A DNA stretch of 64,000 nucleotides. Source: Candidatus Pantoea floridensis (GTDB lineage Bacteria > Pseudomonadota > Gammaproteobacteria > Enterobacterales > Enterobacteriaceae). The stretch is from contig NZ_OCMY01000001.1 of the NCBI RefSeq assembly GCF_900215435.1, positions 1,984,001 through 2,048,000 of the forward strand, read 5' to 3'. The translations under genes and the position numbers were made by a program. Position 1 is the stretch's first letter. Every line of letters begins with the position of its first letter. The notes under the pieces are model-generated. The model saw only the letters and a list, made by a program, of their open reading frames with translations, did not search any database and had not been told where the DNA came from. Of this stretch, positions 1 through 64,000 are shown piece after piece.

Positions 1-389
1 TTATAATAATAGGGTTTATTCAGCTCCATCGGCTTGACGCCCGAGCCAGGGCTCTCTTCATACATAAAGCGGATGCCCAGGTTTTCAATATTGGTTTTAA
101 CCGCAGTATTTTCAAAGCTTGATTCCATACCCTTAACGGTGAACTTTAAGCGTCCGGTATATTGCGTGCCGCAATCAATTTGCAAATGCATATTTTGCGC
201 GTAACGCGTTCCATCTAACGCTTCTGCGACCACTTCATCACCGAAGTTGATATCTCGCTTTTCGGCGTCACCGATTTTGCAGTCGAGATTAATTAAGGTG
301 CCGCGTAATGTCAGCTCGGTATTGGACCAAACCGGATTTGAAACCAACAGGCTAAGGGCGAGAATGAAAGACAAGTGCCGTATCTGCAT
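1..389 (-). CDS. Minor fimbrial subunit, C-terminus cut by window edge
   Basis: The frame is open from an ATG at 389 to the window edge, giving 129 residues without a stop. The product begins with a hydrophobic signal peptide (MQIRHLSFILALSLLVSNPV) followed by a pilin-like domain with two cysteines (NLDCKIG and QIDCGTQ), the spacing of the pilin disulfide. It lies 9 bp after the preceding minor subunit gene and is the last visible gene of the chaperone-usher operon. It is probably a periplasm-exported minor pilin or adaptor assembled through donor-strand exchange. The subunit type cannot be settled because the C-terminal strand is missing. Confidence 0.8.
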   Translation of the reverse strand, partial: MQIRHLSFILALSLLVSNPVWSNTELTLRGTLINLDCKIGDAEKRDINFGDEVVAEALDGTRYAQNMHLQIDCGTQYTGRLKFTVKGMESSFENTAVKTNIENLGIRFMYEESPGSGVKPMELNKPYYY

Positions 390-398
390 GATATTTCC

Positions 399-896
399 TT
401 ATTGAATACCTAGCACCAGGGTGATGTTGACCTTAAATTCCCCGGTCGTGGGCATACTTTTCGGGTCTCTTACCGGCGCCGCTTTCAGCTCAATTGGCAT
501 GCGCCAATTAATATTGTTCGGTTTGTTAAGTGGCACGACTGTGCCATTGCGCGTAAACCGAAGGGCTAATTCACTTTTATTGCTGGCAGCGGCGTTATCA
601 TCAAAACCCGATGCCGTACCTTTAATGGTTAAAGTAAGGTCACCGGTAAATTTGTTTTCGCAGGTAATCTCTGTGGGTACATCGCGTTCATAGTGCACAC
701 CATCAATGGATTGAATGACAACCTCGCCAAACTCAACAACTTTGGTCTGGTCGTTATTGATTTTGCAGGGCATCGCAATGATCGTTCCCGAGACGTTAAT
801 TGGCAAAGAAGGCAAAGAGTCGGCGCCAGTTGCTGCCTTTGAACCTAACAGGGCGACTGCGAGCAGAGCCATCCACCCTTTCACCACGCTACTCAC
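399..896 (-). CDS. Minor fimbrial subunit
   Basis: This 165-residue protein has an N-terminal signal peptide ending near KAATGADS and a pilin fold with a cysteine pair (AMPCKIN and EITCENK). It ends in a beta-strand-like tail (FKVNITLVLGIQ), as in chaperone-usher subunits. Its start overlaps the end of the chaperone gene by 8 bp, so it is likely translationally coupled. Its order after chaperone and usher suggests a minor or tip-proximal pilin exported to the periplasm and assembled on the outer membrane usher. No adhesin domain is seen at this length. Confidence 0.85.
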   Translation of the reverse strand: MSSVVKGWMALLAVALLGSKAATGADSLPSLPINVSGTIIAMPCKINNDQTKVVEFGEVVIQSIDGVHYERDVPTEITCENKFTGDLTLTIKGTASGFDDNAAASNKSELALRFTRNGTVVPLNKPNNINWRMPIELKAAPVRDPKSMPTTGEFKVNITLVLGIQ

Positions 897-1638
897 TTTT
901 ATCCACGCTGCATTTTCCTGCGACGCAGTTGAAGGTCAACGTTGGACGGCCGCCGTAGTCGTTGATGTAGACCAGCACCGGATGCGCACCTAACGCGGCC
1001 GCGCTAACGCCCAGCGTGGCGCTGCCTTTCGGTTCCAGCATCAGCGGCTTAAAATCGTTATCACTCTTCACGGCGTCTTTACTGCGGGCGGCGCCGACCA
1101 GCGTGACGTAATAAGGTGTGGGATTCGTCACCGTGTAGCCATTGCCTTGCTGGCTCAGCGTCAGCTGGGTTTGCCACGGCGTGGCCGACTCGCTGGTAAC
1201 GATGATGGATGCCGGACGATAAAACAGCTTGATGCGGGTTTGCAGCGCAATCTGCAGCACGTTCTGTTTTTCGCTGCGCGGTGGAATCTCACGCAGGTTG
1301 AAGTAGAACAGGCTTTCACGATCCTGCGGCAACAGCGTTTTTGTCACCGGCAGCGCCTGGATTTTGATGGCGCCTTTCTGGCCCGGTTCCACACGCTGTA
1401 CCGGCGGCAGTACCAGCAGCGGCGAGTTCACTTTTTTGCCCTGCGCATCTTCCAGCCAACTCTGCGCCAGATAAGGCAGACTTTTATTTTCGTTGCTAAT
1501 GCTCAGGCTGATCGAGCGTTCGCTGCCGTTATAAATAACGCGGGTGCGGTCCATGGCGATGGCGGCCAGCGCCTGATGGGTGATAAGCGTGCCGATCAGC
1601 AGCGAGGCCCAGGCAATAAAACGGCGGTTAACAAGCAT
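889..1638 (-). CDS. Periplasmic fimbrial chaperone (PapD/FimC family)
   Basis: The ATG at 1638 gives 249 residues with a signal peptide ending at QALA, followed by the mature start IAMDRTRVIYNG typical of PapD-like chaperones. The G1-strand region PPVQRVEPGQKG and the YFNLREIPP motif are both present. An upstream in-frame ATG at 1671 would add 11 residues before the signal peptide and is less likely. The chaperone binds and caps pilin subunits in the periplasm before delivery to the usher, which lies 50 bp upstream. The C-terminus carries a CVAGKC cysteine pair, as in several FimC-type chaperones. Confidence 0.92.
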   Translation of the reverse strand: MLVNRRFIAWASLLIGTLITHQALAAIAMDRTRVIYNGSERSISLSISNENKSLPYLAQSWLEDAQGKKVNSPLLVLPPVQRVEPGQKGAIKIQALPVTKTLLPQDRESLFYFNLREIPPRSEKQNVLQIALQTRIKLFYRPASIIVTSESATPWQTQLTLSQQGNGYTVTNPTPYYVTLVGAARSKDAVKSDNDFKPLMLEPKGSATLGVSAAALGAHPVLVYINDYGGRPTLTFNCVAGKCSVDKSE

Positions 1639-1688
1639 AGTTTCTATCTCATTCAGAAGAGTTAATGACACATTTGCGTCATCGGGTG

Positions 1689-4216
1689 TTAATCATTGCT
1701 GTCGATACACGGCAGCAGTAAGTGGTTTTCACCGGTCGGATCTTCAGGCAGTACCTCTGGCAGCGTAATGGTGCATTGCGTTGCGCCGCTCCAGCGTACG
1801 GCCATCTTCACGCCAGGATTAACGCCGCTCAGCCATACGGTGCCGCTATCGCTGACGATGCCGGTTTCGCGCCCGTTAGTGAGGACACTGGCGCCAAACG
1901 GCGGGAAACTGCCGTCTGCGCGACGAATCACCGCCATCAGTTTTTGCCCGGTGATTACGCCAAATTTGCGGTAACCAATGGCGCCTTCGGTGAGCGTAAA
2001 CTGGGTCACCGGACGTTCTGCTTCCACGTTATCGGCCAGGTTATTGAGATCAATGCCGGCCTGGTTGCGGTAATAGTTGTTGACGTCGGTAATCACTGCT
2101 TTGCCAAACAGATTGGTGTGCGTGGCGGCGGAACCTCCGCCCTGCACCGGCACGCCGCTGACGCCTTCGGTATCCACCATCAATCGCGTACCGCCTGCCA
2201 TATTAGTACGGTGCAGCGCCGCGCCCTGCGTGGTGGCCGTGGCGCCCCCTTGCACAGACAGACCCGCAGAACGATAGGAACCCGCTTTGTAACTGGCGCT
2301 GGTATTGATTTGTGCAATATCGCCAGTCCGCGTGTAGTAGCCGCTGAACGTTGGGGCTTCGCCACTGCTGGTACTGGTACCAATCTGATAGGCATTGCGT
2401 TCATCAAGTCGTTGATACCAGCCAGCATTCTGCGTAGATCCGGTGCTGCCACTTTGTGCGCTGTAGTGGATAGAGGCGGCACTGCCGAGGGGAATATTAA
2501 GACTAAGGTAGAGGGTGTCGTCAGTTTTGCCGCGCACTTCGTTGCGGTAAGCCGATAAGTTGACGCTCATGTTCTTAATGCTGCCAATATCAAAATAGCG
2601 TGCCAGCGACATATTCCAGCGGCCGGTGGCGGGGCGATTCCAGTAGGTTTGATAGTAGTAATTGAGATAGGCACTGATTCCCAGCGAGCGAAACTGCTTA
2701 TTTAGTGTTACCGAGTAGGTTTGTTTATCTTCACCGCGCTGATAGTAGCGATCCTGATATTTGATCTCATCTAAGTAGCGGCTGATCGTCATATAGTTAC
2801 GTTCAGAGAAGCGATAGCCAGCGAAAGTGACCTGTGTATCGTACTCATCAAAGCGTTTTGAATAGTTGATACTGTAAGAGCTGCCGATCTGTTTGCCTGT
2901 GTGCGGCAGGTCTGCGTGTGATTGCGTGGCATTAAGAGAAACAGCACCGAATGCCAGTAAATCGCGGCCAAAGCCTAGCGAAAAGGCGTTGTATTTACCT
3001 GCCGTCATCACGCCGCCTAGCAGTGACCAGCCGTTGCTGATACCCCAGGAAAATTCGCCGGTATGCATCAGCGTTCCCTGCGGTTTGAACTGTTGATAGG
3101 CCGGTTGGCCAGTAGAGAGTTTATAGCGAACTTGTCCAGGACGGCTTAAATAGGGAATGGTGGCGGTATCGACCTGAAACTCCTGTACCGATCCATCCTG
3201 CTCCTCAACGCGCACGTCGAGAGTACCGTTGGTGGCTTCGTTTAAATCCTGAATTAGAAAAGGGCCCGGCGCGACCTGGCTCTCATATATCACACGTCCT
3301 TTCTGCGTGATGGTCACCTTTGCGTTAGTTTTTGCCACACCACCCACTTCCGGTGCATAGCCGCGCAGATTAGGTGGCAGCTGGCTATCATCGGAAATAA
3401 TACTGGCACCAACAAAGCGCACGCTATCAAACATATCGGTGCTCAAATAGTTTTCACCGAGTAGCAGTTTGGCGCGCCAGGCTTTGATTGCGCGGTAAGC
3501 GTAATACTGGTTCCAGTTGAGTTGATGTCTACTGCCACGTTGATCACGTGTGTACTGGCCTTGCCAGTTGGCCCGTAGGCGCCACGGACCGATATTTGCC
3601 CCTGTTACGCCATTACCACTTAAATTGGTATCCTCACCATTCCGTTGTGCAGCGGTGTAATTCAGGTTTGCGTTGTAGTCGAACAGCACACCAGGAATGC
3701 CATCATCCCAGCGTGCCGGCGGATCCCAATCCGTCGCCTGATATTCAAGATAAGCCTGAGGCACGCTGATAGAGAGTACGGAGCTAGCCAGATCGCTATG
3801 TGTAGTCGTGCCGGGTAAGGAGGAGAGGTTAGCGCACTGTCCTTGATGCCAGTAGCTGACCTTCGCCAGTGAATTTTGCTTCAACCCCATTTGCTGCATG
3901 AGTTCGGGTGTCAGACAGGCCACGCTGTCCTTGGGATCATCATCTGGTGGCAAAAAGGTAATTGGCATGGTGGGGATTTCGGCTTTATTTACCCGTACCA
4001 CCATGTCGTATTGGCCCGGCATAATAAAGCCAGCGCGCGCGAACTGTGTCATGTCGATATTTTCGCGATCGCTAACGTCGAGGTTGTCGAGATTAAACTC
4101 AACCTCTTTTGCCATTACTGTTTGTGAAAAAAATAATGCTAAAGAAATAGCCAGGGTCAGCGGGCTAATTACGCATTTCGCCCGTTTTTTTTATTTCCTG
4201 TATATTTCTTTAGCAT
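1689..4216 (-). pseudogene. Outer membrane fimbrial usher, frame broken in an A8 tract
   Basis: The long open frame (residues from MAKEVEFN, start 4115) is an FimD/PapC usher: plug and beta-barrel region, then C-terminal domains ending CIDSND. Reading further upstream in the same frame gives KCVISPLTLAISLALFFSQT then VMA, a signal peptide with a cleavage site right before KEVEFN, so translation from 4115 would make a non-exported protein. That frame meets a TAA inside a run of eight A (4192-4185) with no usable start codon. An ATG at 4216 (MLKKYTGNKK) joins the signal peptide only if the tract had nine A (or six). The result would be about 842 residues, normal for ushers. So the gene is either phase-off, rescued by slippage, or affected by a sequencing error. 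Confidence 0.85.
4185..4192 (-). repeat. A8 homopolymer at the usher frameshift point
   Basis: Eight A on the minus strand lie between the likely usher start (4216) and the signal-peptide core. Adding one A or removing two brings the ATG and the usher into the same frame. Homopolymers of this length are known slip sites for replication or RNA polymerase. Whether this one switches is inference. Confidence 0.75.
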
Positions 4217-4238
4217 TATTAAGGTGCCCACTGGATAG

Positions 4239-4266
4239 AAAGGTATGCGCCAATACGCATACCTTT
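4239..4266 (-). terminator. Hairpin between major pilin and usher
   Basis: A perfect 11-bp stem (AAAGGTATGCG / CGCATACCTTT) with a six-base loop lies just after the pilin stop on the minus strand. No strong U-tract follows. It is more likely a partial attenuator or an mRNA 3'-stabilising hairpin, as is common between major pilin and downstream fimbrial genes, than a full terminator. Confidence 0.6.
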
Positions 4267-4283
4267 TAAATCATCAAGCTGAT

Positions 4284-4838
4284 TTATGGATAAACCATGC
4301 TGAAGTTGATCGTGCTTTTGAAATCACCCGGGGTAACGGTAGCAGCGGCTAAAGTATCCTCTCCACCGCCTGTAGGAGCCGCATCACCTTGTAAGAAGGT
4401 ATAGAAGGCCAAAGTATTACTGTCGGCGCCGATAGTTAATGTGGTGGCTTGACCGGGCTCAATTGCCTTACCTGAACCATCCATTAAACCGATGTTGATA
4501 CCTTTCGCGGAGCCTTCGGTCGCGAACATTTTCGGATTGGTTTCAGAAGTTAGGCCGCTGAAGGTGATAGCAACAGAGTTTTTACCCGTTTCGAGTGCAC
4601 AGTTTTCCAGTTTGATATTGAATGCTTTATTGCCGGTTTTTTTACCGTCGTCCAATTGCTTATCAGCGATCGTACCCATTTCAATGGTCTGATCTACGGT
4701 TTCAGAACCAATTGAGCAAGGTGCGCTAACCACGGAACCTTGAATGGTTACAGTGCCGTGGCCCTGATCGGCATTTGCTGCACCTGTCGCCATCACTAAA
4801 CCAAAACCCATTGCAACCATGATCTTATTCAACTTCAT
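4284..4838 (-). CDS. Major fimbrial subunit (type 1-like pilin)
   Basis: This 184-residue protein has a signal peptide cleaved after about residue 23 (ATGAANA). The mature domain has the pilin disulfide cysteines at 41 (SAPCSIG) and 80 (LENCALE), an alternating N-terminal extension (HGTVTIQGSVV) for donor-strand exchange, and a C-terminal beta strand ending FSMVYP. The start ATG at 4838 is preceded by TATAGGAAAT. It is the first gene of the operon, followed by a hairpin and then the usher, the usual arrangement for making much more pilin than usher. It probably forms the rod. Confidence 0.92.
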   Translation of the reverse strand: MKLNKIMVAMGFGLVMATGAANADQGHGTVTIQGSVVSAPCSIGSETVDQTIEMGTIADKQLDDGKKTGNKAFNIKLENCALETGKNSVAITFSGLTSETNPKMFATEGSAKGINIGLMDGSGKAIEPGQATTLTIGADSNTLAFYTFLQGDAAPTGGGEDTLAAATVTPGDFKSTINFSMVYP

Positions 4839-5447
4839 TTTCGATTTCCTATATGTACGCGAATTAACGCGGATATGTTCAATGCAAAGCTGTATGGAAT
4901 AGTTAAAGGCGTGCTCCTGATAACTGACTTAAGCCAATATTGCATTGATGTTTTTTTACCCTTCGCTAAGCAACGTATTACGGCCTGCTGAAGTTGGGCC
5001 GATTATCAATAAGCGGTATCAGGCTGTCAAAATTGCCCCTGTGAAGCGGTGAAAAGAAGTTAACTCATTGTGCTATAAAGGGTTTCATATAAAGTGGGTT
5101 AATGGTTTGTTTATTATTTGCTAAGAAAGGTGGCGGCCTTTAATTTCTTAATGACAAAAATTTAAGAACAGTCTCGAATAAGCCGCTTTTTGGCTTTCAA
5201 TATTATCATTCATCCAAATCAGTCATTATTTTGCATAAGTTTTCATCCGCTTCATCGCTAATTAATAATGATTAATAAAAGACGCAGCGCCTGTTTAAGC
5301 GTAACGGGGGTGAAGGATGAAAAAGAGTGCTGATTTTTATTGAAAAAGGATCGTTTTCAATAGGTTAGCTGAGCGTTATGAATCGCTATGCATCGCTTTC
5401 ATAGCGGCATTTATTTATGAGTGGCGGTATTTTCACGGGAAATCGAG
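4839..5447. promoter_or_regulatory. Divergent intergenic region, fimbrial operon versus regulator
   Basis: About 600 bp without a supported gene separate the major pilin (minus) and the CadC-like regulator (plus). It is AT-rich compared with its flanks, as expected for H-NS-bound fimbrial promoters. No invertible-promoter repeats or fim-type recombinase genes were seen. It presumably holds both promoters and the operators of the neighbouring regulator, but no box could be assigned. Confidence 0.5.
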
Positions 5448-6299
5448 ATGTCTGTTTACATCATTGAAAGCAAGGTTGCCTTTAATACGGATATGCCGTC
5501 GTTAGCGGGCTTAGGCAGCGCGCAGCCTAATATCCCCATCAGCGCCGCAGCGGCACGTTGCCTGGTGGCATTAATTGAATCAGCGGGTGAGCCCGTGAGT
5601 CGCGAGCAGTTAATTTATGCCGGATGGGGCGCAATGGGACACATTGTCAGTGAGAACAGCTTAAATCAGGCGGTGACCCAACTGCGCAAAGTGCTGAAAG
5701 AGCTGGAGCTGAACGGCGAGTTGATCATGACGGTTCCGCGGCTGGGCTATAAGATCTCGCGCATGTTCAGCATTGAATGCGCGGGAGTCGCGACGTCGAC
5801 AGGTTTGTCAGAAATCAGCGCCATGGCCGAAGAGGACGAAACTCATGACATGGCAAAATCATCACGCCAGGAACGCTATCGTGCGGCGCCTTCCCGCCAG
5901 CCAACATCGCGTCTGATGGGGCGCATGCGCCTTGCTTTGCTATCAGCCATTGTCGTGCTTGTCAGTTTTTCACTGTTCTGGGTCGTCAATAAAAGCACCG
6001 TACAGCAGATTTTCACCCAATATCACACCGTGCATTATCTGCCGCTGGTGACGCGTTTAAACCAGCTGCAGGTCTTCTATAACCAGAGTATCGATACGCA
6101 AAATGACTATCTTGCGAATGCCCTTAAGCAGCTAGAGAGTGATGAGTGGTTTCATCGCATACTCGAGGGCGAGGTGCATTTCATCTATATCAACGGCTCC
6201 TACAACCCTGATGTTTTTAGCTATTTTCTCTGTCGCGAGGAGATACAGCAGCACGCGAAGGGTTGCGAAGCTTACACCTCTATCCAGGAAGGAACATGA
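5448..6299 (+). CDS. CadC/ToxR-like membrane-anchored winged-helix regulator
   Basis: Starting at ATG 5448 (after ACGGGAAATCGAG), the 283-residue protein has an N-terminal OmpR-type winged helix (about residues 15-100, with VSREQLIYAGWG and LNQAVTQLRKVLKEL, ending MTVPRLGYKIS). A basic linker follows, then one transmembrane helix (LALLSAIVVLVSFSLFWVV) and a periplasmic domain of about 100 residues with one late cysteine (FLCREE). This layout fits one-component regulators that sense the periplasm and bind DNA directly. It is divergent from the fimbrial operon and coupled to a FidL-like gene, as in Salmonella marT-fidL, so it probably controls these fimbriae. Confidence 0.85.
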   Translation: MSVYIIESKVAFNTDMPSLAGLGSAQPNIPISAAAARCLVALIESAGEPVSREQLIYAGWGAMGHIVSENSLNQAVTQLRKVLKELELNGELIMTVPRLGYKISRMFSIECAGVATSTGLSEISAMAEEDETHDMAKSSRQERYRAAPSRQPTSRLMGRMRLALLSAIVVLVSFSLFWVVNKSTVQQIFTQYHTVHYLPLVTRLNQLQVFYNQSIDTQNDYLANALKQLESDEWFHRILEGEVHFIYINGSYNPDVFSYFLCREEIQQHAKGCEAYTSIQEGT

Positions 6300-6811
6300 T
6301 GCATAAGCGAGTCTGGCTGCTGGGGATTACCTTTTTTATCGCGCTTGCGCCGTGGATCGTTGAACGGGTTTATACCCTTTCGGTAATCAGCTATCCGTAT
6401 CATTGCGAATCACGCTTTGGCTTTAAATACATCAGTGCAACGGGCGAAGCAGCGGTGGCTTCTGAAGGCAGCATGCAGCTAACGTATTATCAGAGCGGAA
6501 ATGGCGTGGGAACGTATGTTGGGCACCTTTTTCACCTGGATGGACAAGGTAAGGTGTTGAAGAAGCAATCCATTCATCGCGCCATGGAGTTCTCATATCA
6601 ACTGTTACCGGGCATGCTCAAATCCACCACTCTCACTTCGAGCCGTATTCAGGGAGATGAAATCAGCGATGCCGATGCGGAAAAATATGTCTATCCCGGC
6701 TTCAAAGTGGGCCACACCTCGTTTGGCATGATCGTTAAAATCAATCGCGGAGGTTATGCCGCAGGGAGCAGCCAGTTCCCGCGCGCCATGTGCTCTACGT
6801 TGGATAAGTGA
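6296..6811 (+). CDS. FidL-like inner membrane protein
   Basis: The ATG at 6296 overlaps the regulator stop (ATGA) and follows CCAGGAAGGA, so the two are translationally coupled. The 171-residue product has one N-terminal membrane segment (LLGITFFIALAPWIVERVY) and a periplasmic domain with cysteines at YHCES and AMCST. It resembles the FidL family found beside MarT/CadC-like regulators. By analogy it may modulate the periplasmic domain of its partner. The function of FidL proteins is not well established, so the name rests on context, size and topology. Confidence 0.7.
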   Translation: MMHKRVWLLGITFFIALAPWIVERVYTLSVISYPYHCESRFGFKYISATGEAAVASEGSMQLTYYQSGNGVGTYVGHLFHLDGQGKVLKKQSIHRAMEFSYQLLPGMLKSTTLTSSRIQGDEISDADAEKYVYPGFKVGHTSFGMIVKINRGGYAAGSSQFPRAMCSTLDK

Positions 6812-6840
6812 GAACCTTTCAGATATAGCGCGCACGAACT

Positions 6841-6996
6841 GTAGCGGCGCAATTTATTGCGCAATGCTTGTCAGTTAAGGTTAATCGGTCGCCATGAATG
6901 GCTCCCCTACATCTATTTAGCTGGTTTTTCGTAGGGTGCGCATTCATGCGCACCTGCATATAAACATAATTTATTGCGCGATAAATCGCGCCGCTA
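6841..6996. repeat. Cluster of intergenic palindromic (REP-like) repeats
   Basis: Four short palindromes are packed here. GTAGCGGCGCAATTTATTGC at 6841 and the reverse complement of 6969-6996 (GTAGCGGCGCGATTTATCGC) form an inverted pair. Between them, 6888-6910 (reverse complement begins GTAGGGGAGCCATTCATGG) and 6931-6954 (GTAGGGTGCGCATTCATGCG) share a GTAGGG-CATTCATG-ACC pattern. The same pattern recurs at 9429-9454 and 12226-12251. Confidence 0.75.
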
Positions 6997-7097
6997 CGGA
7001 ATATATGCTTATTTGAGCGGCATTAGGCCGTTGGGCCTGGATAAAGCAACACAGCGCGTTTGCTGCGTTGTATTCAATCAATACCGAAAAATCGATT

Positions 7098-7565
7098 TTA
7101 TTTACGGTGAACTTCAACGACGGTTCCTTTATTATTTAATCGATAGTCGCCACCATTATAGACGGTGAAAATCGTCCCCAAATTTGTGCTTTTTTCTACC
7201 GCAAAAATGGCTTCCTTCTCTATGCAGTTTTTCGGCGGGGGCATATCATTAAAACAGAGCCTGTCATATTTACCTTCTTCTTTATAGCCCTCACCAAATA
7301 ACCAGAAAATAATAGTGTAAGATCCATATGTTGCAGGCTTGGGTATCTTATACTTAACTCTAAGCATATCTTTATTTTCTAACCACCAGCTTATCTTCCC
7401 TCGATCACTAAAGGGAAAGTTCTTTACTAAAATATAGCTGTGGTTACCATTCTGATGGACGCCAACAATTTCTACCGAGCGCTGAGATAGCCAGAAGACA
7501 TAAGATGTCAGAATAGCTGGAAGCAGTATCAGTACCCATAGAAGCCTTTTTTTACTGGCTTTCAT
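7098..7565 (-). CDS. DUF943 family membrane protein
   Basis: From ATG 7565 the product is 155 residues: a short basic N-terminus, one transmembrane helix (LLWVLILLPAILTSYVFWL), then a conserved extracytoplasmic domain with VEIVGVHQNG, LVKNFPFSDRGKISWWLENK and YKEEGKYDRLCFND. These match the DUF943 family common in Pantoea, Erwinia and Serratia. A longer upstream frame exists but has no family character. DUF943 proteins have no proven function; they often occur in accessory, toxin-linked regions. Codon use and GC are lower than in neighbouring genes, suggesting horizontal origin. Confidence 0.8.
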   Translation of the reverse strand: MKASKKRLLWVLILLPAILTSYVFWLSQRSVEIVGVHQNGNHSYILVKNFPFSDRGKISWWLENKDMLRVKYKIPKPATYGSYTIIFWLFGEGYKEEGKYDRLCFNDMPPPKNCIEKEAIFAVEKSTNLGTIFTVYNGGDYRLNNKGTVVEVHRK

Positions 7566-7860
7566 TACGGGCTCCAGTAATTTCAATATACCGGTAAGGG
7601 CCGGACATATCGCTGGCGCCATAGTCGTCCATTCTTTTTTGCGTAGTAAATATTGTGCAGGGAAATTGCAGTGCGGCCATCGTTTTACACTCCTTGTGTA
7701 TTCAATCGTCCTATATGGTCTCCAGTGCAATTCATGCGTAGAGACGAGCAGAAGTATATAAACTGCTTGCTTTCTGTTCGCCCTCGTTTGGTCGATTTTG
7801 AGTAAGGAGTCACAGTGAAACATTTCAGGGTGCCGATTTGCTCTTAACATCCAGGATAGC
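7566..7860. other. Gene-poor stretch upstream of the DUF943 gene
   Basis: About 295 bp are open on the minus strand in frame with the DUF943 gene but show no recognisable domain and no convincing start. The portion just before the gene could be a leader or the remnant of an earlier gene. Nothing else can be supported here. Confidence 0.4.
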
Positions 7861-7867
7861 GTGCAAA

Positions 7868-7897
7868 TAAAAAAAGCCCGCGCTGAGCGAGCTTTTT
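7868..7897 (-). terminator. Rho-independent terminator after yicC
   Basis: On the minus strand the stem AGCTCGC / GCGGGCT (one G-T pair) with a short loop is followed by seven T, 30 bp after the yicC stop. Confidence 0.8.
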
Positions 7898-7927
7898 AGC
7901 TTTCGGCTAATTCATGCCACGGCAGTG

Positions 7928-8791
7928 TTACTCAATATTCTGAATCTGTTCGCGCATCTGTTCGATCAGCACCTTCAACTCAATCGCTGATGCGGTGATC
8001 TCGGCGTTGATAGACTTCGACGCCAGCGTGTTCGATTCACGGTTAAACTCCTGCATCATGAAATCGAGGCGGCGGCCAACGGCTTCTTTCTTCTTCAGGA
8101 TGTTGTAGGTCTCTTTAACGTGCGCATCCAGACGATCCAGCTCTTCCGCCACATCGATACGCTGCGCCATCATCACCAGCTCTTGCTCCAGGCGATTATT
8201 TTCCAGCTGTACTTCGGCTTCTGCCAGTTTGGTCACCAGGCGCTCGCGCTGCCATTTGATCACTTCCGGCATCTGCGCGCGCACTTTGCTGACTTCTTGC
8301 GATACGCCTTCCAGGCGCTGTTCTATCATCGCTTTCAGCGCGGTGCCTTCACTTTCGCGCGCTTCGATAAAATCATCTAATGCGCCATCCAGCGCTACCA
8401 GCAGTTCGGCGTTAATCGCATCCAGATCTTGCTCCTGCGCGGACATCACGCCAGGCCAGCGCAGAATATCCAGCGGGTTGATCGCGCCCTCATCGCTTTG
8501 CATTTTTACCCAGTTGGCGGCCTGCACCAGCTGTTTGGCCAGCGATTCATTCAGCTGTAATTCGCCTTGCGCGCTGGCATCGGCGTCGTAGCGCAGGTAG
8601 CACTCAATTTTACCGCGCGTCAAACGGTTGCGGATGCGCTCGCGGATTACCGGCTCCAGACCACGAAATTGTTCCGGCAGACGGATGTAGGTTTCCAGAT
8701 AGCGCTGGTTAACAGAACGAAGTTCCCACGCGGCGCTGCCCCAGTGGCCTTTGGCTTCGCGGCGGGCGTAAGCGGTCATACTGCGGATCAT
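7928..8791 (-). CDS. yicC: YicC family endoribonuclease
   Basis: Start ATG 8791 (MIRSMTAYARREAKG) gives 287 residues, the size of E. coli YicC. It has the conserved N-terminal domain with LRSVNQRYLETYIRLPE and the C-terminal domain ending with RRLDFMMQEFNRESNTLASK and ELKVLIEQMREQIQNIE. YicC is reported to be a Mn-dependent endoribonuclease that helps PNPase degrade small RNAs such as RyhB. It lies near rph and pyrE as in other Enterobacterales and has its own terminator. Confidence 0.95.
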   Translation of the reverse strand: MIRSMTAYARREAKGHWGSAAWELRSVNQRYLETYIRLPEQFRGLEPVIRERIRNRLTRGKIECYLRYDADASAQGELQLNESLAKQLVQAANWVKMQSDEGAINPLDILRWPGVMSAQEQDLDAINAELLVALDGALDDFIEARESEGTALKAMIEQRLEGVSQEVSKVRAQMPEVIKWQRERLVTKLAEAEVQLENNRLEQELVMMAQRIDVAEELDRLDAHVKETYNILKKKEAVGRRLDFMMQEFNRESNTLASKSINAEITASAIELKVLIEQMREQIQNIE

Positions 8792-8946
8792 AGTCGTCTT
8801 CTCATTTTCAGAAATGTTGGGTGAAGTATAGCGAGGCCGGCTCGAGGCTAACAGGCATAAGCGCACTTAAGCTTGAATAACAAAATATTACCGCTTTTCG
8901 CAACGCGCCTTTATGCTTAGCCCTCGTTCACTTTTGAGGATTCGTG

Positions 8947-9390
8947 ATGTTCCGCTCCGTGGCTCTCCCTGCTTTATTGACGTTACTGCTGGCTGGATGT
9001 CAGACGCCTGTTACCTCGCATCAGCAGATCCCGCCGAATACGGCACCGGTGGCGGTGTGCGGTTCTGGTGACGTGATGATGCAAACCACGCTGTGGTTTG
9101 GCATGAATAAACCGAAAGGTGGCACCGTGAGTAACCTTGAATGGCAGCAGTTCGTGGATAACGACGTCACGCCGCGCTTCAAAGATGGATTATCAGTCTA
9201 CGATGCCAAAGGGCAATGGCTGGGCGATAACGGCAAGCTGGCGCGGGAAAACAGTAAAGCGCTGATGCTGATTCACAACGCAGATCGCAGCAGTTCTGAC
9301 AGTATTAATGGATTGCGTGAGGTCTACAAAAAGCGCTTTGAGCAGGAATCCGTGATGCGCGTTGATTCACTGGTATGCGTGGCGTTTTAA
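8947..9390 (+). CDS. Lipoprotein of the DUF3574 type
   Basis: The ATG at 8947 follows TTGAGGA with 6 bp spacing; a GTG at 8944 is the alternative. The 147-residue product has a lipoprotein signal with lipobox LLAGC (Cys about residue 18). The mature domain contains VCGSGDVMMQTTLWFGMNKP, FVDNDVTPRFKDGLSVYDA and a C-terminal VDSLVCVAF, typical of the DUF3574 family. It is probably anchored in the outer membrane periplasmic leaflet. Function unknown. It is a single gene divergent from yicC. Confidence 0.8.
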   Translation: MFRSVALPALLTLLLAGCQTPVTSHQQIPPNTAPVAVCGSGDVMMQTTLWFGMNKPKGGTVSNLEWQQFVDNDVTPRFKDGLSVYDAKGQWLGDNGKLARENSKALMLIHNADRSSSDSINGLREVYKKRFEQESVMRVDSLVCVAF

Positions 9391-9428
9391 CGGTTGAGCT
9401 TGACCCGACATTTATATCGCGAGGCTTT

Positions 9429-9454
9429 GGTAGGGTGCGCATTGCTGCGCACCC
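9429..9454. repeat. Single palindromic repeat of the GTAGGG family
   Basis: GTAGGGTGCGCATTGCTGCG followed by CACC forms a hairpin between the convergent lipoprotein and nupC genes. It is closely related to the unit at 6931-6954 and may also act as a transcript end. Confidence 0.7.
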
Positions 9455-9461
9455 AAAAACA

Positions 9462-10649
9462 TCAGATAAACAGCCCAGCGAATGCGGCGGAGAGCAAACT
9501 CACCAGCGTGGAGCCATAAACCAGCTTCCAGCCAAATCGTGAGACCACGTTGCCCTGTTTCTCGTTCAGGCCTTTAATGGCACCGGCAACAATGCCAATC
9601 GAAGCGAAGTTAGCAAACGACACCAGGAACACCGACAGAATCCCCAGACCGCGCGGCGTCATCTCCGCTGCCACTTTCTTCAGCTCAATCATCGCCACAA
9701 ACTCGTTCGCCACCAGCTTGGTAGCCATAATACTTGCCGCCTGTAGCGCATCGGCGGACGGAATCCCCACCAGCCAGGCAAACGGATAGAAAACGTAACC
9801 GAGCAGCTGCTGGAAACTGTAGCCAAATACCGTGGCAAACAGCGCATTGATAGCCGCAATCAGCGCGATAAAGCCAATCAGCATTGCCAGGATGATCATC
9901 GCCACTTTAAAGCCGGCGAGAATGTATTCGCCCAGCATCTCAAAGAAACTCTGATCTTCGTGCAGCTTATCCAGCGCGATATGTTCTTCGTTCTCCGGAC
10001 GCGTCGGGTTAATGATCGAAAGAATAATAAAGGTGCTGAACATGTTGAGCAGCAACGCCGCAACCACATATTTCGCGTCAATCATCGACATATAAGCGCC
10101 AACAATCGACAGTGAAACCGTCGACATCGCCGTGGCCGCCATGGTGTACATACGCGGTGCGGAGATATCGCCGAGAATGCCTTTATACGCGATAAAGTTT
10201 TCAGACTGGCCAAGAATCAGCGTGCTGACGGCGTTAAAGGATTCCAGCTTGCCCATTCCGTTCACTTTCGACAGCAGGGTGCCGACCAGCCGAATCAGCA
10301 GCGGCAAAATACGCCAGTGCTGCAAAATACCGATCAGCGCAGAAATAAACACGATGGGGCAGAGCACGCCAAGGAAGATGAATGCCAGGCCCTGATTCGC
10401 CATATTGCCAAACACAAAGTTAGTGCCTTGTGCCGCAAAGGTTAATAAGGTCTCGAAGAAGCCGCCCACCGCGGTAACCACCGATTGCCCGCCCGCTGAG
10501 TGAAGGAAGAACCAACCCAGCGCGGCTTCAACGACCAACAGTTGAATAATAAAGCGTGGACGAATCCGTTTACGGTCATGGCTGACCAACAGCGCAAGGG
10601 CAAAGATCACCACCAGCGCCAGCAGGAAATGCAGTATCGCTATCATCAT
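9462..10649 (-). CDS. nupC: Concentrative nucleoside/H+ symporter NupC
   Basis: This is a 395-residue polytopic inner membrane protein close to E. coli NupC (400 residues). Conserved segments include [52 protein letters not shown] (substrate-binding QSEN follows), [17 protein letters not shown] and the C-terminal [20 protein letters not shown]. It imports pyrimidine and adenine nucleosides using the proton gradient. ATG at 10649 and 10646 are both possible. It stands alone between yicC and rph. NupX or PsuT paralogues are possible but the match in the loops favours NupC. Confidence 0.88.
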
Positions 10650-10727
10650 TTATCTTTTTAAGGGAGGAAACGCGCATTTAGCCACAGCCGCCGCGGAATT
10701 TCATCCAGGATTGTGCCGATCGCGGGC

Positions 10728-10756
10728 AGGACAGCCGGAGATGAAGTCCGTATAAT
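10728..10756 (+). promoter_or_regulatory. Probable rph-pyrE promoter
   Basis: A perfect TATAAT at 10751-10756 has a weak -35 (AGGACA, 10728-10733) at 17 bp, 35 bp upstream of the rph start. The good -10 and the position support it. Confidence 0.6.
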
Positions 10757-10790
10757 GCGCAGCCAAACCCAAGCAAGCCGGAGAGAAACC

Positions 10791-11507
10791 ATGCGTCCAG
10801 CAGGCCGTAGTGCAGCAGAAACACGTCCCGTCACCCTTACTCGTCACTACACCAAACACGCAGAAGGCTCTGTGCTCGTTGAGTTCGGCGAAACCAAAGT
10901 GCTGTGCACCGCAACCGTCGAAGAAAGCGTGCCGCGTTTCCTCAAAGGCAAAGGTCAGGGGTGGATTACCGCGGAATATGGCATGCTACCGCGTTCCACC
11001 CACAGCCGTATGGCGCGTGAAGCCGCCAAGGGCAAACAGGGCGGACGTACGCTGGAGATTCAGCGTCTGATCGCCCGTTCACTGCGTGCCGCCGTCGATT
11101 TGCAGGCGCTGGGTGAGTTCACCATTACTCTGGATTGCGATGTGATTCAGGCCGATGGCGGCACCCGCACCGCCTCTATTACCGGTGCCTGCGTGGCGCT
11201 GGCTGATGCGTTAAACGCATTGGTTGCGGCAGGCAAACTGAAAGCCAGCCCGCTGAAAGGCATGGTAGCGGCGATTTCCGTTGGCATCGTCGGCGGTGAA
11301 GCGCTGTGCGATCTGGAGTATGTCGAAGATTCCGCCGCAGAAACCGACATGAACGTGGTGATGACCGAAGATGGCCGCATGATTGAAGTGCAGGGCACCG
11401 CTGAAGGCGAGCCGTTCAGCCACGACGAATTACTGCAGCTGCTGGCGCTGGCGCGAGGCGGCATTGAGCAGTTGATTCAGGCGCAGAAAGCGGCGCTAAC
11501 CAATTGA
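10791..11507 (+). CDS. rph: Ribonuclease PH
   Basis: ATG 10791 after GGAGAGAAACC gives [20 protein letters not shown] and 238 residues, the full length of active RNase PH. The phosphate-binding and catalytic region includes [17 protein letters not shown] and [20 protein letters not shown]. The C-terminus is complete ([18 protein letters not shown]), unlike the frameshifted allele of E. coli K-12. The enzyme trims tRNA 3' ends phosphorolytically. It is cotranscribed with pyrE through the attenuator that follows. Confidence 0.97.
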
Positions 11508-11513
11508 TGTAAC

Positions 11514-11540
11514 AGGCGACCATAGAGTCGCCTTTTCTTT
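11514..11540 (+). terminator. rph-pyrE intercistronic attenuator
   Basis: Stem AGGCGAC (11514-11520) / GTCGCCT (11527-11533) with loop CATAGA and a T-rich tail (TTTTCTTT) lies 17 bp before pyrE. This is the known position of the UTP-sensitive pyrE attenuator, in which translation coupled to transcription of the rph end controls read-through. Confidence 0.85.
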
Positions 11541-11556
11541 ATTTGAGGAGTGAGAA

Positions 11557-12198
11557 ATGAAAGCCTGGCAGCGTCAGTTTATTGAATTCGCCCTGAACAA
11601 AGGGGTGCTGAAGTTTGGAGAGTTCACCCTAAAATCGGGGCGTAAAAGTCCCTATTTCTTTAACGCCGGCCTGTTTAATACCGGCCGTGATTTAGCGCTG
11701 CTGGGACGTTTCTATGCGCAGGCGCTGGTGGATGGCGGCGTTGATTTCGACCTGCTGTTTGGCCCAGCGTATAAAGGCATTCCGATTGCCACCACCACCG
11801 CAGTGGCGCTGGCCGATCATCACGAGCGCGACGTGCCTTACTGCTTCAACCGTAAAGAAGCCAAAGATCACGGCGAAGGTGGTTTGCTGGTGGGCAGCCC
11901 GCTGCAGGGCAAAGTGATGTTGGTGGATGATGTGATCACCGCTGGCACAGCGATCCGTGAATCAATGGATATCATCAGCGCGCACAACGCCACGTTAGCG
12001 GGCGTATTGATTTCGCTGGATCGTCAGGAACGTGGTCGCGGCGATATTTCAGCGATTCAGGAAGTCGAGCGCGATTACAAGTGCAAAGTCACTGCGATTA
12101 TCACGCTGGCCGAGCTGATTGATTATCTGGAAGAGAAGCCGGAGATGGCCGACCATCTGGCGAAAGTACGCGCGTATCGCAAAGAGTATGGGATTTAA
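11557..12198 (+). CDS. pyrE: Orotate phosphoribosyltransferase
   Basis: The 213-residue product equals the E. coli length. It starts [20 protein letters not shown] after TTTGAGGAGTGAGAA. The PRPP-binding motif [17 protein letters not shown] and the catalytic flexible loop ([10 protein letters not shown]) are intact. It converts orotate and PRPP to OMP in pyrimidine synthesis. It is probably regulated by the upstream attenuator and ends at a strong hairpin at 12254. Confidence 0.97.
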
Positions 12199-12225
12199 CC
12201 ACCAGACAATTGTGCGGTTCGTTAT

Positions 12226-12251
12226 GAGGTTGCCATGAATGGCAACCCTAC
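12226..12251. repeat. Palindromic repeat of the GTAGGG family
   Basis: The reverse complement reads GTAGGGTTGCCATTCATGGC then AACC. It shares the GTAGGG and CATTCATG core with the copies near 6900 and 9440. Confidence 0.7.
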
Positions 12252-12253
12252 GA

Positions 12254-12287
12254 CATCAGGTCGGCATTGATGCCGACCTGATGTTTT
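12254..12287 (+). terminator. pyrE terminator hairpin
   Basis: A perfect 13-bp stem (CATCAGGTCGGCA / TGCCGACCTGATG) with loop TTGA is followed by TTTT. It overlaps the end of the convergent slmA gene and may serve both directions. Confidence 0.75.
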
Positions 12288-12882
12288 AAACCAGCTGCGC
12301 AGCCATCAACGGCCAGCGGCTATCGAAATCAGCGGTTGGACGAAAGCGGAATTCGGAACGCACATAGCGCGACAGCAGTCCCTCACAGAACGCCAGCAGC
12401 TGGCTCGCCAGTAGCGTTTCGTCGTTCTGGAAACCTTCTCCATCACGCATTTTCTTTTCGCGCATCACCTGACGCAGCTGCACTTCAATGCGCTCAAACA
12501 GCTGATTGATCCGCCCCTGCAGGCGATCCTGTTCAAACATCAGCGCGTGGCCGGTCAAAATACGCGTCAGCCCTGGATTACGCTCACCAAATCCCAAAAT
12601 CAGCTGCACGATTAAACGCAGTCGCGTCAGCGTCTCTTTTTCGTCTTTCAGGATCAAATTGATGCGGGTAATCAGACTGTCTTCAATAAACTCAATGAGG
12701 CTATCGAACATGCGCGTTTTGCTGGGAAAGTGGCGGTACAATGCCGCTTCCGAAACGCCTACATTGGCTGCCAGCTTGGCGGTGGTGATGCGCTGACTGC
12801 CATCGCTCGACTCCAGCATTTGCGCCAGCGCCTGCAAAATCTCTTCGCGACGATTCCGTTTCGCGACTTTTTTTTCTGCCAT
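12286..12882 (-). CDS. slmA: Nucleoid occlusion factor SlmA
   Basis: ATG 12882 ([20 protein letters not shown]) gives 198 residues, the E. coli length. The TetR-type helix-turn-helix ([26 protein letters not shown]) and the FtsZ-interacting body ([29 protein letters not shown]) are well conserved. SlmA binds specific chromosomal sites and blocks FtsZ assembly over the nucleoid. It sits downstream of dut and coaBC in the usual gene order. Confidence 0.96.
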
Positions 12883-12998
12883 GACCTTCAACACCCCTGA
12901 AATTCACCAAAAACAGGCAATACTGCCTCATCTGCCACAGACAAAGCGGCCTGTGGCGACAAGAAATAAAAAGATGGCTAAGCGAAAAGTGTCGCGTG

Positions 12999-13457
12999 TT
13001 ACTGACGGCCTGAGTGACCGAAGCCGCCCGCGCCGCGGTCGCTGGTGTCAAAATCGTCCACCAGGTTAAATTCCGCCTGCACAACTGGCACGAAAACCAG
13101 CTGTGCTAAACGGTCGCCTGGCTGCAGAGTGAAGCTGTCCTGGCCGCGGTTCCAGACGGAAACCATCAGCTGGCCCTGATAATCGGAGTCGATTAAACCC
13201 ACCAGGTTACCCAGCACGATGCCATGTTTATGGCCAAGGCCAGAACGCGGCAAAATCACCGCTGCAAGGCTGGCATCGGCAATGTGAATGGCCAGGCCTG
13301 TGGGCACCAGCGTGGTCATGCCCGGCGCGATTTCCAGTGCGTCATCCAGACAGGCGCGCAAATCGAGACCTGCGGAGCCAGAGGTTGCATACGTTGGCAG
13401 CGGGAATTCATTGCCTACGCGTGCATCAAGAATTTTAACGTCGATTTTTTTCATCAT
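12999..13457 (-). CDS. dut: dUTP diphosphatase
   Basis: The product ([20 protein letters not shown], 152 residues; ATG 13454 gives 151) carries the five trimeric dUTPase motifs, including [31 protein letters not shown] and the C-terminal [11 protein letters not shown] arm that closes the active site. It hydrolyses dUTP to dUMP, preventing uracil incorporation and feeding dTMP synthesis. Its start overlaps the end of coaBC by about 20 bp, as in E. coli, implying coupled translation. Confidence 0.96.
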
Positions 13458-14652
13458 AACGGCTGACAATCTCGTCTATTAATTGTTGGCCAAGGAGCGT
13501 CTTATCACTGAGCGGTAAGACTTTTTCTCCCTCCTGCCAAAAAAGGTGAAGAGCATTGGTGTCGCTATTGAATCCCTGACCCGCCTGCGCCACGTCGTTG
13601 GCACAAATCAGATCCAGGTTTTTTCGCACCCGTTTTTGCCGCGCGTATTCTTCCACATTCTGGGTTTCGGCAGCAAATCCCACAACGTAAGGGCGATGTT
13701 CCTGCAGCGCCGCCACGCCCGCGACAATATCGGGGTTCTTCACCAACTGCAGCGTGACGCTATCGTCGCCACCCTGTTTTTTGATTTTCTCTGCGGCAAT
13801 CGTCGCCGCCCGGTAGTCTGCCACGGCTGCGCTGGCAATGAAAATATGTTGTTGCTGGATTTGCGCCATCACCGCGGCTTCCATTTCCAGTGCGCTATCA
13901 ACATCTACGCGCTGTACGCCCGCTGGCGTTGGCAGCGCAACCGGACCGGCAACCAGCGTCACATTCGCGCCGCGTTTTGCCGCAGCGGCGGCAATGGCAA
14001 AGCCCATCTTACCGGAGCTGTGGTTGCTGATATATCGCACCGGATCCAGCGCTTCACGCGTTGGGCCGGCGGTGATCATAATGTTGAGATGTTGCAGATC
14101 GTTGACGGGCGCAGCCCATTCCAGCGCGTGGGCAACAATCGCCAGCGGGTCGAGCATACGGCCAGGACCGATGTCGCCGCACGCCTGGCTGCCGCTGTCG
14201 GGACCCCAAATCAGCACGCCGCGTTGCTGCAGACGCAGCAGGTTCTCTTGCGTGATGGCCGCGCGGTACATCTGCTGATTCATAGCAGGAACGATGGCGA
14301 GAGGCGCATCGCTTGCCAGGCACGCGGTGGTGACCAAATCGTTCGCCATACCGGCGGTGACGCGGGCAATTAAATCGGCTGTTGCAGGTGCTAGCACAAT
14401 CAAATCGGCCCATTTTGCCAGTTCAATATGCCCCATCGCGGCTTCTGCAGCGGGGTCGAGCAGGTCATCAAATACCGGATACCCGGAAACGGCTTGTAAG
14501 CTAAGCGGCGTAATAAAGGCTTTGGCCGCTTCGGTCATCATTACGCGGACGTCTGCGCCGCGATCGCGCAGCCGACGCACCAGTTCTGGCGCTTTATAGG
14601 CCGCAATGCCGCCGCTGACGCCCAGCAGAATTTTCTTTCCGGCTAATCCCAT
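13435..14652 (-). CDS. coaBC: Bifunctional phosphopantothenoylcysteine decarboxylase/synthetase
   Basis: From ATG 14652 ([20 protein letters not shown]) the product has 405 residues. The N-terminal CoaC flavoprotein domain has AMNQQMYRA and [10 protein letters not shown]. The C-terminal CoaB domain has the nucleotide-binding [13 protein letters not shown] and the KIKK motif. The enzyme makes 4'-phosphopantetheine from phosphopantothenate and cysteine, using CTP, in CoA synthesis. It leads the coaBC-dut-slmA group and diverges from radC. Confidence 0.96.
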
Positions 14653-14840
14653 CATGTTCTTCGCCTCAAAGCAGATTGCCGCGTCACAGGCGGCAGATGC
14701 AGGCAACTTTATCACAAAATCCGCAACGCGCCTTTTCACTGCCTGCGGCCTTTGCGAGCCGGCTCTGAAATTCCGTTTTGCTTGCTGGCGCGCCGTGCGG
14801 CAGACGCGCAGAATCGCCGCAACGCAGGGAGAGCAATGTC

Positions 14841-15497
14841 ATGACGGAACTGGCACCACGGGAAAAGCTACTGTTAATAGGCGCGGAAAGGCTGAATGAT
14901 GCTGAGCTGTTGGCGATTTTTTTGCGCACCGGTACGCGCGGCACCAGCGTGCTGCTGCTGGCGCATCAGATGCTGAACGAGTTTGGTTCGCTGTATCGCA
15001 TTATGACCGCCAGCAAAGAGGAGCTGGGGCAAATTAAAGGTGTGGGCAGCGCCAAGATGACGCAGCTTTACGCCATCGCTGAATTGGGGCGACGCTTTTT
15101 TGCCAGCCAGCTGGCGCGGGAAAATGTGATGGAAAATCCGCAGGTGACGCGCCATTACCTACAAAGCGTGCTGGCCCATCAGGAACGAGAAGTGTTTATG
15201 GCGCTGTTTCTGGATAATCAGCATCGCGTGTTGCAGGCACAAAAGATGTTTTCGGGTTCGATTGCCAGCGTGGAGGTGCATCCGCGTGAAATTGTGCGCG
15301 AAGCCTTGAAGCTTAACGCTGCGGCGGTGATTCTGGCGCACAATCACCCCTCGGGCGTCGCTGAACCGAGCCGGGCCGATCGCGATATTACCGCGAAAAT
15401 TGGCCAGGCCTGCGCGCTGCTCAATATCCGTTTACTTGATCATCTGGTGATCGGTCACGGCGAGTTTACCTCTTTCGCTGAGCGGGGTTGGTTGTAA
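14841..15497 (+). CDS. radC: RadC family JAB/MPN domain protein
   Basis: ATG 14841 follows AGGGAGAG; the product is 218 residues. The N-terminal part has a helix-hairpin-helix (LGQIKGVGSAKMTQLYAIAE). The C-terminal part has the JAMM metal motif (ILAHNHPSGVAEPSRAD). The name comes from an old DNA-repair assignment later withdrawn in E. coli; the biochemical role is unknown. A longer in-frame start upstream lacks family similarity. Confidence 0.93.
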   Translation: MTELAPREKLLLIGAERLNDAELLAIFLRTGTRGTSVLLLAHQMLNEFGSLYRIMTASKEELGQIKGVGSAKMTQLYAIAELGRRFFASQLARENVMENPQVTRHYLQSVLAHQEREVFMALFLDNQHRVLQAQKMFSGSIASVEVHPREIVREALKLNAAAVILAHNHPSGVAEPSRADRDITAKIGQACALLNIRLLDHLVIGHGEFTSFAERGWL

Positions 15498-15567
15498 TTC
15501 ATCGATTCAATTGAACAGAAATGAGGCATTTTTGCGCGATCCAGAGGGATCTTTATCTGTTCGGGAC

Positions 15568-15596
15568 TTGAGCACTCAGGCTGAGCGGCGTATACT
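15568..15596 (+). promoter_or_regulatory. Probable rpmBG promoter
   Basis: TTGAGC (15568-15573), a 17-bp spacer and TATACT (15591-15596) form a good sigma-70 promoter, with a GC-rich segment (GAGCGGCG) typical of stable-RNA-type discriminator neighbourhoods. Transcription would begin near 15603, giving a leader of about 140 nt. Confidence 0.75.
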
Positions 15597-15616
15597 ACGC
15601 CACCTTTGAGAATCTC

Positions 15617-15698
15617 GGGTTTGGCGTTTGGGCCAGCTTAGCGGGTTCACATGGAACTCGCCTGGGCGGGCTAAGGCCTGACGAGGCGGCCAAAACCT
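15617..15698 (+). other. Structured 5' leader of the rpmB-rpmG mRNA
   Basis: Nested pairings are visible by eye. GGTTTGGC (15618-15625) pairs with GCCAAAACC (15689-15697, one bulged A). CTTAGC (15637-15642) pairs with GCTAAG (15670-15675), extended by GGC/GCC. GTTC (15645-15648) pairs with GAAC (15654-15657). The fold lies between the promoter and the L28 start and could be a ribosomal-protein autoregulatory element. Confidence 0.55.
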
Positions 15699-15719
15699 AG
15701 TTTTTAAAGCTCGAGCTGA

Positions 15720-15977
<258 letters not shown>

Positions 15978-15985
15978 GGAACTGA

Positions 15986-16156
<171 letters not shown>

Positions 16157-16171
16157 TTTTAGTGTTCTTAG

Positions 16172-16198
16172 AAAAACCCGGCTTCGGCCGGGTTTTTT
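16172..16198 (+). terminator. rpmBG terminator
   Basis: Stem AACCCGGC / GCCGGGTT capped by a TTCG tetraloop and followed by TTTTTT, 15 bp after rpmG. Confidence 0.95.
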
Positions 16199-16225
16199 GT
16201 TTCTGCGATTCGTTGAGGAGATGAG

Positions 16226-17035
16226 ATGCCTGAATTACCTGAGGTAGAAACCAGTCGACGCGGTATTGAACCCCATATGGTGGGTGCCACCATTCTGCAT
16301 GCGGTGGTGCGCAATTCCCGTTTGCGCTGGCCGGTCTCGCATGAAATCCATGCGCTGAGCGACCAACCGGTATTAAGCGTGCAGCGTCGCGCCAAATACC
16401 TGCTGCTGGAGCTGCCACATGGCTGGATCATCATTCACCTCGGCATGTCCGGTAGCCTGCGCGTGCTGCCCGGCGAACAGCCCGCAGCCAAACACGATCA
16501 CGTCGATTTGGTGATGAGCAACGGCAAAGTGCTGCGCTACACCGATCCGCGGCGTTTTGGCGCCTGGCTGTGGAGCAGCGATCTGGCCGGCAGCAGCGTG
16601 CTGGCGCATCTCGGTCCGGAACCGTTAAGCAGCGAATTTGATGGCGCTTATCTGTTTGAAAAGTCACGCGGCAAACGCACGCTGATCAAACAGTGGCTGA
16701 TGGATAACAAAGTGGTGGTTGGCGTCGGTAACATCTACGCCAGCGAATCGCTGTTTACCGCCGGGATCTTACCCGATCGTCCGGCGATGAGTTTGAGTCA
16801 GGAAGAGGCCGAGCTGCTGGTGAATACCATCAAAGCCGTATTGCTGCGCTCGATTGAGCAGGGTGGCACTACGCTGCGCGATTTCCTGCAAACGGATGGT
16901 AAACCCGGCTATTTCGCGCAGGAGTTGCAGGTTTATGGCCGCACCGGAGAACCTTGCCGCGCCTGTGGTACGCCGATTGTCAGCGGCAAGCATGGCCAGC
17001 GCAGCACCTTCTGGTGTCCACGCTGCCAGCACTGA
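16226..17035 (+). CDS. mutM: Formamidopyrimidine-DNA glycosylase
   Basis: The 269-residue protein starts [20 protein letters not shown], with the catalytic Pro2/Glu3. It has the central [14 protein letters not shown] helix-two-turn-helix and a C-terminal zinc finger (CRACGTPI and CPRCQ). It removes 8-oxoguanine and formamidopyrimidines and cuts the abasic site. Full-length and apparently intact; ends 1 bp from the convergent coaD. Confidence 0.97.
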
Positions 17036-17036
17036 G

Positions 17037-18295
<1,259 letters not shown>

Positions 18296-18298
18296 GAG

Positions 18299-19573
18299 TT
18301 AGTGTGCTCGCGGCGGTAAGTGAGGTTCGAGTAACTGTAGCAGACGCTGTAAGGCGCCCTGATTCTGATGCAGCACTTCCACGGCATGGCGACCGTAATA
18401 GCGGCGATAATCGTCATCCTGCAGCAGGTTAGCGACCTCTTTTTGTAACGACACCACGTCAGTAACGGTAATCAAACCTTCGGCCTGCTGCAACTTGGCG
18501 CAAATATCTTTGAAGTTCCAGATGTGCGGACCCATCAGCACGGGGATCGCGTGTGCGGCCGGTTCGAGCGGATTGTGCCCGCCGCGCTCCACTAAACTGC
18601 CGCCAACAAAGGCGAGGTCAGCAATGCCGTACAGCATCATCAATTCACCCATGGTGTCGCCAATCACGACCTGGGTGGAGCTTGATGGAATTTCACCGCT
18701 GCTGCGTAAGATAAAACTGAAGCCACGTTTTTGCGCCAGGTCACAGGCATCTTTGAAACGCTCTGGATGGCGCGGCACCAAAATCAGCAGTAGATCGGGA
18801 AACTGCTGCAGCAGACGACGATGGGCATCGAGCACAATCGCCTCTTCGCCTTCGTGGGTGCTGGTGGCGATCCATACCGGGCGACGCGATGCCCACTGAC
18901 GACGCAGCGTCACCGCTTTGGCCGCCAATTCCGGCGTGACCGAGATATCAAATTTGAGACTGCCGGTGACGGTAAGATGCGAACGTTTCAGGCCAAGGCT
19001 AAGGAAACGGTCGCCATCTTCAGCGTTTTGCGCAGCAATCAGCGTGATACGTTGCAGCAAATCGCGCATAAAGCCGCCGAGCTTTTTGTAGCCTTTGGCT
19101 GAACGCTCAGACAAGCGCGCATTGGCAATCACCAGCGGGATTTGGCGCTGATGCAAAATACGGATGATGTTTGGCCACAGCTCGGTTTCCATAATGATCA
19201 CCAGCCGTGGATTGACGTTATCAAGGAAGCGATTAATGGAGCCAGGCAGATCATATGGCAGATAAACGTGGTGCACATCTTTGCCAAATGCTGATTGCGC
19301 GCGCTCGGAGCCGGTTGGCGTCATGGTGGTGACGGTGATCGGTAAAGTGGGATAGCGGTGGCGCAGCGCGCGCACCAGCGGCACCGCCGCCAGCGTTTCG
19401 CCGACGGATACGGAGTGCAGCACAATACCGTGCGGCAGTACTTTTCCAGCGCAGTAGCCGTAGCGTTCTGCCCAGCGCTTACGATAGGCCGGTGCTTTTC
19501 GACCGCGCAGCCACAGGCGCAGCCAGATGAGTGGCTGAATCAGATAGAGCAAGGCTGTGTATAGAGTCGTCAT
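18299..19573 (-). CDS. waaA: 3-deoxy-D-manno-octulosonic acid (Kdo) transferase
   Basis: This 424-residue GT30 enzyme has an N-terminal membrane anchor (LYTALLYLIQPLIWLRLWLRG) and conserved LHSVSVGETLAAVPLVRAL, METELWPNIIR, ANARLSERS and the C-terminal FVGGSLVERGGHNPLEPAAH. It adds the Kdo residues to lipid IVA at the cytoplasmic face of the inner membrane. It is followed 4 bp later by waaE and is probably essential. Confidence 0.96.
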   Translation of the reverse strand: MTTLYTALLYLIQPLIWLRLWLRGRKAPAYRKRWAERYGYCAGKVLPHGIVLHSVSVGETLAAVPLVRALRHRYPTLPITVTTMTPTGSERAQSAFGKDVHHVYLPYDLPGSINRFLDNVNPRLVIIMETELWPNIIRILHQRQIPLVIANARLSERSAKGYKKLGGFMRDLLQRITLIAAQNAEDGDRFLSLGLKRSHLTVTGSLKFDISVTPELAAKAVTLRRQWASRRPVWIATSTHEGEEAIVLDAHRRLLQQFPDLLLILVPRHPERFKDACDLAQKRGFSFILRSSGEIPSSSTQVVIGDTMGELMMLYGIADLAFVGGSLVERGGHNPLEPAAHAIPVLMGPHIWNFKDICAKLQQAEGLITVTDVVSLQKEVANLLQDDDYRRYYGRHAVEVLHQNQGALQRLLQLLEPHLPPRAH

Positions 19574-19658
19574 AGTTACCGTTACGACAGAATCGCGTCA
19601 AAAAACAGATGAAAGGCGGCATGTTATCAGAAACTAGCCGCCTGCTCATACCACTTCG

Positions 19659-20792
19659 TCAGCGGCTCTGCAGCACTTGCTGATAAAGTGAAGTCAGCGC
19701 CAGCGCCAGTCGCTGCGGACCAAAAGGTTCAATTCTACGTCGTGCGGCTTCACCCATGGCAGAATTGTGTGAAAGTGCTGGCGTGGCGATTACGGCTTCG
19801 TTTAACGCTTTGATATCTAACGCATCACAAACAAAACCTTCCTGGCCTGCAGTGATAAATTCAGCGCCACCGCAGCCGGTGCTGGTGATCACCGCCAGGC
19901 CGCAGGCCATTGCTTCCAGCACCACATTGGGAAAGGGGTCATAAAGCGTGGGCAGCAGCAGCGCGTCAGCGGCATGGTAAAACGGCTGTACATCCTGCTG
20001 CACGCCAACAAAACGCATTCGATCCAGGCAGTTAAGCTGATTCGCTAACTGCTGATAACGCGACAGGTGCTTATCCTGGCCAACCACCACCAGATAGCGA
20101 TCGCTTTTCGCTACCGCCTCAATCGCGGCCTTAAGTCCTTTGCGCTCAAAGCCCGAACCGACATAAATCATCACTGTGGCATCGTGCGGCAGGTTGAGCT
20201 GCTGACGTGCTGTGTGGCGCAATGTTTCGCTGGCGGGCTGGAAACGCTGGCTATCAATCGCATTGTGAATCACATGAATCTTGCTGGCATCGAGCGTGAA
20301 GTGCCGCAAAATATCCTGCTTCACCATCTCGGAATTACAGATCACCGCCTTCAACGCAGGCGCATTGAACATCTCGGCTTCCGCCTGCAATACGTAGCGA
20401 TGGTAAGGGCTGAGGCTGGCGCTCAAACGTTGCCACGGCGATACAATACGCGCGCGCTGTTCCAGCCATACGCGATGCACGCCATCTCCCGCGCGGAAGA
20501 TATCGCAGCCGGCAATGCGTTCGTGGCTCTGCACAATATCGAACTTCTCACGTTCCCAGCATGCCCGGGCGGCGCGGGCAAAACCCCGTTCGCGCGAGAT
20601 GCGGCCGAATTTCGCCGGATTACAGATGTGCAGATGCCAGGCCGGATTCGGCGTGCCCTGCCAGCTGCGGGTGATAATGTTGAGATCGAGCTGTTCGCTA
20701 TCCAGTGCTTCCAGCGCACGTGAGATAAAGCGCTCGGCGCCGCCGTCGGGACGATATTTCTGCCGGACTATCGCCAGGCGTAACTTACTCAT
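19659..20792 (-). CDS. wabG: GT4 LPS core glycosyltransferase, WabG-like
   Basis: ATG 20792 (MSKLRLAIVRQKYRPDGGAE) gives 377 residues and overlaps waaQ by 8 bp. The N-terminal acceptor domain has CDIFRAGDGVHRVWLEQRAR. The C-terminal donor domain has VGSGFERKGL and the EX7E motif in DPFPNVVLEAMACGLAVITS. It resembles Klebsiella WabG, which adds galacturonic acid to heptose II. The exact sugar cannot be told from sequence alone. Confidence 0.82.
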   Translation of the reverse strand: MSKLRLAIVRQKYRPDGGAERFISRALEALDSEQLDLNIITRSWQGTPNPAWHLHICNPAKFGRISRERGFARAARACWEREKFDIVQSHERIAGCDIFRAGDGVHRVWLEQRARIVSPWQRLSASLSPYHRYVLQAEAEMFNAPALKAVICNSEMVKQDILRHFTLDASKIHVIHNAIDSQRFQPASETLRHTARQQLNLPHDATVMIYVGSGFERKGLKAAIEAVAKSDRYLVVVGQDKHLSRYQQLANQLNCLDRMRFVGVQQDVQPFYHAADALLLPTLYDPFPNVVLEAMACGLAVITSTGCGGAEFITAGQEGFVCDALDIKALNEAVIATPALSHNSAMGEAARRRIEPFGPQRLALALTSLYQQVLQSR

Positions 20793-21861
20793 GCAAAAAA
20801 CTCCTGGCGGCAGCGACCACATCCTCAACGGGAATAGCAGAAAGGTAGCGCTGTTGGGTATTGGTATCGATTGCGTCTGGCGACGGCAGCGGCCCATAAT
20901 CGCCGGCCCAAATCACGCGGTTGTTCTCGCCCCACGGGCGCCAGTGTTGCAGCTTAGTTGGGCCAAACAGCGCAAGGCAGGGGGTTTCCAGCGCAGCGGC
21001 CATGTGCATGGGAGCAGAATCCACGCCGATAAACAGCTGCGCCGCATTGATGAGTGCGGCCAATTGCGGCAAGGAGAGTTGACCCGCCAGCGACACCACA
21101 TTGTGGCTGCGGCACAGCGACTGAATATTGGCGATCATCGCCAGCTCTTTCTGGTCTGGTCCTGCGGTAAGCACCACGGTACGGCCTTCAGCGGTGAGCG
21201 CATCGATCACCTGTGCGACTTTGTCATCTTCCCAGCATTTAAACTGCCAGCGAGAAGTGGGTTGCACCACAATAAAAGGCGCGCTGACCGCGTGCTGTGC
21301 CAGCATGTCCTGCACCTTTTGCCAATCGGCCGCGCTGAAGTGCATTGAGGCTTTCGCGCCCGCGGCGCTGATACCGAGCGGCGTCAGCGCCGCCATATTC
21401 TGTTCAACCGTATGCAGCTGGTTATGATTGGCGGTGCTAACCAACTGATTGTGCATTCGGCGCCATAAAACATTGTCGCGCTTGTGAAAAGCAAAACCGA
21501 TACGCACGTTGGCGCCGGAAAGGCCGGTAATAATGGCGCTGCGCCACTGATCGGCGAGGTTGATCACGAGGTCATAATGGCAGGCGCGTACCGCAGAAAT
21601 CAGGCGCATTTCGTGACGGAATTTCTGCCAGCCGCCCTCTTTCTTCCAGTTGCGATCGATAAAGTGTAACTGGCGAATGGCCGGATGCGCTTCCAGCATC
21701 GGACGGGTCTCTTTATACAGCAGAACGTCGATATTGGCCTGCGGATAGCGCTGGCGAAGCGCATTGATAGCGGGTGTGGTCAGCAGCATATCGCCGTGAT
21801 GGCGCAGCTTGATCAATAGAATATTTTTCGGTGTAAATGGGTCTGGAATCGGGCTTGCCAT
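20785..21861 (-). CDS. waaQ: LPS core heptosyltransferase III (WaaQ/RfaQ)
   Basis: From ATG 21861 the 358-residue GT9 protein shows KNILLIKLRHHGDMLLTTPA, VDVLLYKETRPMLE-like segments and the C-terminal ADP-heptose site FIGVDSAPMHMAAALETPCL followed by ALFGPTKLQHWRPWG. WaaQ adds the side-branch heptose III to heptose II. A TTG start six bases upstream is possible. It is coupled to the WabG-like gene downstream. Confidence 0.92.
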   Translation of the reverse strand: MASPIPDPFTPKNILLIKLRHHGDMLLTTPAINALRQRYPQANIDVLLYKETRPMLEAHPAIRQLHFIDRNWKKEGGWQKFRHEMRLISAVRACHYDLVINLADQWRSAIITGLSGANVRIGFAFHKRDNVLWRRMHNQLVSTANHNQLHTVEQNMAALTPLGISAAGAKASMHFSAADWQKVQDMLAQHAVSAPFIVVQPTSRWQFKCWEDDKVAQVIDALTAEGRTVVLTAGPDQKELAMIANIQSLCRSHNVVSLAGQLSLPQLAALINAAQLFIGVDSAPMHMAAALETPCLALFGPTKLQHWRPWGENNRVIWAGDYGPLPSPDAIDTNTQQRYLSAIPVEDVVAAARSFLHE

Positions 21862-21934
21862 ACTCAAATGATCTCAGAATTCAGTCAGCTGATTGTAGGG
21901 CAAACCCCAAAAGCGTGAAAGCCGGGTGCAGCGC

Positions 21935-22936
21935 TTATTTCTTACGCCAGCGATAAATCCGACTCAGCCACAACAGCAGTTGATACCATTGCCGCAGGCC
22001 GCGTGCGTTACGCAGCATGCGTTTATGCGTTTGTGTGGCAAACAGGTCTTCAATCATCGCCAGACGCGCACTCTCTTCGGGTTCGCGACGAATGCAGTGG
22101 CAGACGCTGAGCGCCTCATGCGTAATCTGGGCGTGAAATGACGGATAGATTTTCACTTTATCGCGATAGCGCACGTTAATCTCTTCCAGCAATCGCGCAA
22201 TTTTCAGGTAATGGCGCTGATACTCAACGTTGCGCTGGCCGGTGCGCTTACGATTGCTGATTGACGCATCGTGCATGTGGTAGCGATAGAAGATTTGATC
22301 GGTGTAGCGCACGCGTTTAGCGTTAAGCATCAGCTCGGTGGTCCAGGGGATATCCTGATGATGCAGGCCGGGTTCAAAATAGAGCTGCAGCTGCTCGATC
22401 AGTTCACGGCGATAAATCCCCAGCCATACCACGTGCATGTAGCGCCGCGTTTGCAGTGCCTTATTGAGCCATTCAGGGCCGCTAAGCACGCCGGTGCTGG
22501 TGAGGCGATCGCGGGGAATCAGCGGCTTGACCTGTTGACTGGCCTTAAAGAACCACTCCGCATTGCACTGCGCGACGTCGAGATTATCGCGCTCTGCCAT
22601 TTCGACCAGGGTTTGATACATCGCCGGGTCCATGGTGTCGTCAGCATCCGGGAATGACACGTACTTACCACGCGCGACGGCCAGTCCGGCATTGCGGGCG
22701 CGAGACACGCCCCCGTTGGCTTGATGAACAACGCGCACATGGTGGTGCTGTTGTGCATAGGCGTCGGCACGCTCGCCGGAGCCGTCGGTAGATCCGTCAT
22801 CGACAACGATGATTTCCATGTCGCTAAGCGTTTGTGCCAGCAGCGCCTGCATGCAGACAGTGAAATCGCTGCCCGCATTGAACATGGGAATGATAAGGCT
22901 GAGTAAAGGGGCAGATTGAGCAGGGGGCATTGTCAT
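21935..22936 (-). CDS. GT2 family glycosyltransferase, LPS core
   Basis: The 333-residue product has the GT-A signature LLSLIIPMFNAGSDFTVCMQ, EIIVVDDGSTDGSGERAD, and the FPDADDTMDPAMYQ metal site. A conserved C-terminal helical part ends RIYRWRKK. Its start overlaps the upstream GT9 gene by 4 bp, so it belongs to the same transcript. It probably adds an outer-core residue; acceptor and donor are unknown. Confidence 0.85.
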   Translation of the reverse strand: MTMPPAQSAPLLSLIIPMFNAGSDFTVCMQALLAQTLSDMEIIVVDDGSTDGSGERADAYAQQHHHVRVVHQANGGVSRARNAGLAVARGKYVSFPDADDTMDPAMYQTLVEMAERDNLDVAQCNAEWFFKASQQVKPLIPRDRLTSTGVLSGPEWLNKALQTRRYMHVVWLGIYRRELIEQLQLYFEPGLHHQDIPWTTELMLNAKRVRYTDQIFYRYHMHDASISNRKRTGQRNVEYQRHYLKIARLLEEINVRYRDKVKIYPSFHAQITHEALSVCHCIRREPEESARLAMIEDLFATQTHKRMLRNARGLRQWYQLLLWLSRIYRWRKK

Positions 22937-24066
22937 GCTGTTTTTGTGTTCTTCCGTCGCGCCAGGCGTTGTTGCTGCCTCGCGGTAATAAAATCATGAA
23001 TATCGTCCAGCTTCCGCTGATCCAGTTCAAACAGCTGTTCAGTGGGATGCTTAAATTTGTACTGCGCTGCGAAAACAAATGATGAAGGCGCAATATGATT
23101 TGGGCCAATCAGCAAGACATCGCCAAGAGGGCGCTGTTCTTCTACACAGCAAGGACCGTAAATCAAAATAATGGGAACATGCTGCGCATCGGCAATATAA
23201 ACGTTCCCCGAATCAGACGCGATATAGAAATCCATCTCGTTGATAACGGCGGGAACGTCTTCTAACGGCACTTTACCTACCAAACTGATCACATTCTCAC
23301 GCGCGCCGACAACTTTATACAGCTCTTGTAGACGTGATTGTTCATTCGGTGCGCCAAAGGCAAAGAACTGACAGGGCAAATCGCTGAGATGGTCAAACAG
23401 TCGCTGCCAAATCAGCGGAGGAATCGTTTTCGCCTGGTTACCGGCGGTGATACTGATACCAATTCGGATCCCATCATGCTGGAAAATTTCTGCAGGCAGC
23501 GCGTGAGGTTGCCAAAGCGGTTGTGTCGCATGTTTCGGATAGCTCTCTTTAGTAAAAGAACGATCGGCGAGCTTTAAATAATTTTCCAACGTGAGCGTAT
23601 TTTTTTCGTGCTGCACGACACCTGAAGCGGTGAGGTAAAAAAGCTTCTGATAGCTTCGGCGACGATAGCTGGAAAGAAATTGCTTGTTACTGGCGTTACA
23701 GCAAGAGGCAATAAATAGATTGAGATTGGTTGGATGCAGCAGATAGATATTGTCGTAACGATTAAGTAATAACCATATTAATTTGAATTTCTTAATCAGT
23801 CCTGAACGATGATCTTCGATGTACCAGATATTTTCTAGCGTGCTGTCACGCGTCGCCAGAGCCGCTACGCTATGGCTTAGCAGCGCATCGCTTTTTCCCA
23901 AATGGGTTAATAGCGGAGTGATGTTAATAAAATCACCAATCTTCGCTGTTTGAATCACGAGATTTTTACCGGTCCTGGCATGGAAGATTTTCATCAACCA
24001 TTTCACCGGTAAAAAAAGAATGAAGAGAATGGTATACGTCAACGATCTATCCCCATGTTCGGCCAC
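22933..24066 (-). CDS. GT9 family glycosyltransferase (heptosyltransferase-like)
   Basis: The frame from GTG 24066 gives 377 residues. A hydrophobic N-terminal segment (YTILFILFLPVKWLMKIF) precedes the GT9 motif LVIQTAKIGDFINITPLLTH. The C-terminal donor site is DFYIASDSGNVYIADAQHVP followed by ILIYGPCCVEEQRPLGDV. It is divergent from WaaC, WaaF and WaaQ, with a cysteine pair after GP. The start is uncertain: a hairpin covers GTG 24066, and a TTG at 24042 would give a shorter protein. It is cotranscribed with neighbouring transferases. Confidence 0.8.
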   Translation of the reverse strand: MAEHGDRSLTYTILFILFLPVKWLMKIFHARTGKNLVIQTAKIGDFINITPLLTHLGKSDALLSHSVAALATRDSTLENIWYIEDHRSGLIKKFKLIWLLLNRYDNIYLLHPTNLNLFIASCCNASNKQFLSSYRRRSYQKLFYLTASGVVQHEKNTLTLENYLKLADRSFTKESYPKHATQPLWQPHALPAEIFQHDGIRIGISITAGNQAKTIPPLIWQRLFDHLSDLPCQFFAFGAPNEQSRLQELYKVVGARENVISLVGKVPLEDVPAVINEMDFYIASDSGNVYIADAQHVPIILIYGPCCVEEQRPLGDVLLIGPNHIAPSSFVFAAQYKFKHPTEQLFELDQRKLDDIHDFITARQQQRLARRKNTKTA

Positions 24067-24078
24067 ACCGACATGGGG
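24051..24078. other. Hairpin over the 5' end of the GT9 gene
   Basis: CCCCATGT (24051-24058) pairs perfectly with ACATGGGG (24071-24078), and an inner CGG/CCG pair extends the stem to 11 bp with one bulge and a CCACA loop. It sits just after the upstream gene stop and would hide the GTG start at 24066. Confidence 0.55.
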
Positions 24079-24084
24079 ACCTGT

Positions 24085-25227
24085 TTAACCTGAAACGTGC
24101 TGAGTATGTGAATATGAGGGTTTTGCCGCTTCAGCCAGTTGCAAATAGTGCTGACAAACCACGTTGAGACTATAAATGCTTAAGTCCAGATGTTGCAACT
24201 CTGGCGGGTTCGCATAAATTTCGCGCATTTTTTCCGCCAGTGACTGCGCATTTAATTCAGCAAGCCCACGCGCAAGGTCACCGCTCATTATCGACGCCGG
24301 GCCACCAGGGCAACGTGTACTGACGATGGAAGTGCCGCAGCTCAGGGCTTCTACCAGCACATTACCGAATCCTTCGCTATCTGAACTAAGCACTAACAGA
24401 CGTGCGTGGCGAATCCACGGGTAAGGATTGGCGTGAAAGCCTTCGAAGCGCACGCGCTCAGCAATACCTAAATCAGCGGTTTGCTGACGTAATTTTTCCG
24501 TGATTTTTTCACTTCCCTGACCCAATAACACTAAGGGAGCGCTGATACCACTCATAGCATAGGCGTCCAGCAAGCGATCGTGGCGTTTTGTTTCATGAAA
24601 ACGCCCGACGTGCAGGACGAAATCACTGCCGGCCATGGGGCAGGGTTCGGCGGCAAGGCGACTAATAAGATTGAAATCGAAGGGGTTGACTATCACACGC
24701 GTTTTGCTGGGCTTTACGCCAATATTCTGAACAACATCATCAATGACGTATTGTGAAACACCAATCAATTGTTTGCCTTGATAAGTCAGGCGTATTTTGA
24801 GCCGTTTAAGCCACAGCGAGAATCCTGATTTACGCTTAAGGTACGAGGCTGAGAATACGCCATGCAGACAATACCAGGTTTTATTCGTATCCAGCGCGTG
24901 CGCGCGCCGCACAATGCGATCGGTTTTGTGTAGATGTGAAAGAACCAGGTCAAATTTTCCGTGCGTTGCTTCGCTTGCACGCACGGCGGCGTCAAGGAGA
25001 TGCGCTCGACGATAAGTTTCAGTCAACTTACGCCAGGGACGAGAGCTGCTATCAATGATGGTCTGATAATCAACGCCGGATGGAATGGGGTAATCACACA
25101 CCTTACGCAATGAAAAAAGCGACACCCGATGTCCCTGACTTATAAAACCTTCTGCCAGCGTCAGGACGACTTTTTCGGCCCCTCCTCCCGGCAGGCCATC
25201 AATCACCATCAGAATGCGCTTTGACAA
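24085..25227 (-). CDS. GT4 family glycosyltransferase
   Basis: A TTG start at 25227 lies 7 bp after AGGAGT and gives LSKRILMVIDGLPGGGAEKV, about 380 residues; a farther ATG at 25278 lacks such a site. GT-B fold: acceptor motif GLPGGGAEKVVLTLAEG, donor-side HVGRFHETKRHDRLLDAY and the EX7E region DSEGFGNVLVEALSCGTSIV. It is similar in layout to cluster glycosyltransferases that extend the outer core. It is the first gene of the long minus-strand run to coaD. Confidence 0.82.
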   Translation of the reverse strand: MSKRILMVIDGLPGGGAEKVVLTLAEGFISQGHRVSLFSLRKVCDYPIPSGVDYQTIIDSSSRPWRKLTETYRRAHLLDAAVRASEATHGKFDLVLSHLHKTDRIVRRAHALDTNKTWYCLHGVFSASYLKRKSGFSLWLKRLKIRLTYQGKQLIGVSQYVIDDVVQNIGVKPSKTRVIVNPFDFNLISRLAAEPCPMAGSDFVLHVGRFHETKRHDRLLDAYAMSGISAPLVLLGQGSEKITEKLRQQTADLGIAERVRFEGFHANPYPWIRHARLLVLSSDSEGFGNVLVEALSCGTSIVSTRCPGGPASIMSGDLARGLAELNAQSLAEKMREIYANPPELQHLDLSIYSLNVVCQHYLQLAEAAKPSYSHTQHVSG

Positions 25228-25528
25228 ATTCGTTACTCCTAATCGCCAGCCTGTTTTTAATGATACAAAAACTATCATCCCCGCTAAAAACAGGACTGAA
25301 TATAAGATAAATCAATTTATTAGATGTGTTTGGTATTAAATAAATTCGCAGGGCATTTTAGCTGAGTACCCAGCGTATTCTGAACCTTATGTAGTTTAAT
25401 TCACTCTAGTTTAACCGTGCTTATACTGCTACACACTTATCGCCGCGCCTGTCCGATGAAATGTTTGCCCTCATTCCCGGGCTTGCGTACCATAACGACG
25501 AGAAATTGCTCATTTTATCGGATAAGTT
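25228..25528. promoter_or_regulatory. Divergent intergenic region in the core cluster
   Basis: Three hundred AT-rich bases separate the GT4 gene and the deacetylase. TATACT near 25425 could be a -10 for the rightward gene. No JUMPstart/ops element (GGCGGTAG) was found, so RfaH control is not evident here. Confidence 0.45.
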
Positions 25529-26500
25529 ATGGATAAGCCTGCGTTTTTAATCACTCTCGATACTGAAGGGGATAACCTCTGGCGCAATCGCAGCGGCAAG
25601 GTTACCACGCATAATGTTCGATTCCTGCCGCGTTTTCAGTCGTTATGTGAGAAATACGGTTTTAAACCAACCTGGCTAACCAATTTTGAAATGGCGAGCG
25701 ATCCCGCTTATGTAGAGTTTGGCCGCGATCTGCTGGCGCGGGGGCAGGGTGAAATCGGCATGCATCTGCACGCATGGTATAGCCCGCCAGACTATGCGCT
25801 AACGGATGATGATTGGCGCTATCAGCCCTATTTAATTGAATATCCTGAAGATGTGCTGCGTGAAAAAGTCGCTTTCATGACAGATTTACTGGAAACGGCC
25901 TTTCAGCAGAAGATGACCAGCCACCGCGCTGGACGCTGGGCTTTCAATGAAATCTATGCGCGCGCACTGCTCGACCACGGTTATTTGGTTGATTGTTCCG
26001 TCACACCGCGCGTTGACTGGCGTACCTCTTCTGGCGCGCCTCAGGGCAAAGGCGGCACCGATTATCGCCACTTTCCCGACCACGCTTATTATCTTGATGC
26101 GAATGATATTTCCAAAGAGTGCGACAGCGGGCTTTTAGAGCTGCCGATGAGCATCGAATATCGCTACGGTGCGCTGACCAATCAGTTAAAAAAAGTGTGG
26201 AATGACATTCGCGGCAAGAAACGCGGCCATTCAGTCAACTGGCTGCGGCCGGTTGGTGGCAATGTGGCGCAGATGAAGCAGGTGGCTGAGCAGACGCTCA
26301 GGCGTGGAAATGACTACGTTGAATTTATGCTGCACTCTTCCGAATTCATGCCGGATGGCAGCCCCACGTTTAAAAATGAGGCTGATATTGAACGTCTTTA
26401 TGATGATTTAGAGCAGCTTTTCAGCTGGCTCCAGTCACGTACCCAGGGCATGACGCTAACAGAATATGCGTTATTAAAGCGCGATCGCCAGCCGAGCTGA
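25529..26500 (+). CDS. Polysaccharide deacetylase family protein, WabN-like
   Basis: The 323-residue protein has the NodB-type pattern: the metal-binding TLDTEGD near the N-terminus, GEIGMHLHAWYSPP (metal histidines), SHRAGRWAFNEIYARALLDHG and a late EFMLHSSEFMPDGS. It is the only rightward gene within the core cluster. In Klebsiella the core deacetylase WabN removes the acetyl group from GlcNAc before further extension, and this gene is a candidate equivalent. No signal peptide is seen, consistent with cytoplasmic action on the growing core. Confidence 0.78.
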   Translation: MDKPAFLITLDTEGDNLWRNRSGKVTTHNVRFLPRFQSLCEKYGFKPTWLTNFEMASDPAYVEFGRDLLARGQGEIGMHLHAWYSPPDYALTDDDWRYQPYLIEYPEDVLREKVAFMTDLLETAFQQKMTSHRAGRWAFNEIYARALLDHGYLVDCSVTPRVDWRTSSGAPQGKGGTDYRHFPDHAYYLDANDISKECDSGLLELPMSIEYRYGALTNQLKKVWNDIRGKKRGHSVNWLRPVGGNVAQMKQVAEQTLRRGNDYVEFMLHSSEFMPDGSPTFKNEADIERLYDDLEQLFSWLQSRTQGMTLTEYALLKRDRQPS

Positions 26501-26519
26501 ATCAAGACGCGGTATACCT

Positions 26520-27488
26520 CTATACCGCGATTTCTTTCATCATTGCCGCGACATCCTTTGCCTGGATATCTGCCATGCTGTGGCCTTGTGCAGGGCGCAG
26601 CACATACTGATTTTTCCCATATCCACCAATGAGTCCCGGATCGGTTGGGCCGTATAAGGTGATATTGGGCCGATCCAGCGCCGCGGTCAGATGGCTTAAG
26701 CCGGTATCCACCGATACCACCGCGCGCGCGCCCGCTAATTGCTGCGCGACCTGCTCGAGGGTTAATTTGGCTAACACTTCAACATGTGAGAAGCCTTCCG
26801 CCAGACGCTGCGCGCGCTGATGCTCGTGCTCTGCGCCCCACGGCAACTTCACGCGCAGGCCCGTAGGTTGCATTAATTCGATTAACTCGCGCCAGTGCGA
26901 TTCCGGCCAGTGTTTGTTGTCACGCGTGGTCGCATGCAGAAACACCAGATAAGGGCTGCTCTCCGCCGGAAGTGACGTCAGGAAATGACCGGCAATGGCA
27001 TAATCACCCTGCGTAGCCGGTTTTTCATAGCCGAGGCTTTTGGCAAACAGCTCGCGCGTACGTTCCACGGCATGCTGCTGCTTGTCGATTTCATGACGCT
27101 TGTCATACCACCAGCTGGCGAAAGGCTCGCGCGCACTGCGGCTATCCTGACCGTGCTTCACCCCTTTTGCCAGGCGCGTCACCAGCGCGGCGCTTTTGAT
27201 GAGGCCTTGCGCATCCAGCACCACATCATAGTCGCGCGATTGCAGATCGCGTTTGAAGCGCACGCGCTCTTCGCGCTGCTGGCTGCCAAACCAGTGTTTG
27301 CGCCAGCGGCGAATCGCGACGGGGAGCACTTTATCCACCGCCGGATGCCAGCCTGGAATCTGGGCGAAGTTCTCCTCCACCACCCAATCAAAGCGAATGC
27401 CTGGAATGGCCTGCATCGCATCGGTGAGCGCCGGAAGCGTATGCAGCACGTCTCCCATTGAGGAGGTTTTTACTATCAAAACGTGCAT
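26520..27488 (-). CDS. waaC: LPS heptosyltransferase I
   Basis: The 322-residue GT9 enzyme starts MHVLIVKTSSMGDVLHTLPA and shows VVLDAQGLIKSA, HATTRDNKHWPE and the ADP-heptose site VVSVDTGLSHLTAALDRPNI. It adds the first heptose to Kdo. It lies 2 bp after waaF in the hldD-waaF-waaC operon. Confidence 0.95.
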   Translation of the reverse strand: MHVLIVKTSSMGDVLHTLPALTDAMQAIPGIRFDWVVEENFAQIPGWHPAVDKVLPVAIRRWRKHWFGSQQREERVRFKRDLQSRDYDVVLDAQGLIKSAALVTRLAKGVKHGQDSRSAREPFASWWYDKRHEIDKQQHAVERTRELFAKSLGYEKPATQGDYAIAGHFLTSLPAESSPYLVFLHATTRDNKHWPESHWRELIELMQPTGLRVKLPWGAEHEHQRAQRLAEGFSHVEVLAKLTLEQVAQQLAGARAVVSVDTGLSHLTAALDRPNITLYGPTDPGLIGGYGKNQYVLRPAQGHSMADIQAKDVAAMMKEIAV

Positions 27489-27490
27489 CT

Positions 27491-28534
27491 TTACTCCTGC
27501 ACCGGATGCAACAGCGCGCTAAGCTCCTGATGAACTCGCGCCGGTTGAATATCAATCAGGCTTTGGTGATAGCCTTGATCGGCATCCCCTTTGCGGACTT
27601 TGTGATAACCGGTGATCAAGCGAATAATGCGCGCCTGATGGGACAACGGCGGGGTGAAATCCGGGCTGCTTGGGCCATATAGCGCCACCAGCGGACGGTT
27701 AAGAGCCGCCGCAATATGCATTAAGCCCGAATCATTACTAACCACTGCCGTGCAGTTGGCCAGCAAAATCACCGCCTGTTCCAGTTGCGTATCGCCGGCC
27801 AGATTCTTGCAGTGCGCACGCGCTGGTTCTGACAGCGTTTGTACAATGGTATCGCCGGTTTCGCGATCCTTTGCCGAACCAAACAGCACCACCTGATAGC
27901 CTTCGCCGATCAGCTGTTCTGCCAGCGCGGCATAGTGATAATGTGGCCAGCGTTTGGCCGGACCAAACTCTGCACCCGGGCAAAAGCCAATTGCTGGACG
28001 ATCGGCTGACAGCGCAAACTGTGCCGCCGTCATGCGTTTTTCGTCGTCATCCACGCGCAGCTGCGGCCACAACAAAGGCTGCGGCAGCTGCTGCGCCGAG
28101 GCGATAGGCTTGTCATAGCCGAGCGCCACATAGCGCTCAACCATCAACGGAAACGCGGCTTTATCCAGCACGCGGAGATCATTTAACACGCCATAACGCA
28201 TCTCGCCGCGCCAGCCGGTGCGACGCTTGATGCCGGCGAAGAAGGGCACCAGCGCGGATTTAAAGGAGTTCGGCAACACATAGGCGCGATCGTAACCGCT
28301 CGCCTGCAGCGTTTTCCCAAGGCGTCGACGCTCACCTAACGCCAGAGCGCCATGACCGAGCGGCATCGCCAGTGCCTGATTCACTTCCGGCATACGCGAC
28401 AGCAAAGGGCGGCACCAGGCTGGGGCCATTACATCGATTACCGCGTCAGGATGTTCCGTCTTGAGCGTGCGATAGAGACTTTGCGACATCATCATATCGC
28501 CGACCCATGATGGGCCAATAACCAGAATTTTCAT
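27491..28534 (-). CDS. waaF: LPS heptosyltransferase II
   Basis: The 347-residue enzyme starts MKILVIGPSWVGDMMMSQSL and has FCPGAEFGPAKRWPHYHYA and the donor site VVSNDSGLMHIAAALNRPLV. It adds heptose II to heptose I. Same operon and nearly the same length as E. coli WaaF (348). Confidence 0.96.
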   Translation of the reverse strand: MKILVIGPSWVGDMMMSQSLYRTLKTEHPDAVIDVMAPAWCRPLLSRMPEVNQALAMPLGHGALALGERRRLGKTLQASGYDRAYVLPNSFKSALVPFFAGIKRRTGWRGEMRYGVLNDLRVLDKAAFPLMVERYVALGYDKPIASAQQLPQPLLWPQLRVDDDEKRMTAAQFALSADRPAIGFCPGAEFGPAKRWPHYHYAALAEQLIGEGYQVVLFGSAKDRETGDTIVQTLSEPARAHCKNLAGDTQLEQAVILLANCTAVVSNDSGLMHIAAALNRPLVALYGPSSPDFTPPLSHQARIIRLITGYHKVRKGDADQGYHQSLIDIQPARVHQELSALLHPVQE

Positions 28535-28551
28535 CGCTGGTGCCGGTTTCC

Positions 28552-29484
28552 TTATGCGTTACGATTCAGCCAGGCCATATATTCGCCCACGCCTTGCGCC
28601 ACGGTTTTAAACGGCTTGTCGTAACCGGCCGCTCGCAGATTGGTCAGATCGGCTTGAGTGAATGCCTGATAGCGGCCTTTCAGCTTGTCAGGGAAGGGAA
28701 TGTACTCAATCTGGCCCTTCTGGTGGAAGTTCAGCACCGCATCCGCCACTTCCTGGAAAGATTCAGCGCGGCCGGTACCGCAGTTGTAGATACCAGAAAC
28801 GCCGTTCTCCCAGCACCACAGATTCACGGCGACCACGTCATCAACATGGATGAAGTCGCGGCGGAAAGCGTCGCTGCCTTCAAACAGCTTTGGATTTTCA
28901 TCGTTGCTGATCTGCGTGTTGAGATGGAAGGCCACGCTCGCCATGCTGCCTTTGTGGCCTTCGCGCGGACCATACACGTTGAAGTAGCGGAAACCGCACA
29001 CCGGTGATTCGGCTTCTGGCAGAATCTGGCGCACATAGTGATCGAACAACATTTTCGAGTAGCCATAGACGTTCAGCGGCTGCTCGTATTGGCGCTCTTC
29101 AATGAAGTTTTCATTGCGGCCACCGTAGGTCGCGGCGGAAGAGGCATACAGGAACGGGATTTCACGCTCAAGACAGAAGTGAAGCAGATCTTTCGAGTAC
29201 TGATAGTTGTTGTCCATCATGTACTTGCCATCCCATTCGGTGGTCGCGGAGCACGCACCTTCGTGGAACACGGCTTCGATAGGGCCCAGATCTTCGCCGG
29301 ACATGATATAGCTGAGGAACTCCTCTTTATCCATGTAATCAGCGATGTCCAGATCGGCCAGATTCACGAATTTGGTGCCATCCTTCAGATTATCCACCAC
29401 CAAAATGTCGGTAAGACCGCGATCGTTCAGCGCTTTAACAATGTTGCTGCCAATCATGCCAGCGCCACCGGTTACGATAATCAT
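28552..29484 (-). CDS. hldD: ADP-L-glycero-D-manno-heptose 6-epimerase
   Basis: A 310-residue SDR enzyme: N-terminal NADP-binding [20 protein letters not shown], and the catalytic Ser/Tyr-x3-Lys ([10 protein letters not shown] and [11 protein letters not shown]). It converts ADP-D-glycero to ADP-L-glycero-manno-heptose, the substrate of WaaC, WaaF and WaaQ. It heads the minus-strand operon and diverges from kbl. Confidence 0.97.
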
Positions 29485-29715
29485 ATGCTTTGCCTTTAAA
29501 GAGTTAGGGTGAAACAGGAGGTTTCAGCCACGAATACCTACCATCATAACATTTCAACCAGACGCAGGCAGCCAGATGACTCCGTAAGCGCTGCACAAAT
29601 CCTGTTCGCAGCGTGAACTATGCTGCAAAACCGAGATATTGCTGGCTGAAATATCGTGTCTTTGCTTTTCGATCAGTAATATGTGCCAAAATTTTGCTAT
29701 CTAAGGAGCAGAATC

Positions 29716-30924
29716 ATGTCCGGTCAGTTTTATTCGCAAATCCGCCAACAGCTTGAGACAACACGTCAGGACGGATTGTTCAAACAAGAACGCACTATTA
29801 CCTCGCCACAGCAGGCGGAAATCAATGTCGCTCACAGCCCAGCCGTCATTAACTTTTGCGCCAATAACTATTTGGGTTTAGCCAATCATCCGGCATTGAT
29901 CCAGGCGGCGAAAGACGGCATGGATTCGCACGGCTTTGGTATGGCCTCGGTGCGCTTTATTTGCGGCACGCAGGATATTCACCAGCAGCTGGAACACAAG
30001 CTGGCCGCATTCCTCGGCATGGAAGACGCGATTTTGTTCTCGTCCTGCTTTGATGCCAACGGCGGCCTGTTTGAAACGCTGCTCAGCGCGGAAGACGCGA
30101 TTATTTCGGACGCGCTTAATCACGCATCGATCATTGACGGCGTACGCCTGTGCAAAGCGCAGCGCTATCGTTACGCCAATAATGATATGAGCGAGCTGCG
30201 CGTGCGCTTGCAGGAAGCTCGCGACAAGGGCGCGCGCCACATTCTGATCGCCACCGACGGCGTCTTTTCTATGGATGGCGTGATCGCCAATCTGCAGGGG
30301 ATTTGCGACCTGGCCGATGAGTTTGATGCACTGGTGATGGTGGATGATTCGCATGCGGTGGGCTTTGTCGGTTCGGCCGGACGCGGCACGCACGAATATT
30401 GTGGTGTGATAGATCGCGTTGACATCCTTACCGGCACGCTGGGTAAAGCGCTGGGTGGCGCGTCTGGCGGTTACGTGGCGGCGAAAAAAGAGGTGGTGGA
30501 ATGGCTGCGCCAGCGCTCGCGCCCGTATCTGTTCTCCAATTCGCTGGCACCGGCAATTGTTGCCGCCTCGCTGCGCGTGCTGGAACTGCTGAGTGAAGGC
30601 GATGGGTTACGTCAGCGCCTGTGGGAAAACGCCCGCTTCTTCCGAGAACAAATGACCGCGGCAGGCTTCACCCTGGCTGGAGCCGATCACGCCATTATTC
30701 CGGTGATGCTGGGCGATGCCAAAGTGGCACAGCAATTCGCGAACCTGCTGCAGCAGGAAGGCATCTACGTCACCGGCTTCTTCTACCCGGTGGTGCCGCA
30801 AGGTCAGGCGCGTATTCGTACGCAGATTTCTGCCGGCCATACCCAGGCTCAGCTGGAACACGCTGTTGCCGCCTTTACCCGCATTGGTCAGCAGCTGGGC
30901 GTTATTTCAGGAGCAGGGAAATGA
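29716..30924 (+). CDS. kbl: Glycine C-acetyltransferase (2-amino-3-ketobutyrate CoA ligase)
   Basis: ATG 29716 follows TCTAAGGAGCAGAATC; the product starts [24 protein letters not shown]-dependent fold-type I enzyme with [11 protein letters not shown] and the Schiff-base lysine in [18 protein letters not shown]. It splits 2-amino-3-ketobutyrate, made by Tdh, into glycine and acetyl-CoA. It overlaps tdh by 4 bp. Confidence 0.97.
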
Positions 30925-31949
30925 AAGCACTCGCCAAATTAAAAGCCGAAGAAGGTATTTGGATGGTCAAAGACGCGCCGATTCCGGAGCCGGGCCATAA
31001 CGATCTGCTGATTAAAATACGTAAAACCGCTATTTGCGGTACCGACGTGCACATTTATAACTGGGACGACTGGTCGCGCAAAACCATTCCGGTTCCGATG
31101 ATCACCGGCCACGAATACGTGGGTGAAGTGGTGGGAATGGGGCAGGAAGTAAAAGGCTTTGCCATTGGCGATCGCGTTTCTGGTGAAGGCCACATCACCT
31201 GCGGTCATTGCCGTAACTGCCGTGCGGGACGCACTCATCTCTGTCGCAACACCGTTGGCGTGGGCGTTAATCGTCAGGGCTGCTTCGCCGAATACCTGGT
31301 CATTCCGGCGTTCAACGCTTTCAAAATTCCTGACAACATCTCTGATGAACTGGCGGCCATTTTTGATCCCTTTGGCAACGCGGTACATACGGCGCTGTCG
31401 TTTGATTTAGTCGGCGAAGACGTGCTGATTTCTGGTGCCGGTCCGATTGGCATTATGGCGGCAGCGGTGTGTAAGCACGTCGGCGCGCGTCATGTGGTGA
31501 TTACCGATATCAATGAATATCGCCTCGATCTGGCGCGCAAGATGGGCGTAACGCGTGCGGTGAACGTAGCGCAGGAGAATCTGCGTGACGTGATGGCTGA
31601 ACTCGGCATGACCGAAGGGTTTGATGTCGGGTTGGAAATGTCAGGCGCACCGCCGGCATTCCGCACCTTGTTAGAGGTGATGAACCACGGCGGCCGCATT
31701 GCCCTATTGGGTATTCCGCCGGGTGAAATGTCGATTGACTGGAATCAGGTGATCTTCAAAGGACTGTTCATCAAAGGCATCTATGGGCGTGAGATGTTTG
31801 AAACCTGGTACAAGATGGCAGCGTTGATTCAATCTGGCCTCGATCTTACGCCTATCATCACCCATCGTTATCACATTGATGAGTTCCAGCAGGGCTTTGA
31901 TGAGATGCGTTCGGGTCGATCTGGCAAAGTGGTGTTGAGCTGGGATTAA
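30921..31949 (+). CDS. tdh: L-threonine 3-dehydrogenase
   Basis: A 342-residue zinc-dependent medium-chain dehydrogenase. It has the catalytic-zinc residues in [15 protein letters not shown] and [12 protein letters not shown], the structural-zinc cysteines ([19 protein letters not shown]) and the NAD-binding [14 protein letters not shown]. It oxidises threonine to 2-amino-3-ketobutyrate, which Kbl uses. The start overlaps the kbl stop (ATGA). Confidence 0.97.
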
Positions 31950-31955
31950 ACGATT

Positions 31956-31983
31956 CTCCGGCCAGACGGCCGGAGAGTTTCAT
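31956..31983. terminator. kbl-tdh terminator, possibly bidirectional
   Basis: A perfect 8-bp GC stem (CTCCGGCC / GGCCGGAG) with loop AGAC is followed by a weak T stretch. It lies between tdh and the convergent transferase gene. Confidence 0.7.
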
Positions 31984-32891
31984 TGCTGTATTTTTTCTGC
32001 GTCCGTCAGGTAGCGCACTTTGCGTGTGTAATCCTGCCCCTTGAAGGTGAGCGGCTGAGTGGGATCCTGAAGGTATTTCTGCCATTCACTTAAAGGAAAA
32101 CCACCGTGTGCGCCAATGACTTCAGAGGGAATGGGCGCCGCGTGGCCGCCAATCTTTTTGGAAACGGGCCAGTTTGCCCACTCTCCCAGATTGATCGTAC
32201 GAAGGTCTAGCATATCCAGTAATACTGAGAGTGGCAGCTGATCGGTTGGCGGCTGATTGTCGTTCATGAGTTCCCACGTGTCTTGAAAGAGCGTTAACCA
32301 GAGTGGGCAAATGCGTTTCCAGGTTTTTCGCGTGGCGGCTAAATAGGCACCATTTACGTGATCTTCTAAATACGGTCTTATTGATGGTTTGTAATATGCA
32401 GGGATGGCATGCTCATCGGCTCCCTCCAGCTTAGCGATCATTTTTCCTTTGCGGAAACTGGAATAAAGATGCCCTTCATGCATATTTATTGTGGGTGATC
32501 TAAGCAGATTGAGGTCCGAGTCAATCATCAAAATCCCTTCGCCTTTAGCCTGTAAAGGGGCTTGAATTTTGATTAATCGACTGCGGTAAATCTGTTTATA
32601 ACGATAGCTTTCCTCACGAAAAGGAATATCCAATGTCGTTACGCGGGTATTTTTCGGCAGTTTACCGAAAGCCTGCTCAGGCTGATCGCTGACAATCACT
32701 ATCTCCTCAATACCGGATGCAAAGCGACTGGCAAATTCTGCACTCAATAACGCTTCTTCGATATAGTCGGAACCTGTGCAAGGAATGATCACTGAAGTTA
32801 ATGGTGTATTACCTTGCGTATCGCTCTGCGTGTATGAAATATTGTGGCGAGCGCGGATGTGTCGATAGTTTTTATTTAAAAATTCAAACAT
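31980..32891 (-). CDS. Glycosyltransferase-like protein with DxD motif
   Basis: ATG 32891 (MFEFLNKNYRHIRARHNISY) gives 303 residues. It shows a GT-A-type beginning (PLTSVIIPCTGSDYIEEALL) and a DSDLN motif in GILMIDSDLNLLRSPTINMH that could bind metal and nucleotide sugar. The rest (HVNGAYLAATRKTWKRICPL) is not familiar. It overlaps the upstream GT4 gene by 8 bp. It is probably involved in surface glycan synthesis, but the family is not firmly recognised. Confidence 0.65.
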   Translation of the reverse strand: MFEFLNKNYRHIRARHNISYTQSDTQGNTPLTSVIIPCTGSDYIEEALLSAEFASRFASGIEEIVIVSDQPEQAFGKLPKNTRVTTLDIPFREESYRYKQIYRSRLIKIQAPLQAKGEGILMIDSDLNLLRSPTINMHEGHLYSSFRKGKMIAKLEGADEHAIPAYYKPSIRPYLEDHVNGAYLAATRKTWKRICPLWLTLFQDTWELMNDNQPPTDQLPLSVLLDMLDLRTINLGEWANWPVSKKIGGHAAPIPSEVIGAHGGFPLSEWQKYLQDPTQPLTFKGQDYTRKVRYLTDAEKIQQ

Positions 32892-34113
32892 GCGTTCTCC
32901 TTTCAATACATTTTTCTAATATCATTTCGACACCAGAAACATAGTTCTCAATGGCGTATTGCTCACGCACGCGTAATTCAGCCGCCTCGATGAGGCGCTG
33001 GCGCAGTGTGGCATCTTGCCATAATGTCATCAGATAGCCGCTTAACCGATCAATATCGCCATATTCAAAAATCAAGCCGGTCTCATTGTGATTAATTAAC
33101 TCCGCCGTACCTACCACATTCGAACCTATCACCGCCGTTTTCACCAGCATGGCTTCCAGCACCACACGCGGTAAGCCTTCACTGCGCGAGGCAAGAATAA
33201 AGACATCAAACGCGGCAAGATAATCCAGCGGGTTGTTTTGAAAACCGGTAAAAACGATATGTGATTCAATCATTTCTGTACCAGCGAGCTGAGCCAGTTT
33301 TTCCTGTTCGGGTCCGCTACCCACCACCACCATTTTCCATTTTGCCTCTGGATGAGCGCGTTTGAACTGGCCTAACGCCTGAAAAATATGATGGTTCGCT
33401 TTACGCGTGATAAGTGAGCCTATTGAACCAAAAATGAATGTTTCTGGGGCGTAGCCCAGGCGCTCACGTACTTCTGCGCGGTCAGGCAATGTCTGGTGAA
33501 TATCAATCGCGTTTGAAACGGTGAAGCAGCGCTGCGCATCAACGCCGCTCTGACGTAATGACTGGTTGACGCCGTGCGAGACCGCGATAACGGCATCAAC
33601 ACGTTCATTAACCCTCTTCACCAGCGCGGCGTTCAGTTGCGGTTCAATTCGGCAGTGCTGGATGAGCGCCACATCTAAATTGTTGACGGCGCAATAGCCT
33701 TCAACGTTGGTGCTGGGCTGGTTATTCATATAAAGCGCGTTGTATTGCCCAGCCCGCATAATTGATGAAATTGCTTTGGCATTGGGTAAGACACGCCATA
33801 TTTCGTCCACCCGAGCGATCATCTCTTTTTTCAGCGAGCGGTTGAAAAAAAACAGCGTACGTAACAGCTCTTTACTCAGTTTTGCCCACATTGGCTGGCG
33901 ACGTTGCGGGATAAAAATAACGGGAATGCCGATTGAATTTAAGATGGACTCAATGGTTTCGCTGTTGCCACGAGAATAGTTGTTATAAAAACAACAGGTG
34001 ACAGCAAACTTCTGCCGATCGATGCGTTTAAGCAGTTCTAACATACTGTTAGTGCCGCCGCCCCATTCACGTCCGGTATCCAACAGCAAAATCTTTCTTC
34101 TCATTGAGTTCAT
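32884..34113 (-). CDS. GT4 family glycosyltransferase
   Basis: The 409-residue GT-B protein has an N-terminal LLLDTGREWGGGTNSMLELL acceptor motif, the donor-domain FGSIGSLITRKANHHIFQAL and the EX7E region SRSEGLPRVVLEAMLVKTAV. A second in-frame ATG at 34104 is possible. It sits 12 bp after yibQ on the same strand and may share its transcript. It is separate from the main core cluster, so it may add a strain-specific core or surface decoration. Confidence 0.82.
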   Translation of the reverse strand: MNSMRRKILLLDTGREWGGGTNSMLELLKRIDRQKFAVTCCFYNNYSRGNSETIESILNSIGIPVIFIPQRRQPMWAKLSKELLRTLFFFNRSLKKEMIARVDEIWRVLPNAKAISSIMRAGQYNALYMNNQPSTNVEGYCAVNNLDVALIQHCRIEPQLNAALVKRVNERVDAVIAVSHGVNQSLRQSGVDAQRCFTVSNAIDIHQTLPDRAEVRERLGYAPETFIFGSIGSLITRKANHHIFQALGQFKRAHPEAKWKMVVVGSGPEQEKLAQLAGTEMIESHIVFTGFQNNPLDYLAAFDVFILASRSEGLPRVVLEAMLVKTAVIGSNVVGTAELINHNETGLIFEYGDIDRLSGYLMTLWQDATLRQRLIEAAELRVREQYAIENYVSGVEMILEKCIERRTHV

Positions 34114-34124
34114 TCATCCCGCTA

Positions 34125-35030
34125 TCAGAAGAGCTGTTTAATTGACTTAACCAATTGGCTTTGCTCAATACTTTCCGTGACTAATTCAACGGCTCGGCTC
34201 TGCGGCACCGGCGGAACGGGCTTGCTCGGCTTACACAGACCCGGTGCGCGGAAGCGCGGATTCTCAGGTTTATCCGGCTTGGATGGCGGTAGCGTGGTGC
34301 CCTGATGCAGCGGTTCATTCAACAACTGACTGGGGCGCACCAACGTGATATCGGCTGGTAAAGTTGGCAGCATTTGTTGCAACACGTGTACCGTGGTGGG
34401 ATGCGGATGACCGATGGCGATGGCATAACCGTCACGCTGTGCCAGCTTAACCGCGCGAGTAAACTGCGTACGGATGGCGGCATCATTCTGGCTATCATCG
34501 AGGAACACGCGGCGCTTAAGCACTTTGACGTGCGTGCCCTGAGACGCCGGGATCGATTGGCTGTTGCCAATGGTCATGCTATCGAGAAAGTAATAATTGT
34601 AGTGATTGAGCGCCTGCATCACTTTCTGCATGCCGGGCAGGCTGGAGGTCATTTTGCTGCCCATGTGATTATTCAGGCCCACCGCGTAGGGCACTTTGCT
34701 GGTGGCTTCACGAATGATCCGTTCAATCTCCGCGCTGCTCATCTCCGGCGTTAGCGTGTCTTTTTCCAGCGGTTGTTTACTGAGCGGAGCCATTGGCAGG
34801 TGGATCAATACTTCGCGGCCACCCTGATGCGCTTTTGTCGCCATTTCACGCGCATGTGGCGCATTCGGCAGGACCGCAACGGAGATTGCCGTGGGCATTT
34901 GCAGCACTTTATTCTCTTCGGCGGGACGATAACCGAAGTCGTCAATGACGATGGAGAGTTTTCCCGCATGGGCGGAAAGTGACAAAAACAGGCCGCAGAG
35001 TGCGGCCGAAACTTTAGAGGGTTGAAACAA
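34125..35030 (-). CDS. yibQ: Divergent polysaccharide deacetylase family protein YibQ
   Basis: A TTG start at 35030 preceded by TAGGAAGA gives 301 residues with a signal peptide ending SAHAG. The domain shows LSIVIDDFGYRPAEENKVLQ, VAVLPNAPHAREMATKAHQG, VGLNNHMGSKMTS and AIAIGHPHPTTVHVL, matching the YibQ family (PF04748). It is periplasmic; enzymatic activity is unproven. It directly follows envC, as in E. coli, and has a longer proline-rich C-terminal tail. Confidence 0.92.
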   Translation of the reverse strand: MFQPSKVSAALCGLFLSLSAHAGKLSIVIDDFGYRPAEENKVLQMPTAISVAVLPNAPHAREMATKAHQGGREVLIHLPMAPLSKQPLEKDTLTPEMSSAEIERIIREATSKVPYAVGLNNHMGSKMTSSLPGMQKVMQALNHYNYYFLDSMTIGNSQSIPASQGTHVKVLKRRVFLDDSQNDAAIRTQFTRAVKLAQRDGYAIAIGHPHPTTVHVLQQMLPTLPADITLVRPSQLLNEPLHQGTTLPPSKPDKPENPRFRAPGLCKPSKPVPPVPQSRAVELVTESIEQSQLVKSIKQLF

Positions 35031-35033
35031 AAC

Positions 35034-36335
35034 TTATCTTCCTAACCACGGTAGTGGATTGACGGCCTGTCCCTGGCGTCGGATTTCAAAGTAGAGCGAA
35101 GGCGTGCCGCGGCCGCCGCTGGTGCCCACAAGGGCGATAGGCTGTCCTGCCTTCACCTGAGCACCAACGCTCACCAATGCGCTTTGATTGTAGCCATAAA
35201 GGCTCATGTCGCCTTTGCCGTGCTCGAGTACCACCACCAGACCGTAGCCTTGCAGCCAGTCGGCCATCAGCACGCGTCCATCGGCAATGGCTTTGACTTC
35301 AGTGCCTTCAGGCGCATCAACCACCAGACCTTTCCAGCGCAGTTCGCCCTGCATCGATTCACCGAAGCGGTGTTCAATACGTCCTCGTACCGGCCAAACC
35401 GCTTGGCCACCCGGCTTGCCCAATCCTCCAGTACGCGCCATCAGCTCGCGTTCACTCTGCGTTGGCTGATAGCTGGATCCTTTGGCTTTCGCCTGCGCCT
35501 GACGTTGACGCACTTTTTCCGCCTCGCGAGCTTCGCGTTCGGCACGTTCACGTGCTTCACGTTCTGCTTTAGCAATCTTGCTCTGCAGGCGGCTTTCGTT
35601 CTCACGCATCTCAACCAGATCGGCCTGATCTTTTTCCAGCGAACTCTCCAGCACGGTAAGCGTCTTCTTCCGTGCCGCGCTGGCCACTTCCAATTTGCTT
35701 TGCTGTGTCTGTTGTTGCGCTAACAAGGATTTTTGCTGCTCTTGTTTACCCTGCAGGGATTGACGCTGTTCCGCCAATTGCTGCTGCGTTTGTTTGAGAT
35801 CGTCGATATTTTTCTGTCGGGCGGCATTGAGATAGCCGAAATAGGCAAGGATGCGTTCACTGCGTTGTGCTTCTTCACCGCCCAGCAGCAGTTGTAAACC
35901 GTTATGCTGACCCTGACGGAAGGCGGCATCTAACTGTTGCGCGAGCAGTTTTTCTTGCTGTGCTTGCTGCTTTTCCAGACGAGTAATTGAAGCGGTAACC
36001 TGCGCAATTTCGCCCTCAAGCGCGCGCAGGCTATTGCGCGTTTCACGCAGTTGGCGGCTGGCTTGCGCAATTACTTTTTCCTGACTCTGTAATTGATCCA
36101 GCAGCTTACTGCGCTGCAGTTTCTGCGCCTTTACGCTTTTTTCTTTCTCGGCAATGTTCTGCTGAATAGATTTTAGCTGCGTTTTATTATCATCTGCGCT
36201 GCGCGCGGCTGCGGGCATTAACAGCGCGCCCGCGACGAGCAGACTCAGGGAGATTTCGGACCAGCGGAATGACAACGGAAGTGTGGTGCCGCTGTAACGG
36301 GTCCTTGTGTGTGTAACGGTCGCTTTTCCCTTCAT
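35034..36335 (-). CDS. envC: Murein hydrolase activator EnvC
   Basis: The 433-residue protein has a signal peptide (ending PAAARSADD), two long coiled-coil stretches (about 45-270, rich in Gln, Lys and Glu), and a C-terminal degenerate LytM domain (VWPVRGRIEHRFGESMQGEL to YFEIRRQGQAVNPLPWLGR). EnvC is recruited by FtsEX and activates the amidases AmiA and AmiB at the septum. The gpmM gene that usually precedes envC in E. coli is not here; the start region faces yibN directly. Confidence 0.95.
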   Translation of the reverse strand: MKGKATVTHTRTRYSGTTLPLSFRWSEISLSLLVAGALLMPAAARSADDNKTQLKSIQQNIAEKEKSVKAQKLQRSKLLDQLQSQEKVIAQASRQLRETRNSLRALEGEIAQVTASITRLEKQQAQQEKLLAQQLDAAFRQGQHNGLQLLLGGEEAQRSERILAYFGYLNAARQKNIDDLKQTQQQLAEQRQSLQGKQEQQKSLLAQQQTQQSKLEVASAARKKTLTVLESSLEKDQADLVEMRENESRLQSKIAKAEREARERAEREAREAEKVRQRQAQAKAKGSSYQPTQSERELMARTGGLGKPGGQAVWPVRGRIEHRFGESMQGELRWKGLVVDAPEGTEVKAIADGRVLMADWLQGYGLVVVLEHGKGDMSLYGYNQSALVSVGAQVKAGQPIALVGTSGGRGTPSLYFEIRRQGQAVNPLPWLGR

Positions 36336-36584
36336 AGTCGATAATTATTCCACGATGAACAGCCGCTTACCAGTTAGCCCGGCCGGGTTTTACTTTGCTA
36401 AAAATGTCTGTACCGAGCTTACTGGCATAAACTTTGTCTTAATTTTGCGATTAGAACACTTTTTTTGGAAAATGACGCACAAATCGTAACTCTGGCCCCT
36501 TCGCGACTGTACATGCGAAGTGGCGCAGGTATACTCAGAACCCTTGTTTTAGCTTATCAGCCCGGTTTGGAGTCGTTACCCCTC
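36336..36584. promoter_or_regulatory. Divergent promoter region envC / yibN
   Basis: About 250 bp without a gene separates the divergent envC and yibN starts. A T-rich stretch near 36455-36465 is present. No operator could be assigned. Confidence 0.4.
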
Positions 36585-37016
36585 ATGCAAGAAATTATGC
36601 AGTTTGCAAGCAATCACCCCATCCTCAGTCTGGCATGGGTTGCTTTACTCGTTCTCGTGATTGTGACCACCGTTAAAGGTATGTTCTCTAAAGTAAAAAC
36701 CATCAGTCGTGGTGAAGCAACCCACATGATTAATAAAGAGGACGCGGTGGTGGTAGACGTTCGTTCACGCGACGATTACCGCAAAGGACACATTTCAGGG
36801 GCAATTAATGTAGCGGCCGCAGACATTAAAAAAGAGAGTTTTGGCGAGCTGGAAAAGCACAAGGCACAACCCATAATTGTAGTTTGTGCCACCGGCCAGA
36901 GCGCAGGTGAGTCAGCGGCTAAATTGAGCGCTGCTGGTTTTGAAAAAGTATCCGTGTTGAAAGACGGCGTGAGCGGCTGGAGTGGTGAAAATCTGCCACT
37001 GGTACGCGGTAAATAA
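36585..37016 (+). CDS. yibN: Rhodanese-like membrane protein YibN
   Basis: ATG 36585 ([20 protein letters not shown]) gives 143 residues as in E. coli. One N-terminal transmembrane helix is followed by a rhodanese domain with [20 protein letters not shown] and the active-loop cysteine in [13 protein letters not shown]. Its sulfurtransferase substrate is unknown; it is a membrane-anchored cytoplasmic domain. It leads yibN-grxC-secB-gpsA-cysE. Confidence 0.93.
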
Positions 37017-37034
37017 CTTCTCAGGGGTAACCGT

Positions 37035-37289
37035 ATGGCGAATGTTGAGATTTACACCAAAGTCACTTGTCCTTATTGCCACCGGGCAAAGGCGTTGCTG
37101 GATCAAAAAGGCGTGTCGTACCAGGAGATTCCCATTGACGGGAACGCAGCGAAACGCGAAGAGATGATCCAACGAAGTGGCCGTACTACGGTGCCTCAGA
37201 TTTTTATAGACGCGCAGCACATTGGCGGCTGTGACGATCTTTACGCGCTGGATGGACGTCAGGGACTTGATCCTCTACTCCAGGCATAA
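37035..37289 (+). CDS. grxC: Glutaredoxin 3
   Basis: The 84-residue protein MANVEIYTKVTCPYCHRAKA contains the CPYC active site, the cis-Pro loop TTVPQIF and the GGCDDLYALD glutathione site. It is a dithiol glutaredoxin supporting ribonucleotide reductase and protein deglutathionylation. Confidence 0.97.
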   Translation: MANVEIYTKVTCPYCHRAKALLDQKGVSYQEIPIDGNAAKREEMIQRSGRTTVPQIFIDAQHIGGCDDLYALDGRQGLDPLLQA

Positions 37290-37329
37290 CTTTTCGATCA
37301 GACAATTTTAACTCAAAGGATTTAGTCTC

Positions 37330-37794
37330 ATGTCAGAACATAGCACCAACGAAATGCAGTTCCAGATTCAACGTGTTTACACCAAAGACGTCTCTTATGA
37401 AGCGCCGAACGCGCCGCAGGTTTTCCAGAAAGAGTGGGAACCGGAAGTGAAACTGGATCTCGACACGGCATCTTCTCAGTTGGCTGATGGCGTTTTTGAA
37501 GTTGTGCTGCGTGTTACCGTAACGGCAACCGTTGCCGAAGAAACGGCATTCCTGTGCGAAGTACAGCAGGCCGGTATTTTCACCATTAGCGGCATTGAAG
37601 GCACGCAAATGGCACATTGCCTGGGCGCATACTGCCCGAACATTCTGTTCCCGTATGCACGCGAATGCGTCACTAGCCTCGTGTCTCGCGGTACCTTCCC
37701 GCAGCTCAACCTGGCACCCGTTAACTTTGATGCGCTGTTCATGAACTATCTGCAGCAGCAAGGTGAAGGCGAAGCGCCACATCAGGATGCCTGA
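37330..37794 (+). CDS. secB: Protein-export chaperone SecB
   Basis: The 154-residue acidic protein contains [20 protein letters not shown], the [20 protein letters not shown] core and [20 protein letters not shown]. It forms a tetramer that keeps preproteins unfolded and delivers them to SecA. Its stop overlaps the gpsA start by 1 bp. Confidence 0.97.
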
Positions 37795-38813
37795 TGACTA
37801 CCCTCAACGCTTCAATTAGCGTCATCGGTGCCGGTTCGTACGGCACCGCCTTGGCCATCACGCTGGCCCGTAATGGCCATCCGGTTCTGCTGTGGGGGCA
37901 TAATCCCCAAAGTGTGGCGCAGCTGCAAGCTGACCGCTGCAATGTTGCTTTCCTGCCCGATGTTCCTTTCCCCGAGAATCTTGTTCCTGAAGCCGACTTA
38001 GCTACGGTGGTGAGCGCGAGCCGCGATTTGCTGATCGTGGTACCGAGCCATGTGTTTGGCGATGTGCTTACGCAGCTCAAACCGCATTTGCGGGCGGATT
38101 CGCGGATTGTTTGGGCGACCAAAGGGCTGGAGAAAGAGACGGGCCGTTTACTGCAGGATGTGGCGCGCGAGATCCTTGGCGATGCGATTCCTTTAGCCGT
38201 TATTTCTGGGCCAACCTTCGCCAAAGAGTTGGCGGCTGGGATGCCAACCGCCATCGCGCTGGCCTCGACCGATGGACAGTTTGCTGAAGATCTGCAGCAG
38301 AAATTACACTGCGGTAAAAGTTTTCGCGTCTATAACAATCAGGATTTCATCGGTGTGCAGTTAGGCGGCGCGGTGAAAAACGTCATTGCGATTGGCGCAG
38401 GAATTTCTGACGGAATTGGTTTTGGGGCTAATGCCCGGACCGCACTGATCACACGTGGCCTCACTGAAATGAGCCGTCTTGGCGCCGCGCTGGGGGCCGA
38501 TCCCACCACCTTTATGGGCATGGCGGGCTTAGGCGATCTGGTGCTGACCTGTACCGACAATCAGTCACGTAACCGACGTTTCGGCATGATGCTGGGGCAA
38601 GGTGAGAGCGTGGATGATGCGCAACGCATTATCGGACAAGTTGTAGAAGGCTACAGAAATACTAAAGAAGTCAAAGCATTGGCCGCTCGAGTTGGCATCG
38701 AAATGCCCATTACCGAGCAGATTTATCAGGTGCTCTATTGCGGAAAATCGGCGCGAGAGGCAGCATTGACGTTACTTGGCCGTGCAAGGAAGGACGAAAA
38801 CAGCCAAAGCTGA
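37794..38813 (+). CDS. gpsA: Glycerol-3-phosphate dehydrogenase [NAD(P)+]
   Basis: The 339-residue enzyme has the nucleotide-binding [20 protein letters not shown], the catalytic-lysine region [19 protein letters not shown] and [20 protein letters not shown]. It makes sn-glycerol 3-phosphate from DHAP for phospholipid synthesis. It is followed by a terminator before cysE. Confidence 0.97.
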
Positions 38814-38841
38814 AGCAGGATGCGCCAGCGTCATCACCTGT

Positions 38842-38867
38842 AGCGCCCCATCAGGCGCTTTTTTTAT
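38842..38867 (+). terminator. Terminator between gpsA and cysE
   Basis: Stem AGCGCC / GGCGCT with loop CCATCA is followed by nine T. It may act as a partial terminator because cysE follows 15 bp later on the same strand. Confidence 0.85.
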
Positions 38868-38882
38868 CGGGAGCAAACAGCA

Positions 38883-39698
38883 ATGTCGTCTGAAGAGTTA
38901 GAACTGGTCTGGAACCATATCAAAGCCGAAGCCAGAGCCCTGGCCGACTGTGAACCGATGCTGGCCAGCTTTTACCATGCGACATTGCTAAAACACGAAA
39001 ACCTCGGCAGCGCCCTCAGCTATATGCTTGCCAACAAGCTGGCGAACCCGATTATGCCCGCGATTGCCATCCGCGAAATCGTGGAAGAGGCCTATCGTGA
39101 AGACCCGGAGATGATCGTCTCTGCGGCCTATGATATTCAAGCGGTGCGCCAGCGCGATCCGGCGGTCGACAAATACTCCACGCCGCTGCTCTATCTGAAA
39201 GGCTTCCATGCATTGCAGGCTTATCGTATTGGGCATTGGCTGTGGAAAGAGGGGCGCCGTGCGTTGGCGGTCTATCTGCAAAATGAAATCTCCGTCTCCT
39301 TTGCCGTCGATATTCATCCGGCGGCACGCATTGGCCGCGGTATTATGCTGGATCACGCCACCGGCATCGTCATCGGCGAAACGGCCATCATCGAAAATGA
39401 TGTTTCAATTCTGCAATCGGTAACGCTGGGCGGTACCGGGAAAACCAGCGGCGATCGTCATCCGAAGATCCGTGAAGGCGTGATGATTGGTGCGGGTGCC
39501 AAAATTCTGGGCAACATTGAAGTGGGGCGCGGCGCGAAAATCGGAGCCGGTTCTGTTGTCCTGCAGCCCGTACCTCCGCACACTACGGCGGCCGGTGTGC
39601 CAGCGCGTATTGTTGGCAAACCGACCAGTGATAAACCGTCGATGGATATGGATCAGCACTTTAACGGCGCTGGCTTTGAGTATGGCGACGGCATCTAG
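38883..39698 (+). CDS. cysE: Serine acetyltransferase
   Basis: The 271-residue protein has the N-terminal helical domain ([20 protein letters not shown]) and a C-terminal left-handed beta helix (hexapeptide repeats [40 protein letters not shown]). It makes O-acetylserine for cysteine synthesis and is feedback-inhibited through its C-terminal tail. It ends tail-to-tail with trmL, overlapping by 4 bp. Confidence 0.97.
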
Positions 39699-40168
39699 CC
39701 TTTAATCAGGGCGCCAGCATAGTCGAGTTGGCGCCACGCTTCATATACCACCACCGATACCGCGTTCGATAAGTTCATGCTGCGGCTTTCCGCCATCATG
39801 GGTATACGGATTTTTTGCTCAGCCGGTAACGCGTTGAGAATCTCTGCCGGTAAACCCCGACTCTCCGGACCGAACATCAAATAATCACCTTTTTGATAGC
39901 TCACCGCGCTGTGTGCAGGCGTGCCTTTGGTCGTAAGTGCGAACAGGCGTTGCGGTGCTTCGGACGTCAAAAATGCCGCGTAGTTAGCATGCTTTTTTAA
40001 CGCGGTGTACTCGTGGTAATCCAGACCCGCGCGACGCAGGCGCTTATCATCCCAGGCAAAACCCAGAGGTTCAATCAGGTGTAACTGAAAACCGGTATTT
40101 GCGCACAGGCGGATAATGTTGCCGGTATTTGGCGGAATTTCAGGTTCAAATAAGACAATGTTTAGCAT
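39695..40168 (-). CDS. trmL: tRNA (cytidine/uridine-2'-O)-methyltransferase TrmL
   Basis: ATG 40168 ([20 protein letters not shown]) gives 157 residues, the E. coli size. SPOUT-fold motifs: [24 protein letters not shown] and the trefoil-knot end [20 protein letters not shown]. It methylates the wobble nucleotide of two leucine tRNAs. A longer upstream frame has no family similarity. Confidence 0.95.
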
Positions 40169-40203
40169 AAGGCCCCCGGAAACGAGGGCCGAAGCATAAC
40201 AAA

Positions 40204-41580
40204 TTATTGACGGGCGGAGTACAGCGGCAACCACAGCGTTAAGCGTAAGCCGCCTAACGGACTATCATCGGCTTTAACCCAGCCGCGATGCTGCTGCACT
40301 GCGGTTTCGACAATCGCTAAACCCAGACCGGTGCCACCCGACTCGCGATCGCGTGCTTCATCGGTACGGTAAAACGGACGGAAAATCTGCTCGCGATCCT
40401 CTGGACTCACGCCTGGACCATCATCATCGACATGGATGGTAATGCCTTCAATATCTACCGAGAAGCTGACGCTGATATGCGAGTTTGAATAGCGCAATGC
40501 GTTACGTACGATATTCTCCAGCGCGCTTTCCAGGGCGTGAGGATTACCATATAACGGCCAGGGACCCGGCGGATAGGGTACATCCATAACCTTGCCCATC
40601 TGCTCGGCTTCAAATTTGGCATCTTCCAGCACGCCGTTCCACAGCTGATTGGCCTTCATCGCTTCGCTGACCAGGGCGTTATTATGCTGAGTGCGTGACA
40701 GCACCAGCAAATCGTTGATCATGCCATCAAGACGCTGCGCTTCGGTTTCGATGCGCTGTAACTCTTTACCTTCACCGTTGCGCCGACGCAGCAATGCCGT
40801 TGCCAGCTGTAAACGGGTCAGCGGGGTGCGCAATTCATGGCTGATATCGGACAGCAGGCGCTGCTGTGCCGTCATCATACGTTCGAGCGCACTCACCATC
40901 TGGTTGAAACTTGAGCCGGCTGCAAGGAACTCCTGCGGGCCTGATTCCAGTTCCGGATGTTGACGTAAATTGCCACTCGCTACTTCATCTGCGGCGTACT
41001 TAAGCTTACGAGCGGGACGCGCCAGGCTCCATGCCAACCACAGCAGCAGCGGTGAGCTAATCAACATGGTGACGATCAGCAGCAGAAGCGGGCGGTCGAA
41101 CATCAGATTGATGAAATCGAGCTGCGAGCTGGTAGCAGGGCGAATCATATAAAGCTGGTAGTTATCTTCACCATCGCGCACGGCGAACGGCCCGACCATT
41201 TCAACGCGGCCATACTTCTTCTTTTGCGGATGGTCGGCATTGTCGGATTGACCGATAAAGTTGCGGATGATCTGCATTTCGTTGTGCTGCGCGCCAATCA
41301 CTCGGCCTTCGCTGGTGACCAGCAGTAAGCGCTGGCCTGGGGGCGCCCATTTGTCGATAGAACGGAACAAACGGCGCCACCACATCAGATCGTTTGGCGG
41401 GTCCTGAGATAATTCAGCCTCGACGTGCTGTTCAATCATCGTGCCCTGTCGTTGTTCACTTTCCAGCAACGACGTCATTTGGCGCGAATCGAGTTTGGGC
41501 ACCATTAAAACCAGCATCAACACCAGCGCCAGCGTGAGCCAGAAGATAGCGAAGATGCGGGTAGTTAAACTTCCGATCAT
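40204..41580 (-). CDS. cpxA: Envelope stress sensor histidine kinase CpxA
   Basis: A 458-residue kinase: an N-terminal membrane helix ([19 protein letters not shown]), a periplasmic sensor (about 30-165), a second helix, HAMP, the H box [20 protein letters not shown], the N box [11 protein letters not shown] and the G boxes [12 protein letters not shown] and [11 protein letters not shown]. It phosphorylates CpxR when periplasmic proteins misfold. The start overlaps the cpxR stop by 4 bp. Confidence 0.97.
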
Positions 41581-42275
41581 GATGCCGAAACCATCAGATA
41601 GCCGCGTCCACGTAGCGTTTTAAACCACGGGTGGCCATCGCGACGTTCCGGTAATTTACGGCGCAGGTTAGAAATGTGCATATCGATAGCACGGTCAAAC
41701 GGTGTCAGACGTTTACCCAACACTTCCTGACTCAAATGCTCACGTGAAACCACCTGGCCCAGATGCTGCGCCAGCAAATAGAGCAGAGTGAATTCGGTGC
41801 CGGTAAGATCCAGCGTTTCGTTATCAAAGCTCGCTTCCTGGCGACCAGGGTTCAGGCGCAGGCAATCCACTTCCAGCGTTGGTGAGCTGTTATCGTGCTG
41901 TTGTTGCTGCTCGCTCCAGTTTGAACGGCGCAAAATGGCACGGATACGCGCCACCAGTTCGCGATCGTTAAAGGGTTTAGGCAGATAATCGTCTGCACCT
42001 AACTCAAGGCCCAAAACACGGTCCAGTTCACTGCCACGCGCGGTCAGCATGATGACCGGCGTTTGGTGCTGTTGGCGTAGTTCTTTCAATGTGTCGATAC
42101 CGTTCTTTTTCGGCATCATCACATCCAGCAAAAGCAAGTCCACGGTGTTGTCTAACAGGTTTAGTGCCTGCTCACCATCGCTTGCCACAATGACTTCAAA
42201 ACCTTCCATCTCAAGCAGTTCTTTAAGCAGCGAAGTTAATTCGCGGTCGTCATCAACCAACAGGATTTTATTCAT
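41577..42275 (-). CDS. cpxR: Response regulator CpxR
   Basis: The 232-residue OmpR-family regulator starts MNKILLVDDDRELTSLLKEL. The phosphoacceptor aspartate lies in VDLLLLDVMMPKKNG and a C-terminal winged helix covers DLTGTEFTLLYLLAQHLG to FKTLRGRGYLMVS. It activates cpxP and many envelope folding genes. It is divergent from cpxP, sharing a 150-bp control region. Confidence 0.98.
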   Translation of the reverse strand: MNKILLVDDDRELTSLLKELLEMEGFEVIVASDGEQALNLLDNTVDLLLLDVMMPKKNGIDTLKELRQQHQTPVIMLTARGSELDRVLGLELGADDYLPKPFNDRELVARIRAILRRSNWSEQQQQHDNSSPTLEVDCLRLNPGRQEASFDNETLDLTGTEFTLLYLLAQHLGQVVSREHLSQEVLGKRLTPFDRAIDMHISNLRRKLPERRDGHPWFKTLRGRGYLMVSAS

Positions 42276-42330
42276 TTTTTATTGCCCTCCGCAGGCAAAA
42301 TACCGTGTTCCTTGACTTGCAATCCAACGC

Positions 42331-42345
42331 TTTACGTAGTTTTAC
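42331..42345. promoter_or_regulatory. CpxR box between cpxR and cpxP
   Basis: TTTAC-N5-TTTAC at 42331-42345 is the reverse complement of the CpxR consensus GTAAA-N5-GTAAA. It lies in the divergent promoter region and should serve both cpxP activation and cpxRA autoregulation. Confidence 0.85.
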
Positions 42346-42425
42346 ACCCCCTGACGGATGTTTGCAGCCACCGCCGTACACTGGCTCTCGTTGAATCGCA
42401 AAACGGAACGAACTGGGAGTTAACG

Positions 42426-42938
42426 ATGCGCTACTTAACCGCCGTCGTCATTGCCTCAGCGATGGTTCTCAGTCACGCCAGCGCAGAAGCAGCAGACACG
42501 ACGACGATTGACGAGATGCATCCGAACGGCGTATTAGCGACAGGCAGTATGACGCAAAATCCGCAAAGCTACATGTTCGATGGCATTGAGCTGACTGAAC
42601 AACAGCGGCAACAGATGCGAGATCTAATGCAGCAAGCGCGCCACGAACGCCCAACACTCAGCGTTCAAGATATCGAAACTATGCATGACCTTGTCATTGC
42701 TGACAAATTTAACGAACCGGCTATCCGAGAGCAGGCTGAAAAACAGGCCCGCGCAGCAATCGAACAGCAAGTTGAGATGGCCCGGGTTCGCAATCAGATG
42801 TATCACCTGCTAACGCCTGCACAGCAAGCGAAATTGCAGAAGAATTATGAGCGACGACTTGCAGAAATGCGTCGGCTCTCAGGATTGCAGCCATCATCAC
42901 CGCTGCAAGCAGTGAGTAGTACCAGCAGTAACCAGTAA
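42426..42938 (+). CDS. cpxP: Periplasmic Cpx adaptor/inhibitor CpxP
   Basis: ATG 42426 after GGGAGTTAACG gives 170 residues. A signal peptide (ending HASAEAA) precedes the mature protein, which has the two LTxxQ motifs (LTEQQRQQMRDL and LTPAQQAKLQKN) of the CpxP/Spy fold. It dampens CpxA in the periplasm and delivers misfolded pilins to DegP. The usual neighbour fieF is not seen because a prophage follows. Confidence 0.95.
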   Translation: MRYLTAVVIASAMVLSHASAEAADTTTIDEMHPNGVLATGSMTQNPQSYMFDGIELTEQQRQQMRDLMQQARHERPTLSVQDIETMHDLVIADKFNEPAIREQAEKQARAAIEQQVEMARVRNQMYHLLTPAQQAKLQKNYERRLAEMRRLSGLQPSSPLQAVSSTSSNQ

Positions 42939-42982
42939 CATAGTATCCCTGTTTTCCTTGCCATAGACACCATCCCTGTCTT

Positions 42983-43010
42983 CCCCCGCATGATGCGGGG
43001 GTTTTTTTTA
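42983..43010 (+). terminator. cpxP terminator
   Basis: Stem CCCCCGCA / TGCGGGGG with loop TGA is followed by a run of T. The prophage begins just after it. Confidence 0.92.
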
Positions 43011-43029
43011 TCAATAACTTACCAACAAA

Positions 43030-43160
43030 ACCACGCTAAAACAGTCAGTTAGTTTGAGTTATTAACCAACAGGAACCAGTTCAAAGCAACTGGAAAAGGG
43101 TCGCATTGTGGTCACTGGTGGACACAAGGTGGACACGCTTTCGTGAATGACCCGCGCATC
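43030..43160. other. Left attachment region with candidate integrase arm sites
   Basis: Two direct repeats GGTGGACAC at 43117-43125 and 43128-43136 resemble the GTGGACA arm-type sites of P2-family integrases. An inverted repeat CCAGTT/AACTGG lies at 43076-43093. The core of attL cannot be fixed without attR. Confidence 0.5.
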
Positions 43161-44192
43161 TCAACTTATGGCCGGCTCAGCGGCTTCCTGACGGCTTTTC
43201 CCTATCTCAATCGCCTCCAGTCCTCCGCCCAGCGGATTGAGCGTCACAGCGTGCTGGAGGAAGTCTGGCGCAAAGTGGGCGTAAATCATCGTCTGCTCAA
43301 TTTTTGCATGTCCGAGGATGTCACGCAGGGTAATGATGTTTCCGCCGTTCATCATAAAATGACTCGCGAACGTATGCCTGAGAACGTGTGTTGCCTGGCC
43401 GCGCGGTAACTCCGGTACGGCGGTTCTCAGCTTTTCCCTGAAACTCTCGTAATCCACTTTGAACAGCTTGCCACTTCTACGCGAGCCGATGAGTTTTTCC
43501 AGCTCATCAGAAATCGGGATAACCCTGTTTTTGCCGTTCTTCGTGGCAAAAAAGTGGATGCGTCCCATACGCACGCGCATTGCATCCAGTTCTGCCGCTT
43601 CACTCCATCGTGCACCTGTGCTCAGGCAAACCAGTGCAACCTTTCTTTCATCCCCTTCCAGAACGGCCAGCAGTGCAGTGATCTGATCCGGCATCAGGAA
43701 AATGACTTCAGGGTCTGCCTGTTTTAACGGAGGCAGCTTCTGAACCGGGTTAGGCTGGCGATACTCACCGAGCTTAATGAGAGTCGTGAACATGCCGGAA
43801 AGGCGATAAACATCACGGTTTATCGTGGCTGGCGAAATCCCATCTGCAAGCCTGGACGTTCTCAGCTGAAGCAGATTCTTTTTGCTGAGCGCGCTAGCCG
43901 GCATATCACCAATATGCGCAATGGTCTTGAGCAGGTGCATCCTCTCAATTTTCCCATTCTTCAGCGTAATACCGTGTACTTCCCACCAGTTAGCCAGTAG
44001 CTCAGAGATACGCCGGCGGTCTGAAGGTTGTTTAGACCATTCCTCCGGCTCGCTGGCCTTGCTCATTACCCAAAGTTCATACGCCTTCGCGTCTGATTTC
44101 CTGCTGAATTTCTTCCGGTATCGCTTTCCTGCTTTACCGGTAGGGCGGATGTCCACCATCCATTGACCATCATCAGTTGGTTTAATGCTCAT
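43161..44192 (-). CDS. int: P2-type tyrosine integrase
   Basis: ATG 44192 (MSIKPTDDGQWMVDIRPTGK) after AGGAGGGCTCAGCC gives 343 residues. The N-terminal arm-binding part is followed by a core-binding domain and a catalytic domain with the tyrosine-recombinase residues in STGARWSEAAEL (Arg), HVLRHTFASHF (His, Arg), LGHAKIEQT (His) and MIYAHF (Tyr). It catalyses integration at the cpxP-adjacent site and, with Cox, excision. The gene is transcribed toward the attachment site, as in P2. Confidence 0.95.
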   Translation of the reverse strand: MSIKPTDDGQWMVDIRPTGKAGKRYRKKFSRKSDAKAYELWVMSKASEPEEWSKQPSDRRRISELLANWWEVHGITLKNGKIERMHLLKTIAHIGDMPASALSKKNLLQLRTSRLADGISPATINRDVYRLSGMFTTLIKLGEYRQPNPVQKLPPLKQADPEVIFLMPDQITALLAVLEGDERKVALVCLSTGARWSEAAELDAMRVRMGRIHFFATKNGKNRVIPISDELEKLIGSRRSGKLFKVDYESFREKLRTAVPELPRGQATHVLRHTFASHFMMNGGNIITLRDILGHAKIEQTMIYAHFAPDFLQHAVTLNPLGGGLEAIEIGKSRQEAAEPAIS

Positions 44193-44298
44193 GGCTGAGC
44201 CCTCCTGATTGATGGTGTTGCTTCGTCGTTTGCCGGGCCGGTGTGGCTCAGCAGCCAGGCGGAATGTACAGCTAACCATCCCAGCCTGTTAATTGGCG

Positions 44299-44571
44299 TT
44301 ACTCTGTTTTTTCTGGCCCACTGTGTGAGAGAGCCGGCGAAATCTGGCCGGCTGCTTCAGTGGTTTTGCCGATCATCATCCATAACGTGTATTTCTCGAG
44401 TCTTGCTGTGCTGACAATCCTCTCAATCGTCTTCAGGCCAACACCATCACCACCTGATTCAATATTTCTCAAGCGGCTTAAAGCGATGCCGCATTCCTTA
44501 GCCATCGCGGTTTGAGTGATCCCTTCTGCCATCCTGATGGCGCGTATTTTATTTCCATAGTCCTGAGTCAT
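44299..44571 (-). CDS. P2 C-type repressor paralogue (second copy)
   Basis: ATG 44571 gives 90 residues: an N-terminal helix-turn-helix (IRAIRMAEGITQTAMAKECG, IALSRLRNIESGG) and the P2 C-family C-terminal half KYTLWMMIGKTTEAAGQISP. It is a clear paralogue of the next gene, which has KYTLWLMTNRVAPEAGQIAP. It is placed between int and the operator-proximal copy. It may be a second repressor with other operators, or a dominant-interfering partner if dimers mix. Confidence 0.82.
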   Translation of the reverse strand: MTQDYGNKIRAIRMAEGITQTAMAKECGIALSRLRNIESGGDGVGLKTIERIVSTARLEKYTLWMMIGKTTEAAGQISPALSHSGPEKTE

Positions 44572-44606
44572 TTGAACTCCCAAAAGTACCGGATTTATTA
44601 ACGAGG

Positions 44607-44900
44607 CTACTGATTAGCAGCATCGGCGTTATCGCCTTCGTCGTCTAAATCTTCAGCACCTTTAGGGGCTATCTGTCCTGCTTCAGGCGCGACCCGATTT
44701 GTCATGAGCCAAAGGGTGTACTTCTGGAATAAATCGATTGATAGAAATTTGTCTACAACCTTCAGTCCAGGCTCTTTTAAGTGCGTTTCATAATTTCTAA
44801 TGGTGCTAAGGCCAAGCCCTGTTAAATCACGAAGTTGCGTTTGAGTAAGCCCCTCGGCAATACGGATTAATCTTAATTTTTCACTGTACGTTGTTGACAT
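44607..44900 (-). CDS. P2 C-type immunity repressor
   Basis: The 97-residue product has a helix-turn-helix (LRLIRIAEGLTQTQLRDLTG, LGLSTIRNYETHL) and the C-terminal dimer part KYTLWLMTNRVAPEAGQIAP found in P2 C, with an acidic tail. It starts next to two identical operator palindromes and faces cox, as expected of the lysogeny repressor. It should shut off the rightward early promoter. The presence of a second copy downstream is unusual. Confidence 0.88.
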   Translation of the reverse strand: MSTTYSEKLRLIRIAEGLTQTQLRDLTGLGLSTIRNYETHLKEPGLKVVDKFLSIDLFQKYTLWLMTNRVAPEAGQIAPKGAEDLDDEGDNADAANQ

Positions 44901-44901
44901 G

Positions 44902-44946
44902 ATCTCCTCTTGGAGATTAGATTACTCATCATCTCCAAAAGGAGAT
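44902..44946. promoter_or_regulatory. Two identical operator palindromes of the C repressor
   Basis: ATCTCC-N4-GGAGAT occurs at 44902-44917 and again at 44931-44946, centres 29 bp apart, between the divergent repressor and cox. The half site GGAGATTAT recurs before cox at 45022. This is the arrangement of P2 O1/O2, though the sequence differs from P2. Confidence 0.8.
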
Positions 44947-45033
44947 TATGAAAGTTAAGCAATAGCCAGTCGCCAATATAAGCCGTAGGAAGCAGTTAGA
45001 AGCAGCTGGAACCCAAAAACAGGAGATTATCAC

Positions 45034-45312
45034 ATGAGCACGATGAGTGATGGTTTGGAGGTCAAAAGCCTCGCTGACGCAGTTACGTACCAGAAGTTTG
45101 GCGAGATGATCGGAAAGCCGGCCAGCGCAATTAAAGCGATGGCTGAGAACAATAAGCTGCCGCTGATTGAATGGCGTAACCCGGAAAACCCTACCGGCCG
45201 AGCTGGTGAAAAAATGGTGTATCTGCCTGAATTTAATCGTGCTATGCGCGATGCATATTACTCCCGTCCGACTGAACAACGCGATGCCTGGTTGCTATGG
45301 CTGGGTCTTTAA
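45034..45312 (+). CDS. cox: Cox: excisionase and anti-repressor
   Basis: The 92-residue protein follows CAGGAGATTATCAC. It has the Cox pattern: a winged-helix start (YQKFGEMIGKPASAIKAMAE), RAGEKMVYLPEFNRAM and a C-terminal YYSRPTEQRDAWLLWLGL, very close to P2 Cox. Cox represses the C promoter and directs Int to excision. It is the first gene of the rightward early operon. Confidence 0.92.
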   Translation: MSTMSDGLEVKSLADAVTYQKFGEMIGKPASAIKAMAENNKLPLIEWRNPENPTGRAGEKMVYLPEFNRAMRDAYYSRPTEQRDAWLLWLGL

Positions 45313-45588
45313 ATGTCAGCGGCGCATCAGGTGGTTGAAGTAAATAAGCACGTCAGCCTGTATCGCGGTTTCACAATTCAGCGTTTGCCGCGCAGCGCGG
45401 TTGATAAGAATCACCGTTATCAGGTGACAAAAGATGGGATGTATTACGGGCAAGAATTCGCCCAGGCCGAAGCGATACGCACCATTGATGGCCTGCATCA
45501 TGATCATGAAGTCTGGTGTGAGCGTCTCGGGGTTTCGGTAGTGGTTGGCGAGGTGACGAATTGTTCAGAGCCGATGAATGGCAATTAG
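45313..45588 (+). CDS. Hypothetical phage early protein
   Basis: The 91-residue gene begins right after the cox stop. The product contains VSLYRGFTIQRLPRSAVDKN and a WCERLGVSVVVGEV tail. No domain is recognised. Its place matches small early genes of P2 relatives between cox and B. It overlaps the next short gene by about 28 bp. Confidence 0.6.
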   Translation: MSAAHQVVEVNKHVSLYRGFTIQRLPRSAVDKNHRYQVTKDGMYYGQEFAQAEAIRTIDGLHHDHEVWCERLGVSVVVGEVTNCSEPMNGN

Positions 45589-45716
45589 CGGTTTACCTCA
45601 CAGTTCTGGCGTGGGGATTAATTGAGTCGATGCAGCTGATCATTCAGGACATCTGCCGGCGACAACGAGCAAAGCGCTACAAGTCAAGTAAAAAGGGAAT
45701 CAAAGCAAATGCGTAA
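45561..45716 (+). CDS. Small phage membrane-type protein (TTG start)
   Basis: A TTG at 45561 preceded by GAGGTG opens a 51-codon frame. It has one hydrophobic helix (LAVYLTVLAWGLIESMQLII) and a strongly basic tail (CRRQRAKRYKSSKKGIKANA). It overlaps both neighbours by short stretches, which is typical of phage early operons. Membrane segment plus basic tail suggests a real small protein. Function unknown. Confidence 0.5.
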   Translation: MFRADEWQLAVYLTVLAWGLIESMQLIIQDICRRQRAKRYKSSKKGIKANA

Positions 45717-45969
45717 TGAATACCAGGTATTAAAAAACAACCTTCTCAACTCCTACCACAACAAAGTGATGGTGCTCAAAGCTGCCACTGCTGTTGCGCC
45801 GCAGGTGCGTGAGAACTCCATCGCTGATCACGCTTTCCGCTTGAGTATCGGTCTGGAAGGTCTGGTAACTGTCGCAAACGCCTCGGGTGATGCGGAATCT
45901 GCTGATGAGCTGGAAAAGGTTGTTGCTCAGTGCAGTCGCGGTGAAATTCCACTGCCGGCCATTGCGTGA
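45709..45969 (+). CDS. Hypothetical phage protein
   Basis: The 86-residue, mostly helical protein MRNEYQVLKNNLLNSYHNKV begins within the end of the preceding small gene (AAATGCGTAATG). It has no recognised motif. Context places it in the rightward early operon. Confidence 0.6.
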   Translation: MRNEYQVLKNNLLNSYHNKVMVLKAATAVAPQVRENSIADHAFRLSIGLEGLVTVANASGDAESADELEKVVAQCSRGEIPLPAIA

Positions 45970-46044
45970 TAATCCGGCGCGGTGCGCCGGGCTTATCAGG
46001 GGCATCATTTTAGAGTGATGCGGCTGATGAGTAACGGAGAATTT

Positions 46045-46284
46045 ATGACTGAAAAAAATTTACAACGGGAGCCAAGGTTATTTCGCGGCGACTATTCAGA
46101 CATGCAATTGATTTCATGGCTTAACAAATTAGTTTTAGCGCTGGAAATGCCTGAGCAACTTGAAAAGGCTGCTGCGCAGCAGCAGCAGTCTTTAAACCAG
46201 ACTCAGGAGAAATTAGCTGAGCTTAATATGATGCGCGAGAAGTCAATCTGTAACGAAGTTCAGGATCCCATTCAGCATCAATGA
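46045..46284 (+). CDS. Hypothetical phage protein with coiled-coil C-terminus
   Basis: ATG 46045 follows ACGGAGAATTT; 79 residues. The second half (EQLEKAAAQQQQSLNQTQEK) looks like a coiled coil with a glutamine run. The last 62 bp overlap the 3' end of the opposite-strand gene, so the two ends converge. Unknown role. Confidence 0.55.
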   Translation: MTEKNLQREPRLFRGDYSDMQLISWLNKLVLALEMPEQLEKAAAQQQQSLNQTQEKLAELNMMREKSICNEVQDPIQHQ

Positions 46285-46690
46285 ATGAACCAAGTTGATG
46301 CTGTGAATATTCCATTTCAGGAATATCACTTTGGTAAGGGTTTCGGATGTCGTCCATTACTTCCGAAGCCAGATTTAAATTATTAATGTCTGTGTGAAGA
46401 GTTGTAATGATGTCATCTAAAGAAAACTTTTTGGCTTCAATAGGTGAAATTCTCAGCTTTTCGCAACACATAACGATTGCAGCATTTTTTCCATGAAGGT
46501 GATCTGCTTTTGAATTATTGCTTTTTCTGTAGAGGTCCAGCAGTACATCGAATTTCATTAGGAAGAAAGCGCGATGTTTAATGTGCTGGCGTTGAAAGCT
46601 ATTAATGCCGTATTCATCTAACGAGTGGGCTTTCAAGATGGATTCTTCTAAGCAGAGAAATAACTCGTAGTGACTTAGTGGTTTTTTCAT
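46223..46690 (-). CDS. Antisense cargo protein, possibly ECs1072 family
   Basis: ATG 46690 (MKKPLSHYELFLCLEESILK) gives 155 residues with an all-helical look: LDEYGINSFQRQHIKHRAFF, LLDLYRKSNNSKADHLHGKN and LRISPIEAKKFSLDDIITTL. It resembles phage proteins of the ECs1072 type known from enterobacterial prophages, though I cannot confirm the family here. It runs against the early operon and has its own upstream region, as a lysogenically expressed cargo gene would. The base composition is clearly AT-rich relative to its surroundings. Confidence 0.65.
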   Translation of the reverse strand: MKKPLSHYELFLCLEESILKAHSLDEYGINSFQRQHIKHRAFFLMKFDVLLDLYRKSNNSKADHLHGKNAAIVMCCEKLRISPIEAKKFSLDDIITTLHTDINNLNLASEVMDDIRNPYQSDIPEMEYSQHQLGSFIDAEWDPELRYRLTSRASY

Positions 46691-46849
46691 TATGTACTCT
46701 CCGTGTGTGTAGTCTCTTGCACCCGCAGGGCATGTAGGTGCAGCAAGAGAAAACATAACACACCATGGGCCGGGCATGGTTAAAAAGCCGGTGCTTATCC
46801 GAGGCATCGTTTGCGAGCGGTGCGCCTGATAAGTCTTAGTGAGGTGAGT
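46691..46849. promoter_or_regulatory. Divergent region with hairpin upstream of the antisense cargo gene
   Basis: An imperfect inverted repeat CTCTTGCACC / GGTGCAGCAAGAG spans about 46719-46752 in the presumed leader of the minus-strand gene. It is not clearly a terminator. Confidence 0.4.
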
Positions 46850-47311
46850 ATGGCTGATATCGAAAATGGAGAAGGGGCGGCAAACCCTTATGCCGCGATA
46901 GCTGCCCCATACCTCCGCAAATTTCATAAAACGAGAGTTGAGAAATGCGCGGGAACGCCTCTAGAGCGAGCTTTTAATAAGTTGTCAGCACCAGAAAAAA
47001 AGGCCGTGTTTGTGCTTGGAAATGCCAAAGCGGAAATATGGCCGGGGAAAATGGCGAAGCTTGGACATAACCAGATTGAATTTGAATACAGTCAGTTTTC
47101 AGAGCAGGAAAAATTAACGCTAATTTCCGGCATGAAATCCCTGAAGGAATTGTCCGACAAGATTCCATATAGCCGGCCCGGTGAAGAAGGTGCCGCAAGG
47201 CTTACGGAGCATGACGGCAGAGAAGGAGAAGAGCCCGAAGAGGTGCCGATTTCCTGTGTTACCAACGTTACTGAACCGCCGGATATACATCTGAACGTTC
47301 TCGGCTTCTGA
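46850..47311 (+). CDS. Hypothetical phage protein, possibly in the gpB position
   Basis: ATG 46850 after GTGAGGTGAGT gives 153 residues (MADIENGEGAANPYAAIAAP). There is a long charged C-terminal tail (EHDGREGEEPEEVPISC). Its size and place, between cox and gpA, resemble the P2 replication factor B, but sequence similarity could not be judged. The product contains FHKTRVEKCAGTPLERAFNK, a likely helical segment. Confidence 0.5.
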   Translation: MADIENGEGAANPYAAIAAPYLRKFHKTRVEKCAGTPLERAFNKLSAPEKKAVFVLGNAKAEIWPGKMAKLGHNQIEFEYSQFSEQEKLTLISGMKSLKELSDKIPYSRPGEEGAARLTEHDGREGEEPEEVPISCVTNVTEPPDIHLNVLGF

Positions 47312-47385
47312 ATTAAATAAACACTCATTTTTTAATTAGGCGAATTACTCGCCGGGCTTCGTGCAACCTGAAAAAAGGTGACTAC

Positions 47386-47613
47386 ATGCAATCAATACCT
47401 CGGGCGAAAGTGACGAACTGTGAAAACGTCATGACCTCCATGCTTTCCCAAGCCAATCAGGAGGGCCAGCAGGATAAGGCCTACTCCGTTTCAATCCGCC
47501 TCAATGCACTGGCGATCATCATCGTTAAAAACCAGCTTAGCCCCGCTGCAACTTCTGAGCTTCTGATGAAAGAAGCCGCGAAGTATGAAGCTCAGGCTGT
47601 AGGGGGGTTGTGA
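47386..47613 (+). CDS. DUF2732-like small phage protein
   Basis: The 75-residue protein has MLSQANQEGQQDKAYSVSIR, LNALAIIIVKNQLSP and LLMKEAAKYEAQA, the pattern of DUF2732 proteins of P2-like early operons. It overlaps the next gene (TGATG). Function unknown. Confidence 0.7.
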   Translation: MQSIPRAKVTNCENVMTSMLSQANQEGQQDKAYSVSIRLNALAIIIVKNQLSPAATSELLMKEAAKYEAQAVGGL

Positions 47614-47849
47614 TGCCGGACATCATTGATATTGCGCAAGAGCACGCCGCAGAAATGCTGGCGCTTCAGATTGCTGCAGCAAGGCCAAAGTCAGCCGCTG
47701 TAAGTAGCACTTTTTGTGAGTCATGTGATGCGCCTATCCCGGAAGCACGCCGCCGTGCGGTTATTGGCGTTTCAACCTGCGCTACCTGTCAGGAAGTAAT
47801 TGAACACCGCGCTAAGGTCACCGGTATGCGTCAGGGTGGCCGCTCATGA
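47613..47849 (+). CDS. TraR/DksA-type zinc finger protein
   Basis: The 78-residue protein starts MPDIIDIAQEHAAEMLALQI. It holds a four-cysteine zinc finger (CESCDAPIPEARRRAVIGVS followed by CATC). These short DksA/TraR relatives are common in P2-like phages (P2 orf82 position) and may act on RNA polymerase. Its stop overlaps the start of the methylase gene. GTG at 47610 is an alternative start. Confidence 0.82.
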   Translation: MPDIIDIAQEHAAEMLALQIAAARPKSAAVSSTFCESCDAPIPEARRRAVIGVSTCATCQEVIEHRAKVTGMRQGGRS

Positions 47850-48664
47850 ATAAAACCATTCTGAAATGGCCAGGCAGCAAGGCCAAGGTGATGGGTGAAC
47901 TAAATAAGCACCTGCCAGCTGGTAAACGTCTGGTTGAGCCGTTCGCGGGATCCTGTGCCGTGATGATGAATACGGATTATCCGGCCTACCTCGTTGCTGA
48001 TATCAATCCTGATCTCATCAATCTTTATCGCCAGATTCAGGAGTTTGAAAAGCCGTTCACCGCATTGGCCGCCAGCGTATTTGCTCAGAACGCCGATGAA
48101 GAGAGTTATTACAGTATCCGCAAGTCATTCAACGATGACGCCGGCATGACTCTGATTTACCGCGCCGCATACTTTCTGTATCTGACTCGCCACGCTTACC
48201 GCGGGCTTTGTCGTTTTAACCAGCGCGGTGGCTTCAACACACCTTACGAAAAACAGGCTAAGCCATTCTTCCCGGTTGAAGAAATTCAGGCGTTTGCGAT
48301 TAAGGCGAAACGCGCCACGTTCATTTGCGCCGATTTCACCGAAACGCTGGCGCAGGTCGAAGCCGGTGATGTCGTTTATTGCGATCCCCCTTATGACGGC
48401 ACGTTCACCCAATATCACACCAATGCTTTCGCCGAAATTCAGCAGCGCCAACTGGCACAGAAGCTGAACAAATTGGCAAATGCAGGCGTGAATGTTGTTG
48501 CTTCAAATAGCGAAACCACCCTGATTAAGGACATTTATGCCGAATTTGATCATCACTTCATAACCGCGTCTCGCAGCATCGGTGTTGCAGCTGGCAAGGG
48601 TAAAAAAGCGAATGAGATTATCGCGGTTAGTCGCCAGGCTAATTTAGGCGAGGTTGCAGCATGA
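47846..48664 (+). CDS. Phage DNA adenine methyltransferase (Dam)
   Basis: The 272-residue class-alpha N6-adenine methylase has the AdoMet motif LVEPFAGSCAVMMNTD, the catalytic DPPYDGTFTQYH and KWPGSKAKVMGEL at the N-terminus. It is Dam-like and probably methylates GATC. Phage copies can protect DNA against restriction or alter regulation. It is coupled to both neighbours by ATGA overlaps. Confidence 0.92.
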   Translation: MNKTILKWPGSKAKVMGELNKHLPAGKRLVEPFAGSCAVMMNTDYPAYLVADINPDLINLYRQIQEFEKPFTALAASVFAQNADEESYYSIRKSFNDDAGMTLIYRAAYFLYLTRHAYRGLCRFNQRGGFNTPYEKQAKPFFPVEEIQAFAIKAKRATFICADFTETLAQVEAGDVVYCDPPYDGTFTQYHTNAFAEIQQRQLAQKLNKLANAGVNVVASNSETTLIKDIYAEFDHHFITASRSIGVAAGKGKKANEIIAVSRQANLGEVAA

Positions 48665-48834
48665 ATCTCGTTGATGCAGTGATCACCAGAGTTATTGATA
48701 TCAGACCTTATCGTCATTTCTGGTTAGTTGAAGTCGAAGCCAATGCATATGGGCGGCTTGAAACTACGGAGCTTTTAAAAGAAACCGAAGAGTTAGCGAG
48801 AAGCGTTAAGCCCGGTGATGTCATCGCTTTATGA
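48661..48834 (+). CDS. Small phage protein between dam and gpA
   Basis: A 57-residue frame starts at ATG 48661 over the dam stop and ends over the gpA start (ATGA on both sides). The product MNLVDAVITRVIDIRPYRHF has a small beta-rich look (FWLVEVEANAYGRLETTELL) and ends VKPGDVIAL. A tightly coupled position supports reality; function unknown. Confidence 0.75.
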   Translation: MNLVDAVITRVIDIRPYRHFWLVEVEANAYGRLETTELLKETEELARSVKPGDVIAL

Positions 48835-51299
48835 GTGAGGCAGCACGCGGCAGAACCGCCCCAACACCTCCGCCATCCTTCCCCGGCAAAGCGCCTGAGC
48901 CTGCCGGGGCTTATGCATGGAATGCTGCCAGAGATTCAGCCCAATTTGAGGTTGACCGCGCTCCGGGCGTAATTCGCTACCGTCATGAAGGTAAGTCTCG
49001 TTCGGTTGATGTGTTCGACCTGTTTGGTCAACGCAGTGTGCGTGATCCTGAAGAGAGATTACTACGCCGGCGCTTGGAGTCTCTGCCGCAATATATACGC
49101 CGTTACTACGCGCAGCGTCTGACCGAAATTCAGGAACAACAGGGTAATAAAAAAGCGGCTGAATGGCTGAAAGGCTCTTTCGGCCGCTTTGTTCTTCCTC
49201 GCGTTGATTCAGTAAACGAGCAGTATCAGCCAGACAGTAATATGCCGGCGGTGCTCATGGTATTTCGCGATGATTTTCACCGCATACCATGGGCAGGAAA
49301 GCGTGAGCTGAAAAAGCTTTCTTACCGCCTGGCTGATGCTTTGACTAACGAGCTGATGCGCGAAACTAATTATCAGATGGAACAAACCGGTGACGCAGAG
49401 TTTTCCATTATCTCTGGCTATGGCCGTGCTGGCTGGCTGATAACTCACCTCAACATGACCGCGCCCGGCTGGCAGCGTTATTGCGCAGAAGAGTTAACCG
49501 CAGAAGAAGCGCTTTGCTCAGCTGCGCGTATTGAGTCGCCTTCATGGTGGATGCGCCGGCTGCGCAAAATGCATGACCAGTGGCGTGAGCATCTGATGAT
49601 CGCTTCAGGATATGTCCATAAAAAAGCGGCTCCGTACTGCAGTGATCCTGCTCTCAATGAATGGGTCGCACAAAAGCGCGCAAACCGTGAGTTTATAAAT
49701 TCCAGAGATCTCGAAGACCAGGCTACTGGAGAACGCTCGTCGCTAGCTGAAAAAGTAAATGGCAGTGTCGCTAACCCAGCTGTTCGCCGTGCTGAGTTGA
49801 TGAATCGTATGCGTGGCTTTGAAGATATGGCTAAAGCTGACGGGCTGGCGGGTGATTTCTATACCCTCACAGCGCCATCCAAATATCACTCTATGCAGAT
49901 GTCTGGTAAGCGTAACAACAAATACAAGTCAGCAAGCCCGCGTGACACCCAGCGTTATCTTTGTAACGTCTGGTCAAAAGTGCGTGCGGCATGGGCGCGC
50001 AAGGGTATACGCGCTTTTGGATTCCGTGTCACAGAACCGCACCACGATGGCACGCCGCACTGGCATTTACTTTTATTTTTCCAGCCTGACCGCATAGCTG
50101 AAGCTCGTGCGATTTTCCGCGAATATGCCCTTGTTGAAGATGGACATGAGAAAGGTGCTAAAGAGGCTCGCTTTACTGTGGTGCCTATGGATGAGCAGTT
50201 CGGTTCAGCAACCGGTTATATCGCTAAATACATCTCAAAAAATATCGACGGTCACGGGATGGACGGTGAGACGGATGATGAGACTGGCGAAGATATCCGG
50301 GATATGGCGAAGCGCGTTTGTGCATGGGCTTCACGCTGGCGTATCCGTCAGTTTCAGCAAATCGGCGGCGCGCCTGTCACGGTTTATCGTGAGCTGGGAC
50401 GACTGCGTGATCGTGAGCTGGTGCTGCACCCGGAAATTAAACCTGCTCAGGAAGCTGCGGGCGCATATGACTGGCCGGGTTACACCATGGCGCAGGGTGG
50501 CCCTCTTGTATCGCGCGAGGATCTTCGCGTACGCCTGAATTATGAAACAACCGAAAACGGTAATGACTACGGTGATCACGTCAGCCGGGTTTCCGGGGTT
50601 TATTCGCCCTTCGCCCCTCTTCACATCATCTACACCCGCACCACTGAATACAAAATCGTGGCGAAATTAAAAACCGGCACGGATGAGGCTTTTGACGTTT
50701 CAGGCGGCATCGCCGCCCCTCGGAGTTCTGTCAATAACTGTACGCGGGAGCCGATACAGGAAGAAAAATCGCCTATTTCAAAGGCGGTAATTCATGATTC
50801 TGTGGGTGATAGTGCGCTGGTAAATGCGCCGGTTAGTGAAGTGGTGGCTATTAACTTCGAAAAACTCAGTCGCAAAGAGCGCAGGGATCTAAATCGAAGG
50901 CTGCTTTCTGAAGTTCGTGAAGAAAGAAATGCCGATAGAGAACGCCGTGCTGCTCCAATCCGCCAGGCTAAAACTGACCCGAGGGTTCAGCAGCTGGGTG
51001 ATTTTGCAAAATCAGTTGGGATGGACATGAGTGATAGCCAGTTGCGACTAATGTTGGGTGGGGCAGAGATGAGAATTGATGGGTACATAGTTTCTGCAAC
51101 AAACCAGGGTGAATTGAAGCGCCGCAAAGATGATACTGCTGGAGTGAAAGCCGCAGGAATCTGGAAGCATATGAAATCTCAGCATGGAATCGATAGTGAC
51201 GGTATCAGAAATGACCCTGTAGGTAGTTACGCACAAATGCTCAAGCAGGTAGATCCATGCGCGTGGGATCGGCTGTTTGGTGATGGCGCGAAAAAGTAA
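48831..51299 (+). CDS. A: Replication initiation endonuclease gpA (rolling circle)
   Basis: The 822-residue protein is of P2 gpA type. The HUH motif lies in PHHDGTPHWHLLLFF and the paired catalytic tyrosines in TGYIAKYISKNIDG (YxxxY). It nicks the phage origin within its own gene and starts single-stranded displacement replication. The start ATG overlaps the preceding gene. A basic C-terminus (NRRLLSEVREERNADRERRA) probably binds DNA. Confidence 0.94.
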   Translation: MSEAARGRTAPTPPPSFPGKAPEPAGAYAWNAARDSAQFEVDRAPGVIRYRHEGKSRSVDVFDLFGQRSVRDPEERLLRRRLESLPQYIRRYYAQRLTEIQEQQGNKKAAEWLKGSFGRFVLPRVDSVNEQYQPDSNMPAVLMVFRDDFHRIPWAGKRELKKLSYRLADALTNELMRETNYQMEQTGDAEFSIISGYGRAGWLITHLNMTAPGWQRYCAEELTAEEALCSAARIESPSWWMRRLRKMHDQWREHLMIASGYVHKKAAPYCSDPALNEWVAQKRANREFINSRDLEDQATGERSSLAEKVNGSVANPAVRRAELMNRMRGFEDMAKADGLAGDFYTLTAPSKYHSMQMSGKRNNKYKSASPRDTQRYLCNVWSKVRAAWARKGIRAFGFRVTEPHHDGTPHWHLLLFFQPDRIAEARAIFREYALVEDGHEKGAKEARFTVVPMDEQFGSATGYIAKYISKNIDGHGMDGETDDETGEDIRDMAKRVCAWASRWRIRQFQQIGGAPVTVYRELGRLRDRELVLHPEIKPAQEAAGAYDWPGYTMAQGGPLVSREDLRVRLNYETTENGNDYGDHVSRVSGVYSPFAPLHIIYTRTTEYKIVAKLKTGTDEAFDVSGGIAAPRSSVNNCTREPIQEEKSPISKAVIHDSVGDSALVNAPVSEVVAINFEKLSRKERRDLNRRLLSEVREERNADRERRAAPIRQAKTDPRVQQLGDFAKSVGMDMSDSQLRLMLGGAEMRIDGYIVSATNQGELKRRKDDTAGVKAAGIWKHMKSQHGIDSDGIRNDPVGSYAQMLKQVDPCAWDRLFGDGAKK

Positions 51300-51347
51300 A
51301 AGCGTGTAGCTGCACGGATTAACAGGGTGTAGTGAATTACGCCTCCT

Positions 51348-51578
51348 CTAGATTGGCACGGAACGGCGGACAGAATGGCGCGGTTTACCATCATCAATAA
51401 AATGTTGATGTGCGAATAGAAACGCCTCATTTTCGGTATCAAACATCGCATTATGAATTTCTTCCCAGCCTTTATGACGCTTGTAACGTAAGTCCCATTT
51501 TTCGCCGCGAGGCCAGATTACATAGATGGTTCCGGCGCGGGTTTGTGTCGATGATGTGACCGCTCCCCGCAGCGCCGA
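51348..51578 (-). pseudogene. Small minus-strand coding remnant downstream of gpA
   Basis: The minus-strand frame between stops encodes TIYVIWPRGEKWDLRYKRHK, GWEEIHNAMFDTENEAFLFA and HQHFIDDGKPRHSVRRSVPI, which reads like a genuine small phage protein. There is no ATG, GTG or TTG start before the conserved-looking part (only CTG). It may be start-lost, use a non-standard start, or be a decayed gene of the gpA-cos cargo slot. Confidence 0.45.
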
Positions 51579-51765
51579 TTAGCGAGCTTTGCGAGTCTGT
51601 CGGGCGAGGAAGCGGAAGGGAACGGCTGGCACATAGTGGTGCGAGTGGTACTGGAGTTTCAGGAATATTCCTAAATGGCTTCGCTTGTAGGCTGGCAAGG
51701 TTGAACGTTTTTTGATTCCCCGTTATACCGTAGCTGAGTCCAATCCGCCCCCCGGCGAAATCCCC
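51579..51765. other. Non-coding stretch in the cargo slot
   Basis: GC-rich at first (CCCCGCAGCGCC) and then mixed; a GGAATATTCC palindrome lies near 51663. No gene supported. It probably holds the promoter of the downstream cargo gene. Confidence 0.35.
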
Positions 51766-52083
51766 ATGAAAATCTACGATACGTATTATGGCCCTGACAC
51801 ATTCGGTCGAATCCGTATGGGTCTGATTACCGAGATGTTTCTGACATACGAGGGTTACCTGAAGCCCGAACTAGGTGATCACCTTCGTATCAGCTGCATG
51901 TTCAAAGGTGTTGTGCAGGATACATATACAGTTGTTATCAGTCAGATATCTGAATGCGCTGATGAAGTGGACACGGTGCTTATCCGGGTGATCCCCAAAT
52001 CACAAAGTGACGAGTCGAAACTCGCAGTGAGATTTACCGATAGCAGCGCTGATAAAGCAGCTTTGAGCAGAGTCCTACATTAA
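51766..52083 (+). CDS. Hypothetical cargo protein 1 (gpA-cos interval)
   Basis: ATG 51766 gives 105 residues (MKIYDTYYGPDTFGRIRMGL); a longer TTG start at 51712 is possible. The product looks like a compact beta-rich protein (GDHLRISCMFKGVVQDTYTV) with one cysteine pair candidate (SCMF, SECAD). No family recognised. It ends at a good terminator, so it is a unit of its own between gpA and the membrane protein gene. The slot is a known place for accessory genes in P2 relatives. Confidence 0.6.
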   Translation: MKIYDTYYGPDTFGRIRMGLITEMFLTYEGYLKPELGDHLRISCMFKGVVQDTYTVVISQISECADEVDTVLIRVIPKSQSDESKLAVRFTDSSADKAALSRVLH

Positions 52084-52090
52084 AACAAGA

Positions 52091-52115
52091 AAGCCCCTAA
52101 TCAGGGGCTTTTATT
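52091..52115 (+). terminator. Terminator after cargo gene 1
   Basis: Stem AAGCCCCT / AGGGGCTT with loop AATC, followed by TTATTTT. Confidence 0.88.
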
Positions 52116-52180
52116 TTGAGCGAATTTTATATAGAAGAACTGCTGGTTATTTGATTCTTAACTTAGTGCAGGTTCTTCAC

Positions 52181-52939
52181 ATGGATGATTTAAAAGAGTC
52201 GCTTAAAAAATATTTTGAAGACAGATTATCGGGTCCTTTATTCGGTTACCTGTTTTTTTCATGGGTTGGATTCAACTGGAGAGCACTTGCTGTGCTGGGG
52301 TTTGATAAAAGGCCAGTAGTCGAGAAAATTAAGTTTATTGATGAATCACCAGACCTTAGCTGGCATTTTTGGCTGCCCTTAATGCTGGGCGTGGCGCTGG
52401 CATCTGTGTCCCCTTATCTACATCTCGGATTACAGTGGGTCCATAATCGCGCTCTCAGGGCTAAGGATAAAAATGCAACAAATACTGCTCAACGACGGAT
52501 TCAGTCAGAGCGTCAGTTAGTCAAGGACAGAGTGGTACTCAGAAATGAAGATAATCTGGAGGATTTAAGGCAGAAAACCAGACAGGCCATTCAGGATGCA
52601 CGCAGAAAGAGAATTGAAGCTAACACGCAAATGATTGTTACCGAAGCCTTAGAAATTCAGAAAGAATCAGCTCGGATTGCTGAGGAAAACAAAGAGATAC
52701 TTTCATTAAGAACCCAACTTGAAAAGGATTTGGGCCAGATTATTAATGGATTGAAACCCCTTGAGAAAGCTGAAACCGCTGAGGAATTAAGGTTGGTAAG
52801 AGGGGTGGCATTAAGCGCACTCCAAAGCATGAGAGACATGCCATGGCCCCAACAGCCTTTGTTCACAGGTGCTACAACTGAGGAGTTCATTAAAAAGGTA
52901 AAAGCTGACTCCAAGAAGGCTTACCTTGAAAACAAGTGA
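52181..52939 (+). CDS. Hypothetical cargo protein 2: membrane protein with long coiled coil
   Basis: ATG 52181 gives 252 residues. The start (MDDLKESLKKYFEDRLSGPL, then FGYLFFSWVGFNWRALAVLG) has a membrane segment with an aromatic SWVGFNW motif. A second helix (WLPLMLGVALASVSPYLHLG) follows, then about 110 residues of predicted coiled coil (QKTRQAIQDARRKRIEANTQ to LSLRTQLEKDLGQIINGLKP). Similar two-helix proteins with this N-terminal motif occur in mobile-element cargo, but function is not established. The gene is AT-rich and lies in the gpA-cos slot that in P2 holds tin and old, so a role in phage exclusion is possible. Confidence 0.65.
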   Translation: MDDLKESLKKYFEDRLSGPLFGYLFFSWVGFNWRALAVLGFDKRPVVEKIKFIDESPDLSWHFWLPLMLGVALASVSPYLHLGLQWVHNRALRAKDKNATNTAQRRIQSERQLVKDRVVLRNEDNLEDLRQKTRQAIQDARRKRIEANTQMIVTEALEIQKESARIAEENKEILSLRTQLEKDLGQIINGLKPLEKAETAEELRLVRGVALSALQSMRDMPWPQQPLFTGATTEEFIKKVKADSKKAYLENK

Positions 52940-53066
52940 ATTCGCTGCAAAAAATTGCATTTAAATGCACAGATTCTAGTGGCTTTCCAAATCCGTGTGA
53001 GACCTACACCGGCGCGGTATTAGGTTGACTGCAAAAGTGCAAAAAAAGGCACTATTTTTGTGCGCG

Positions 53067-53085
53067 GGCGAGGCGGGGGAGCAGT
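53067..53085. other. cos site (packaging cohesive end)
   Basis: GGCGAGGCGGGGGAGCAG matches the P2 cohesive end (GGCGAGGCGGGGAAAGCAC, from memory) over its first 12 bases and most of the rest. It lies just downstream of Q, the position of cos in P2. Terminase would cut here. Confidence 0.8.
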
Positions 53086-53186
53086 CGCGCTCTCAAGGGG
53101 GTAGGTATACCCCTTTTATTCGTTGAAATTCGGGCGAAAAACGGAGCGCCCTGACGCGCGCAGGCGTCTGGCGTAGCGAGACGGGG

Positions 53187-53226
53187 GAAAAACAAAGAGC
53201 CCCGCAGCGTGGAGCTGAGGGGCTCT
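53187..53226 (-). terminator. Terminator of the P-Q operon
   Basis: On the minus strand, 40 bp after Q, AGAGCCCC pairs with GGGGCTCT, with an inner CAGC/GCTG stem. A CTTTGTTTTTCC tail follows. Confidence 0.8.
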
Positions 53227-53265
53227 GGTGAGATGGGGTGTGATCTGCGGTGGCGGGATCGGGCG

Positions 53266-54330
53266 TCAGTCGCCGGCTTTCTCTTCAGCCAGGGCGTAAG
53301 GGTTGAACTGGAACACCTCAACGCCGAGCCAGTCGTTGACTGCTTTTAGTGATTCCATGATCGGGTAGAGTTCGTTAATCGCAAACACCCTGGCAGCCTT
53401 CACGATGTCACCGAGCCCGCTGGTATTGTTAGGCATGACGCCCATCAGCTGAGGCGGTACGCGGTGGATGGCCAGCATGTCATCACGCGTGGCGTCCTTG
53501 ATGCCGGTGAACTCATCTTTAGCTGCAATCTGGCTGAACGGCAGGATTTGTAAGCCGTCCTTCTTGCCTCCGGCGGCGTAAACAAACAGGTTCTTAAACG
53601 CGCCACCGCCGCGCGCGTCTTTCAGTGAGCGCTTAAGCTTTTCAACGTCTGCGGTGTTTGCCACGGGATCGGTGAGGTACACAATCACGCCAGCATGGCT
53701 GCCGTTGATGTAGTAATTGCGGCGGAACAGCGTGGCCTCGCCGTTCAGCATGATGGACTGAAGTGCAGACATGTACTCCGGTGCGCCGTAAATCTCCTGG
53801 TGGATGCTGGCGTTTCGCAGATGGAATACCTTGCCGGGCTCAAAGGCGTAATCCTCCTGGTAGTAAGTCACAAACCAGTACTGATCGAGATCCACGCCGC
53901 GCCGGGTATACTTCGCCAGCGTGTGCTTCAGCTTCAGCGGCTGACCTAGACGGTTATCGCGCCGCTCAAGATAGGCATCGCCGAACACCAGATAATCCAT
54001 AACGAATGCGCTCGCGTCCTGACGTGAAAGCATCGGATGCGGTTTAAAGCACGACATAATCACATTGCGTTTAAAGACCAGCGGCGATTCATGGTGAACC
54101 GCGCCGGCCAGCAGGCGGGCAAGTCCGTAAGGGCTGATCGGCGGTTCATACCAGCGACCATTGCTGGCGCACTCCATACAGTCCTGAAGGTCGCGCTTGT
54201 CCATGATCGACGTAGGTTCGCCAAAGCTGAAAGATTCAATCCCCTCAATCGGCTCAACCATCTCAGCGGCAGGCTGGCTGTTTGCTGGCGTGGTGGTTGT
54301 GCTGAACGTTTTTTTATTCCTGCGGCTCAT
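53266..54330 (-). CDS. Q: Portal protein gpQ
   Basis: ATG 54330 (MSRRNKKTFSTTTTPANSQP), after GAGGAATTTTGACC, gives 354 residues. Family segments: SFGEPTSIMDKRDLQDCMEC, NGRWYEPPISPYGLARLLAG, RNVIMSCFKPHPMLS and FRRNYYINGSHAGVIVYLTD. It forms the dodecameric portal at the capsid vertex. It is translated directly after P, with the same orientation as in P2. Confidence 0.95.
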   Translation of the reverse strand: MSRRNKKTFSTTTTPANSQPAAEMVEPIEGIESFSFGEPTSIMDKRDLQDCMECASNGRWYEPPISPYGLARLLAGAVHHESPLVFKRNVIMSCFKPHPMLSRQDASAFVMDYLVFGDAYLERRDNRLGQPLKLKHTLAKYTRRGVDLDQYWFVTYYQEDYAFEPGKVFHLRNASIHQEIYGAPEYMSALQSIMLNGEATLFRRNYYINGSHAGVIVYLTDPVANTADVEKLKRSLKDARGGGAFKNLFVYAAGGKKDGLQILPFSQIAAKDEFTGIKDATRDDMLAIHRVPPQLMGVMPNNTSGLGDIVKAARVFAINELYPIMESLKAVNDWLGVEVFQFNPYALAEEKAGD

Positions 54331-54332
54331 GG

Positions 54333-56045
54333 TCAAAATTCCTCAACAAAGCTGTCTGTGCCGCTACCGGCGTCATTGCCCAGCGGTTCATTCATAAGTG
54401 CGTGCATCGTTGCCCAGGCTAAGTCGCCGTGGCTGCTGCCGCGTGTGCGGTCAGATGCGTAAGAGGTCTGGCCGCTCAGCGTGATGAATTTGCGGATGGT
54501 CATGAAGCTGCTGACGATATCCATCATGCCGGCGTCATATTCAAAGCGGCCGGCGCGGATAACCATCTGCGCTTTGAGTACCAGCTGGCGTTTAACCGCC
54601 GGGGTATACAGGTGCATCTGCGCAGCAGGGAAGAACTTCAGCACAAGCTGATGTACCGCTGCGCCAATGCCGGTGCCGTCGATGTCGATGTGCTGCACGT
54701 TGTACATGCGGGTGAGGCGCTCAATAAATGCTGCCTGCTCTTCAAACTCCATGCCGCGCAGCTGGTGACGCTCAATCACACGGAATTTGCCTCCGGGAAC
54801 CAGTGGTGGCGAGAGTACGACAAGGCCGGCGCTGTCGCCTTTGTCACTATTGCCGTTGGGATCGTACCCAATCCATACCGGGCGGCTGGCGAGGGGTCGC
54901 GGGGCGTAGGGGTTCCAGTCAGGCCAGATACCACTGTATCCATCCACGCCGCAGCCAATCAGGGCGTTGTAGTTAAACGCACGTTCGCCGGCGACGACGA
55001 ATTTACACATGTAGAGGTTGTCGAAATCCTCATCGCTGTTTTCGCTGCGGATCTCTTCCAGGTCGATGAGCGGGAAGCCCTGATCGATAACGTCCTGCAC
55101 GGTGACAATCTGACGCCAGATATTGTCACCGCACAGCACGCCATTCTTCAGCGCCTTGTGTGACAGGTCTATCTGCGCCTGCTTGCTCTTTGGCTTGCCC
55201 TTGTTGTAAAGGTCACCGTTCCAGAATTTATAGGCTTCGTGCTCTTCTCCGGACGGCGTGGAAAAGTAGGTACGGCGCAGGCCAACCTGCGTTGCCATAC
55301 CGGCGGCGACTTTACGCAGGTTGAGGAAGTTGGCGACCCAGAACGCCTCATCAAAATACAGGTCACCGGTGTAAGACTGCGCGGTTGCCGCTGAGGTGCC
55401 CAAGAAATAAAGCGTTGCGCCGTTGGACAGAATGATCGCATCGCCACCCTTCAGCTCAACGCCGATGCTGCGAGCCAGGAAAATAATGAATTTTTTAAAC
55501 TGGAACGCCTGCGCACGCGATGCAGACAGGAAAATCTGGTTCGTACCCGTCTCCAGCGCACGCAACAGCGCTTCGCGGGCAAAGTACCAGCTTGCGCCTA
55601 TCTGGCGGCTCTTAAGGATGAAGCGGTTACGCAGATTGCGCTGCTTGTACCAGCGTTTCTGATGCTCAAACAGCGATTCCAGCACCAGAGTGCGCAGCTC
55701 TGTGATCTGCTCCGCCGTGAAGTGGTTCTTCGGCGTCTTTTTCTTCTGCTCCTTGTCCTGTTCCTTCCTTTCATCCCGCGCAAGGCGTGCCAGCTGTCGC
55801 CCAAGCAGGTCAATCGTCTTGAAGTCGTGGGCGGATAAATCCTCTTTCTCAATCAGCCGCAGATAGCGGACATCGGTACGCTCAAGCGCCCGCTGGATGG
55901 GCGTTGATTTGTCCCATTCATCGCGGCGGCGCCAGGAATAAAGCGTGTTCGCCTTCACCCCAAGTCGCTGGGCGATTTGCGGGATGCTGTATGCCTGCCA
56001 GTAGAGGGCTTTGGCTTCTGTGCGGGGATCGAGTGCTGTTTTCAT
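54333..56045 (-). CDS. P: Terminase large subunit gpP (ATPase)
   Basis: The 570-residue protein has an N-terminal helix-turn-helix (IPQIAQRLGVKANTLYSWRR). The ATPase motor has a P-loop-like LKSRQIGASWYFAREALL and Walker B LYFDEAFWV. The C-terminal nuclease region includes WIGYDPNGNSDKGDSAGLVV and IDGTGIGAAVH. It pumps DNA into the procapsid. Its small-subunit partner gpM is truncated in this prophage. Confidence 0.95.
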   Translation of the reverse strand: MKTALDPRTEAKALYWQAYSIPQIAQRLGVKANTLYSWRRRDEWDKSTPIQRALERTDVRYLRLIEKEDLSAHDFKTIDLLGRQLARLARDERKEQDKEQKKKTPKNHFTAEQITELRTLVLESLFEHQKRWYKQRNLRNRFILKSRQIGASWYFAREALLRALETGTNQIFLSASRAQAFQFKKFIIFLARSIGVELKGGDAIILSNGATLYFLGTSAATAQSYTGDLYFDEAFWVANFLNLRKVAAGMATQVGLRRTYFSTPSGEEHEAYKFWNGDLYNKGKPKSKQAQIDLSHKALKNGVLCGDNIWRQIVTVQDVIDQGFPLIDLEEIRSENSDEDFDNLYMCKFVVAGERAFNYNALIGCGVDGYSGIWPDWNPYAPRPLASRPVWIGYDPNGNSDKGDSAGLVVLSPPLVPGGKFRVIERHQLRGMEFEEQAAFIERLTRMYNVQHIDIDGTGIGAAVHQLVLKFFPAAQMHLYTPAVKRQLVLKAQMVIRAGRFEYDAGMMDIVSSFMTIRKFITLSGQTSYASDRTRGSSHGDLAWATMHALMNEPLGNDAGSGTDSFVEEF

Positions 56046-56091
56046 GGGTACAGGCTATCGCGCCCGCGCGAGGTCGAATATCGCCGGCGGT

Positions 56092-56109
56092 TGTCACAGG
56101 CGCCTCACA
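56092..56109. promoter_or_regulatory. Ogr-type activator site between P and O
   Basis: TGT-N12-ACA (TGTCACAGGCGCCTCACA) is the hyphenated dyad recognised by Ogr/Delta late activators. It lies in the divergent P/O promoter region as in P2. It should drive O-N and, after the deletion, also J-I-H. Confidence 0.82.
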
Positions 56110-56193
56110 ATTCCCTTATGTGGCGCGGCTTTGCCCGGTTTCGGAAGATAGGGGCACAGGGTGAAAGCACCTTAATCAACCGGAGCAAAGAGA

Positions 56194-57030
56194 ATGCCGA
56201 AGTCGAAATTATTCCGCGTAGCCGTCGAGGGTGCGACATGCGATGGGCGCCAGCTGGAACGCCAGCACATTCAGCAAATCGCAGATACCTACAACCCGCA
56301 GGTTTACGGTGCGCGCATCAATCTTGAGCACCTGAAAAGCCTCAGCCCTGACAGCACATTCCGCATCTACGGTGATGTCGATAGCGTTCAGGCCATCGAA
56401 ATTAAAGAGGGGCCGCTTGCCGGCAAGCTTGGCCTGTATGCCCTGAACGACGGCACTGATGATCTGGTCACCCTCAATAAGTCCCGCCAGAAGGTTTACA
56501 GCAGCATTGAGTTTGATCCGAATTTTGCTGACAGCGGCAAAGCCTACTTGATGGGGCTGGCCTTCACTGACAGCCCGGCAAGCCTGGGCACTGAAATGCT
56601 TCAGTTCTCCTCAAAGGCCGCAGTCAATCCGCTGGCTAACCGCAAAACCAACAAAAACTGCTTCTTCAGCGAAGCGTACGAAACCGCGATTGAGTTCGAA
56701 GCTGAAGTTTCGGAGACAGACGGCGGGAAGAAGTTCTTCTCCAGAATTAAAGACCTTATCACCGGTGGCGAGCGCCGTTTCTCCGCAGAAGCTGGCGTGA
56801 TCCGCGAGGCGGTAGAGATCGTTGCTGAGTCACAGGGGCAGGTGCTTGACCGCGTCGAAGCGCTGAGCCAGCAGCAGGGCGGCATGGCAAAGGCGGCCGA
56901 TGTTGCAAAGCTGACCAGTGAACTGGCCGAGCTGAAAACGCAGCTGTCGTCTCAGGATGGCAGTTTCAGCCAGCGTCCTCCGTCTTCAGGCGGTAACGGC
57001 GTGGATGCATCGCAACTGGCTGACTGCTAA
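56194..57030 (+). CDS. O: Capsid scaffolding protease gpO
   Basis: The 278-residue protein MPKSKLFRVAVEGATCDGRQ has the N-terminal serine protease domain (VYGARINLEHLKSLSP, VYSSIEFDPNFADSGKAYLM with GLAFTDSPASLGTE) and a C-terminal helical scaffold (ELAELKTQLSSQ). It guides capsid assembly and cleaves N, O and Q. It is downstream of the Ogr-dependent promoter. Confidence 0.94.
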   Translation: MPKSKLFRVAVEGATCDGRQLERQHIQQIADTYNPQVYGARINLEHLKSLSPDSTFRIYGDVDSVQAIEIKEGPLAGKLGLYALNDGTDDLVTLNKSRQKVYSSIEFDPNFADSGKAYLMGLAFTDSPASLGTEMLQFSSKAAVNPLANRKTNKNCFFSEAYETAIEFEAEVSETDGGKKFFSRIKDLITGGERRFSAEAGVIREAVEIVAESQGQVLDRVEALSQQQGGMAKAADVAKLTSELAELKTQLSSQDGSFSQRPPSSGGNGVDASQLADC

Positions 57031-57075
57031 TCCGGCAGCCAGGTAAAACCGAAAAAACGATTAAGGAATAGTGAG

Positions 57076-58125
57076 ATGAAATTAGAAACCCGCAAGCTGT
57101 GGGATGGCTACAGCCAGCGTCAGGCTGAGCTTAACGGCGTACCGATTCACCATGTAAACACCCACTTTGCGATTGCACCGAGCGTATCGCAGACGCTGGA
57201 AAATAAGGTGCAGGAATCCAGTGAGTTTCTGAAACAGATTGGTATTTACCCTGTGCCTGAGCAGGAAGGCGAAAAGTTAGGGTTAGGCGTGGGTGGCCCG
57301 GTATCCAGCACCAATGCCGGCAGCACCGTGCGCCGTGATCCGCGCTCAGTTCAGACGCTGGACAGCGATAAATACCGCTGCGAGCAGACCAACTTTGACA
57401 CCTACATTTCTTACGCGCAGCTGGATATGTGGGCCAAGTTTCCTGACTTCCAGCAGCGCATTACCAATCAGCTGGTTAACCGCCGTGCGCTGGATCGCAT
57501 CATGGTCGGCTTCAACGGTACGAGACATGCAGATAAATCAGACCTGACGGCTAACCCGCTATTGCAGGATGTGAACATCGGCTGGCTACAGAAATACCGC
57601 GCCAACGCGCCGCAGCGCGTGATGTCTGGCGTCACGCTGACCAGCCGCGATGAGTCAAACAAAATCATCGGCAAAGGTGACTATAGCAACCTTGATGCGC
57701 TGGTTTATGACGCCACCACGTCACTGCTGGATGAGTGGTACAAAACCGCGCCTGATCTGGTGGTCATTACCGGCCGCAATATCATGACGGCGCGTGAGTA
57801 CCCGCTGATTAACGGCATCAGCGATAACAACCCGAACAGCGAAGCGCTGGCCGGTCAGCTGATTGTGTCGCGCAAGTCGATTAACAACCTGCCAACCCTG
57901 ATTGCGCCGTTCTTCCCTGAGCACGCCATGCTCGTGACCTCTCTGCGTAACCTGTCGATTTACTGGCAGGAAGAAAAGCAGCGCCGGATGTTGAAAGAAG
58001 AGCCTGAGTTCAACCGTATTTCGACCTATGAGTCATCGAATGATGCCTACGTGATCGAAGACTACGGCTACGGCTGCCTGATCGAAAACATCACCTGGGC
58101 AGAAGCTGCCGCAGGTGGCGCGTAA
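57076..58125 (+). CDS. N: Major capsid protein precursor gpN
   Basis: The 349-residue protein starts MKLETRKLWDGYSQRQAELN and contains the HK97-like capsid parts YISYAQLDMWAKFPDFQQRI, RALDRIMVGFNGTRHADKSD and the C-terminal YVIEDYGYGCLIENITWAEA. It forms the icosahedral shell after trimming by gpO. Apparently complete. Confidence 0.95.
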   Translation: MKLETRKLWDGYSQRQAELNGVPIHHVNTHFAIAPSVSQTLENKVQESSEFLKQIGIYPVPEQEGEKLGLGVGGPVSSTNAGSTVRRDPRSVQTLDSDKYRCEQTNFDTYISYAQLDMWAKFPDFQQRITNQLVNRRALDRIMVGFNGTRHADKSDLTANPLLQDVNIGWLQKYRANAPQRVMSGVTLTSRDESNKIIGKGDYSNLDALVYDATTSLLDEWYKTAPDLVVITGRNIMTAREYPLINGISDNNPNSEALAGQLIVSRKSINNLPTLIAPFFPEHAMLVTSLRNLSIYWQEEKQRRMLKEEPEFNRISTYESSNDAYVIEDYGYGCLIENITWAEAAAGGA

Positions 58126-58169
58126 ACCACGTTGAGCCGCCGGGCGAACCCCGGCGGACTGGGGGAAAC

Positions 58170-58388
58170 ATGCTGACACCTGCACGCCGCCATTTTGAAT
58201 CGGTAATGGCGCAGAACCGCGGCACTGCCGCAAACACGCTGGCAGACCTTACGGCCTATGAGCAGATGCTTCATCGCCTGCGCATCGATAAAAACCGTTT
58301 TCGTGGCATCCAGAACAACAAACTCAAGGCGGAGACCAAGGCCGCATCAACTATTTCAACTGATATCACGCTGAGGGAGGGCTCATGA
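58170..58388 (+). pseudogene. gpM-gpW fusion remnant (deletion scar)
   Basis: The 72-codon frame begins as terminase small subunit gpM (MLTPARRHFESVMAQNRGTA, LADLTAYEQMLHRLRIDKNR, NNKLKAETKAA), which in P2 is 247 residues. After about residue 59 the family sequence stops and a short different tail follows (STISTDITLREGS). The tail overlaps the J start by ATGA, as gpW does in P2. So the sequence from within M to near the end of W is missing: the rest of M, L, X, the lysis genes, R, S, V and most of W. The fusion is in frame but cannot be a working terminase subunit. Confidence 0.78.
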
Positions 58389-59302
58389 GCGGAGTTATCG
58401 ACCTATCACAATTGCCGGTGCCGGATGTCGTTGAGGTGCCGGATTATGAGGCGCTGCTGGCTGAGCGCAAAGCCTATTACGTCTCGCTCTTTCCAGCCGA
58501 TCGGCAGACGGCCGTGGCGCAAACGCTGGAGCTGGAATCGGAGCCGGCAGCGAAGCTGTTACAGGAAGGGTGCTATCGGGAAATTCTGCTGTGCCAGCGC
58601 ATCAATGAGGCGGCAGTGGCAGGCATGGTGGCTTTTTCTGCGGGTGCTGACCTGGACAATCTGGCCGCTAACAACAACGTGAAGCGACTGGTGATTACGC
58701 CGGCAGATGAAACGGCAGTGCCGCCGGTTGAGGCAGTGCTTGAGGGTGACAGTGATCTGCGCCCGCGCGTGCCGGCAGCGTTTGAAGGCCTGTCAGTTGC
58801 GGGGCCGACTGCGGCCTATGAATTCCACGGACGCAGCGTCGATGGCCGCGTGCTGGACATCTCGGCGACAAGCCCGAGCCCTGCGGTGGTCGTGATCACT
58901 GTGCTGAACCGTGAAGGCGATGGCACAGCACCGGATGATTTGCTGAGTGCAGTGAACGTTGCACTGAACGGTGAAGAGGTGCGCCCCGTGGCTGATCGTC
59001 TGGAAGTACAGAGCGCGGGTATTCAGAGCTATCAGGTAAAAGCCAAGCTGCATCTGTTTGACAACGTGGCAAGTGCCCCCTGCCTTGCAGCTTCGAAGGC
59101 AGCACTGGCGGCGTATCTGGTTGAGCAGAGAAAGCTGGGGCGCAGCGTGCGCCGGGATTCCTATAGCGCCGTGATGCGCGTGGCCGGTGTGGACTGGGTT
59201 GAGCTTGCCGAGCCAGCTGAGGATCTCATTTTTGACCGTACGCAGTCCGGGAACTGCACGGCGGTTTCCATCGAACTGGCAGCGGATGAGGTGATCACAT
59301 GA
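58385..59302 (+). CDS. J: Baseplate protein gpJ
   Basis: The 305-residue protein contains DLSQLPVPDVVEVPDYEALL, CYREILLCQRINEAAVAGMV and a C-terminal RSVRRDSYSAVMRVAGVDWV, the P2 gpJ pattern. It is a wedge component of the contractile baseplate. The start overlaps the M-W remnant. Full-length. Confidence 0.94.
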   Translation: MSGVIDLSQLPVPDVVEVPDYEALLAERKAYYVSLFPADRQTAVAQTLELESEPAAKLLQEGCYREILLCQRINEAAVAGMVAFSAGADLDNLAANNNVKRLVITPADETAVPPVEAVLEGDSDLRPRVPAAFEGLSVAGPTAAYEFHGRSVDGRVLDISATSPSPAVVVITVLNREGDGTAPDDLLSAVNVALNGEEVRPVADRLEVQSAGIQSYQVKAKLHLFDNVASAPCLAASKAALAAYLVEQRKLGRSVRRDSYSAVMRVAGVDWVELAEPAEDLIFDRTQSGNCTAVSIELAADEVIT

Positions 59303-59913
59303 GCCTGATAAGCGGCCTGCTGCCACCGACTGCGACTGAGACTGAAATCCGCCTGGCGGAAGCGCGTAGCGGGCTGAGTGCGCTGAAAGTGCCGCTGCGC
59401 GATATCTGGAATCCTTACACCTGCCACGTCTCATTACTTCCCTATCTGGCGTGGTCACGATCGGTTGATCGCTGGGATGAAGGCTGGACTGAAGCTGTAA
59501 AGCGTCAGGTCGTAATCGATGCGTTTTTTGTCCACCGCTTCAAGGGAACCATCAGCGCCATCCGCCGGGTTGTTGAGCCTTTCGGCTTTCTGATCCGGGT
59601 TAAGGAATGGTGGCTGACGGACGATGAGCCGGGCACGTTCAGGCTGGACATCGGCGTTGAAGAGCAGGGCATCACTGAAGAGACCTATCAGGAGCTTGAA
59701 CGGCTTATCAGTGACGCGAAGCCGTGCAGCCGACACCTGCTGGGAATGTCTATCAATCTTCAGGTAACAGGATCGCTGCCTGTATCGGTGGCGAGCTACA
59801 GCGGCGACAGCGTGACGGTTTACCCGTATACGCCGGAATTAATTTCTGTGGGCGGGACGGCTTGGCAGGGCGGCACTGTCCACATTATCGATGAAGTTAA
59901 GGTGAACGCATGA
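59299..59913 (+). CDS. I: Baseplate/tail protein gpI
   Basis: The 204-residue protein has MSLISGLLPPTATETEIRLA, the conserved YTCHVSLLPYLAWSRSVDRW, WTEAVKRQVVIDAFFVHRFK and GTISAIRRVVEPFGFL. It links baseplate and tail fibres. It overlaps J and H by 4 bp each. Confidence 0.94.
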   Translation: MSLISGLLPPTATETEIRLAEARSGLSALKVPLRDIWNPYTCHVSLLPYLAWSRSVDRWDEGWTEAVKRQVVIDAFFVHRFKGTISAIRRVVEPFGFLIRVKEWWLTDDEPGTFRLDIGVEEQGITEETYQELERLISDAKPCSRHLLGMSINLQVTGSLPVSVASYSGDSVTVYPYTPELISVGGTAWQGGTVHIIDEVKVNA

Positions 59914-61145
59914 CAGCAAAGTATTTTGCAATTCTGACCAATGCAGGCGCGGCAAAACTTGCCAACGCAGCTGCGCTTGGCACTCAGGTAAAAATTACAA
60001 AAATGGGCGTTGGTGATGGTAATGGGGTTTTACCAACGCCAGACCCCGCAAAAAATGCGCTTATGCGGGAGGTGCGCCGGGCTGCACTTAATTCACTCAG
60101 TATCGACCCTGATAACGGTAATCAGATAATTGCTGAGCAGATAATCCCGGAGAGTGAGGGCGGCTGGTTCATTCGTGAAATAGGCCTTTATGATGATACG
60201 GATACACTGATTGCGGTCGCTAACTGCCCGGAAACATATAAGCCGCTTCTTGCTGAGGGGTCCGGGCGTACGCAGACTGTACGCATGATTATCATCGTCA
60301 GCAGTACTGAAAGCGTAACGCTGAAAATTGATCCGTCTGTGGTGCTGGCGACGCGAAAATATGTAGATGATGCAGTGATTGAGGTTAAGGGCTACACCGA
60401 CAACGTAATCAAAAACCACGTCGATGCGTCTAACCCGCACAGTCAGTATCTGCAAATAGCGAATGCACTGAGTGAAATTAAAGATGATGCAGGCCTGATT
60501 GCCACCGTTCTCAAAAACCTTGGTATTAGCGAAAGGTTCTCCGGCCGATTTATCAACCGGCAGATTTTTACCACACCCGGCGCAATTAACTACAAACCCA
60601 CGGCAGGAACAAAACGAATCAAGATCATCATAACCGGCGGCGGTGCGCGCGGTTATGGTTTCCTTGGATGGGGTTCGGATTATCGTGCGCGTGGTGCCGG
60701 TGGTGGTGCGGGCGCGACAGCTATTGCATGGCTGGATGTTGACGATACCAAAACGTATCCGGGCGTGGTGGGTCGAGGCGGTGACGATACAGTGACCCCA
60801 ACCAGCAGCACATTTAATGGCGTGCTGACGGCTGCAAACGGTGCCGTCCCTGCAACTGGCGGTGACGGCGGACGTGGTGGCGTCGCCGTAGGCGGAGACA
60901 TCAATCTTCAGGGTGGTGACGGCAGTGATTCACCCGGTCTCATCAGCACAACAACAAACGTGTATCGTGGTGGCTCAGGTGATGGTGGCGTGAGCTACTG
61001 GGGCGGAAGTATGCGCAGTACTGAAAATGCAACGCTTGGCCGCCAGGTAACTTTTGGTGCAGGCGGGGGCGGCAGTACTCGAGATAATCCCTTTATCGGA
61101 AACTTCGGCTCCCACGGCGTGATTTATATTGAGGAGTACACCTGA
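59910..61145 (+). CDS. H: Tail fibre gpH, expressed fusion with a variable C-terminus
   Basis: The 411-residue protein has a conserved N-terminal part ([60 protein letters not shown]) that joins the baseplate. A crossover site at 60508 (in VLKNLGISE, from residue 200) marks the end of the constant part. The remaining 211 residues are a glycine-rich tip ([20 protein letters not shown] to [13 protein letters not shown]) that probably binds the host surface. A different tip sits inverted downstream. Confidence 0.93.
60508..60533. other. Left crossover site (dix/hix/gix-type)
   Basis: The site lies inside gpH and carries the core TCAAAAACCTTGGTATTAGC with an AA/TT central dinucleotide. It is like hix and gix sites of the Hin/Gin family. 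It encodes LKNLGISE in the fibre. Confidence 0.9.
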
Positions 61146-61537
61146 TGAAAACTTATGCCCGTATTGAGGAGCAGCGCGTCGCGGAAATCGTTTCTCTCGA
61201 CGTGAAGCCTGAAAAGCTCTATCACCCATCGTTGGTATGGGTGGACATTACCGCACTGGCTGAGCAACCAGACTTGAACTACCTCTACAGCGACGGCGTA
61301 TTTACCGCGCCTGTCATTGAAACAGAAGACGCCGTATTTATTGCTAACAGCCGACTTGCAGCTGAAATGGACGAAGCTAACCGGACAATTGCACCGTTGC
61401 AGGATGCAGTGGACATAAGCATAGCGACAGTCGAAGAGACGGCGCGCCTTGCTGAGTGGAAACGATACCGGGTGGCACTGAGCCGGGTTGACACAACTAA
61501 AGCACCTGATATTGACTGGCCTGAAAAGCCTGCATAA
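61145..61537 (+). CDS. Tail fibre assembly protein 1 (Tfa/gpG-like)
   Basis: The 130-residue protein has [20 protein letters not shown] and a C-terminus [30 protein letters not shown] region typical of Tfa chaperones (WKRYR ... DIDWPEKP). It overlaps the end of gpH by 1 bp. It should help the glycine-rich tip trimerise. It lies inside the invertible segment, so it moves with its fibre tip. Confidence 0.88.
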
Positions 61538-61541
61538 GAAC

Positions 61542-61570
61542 AAAGCCCGCACTATCGCGGGCTTTTTTTA
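61542..61570. terminator. Bidirectional terminator at the centre of the invertible segment
   Basis: AAGCCCGC / GCGGGCTT with loop ACTATC is followed by TTTTTTTA on the plus strand. It separates the two convergent tfa genes, so it works in either orientation of the switch. Confidence 0.88.
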
Positions 61571-62167
61571 AAGAGGTTTTTGCGGCCAGCTGATATCGGT
61601 TGCGCCATGAATATTTATTGCCTGTACGGCCTGAATGTACTGCATCCATTTTGTCAGTGATGCCTTATCACCGTCAGTGATTAGGCCCAGCAGCAACTGT
61701 GTCTGCCATGCCTGCGTCAAGCTGCTGGCCTCACTAATACGGGCTGACTTCTCTGCCTGCGCCGCGATGATAGCCGCCGCCTGCTGCGCCTGTACGTCAG
61801 TTATCCATGCTTCCCCGTTCCAGACGTCAAATGCTGTCGCAGGTGGAATGGACGTCGTGCCTTCCGGGTAGTCGCCGGGCTGAGTAACCACAACCTTTTC
61901 CCCCGTTGCCGTGCGGTAAACCATTTCACCGCGATGATCGGCAACCTGCTGCCAGCCCACGCCTGAATACACGCTGACCATGCCCGCAACGTTTGCAGGC
62001 GGCGCATCGCTCGTAGAGTTAGCCGGAATGCCTACTCCCTGAGGAAGATACTCGTCAGACGAGCCTGTAAAAAGCCCGCTTTCAGGATTAAAGTTATAAA
62101 TCGTCATCAGCCCGGATGATTTCGCCAGCCCGTCATTATCCAGTGTTACTTTTTTTATTGCGGCCAT
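61568..62167 (-). CDS. Tail fibre assembly protein 2 (silent orientation)
   Basis: The 199-residue Tfa protein (MAAIKKVTLDNDGLAKSSGL) has a longer N-terminus than copy 1 and the typical end LTKWMQYIQAVQAINIHGAT then DISWPQKPL. It starts 1 bp within the stop of tip 2. In the current orientation it is antisense to the late operon and should be little expressed. Confidence 0.9.
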   Translation of the reverse strand: MAAIKKVTLDNDGLAKSSGLMTIYNFNPESGLFTGSSDEYLPQGVGIPANSTSDAPPANVAGMVSVYSGVGWQQVADHRGEMVYRTATGEKVVVTQPGDYPEGTTSIPPATAFDVWNGEAWITDVQAQQAAAIIAAQAEKSARISEASSLTQAWQTQLLLGLITDGDKASLTKWMQYIQAVQAINIHGATDISWPQKPL

Positions 62168-62667
62168 TATGCAGCCCTCACAATGTAGTTAAACGCCACG
62201 TTACGCGGGCGGTTCTCAACGGCAGTAGGTACTACGAGAGATGCATCGAAAGTGGTATTAACTTCTCCTCCTGCTGTCCCCGCAGCACTCGTGCTACCCG
62301 CCGTATTGATGTACGTGAAAGCGCCACCCCACGCTGCTTTTGAATCCCCACCATAGTCGTAACCCAAGAACTTGCCGGTTATGTTTCGAATCGCGTCGCC
62401 CTGTTGAGAAAGAAGCGCACGCCCTGAGTCGACGCCGCGTCCATCATCCCAGCCGCGAATAAACTCGCCGCGAAGATCGGTCAATGTCAGCCCCGGATAA
62501 GCCAGAGCCAGTTTTGGATATAACGTGCCGCTGAAACTTGCTCCGTTGCTTTTCAGAAATACCATGCCAGACATGGATGCAAACAGCTCATTGGGCATTT
62601 TCGTATGGGGCCAGGGAAACGGCGAACCTATTACGGGTGAGCCTTCGCTTAAACCAAGGTTTTTGAG
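62167..62667 (-). CDS. Silent alternative tail fibre tip (H')
   Basis: The frame is open from the right crossover site: LKNLGLSEGSPVIGSPFPWP then HTKMPNELFASMSGMVFLKS. It continues for 166 residues with a collar-type fold (LTLTDLRGEFIRGWDDGRGV, FNYIVRAA end) like those of Mu/P2-family fibres. It lacks its own conserved N-terminal part and has no need of a start codon: it becomes translated only after inversion. An internal ATG at 62598 is probably not a real start. Confidence 0.9.
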   Translation of the reverse strand, partial: LKNLGLSEGSPVIGSPFPWPHTKMPNELFASMSGMVFLKSNGASFSGTLYPKLALAYPGLTLTDLRGEFIRGWDDGRGVDSGRALLSQQGDAIRNITGKFLGYDYGGDSKAAWGGAFTYINTAGSTSAAGTAGGEVNTTFDASLVVPTAVENRPRNVAFNYIVRAA

Positions 62668-62669
62668 AA
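62644..62669. other. Right crossover site (dix/hix/gix-type)
   Basis: Core AAACCAAGGTTTTTGAGAA in inverse orientation to the left site, 24 of 26 bases identical, with AA at the centre. It lies 64 bp upstream of the invertase gene, as gix and hix sites do. Confidence 0.92.
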
Positions 62670-62733
62670 AGATACTCCTGGTACTGATTGGCGGCCCGCT
62701 GGCACACTTCGAGGCTTTTAACGGGATGAGTCC

Positions 62734-63306
62734 ATGCTTATTGGCTATATCAGGGTGTCAACAAATGAACAGAATACGGATTTACAGCGTAACGCGCTGA
62801 AGAGCGCAAATTGCGACCTGATTCTGGAGGATAAAATTAGCGGGAAATCCCGTGACAGACCGGGACTCAAAAAGGCGCTGCACACGCTCGGGCAGGGAGA
62901 CACTCTCGTTGTGTGGAAGCTTGACCGGCTGGGGCGCAGTATGCAGCATCTGGTTATGCTTACCGAGGAGTTGCGCACACGAGGCGTTAACTTTCGCAGC
63001 CTGACCGATAGCATTGATACCATCACGCCCATGGGGCGATTCTTTTTCCACGTCATGGGCGCGCTTGCTGAAATGGAGCGCGAATTGATTGTTGAGAGAA
63101 CGCGCGCCGGATTGGCTGCGGCGCGCTTAAAAGGGCGTATTGGCGGCAGAAAAAGAGTAATGACTGAAGAAGTAATTGCCAGGGCGGAAAGAATGCTGAT
63201 AAAGGGAGCAACATTGCATCAGGTTGCACTGGTTTTAGATGTTTCAGTTAAAACACTTTACAAGTACATTCCAGCAGCTCGGCGGCGAGAGCTTCAAAGT
63301 ATGTAG
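62734..63306 (+). CDS. Serine DNA invertase (Gin/Pin/Hin family)
   Basis: The 190-residue recombinase starts MLIGYIRVSTNEQNTDLQRN, with the catalytic serine in RVS. The conserved DKISGKSRDRPGLKK, VVWKLDRLGRS and FFHVMGALAEMERELIVERT are followed by a C-terminal helix-turn-helix (ATLHQVALVLDVSVKTLYKY). It should invert the 60508-62669 segment, with help from FIS bound to an enhancer that commonly lies within the invertase gene. Confidence 0.96.
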   Translation: MLIGYIRVSTNEQNTDLQRNALKSANCDLILEDKISGKSRDRPGLKKALHTLGQGDTLVVWKLDRLGRSMQHLVMLTEELRTRGVNFRSLTDSIDTITPMGRFFFHVMGALAEMERELIVERTRAGLAAARLKGRIGGRKRVMTEEVIARAERMLIKGATLHQVALVLDVSVKTLYKYIPAARRRELQSM

Positions 63307-63311
63307 TGAGA

Positions 63312-63348
63312 ATGATAAAAGCCCGTAGGTAGCGGGCTTTATTTTATC
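63312..63348. terminator. Bidirectional terminator between invertase and gpU
   Basis: GATAAAAGCCCG / CGGGCTTTATTTTATC, loop TAGGTAG, with A and T tracts on both sides. It ends both the invertase gene and the convergent U gene. Confidence 0.88.
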
Positions 63349-63784
63349 AGGGATTCACCATCGACAATACGTCACTGATCGTTATGCTTCCTAGCCCTTC
63401 ACGAATATCCTCGCTCTGCTTTTTCAGCGTCAGCGTAAATTCAATTTTCTGTGCTTTGCCGTCTTGCATAAATTCCGTGCGGTTCTCCCGGATGCTGGTA
63501 ATAGCGAACATGCCGTAAATTGTGCCGGTTCCTTCTATCAGGGGCCATGCTTTGCCGCCATATGCCATCGTACGAAGTGCGGCGAGTGAAACATCACCGC
63601 CGGTAATTTCAGGGTACAGCGTACCGGTGAGCGTGATCGTATCCTCCCCCGCCCCGATGTACTGCCATTTTGCCGATTTACCGACCCGGTCATTTTTAAC
63701 GTGGCGGAATTCGGTCTGCTGTTCCAGCGACTGATAAGGCGCGGTCTGGCGCATGAAAACGAACATGCCATAAATCATCATCAT
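63347..63784 (-). CDS. U: Tail protein gpU
   Basis: The 145-residue protein contains MMMIYGMFVFMRQTAPYQSL, GEDTITLTGTLYPEITGGDV, WPLIEGTGTIYGMFAITSIR and a C-terminal KIEFTLTLKKQSEDI, the P2 gpU pattern. It is a tail terminator or sheath-linked protein. It is on the minus strand here, opposite to J-I-H, whereas P2 has both in the same direction. Confidence 0.93.
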   Translation of the reverse strand: MMMIYGMFVFMRQTAPYQSLEQQTEFRHVKNDRVGKSAKWQYIGAGEDTITLTGTLYPEITGGDVSLAALRTMAYGGKAWPLIEGTGTIYGMFAITSIRENRTEFMQDGKAQKIEFTLTLKKQSEDIREGLGSITISDVLSMVNP

Positions 63785-63792
63785 AAAATCAC

Positions 63793-64000
63793 CTATTCTC
63801 TGTCACGCAGCTGGGAGCGGCGGCGGTTGTCACGCTCGCGCAGCAGGTTATCCAGCTCGCGGCGGAGGGTTGTTGCCAGGCTCTTTTCATCCATCCTGGC
63901 GCTTTCGTAAAAATTCATGGTCAGGTTGAAGACATCGCCGCCAGCTGCCGCGTTGATGGCTGCCGAGTTAAAGCCGCCCGGTTTTGACCTTGCTGCAGGT
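63793..64000 (-). CDS. T: Tape measure protein gpT, C-terminal end (cut by window)
   Basis: The minus-strand frame enters at the edge and ends at TAG 63793: SKPGGFNSAAINAAAGGDVF, NLTMNFYESARMDEKSLATT, LRRELDNLLRERDNRRRSQL. This is the typical end of gpT (the tape measure) that precedes gpU. The rest, several hundred residues, lies to the right. Confidence 0.88.
   Translation of the reverse strand, partial: PAARSKPGGFNSAAINAAAGGDVFNLTMNFYESARMDEKSLATTLRRELDNLLRERDNRRRSQLRDRE

What the first reader, a model, noticed from the sequence alone, without database searches (positions are those of the whole stretch)
60508..62669. Invertible tail-fibre cassette with two matched crossover sites and its own invertase
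gpH carries a site at 60508-60533, and a nearly identical site in inverse orientation lies at 62644-62669 (24 of 26 bases). Between them are tip 1 plus tfa1 (plus strand) and tip 2 plus tfa2 (minus strand), with a shared terminator at the centre. The open frame of tip 2 continues through the site, so inversion would make a 366-residue fibre instead of 411. The Gin/Pin-type invertase is next door. Serine-invertase fibre switches are known from Mu, P1, e14 and Fels-2. This instance pairs a glycine-rich tip with a collar-type tip.
Basis: partly seen in the sequence, partly recalled or inferred. Interest (0 to 1): 0.85.

Follow-up and report, generated by a model that had tools for sequence, protein, structure and literature searches.

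The report
Gin-type tail-fibre switch, decayed prophage
A P2-like prophage that lacks several tail and lysis genes carries a DNA-invertase gene beside two matched 26-base sites; flipping the 2.1-kb piece between them would swap one tail-fibre tip for another, which is a well-known kind of phage switch.

Summary
The invertase is a Gin/Cin homologue with the catalytic serine. Its first 90 bases hold two Fis-type sites 48 bp apart, inside the stretch annotated as enhancer in P1 cin. The plan is that of Mu and Fels-2. The same pair of tips occurs in another genome of the genus (G031); tip 1 is silent in G032 and G002. Some contigs of draft relatives end inside the crossover site, as mixed orientations could cause (inference). 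New context: the prophage lacks L, X, lysis, R, S, V and most of M and W, and its FI-U block is reversed, as in Salmonella phage SEN5; 2 of the 16 reversed-block loci examined carry an invertase. Verdict: a new member of a known kind, inversion-competent by its parts, in a prophage that probably cannot build its own tail. Inversion in this strain is untested.

The parts
59910..61145 (+). gpH tail fibre in the present state, 411 aa: constant part (residues 1 to about 200) plus tip 1
   Evidence: Pfam Phage_tail_fib 1-150, E 8.2e-63; PHROG tail fibre families; ORF
60508..60533 (+). crossover site 1, inside gpH
   Evidence: 24 of 26 inverted match to site 2, core TT
60521..62656 (.). predicted invertible segment, 2136 bp between the two site centres
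   Evidence: in-silico inversion keeps gpH open in both states
60540..61142 (+). tip 1, glycine-rich C-terminal domain, now joined to gpH
   Evidence: Gly_rich_2 E 1.2e-4, 22.6 bits, below its 24.3-bit cut-off; model pLDDT 72.7 with best PDB match cyanophage Pam3 fibre 7ypx, E 1.1e-5
61145..61537 (+). tfa1, tail fibre assembly protein for tip 1, 130 aa
   Evidence: Caudo_TAP E 8.8e-29
61542..61565 (.). terminator-like hairpin between the two convergent modules
   Evidence: 10-bp stem; simple consensus match
61568..62167 (-). tfa2, tail fibre assembly protein for tip 2, 199 aa
   Evidence: Caudo_TAP E 1.8e-28
62170..62640 (-). tip 2, collar-type C-terminal domain, now silent; frame open through site 2
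   Evidence: PHROG tail (collar) fibre families; 196-codon open frame; PDB 9cuy 'Short tail fiber' and 2xgf 'Long tail fiber protein p37'; no Pfam match
62644..62669 (-). crossover site 2
62734..63306 (+). Gin/Cin-type serine DNA invertase, 190 aa
   Evidence: Resolvase E 1.3e-46, HTH_7; DNA-invertase 4m6f E 1e-77 with Ser9 conserved; ENT90 82%, P1 Cin 73%, Mu Gin 69%
62756..62770 (+). Fis-type site 1 of the predicted recombinational enhancer
   Evidence: 5 of 6 scored consensus positions; 48 bp from the next
62804..62818 (+). Fis-type site 2 of the predicted recombinational enhancer
   Evidence: 5 of 6 scored consensus positions
63318..63340 (+). terminator-like hairpin after the invertase gene
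58170..58388 (+). 72-codon ORF that begins as gpM (residues 1-58) and runs into the start of gpJ: predicted deletion junction where L, X, lysis, R, S, V and most of M and W are missing
   Evidence: PHROG 74 terminase small subunit, residues 1-58; gene map; ORF end compared with W ends of relatives by eye

Best explanation
The window holds a Gin/Cin-type invertase gene and two inverted 26-bp sites with matching cores, and the invertase likely flips the 2136-bp segment between them, which would swap the C-terminal tip of the gpH fibre together with its assembly gene. In the present state gpH (411 aa) ends in the glycine-rich tip 1 and tfa1 is downstream. After inversion gpH would end in the collar-type tip 2 (366 aa) with tfa2 downstream, while tip 1 and tfa1 fall silent. 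By analogy with Hin, two invertase dimers on the sites would meet at a Fis-bound enhancer at 62756-62818, whose two sites lie 106 and 154 bp from the centre of site 2. Shown from sequence: sites, cores, frames, invertase homology, Fis-type pair, both orientations of homologous modules in relatives, absence of essential prophage genes. Inferred: binding, Fis dependence, inversion, receptor change. Because the prophage lacks spike, tail-completion, lysis and part of the terminase genes, the switch probably no longer has a particle of its own to serve.
For: Sites and frames. Invertase matches the PDB DNA-invertase chains 4m6f and 3uj3 over 184 residues, with Ser9. Two Fis-type sites 48 bp apart at +23 and +71 of the gene; the best pair lies at the same aligned place in 16 of 16 invertase genes compared (Mu, P1, P7, Fels-2, Cartapus, ENT90, Yersinia 56.17, the window and eight genomes of the genus; spacings of 47-49 bp were tried), inside the enhancer that the P1 record annotates at +19 to +90. 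Same gene plan as Mu, Fels-2, Cartapus. 12 of 12 two-site loci tested keep gpH open in both states with matching cores. Tip 1 is joined to gpH in the window, G031 and G016, and silent beside an invertase in G032 and G002. Contig ends inside the site in some draft relatives.
Against: No reads of this strain were available; no inversion was observed. The prophage lacks L, X, lysis, R, S, V and most of M and W, and the one P2-sized spike gene found in the genome belongs to another decayed prophage, so the fibre may never be assembled. Conservation of the Fis-type pair can partly follow from protein conservation, because that stretch is coding. Tip 1 in the other orientation in other species could reflect module exchange rather than inversion. 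Two of the contig ends in the site (L025/L077 and L027) stop 10-11 bases into it, before the core, where mixed orientations do not predict a break. The simple scan found no sigma-70-like promoter in front of the invertase.
Confidence: 0.85

Rival explanations
1. A fossil switch: parts intact, but locked because the prophage is decaying and the invertase or late genes are not expressed, so the genome carries one orientation only. (This denies present activity, not the kind of system, so its odds overlap with those of the best explanation.)
For: Large gene loss in this prophage and in the other P2-like prophage of the genome; no sigma-70-like promoter was found in front of the invertase by the simple scan.
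Against: Invertase, both tips and both assembly genes are free of stops. Comparisons with relatives give dN/dS of 0.06-0.22 in the 11 of 12 comparisons where it could be computed, but dS exceeds 1.5 in 11 of 12, so this speaks for the long past, not for the time since the gene loss.
Confidence: 0.3
2. The two orientations seen among relatives arose by exchange of tip modules between phages, and the sites serve as recombination points rather than as an active switch.
For: Tip 1 sits on other N-terminal parts in 5 of 8 homologues read (P0013, P0053, P0057, P0065, P0071; the eight were picked from 89 hits, mostly because they lacked the usual N-terminal domain), so tips do move; PMC13195805 (passages) reports genus-wide exchange of tail-fibre loci in Pectobacterium.
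Against: Does not explain the adjacent invertase, the enhancer spacing, the matching cores, or contig ends inside the site.
Confidence: 0.08
3. The inverted repeat is a chance match beside an unrelated resolvase-type gene.
For: None beyond the shortness of the repeat.
Against: Three consensus matches in 5.45 Mb at one mismatch or fewer, two of them exactly here; best of 20 shuffles 22 against 24 observed; frames fit in both states.
Confidence: 0.01

Closest known systems
Fels-2 gpH/pin cassette (P2-like prophage of Salmonella LT2; NC_010463)
   Same: Same order: J, I, gpH, tfa, tfa (reverse), tip (reverse), invertase; two inverted sites; invertase 71% identical.
   Different: In Fels-2 the FI-U block follows the invertase in the same direction; here it is reversed. 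The Fels-2 record lists head, lysis and tail genes that are missing here.
Mu G segment with Gin (NC_000929)
   Same: S/U and the alternative fibre and assembly genes in opposite orientation, boundary inside S, invertase next to the segment; invertase 69% identical.
   Different: A transposable phage (recalled), with a different fibre.
P1 and P7 C segment with Cin
   Same: Invertase 73% identical (P1); enhancer annotated inside cin; inverted cix sites.
   Different: Larger segment (4.3 kb in P1), different constant fibre part, not P2-like.
Erwinia phage ENT90 invertase (NC_019932)
   Same: Top-listed invertase in the phage collection, 82% over 99% of the query; P2-like tail block follows.
   Different: Standard FI-U direction; fibre tips not compared.
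E. coli EC958 prophages Phi1, Phi2, Phi4 (PMC4134206, passages read)
   Same: 2-3 kb fibre segments between 26-bp sites, seen in both orientations in a PacBio assembly.
   Different: Inversion was observed there; here it is not.
Carotovoricin Er (Ein) and pantailocin invertase loci
   Same: Invertase genes at fibre loci of plant-associated enterobacteria; inversion alters killing in carotovoricin and is postulated for Pantoea stewartii, according to passages of PMC13195805 and PMC13280938. The primary papers were not held.
   Different: Those are tailocins, which have no head (recalled); this element keeps portal, terminase large subunit, scaffold and capsid genes but lacks spike V and most of W.

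Membership tests
Serine-invertase tail-fibre switch (Gin/Cin/Pin type) | Serine recombinase of the invertase subclass with catalytic serine | tested here: met
   Resolvase and HTH_7; DNA-invertase 4m6f E 1e-77, Ser9 conserved
Serine-invertase tail-fibre switch (Gin/Cin/Pin type) | Two 26-bp inverted sites with identical central dinucleotide | tested here: met
   24 of 26, TT/TT
Serine-invertase tail-fibre switch (Gin/Cin/Pin type) | Constant fibre part outside, two alternative tips each with an assembly gene inside, frames continuous in both states | tested here: met
   411 and 366 aa; tfa1 and tfa2 are Caudo_TAP
Serine-invertase tail-fibre switch (Gin/Cin/Pin type) | Enhancer with two Fis sites near one crossover site | tested here: met
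   By sequence only: pair with 48-bp spacing at the position of the P1 enhancer; Fis binding not tested
Serine-invertase tail-fibre switch (Gin/Cin/Pin type) | Inversion observed | not testable with these tools
   No reads; contig ends at the sites in relatives are indirect
Fels-2-type P2-like arrangement | Invertase followed by FI-FII-E-T-U-D in one direction | tested here: not met
   FI-U on the minus strand, D on plus; standard in Fels-2
Reversed FI-U lineage (as in Salmonella phage SEN5) | FI-U block opposite to H and D | tested here: met
   SEN5 map; 16 of 90 loci that hold FI and D, window and SEN5 included; FI identity to the window's at least 60.5%, median 70%, against 50.5-57.4% in the 74 standard-order loci
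R-type tailocin | Tail, baseplate and lysis genes kept, head genes lost | tested here: not met
   Head genes Q, P, O, N present; V, R, S, X, lysis and most of W not found

The most novel reading that the evidence does not exclude
The switch is live although its own prophage can no longer build a tail, so the host keeps a switchable fibre donor whose two fibres are picked up in trans by other P2-like phages or tails that replicate in the cell.
Probability: 0.06. Interest if true: 0.55.

Novelty: new member of a known kind. Interest (0 to 1): 0.25.

Why it matters
It is a clean example of a classical fibre switch in a Pantoea genome (genus inferred), and it places the switch in a reversed-tail-block branch of P2-like phages where 14 of the 16 loci examined show no invertase in the DNA fetched. 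The more general gain is methodological: contig ends that stop inside the crossover site may point to mixed orientations, so inversion activity might be screened in public drafts without reads.

Tried and rejected
Rejected: that the reversed FI-U block is an artefact or a fresh inversion by this invertase. Between its two borders no inverted match better than 7 exact bases was found, and the best site-like word near them (63483) fits 14 of 22 consensus positions against 20 for each real site. The same order occurs in 14 other prophage loci and in phage SEN5. Rejected: that the element is a tailocin. Rejected: that the other P2-like prophage of the genome could supply a complete tail: a 998-codon ORF joins FI to the T end, FII was not found, and O, most of N, M, L, X, holin and most of the lysozyme gene gave no match. 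Led nowhere: structure of tip 2 (pLDDT 47); near relatives in plasmids (no match in 'near' mode); the pantailocin and carotovoricin Er papers (not held). No claim is made that anything is absent from print.

Limits of the counts. The 12 two-site loci were chosen from loci with two clear sites next to gpH; loci with one site, cut by a contig end, without gpH nearby, or with three or more sites (L046, L047, L114, L116, L118, L201, L202, L206, L208, L212 and others mapped) were left out. In one search, 49 invertase loci were given and 38 gave a match at E 1e-30 or better; the other 11 were dropped. Invertase-bearing loci are enriched because some were fetched through the invertase; L072 has the reversed block but no D in the stretch and was not counted. 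L055 and L118, and L077 and L205, are the same genomes. Of 12 dN/dS comparisons one could not be computed.

Full report
What was checked. The two sites are present at the stated coordinates, 24 of 26 bases identical in inverse orientation, both with the central dinucleotide TT. Outside the 26 bases the flanks show no extended match, as expected for crossover sites and not for a gene duplication. The best inverted 26-mer match in 20 Markov shuffles of the region was 22. In the whole genome three places fit the consensus with one mismatch or none, two of them being these sites. The invertible segment would be 60521-62656, 2136 bp. The present gpH has 411 residues; after inversion it has 366.

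Anatomy. gpH has the tail-collar-fibre N-terminus (PF12571). Tip 1 is a glycine-rich domain: its Pfam score is just under the cut-off (22.6 against 24.3 bits), and an AlphaFold model with mean pLDDT 72.7 (70 or more at 118 of 201 residues) finds the cyanophage Pam3 fibre as best solved match, E 1.1e-5. Tip 2 matches PHROG tail and tail-collar fibres and the PDB chains 9cuy (short tail fiber) and 2xgf (long tail fiber protein p37) by sequence, but no Pfam family; its model was too poor to use. Each tip has its own assembly gene (Caudo_TAP), with a terminator-like hairpin between them. The invertase matches the PDB DNA-invertase chains 4m6f and 3uj3 over 184 residues with the catalytic serine in place (that these are Mu Gin is recalled). 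In the phage collection the best-listed relatives are ENT90 (82%), two Yersinia phages (77%), P1 Cin (73%), with Fels-2 at 71% and Mu Gin at 69%.

Enhancer. Hin-type inversion uses a 65-bp enhancer with a Fis site at each end, about 100 bp from one crossover site (PMC3798978, passages read). The scan of 62641-63310 gave one pair with a spacing of 46-50 bp: TGTCAACAAATGAAC and GCGCAAATTGCGACC, 48 bp apart, 106 and 154 bp from the centre of site 2. In 16 of 16 invertase genes compared the best pair lies at the same aligned place with 48-bp spacing, among spacings of 47-49 tried, and in P1 it falls inside the annotated enhancer. The stretch also codes for protein, so part of this conservation may have another cause.

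Relatives in both states. In 61 genomes of the genus, 14 (window included) have an invertase match at E 1e-60 or better; tip 1 is found in 6 of 61 (one only a 31-residue start at a contig end) and tip 2 in 17 of 61. G031 has the same pairing in the same orientation: tip 1 active, tip 2 silent, invertase 79-80%. Tip 1 is joined to gpH in the window, G031 and G016 (no invertase found in the stretch fetched for G016); it is silent beside an invertase in G032 and G002, and G009 has the start of it at a contig end behind a site identical to site 1 in all 26 bases. Tip 2 is active beside an invertase in G045, G027, G047 and Siccibacter colletis, silent in the window, G031, S. turicensis and a Pluralibacter assembly. 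In 12 of 12 two-site loci tested, inversion keeps gpH open and the cores agree. The genus is Pantoea by inference: two of the 'same genus' genomes share DNA with the named Pantoea records L055 and L077.

Indirect sign of activity in relatives. Among 75 loci from named genomes, 7 end within 1.3 kb downstream of the gpH constant part; 5 of these 7 end inside the site or 2 bases beyond it (L057, L065, L071, L074, L077), and 2 do not clearly (L040, L041). Among 30 loci of the relatives search, 3 are cut within 1.3 kb downstream, all three inside the site, and none upstream; one of these three is the same genome as L077. Three of the five and one of the three stop 19 or 20 bases into the site, where two inner half-sites would begin to differ; L025/L077 and L027 stop at 10 and 11 bases, which that model does not predict. 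On the invertase side, of 38 loci 8 are cut within 1.3 kb on the cassette side and 1 on the other side; three of the 8 start inside a site or site-like word (L172, L226, L227), five do not. A mixed population of both orientations could cause this; so could two related cassettes in one genome. PMC4134206 (passages read) reports that fibre inversions produced extra contigs in E. coli EC958 and that about half of the reads at Phi1 were inverted, which supports the inference but does not prove it here.

The carrier. The prophage starts near an integrase-like ORF at 43161 (read by eye) and runs through Q, P, O, N to a 72-codon ORF that starts as M and reaches the start of J. With Fels-2 proteins as queries, L, X, holin, lysozyme, LysB, R, S, V and W gave no match in the window or the adjoining 18 kb, while the 13 reversed-block relatives in the same search hold most of them. 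The one spike match of P2 size in the genome is in another prophage near C1:3.89 Mb; the four other matches sit in frames of 727-1012 residues, probably VgrG. That prophage is decayed too. Beyond the window the block U-T-E-FII-FI lies on the minus strand and D on the plus strand. This order is shared by 16 of 90 loci with both FI and D (window and SEN5 included), and their FI proteins are closer to the window's (60.5% or more, median 70%) than those of the 74 standard-order loci (50.5-57.4%). Salmonella phage SEN5 has it. Only the window and Trabulsiella L046 combine it with an invertase in the DNA fetched.

Selection. Between the window and relatives, tip 1, tip 2, tfa1, tfa2 and the invertase show dN/dS of 0.06-0.22 in 11 of 12 comparisons (one not computable), with dS above 1.5 in 11 of 12. 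The silent tip 2 thus looks maintained as a gene over the long term, like tip 1; saturation forbids a finer statement, and it says nothing about the time since the prophage lost its genes.

Judgement. By anatomy this is a classical serine-invertase fibre switch and a new member of a known kind. Steps shown: sites, cores, frames, enzyme family, enhancer-like pair, both orientations of homologous modules among relatives, missing genes. Steps inferred: enzyme binding and strand exchange, Fis dependence, inversion in this strain, change of receptor.

Noticed in passing
window 63347-64000 and L008 1-8399: Tail block U-T-E-FII-FI is reversed relative to H and D; the same order in 15 other loci examined, Salmonella phage SEN5 among them, with FI proteins forming a closer group.
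   Followed up: yes
window 58170-58388: A 72-codon ORF starts as terminase small subunit M and runs into J; L, X, lysis, R, S, V and most of M and W were not found in the prophage.
   Followed up: yes
L127 (G000:C1:3878000-3897000), 6188-9184 and 17205-17897: A second P2-like prophage in the same genome is also shrunk by deletions, one joining FI to the end of T in a single 998-codon frame; its fibre carries a tip 64% identical to tip 2.
   Followed up: partly
L046 8745-14520: Trabulsiella odontotermitis prophage of the reversed-block type with two invertase genes in opposite directions (81% DNA identity) and three crossover-like sites (1-3 mismatches) around a gpH-like gene.
   Followed up: partly
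L013, L025, L027, L057, L065, L071, L074, L077 ends; L172, L226, L227 starts: Contigs of draft genomes begin or end in or at the 26-bp crossover site; a possible read-free screen for active inversion.
   Followed up: partly
L114 1003-14281; L201 near 12556 and 13656: Photorhabdus luminescens locus with four crossover-like sites, and G002 with two on one contig plus one on another, suggesting multi-tip cassettes.
   Followed up: no
P0013, P0053, P0057, P0065, P0071: Tip 1 domain joined to other N-terminal parts (273-275 residues, 370 in P0053), a sign that tips move between fibre types.
   Followed up: no
L050, L056, L059, L062, L067, L080, L082, L083, L100, L119, L133 about 1 kb beyond gene D: A 26-mer (TTCAGTCAGAGCCAGGTTTTCCAGAA or its complement) that resembles a crossover site at 2 mismatches recurs downstream of P2-like prophages; probably conserved host sequence, not examined.
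   Followed up: no
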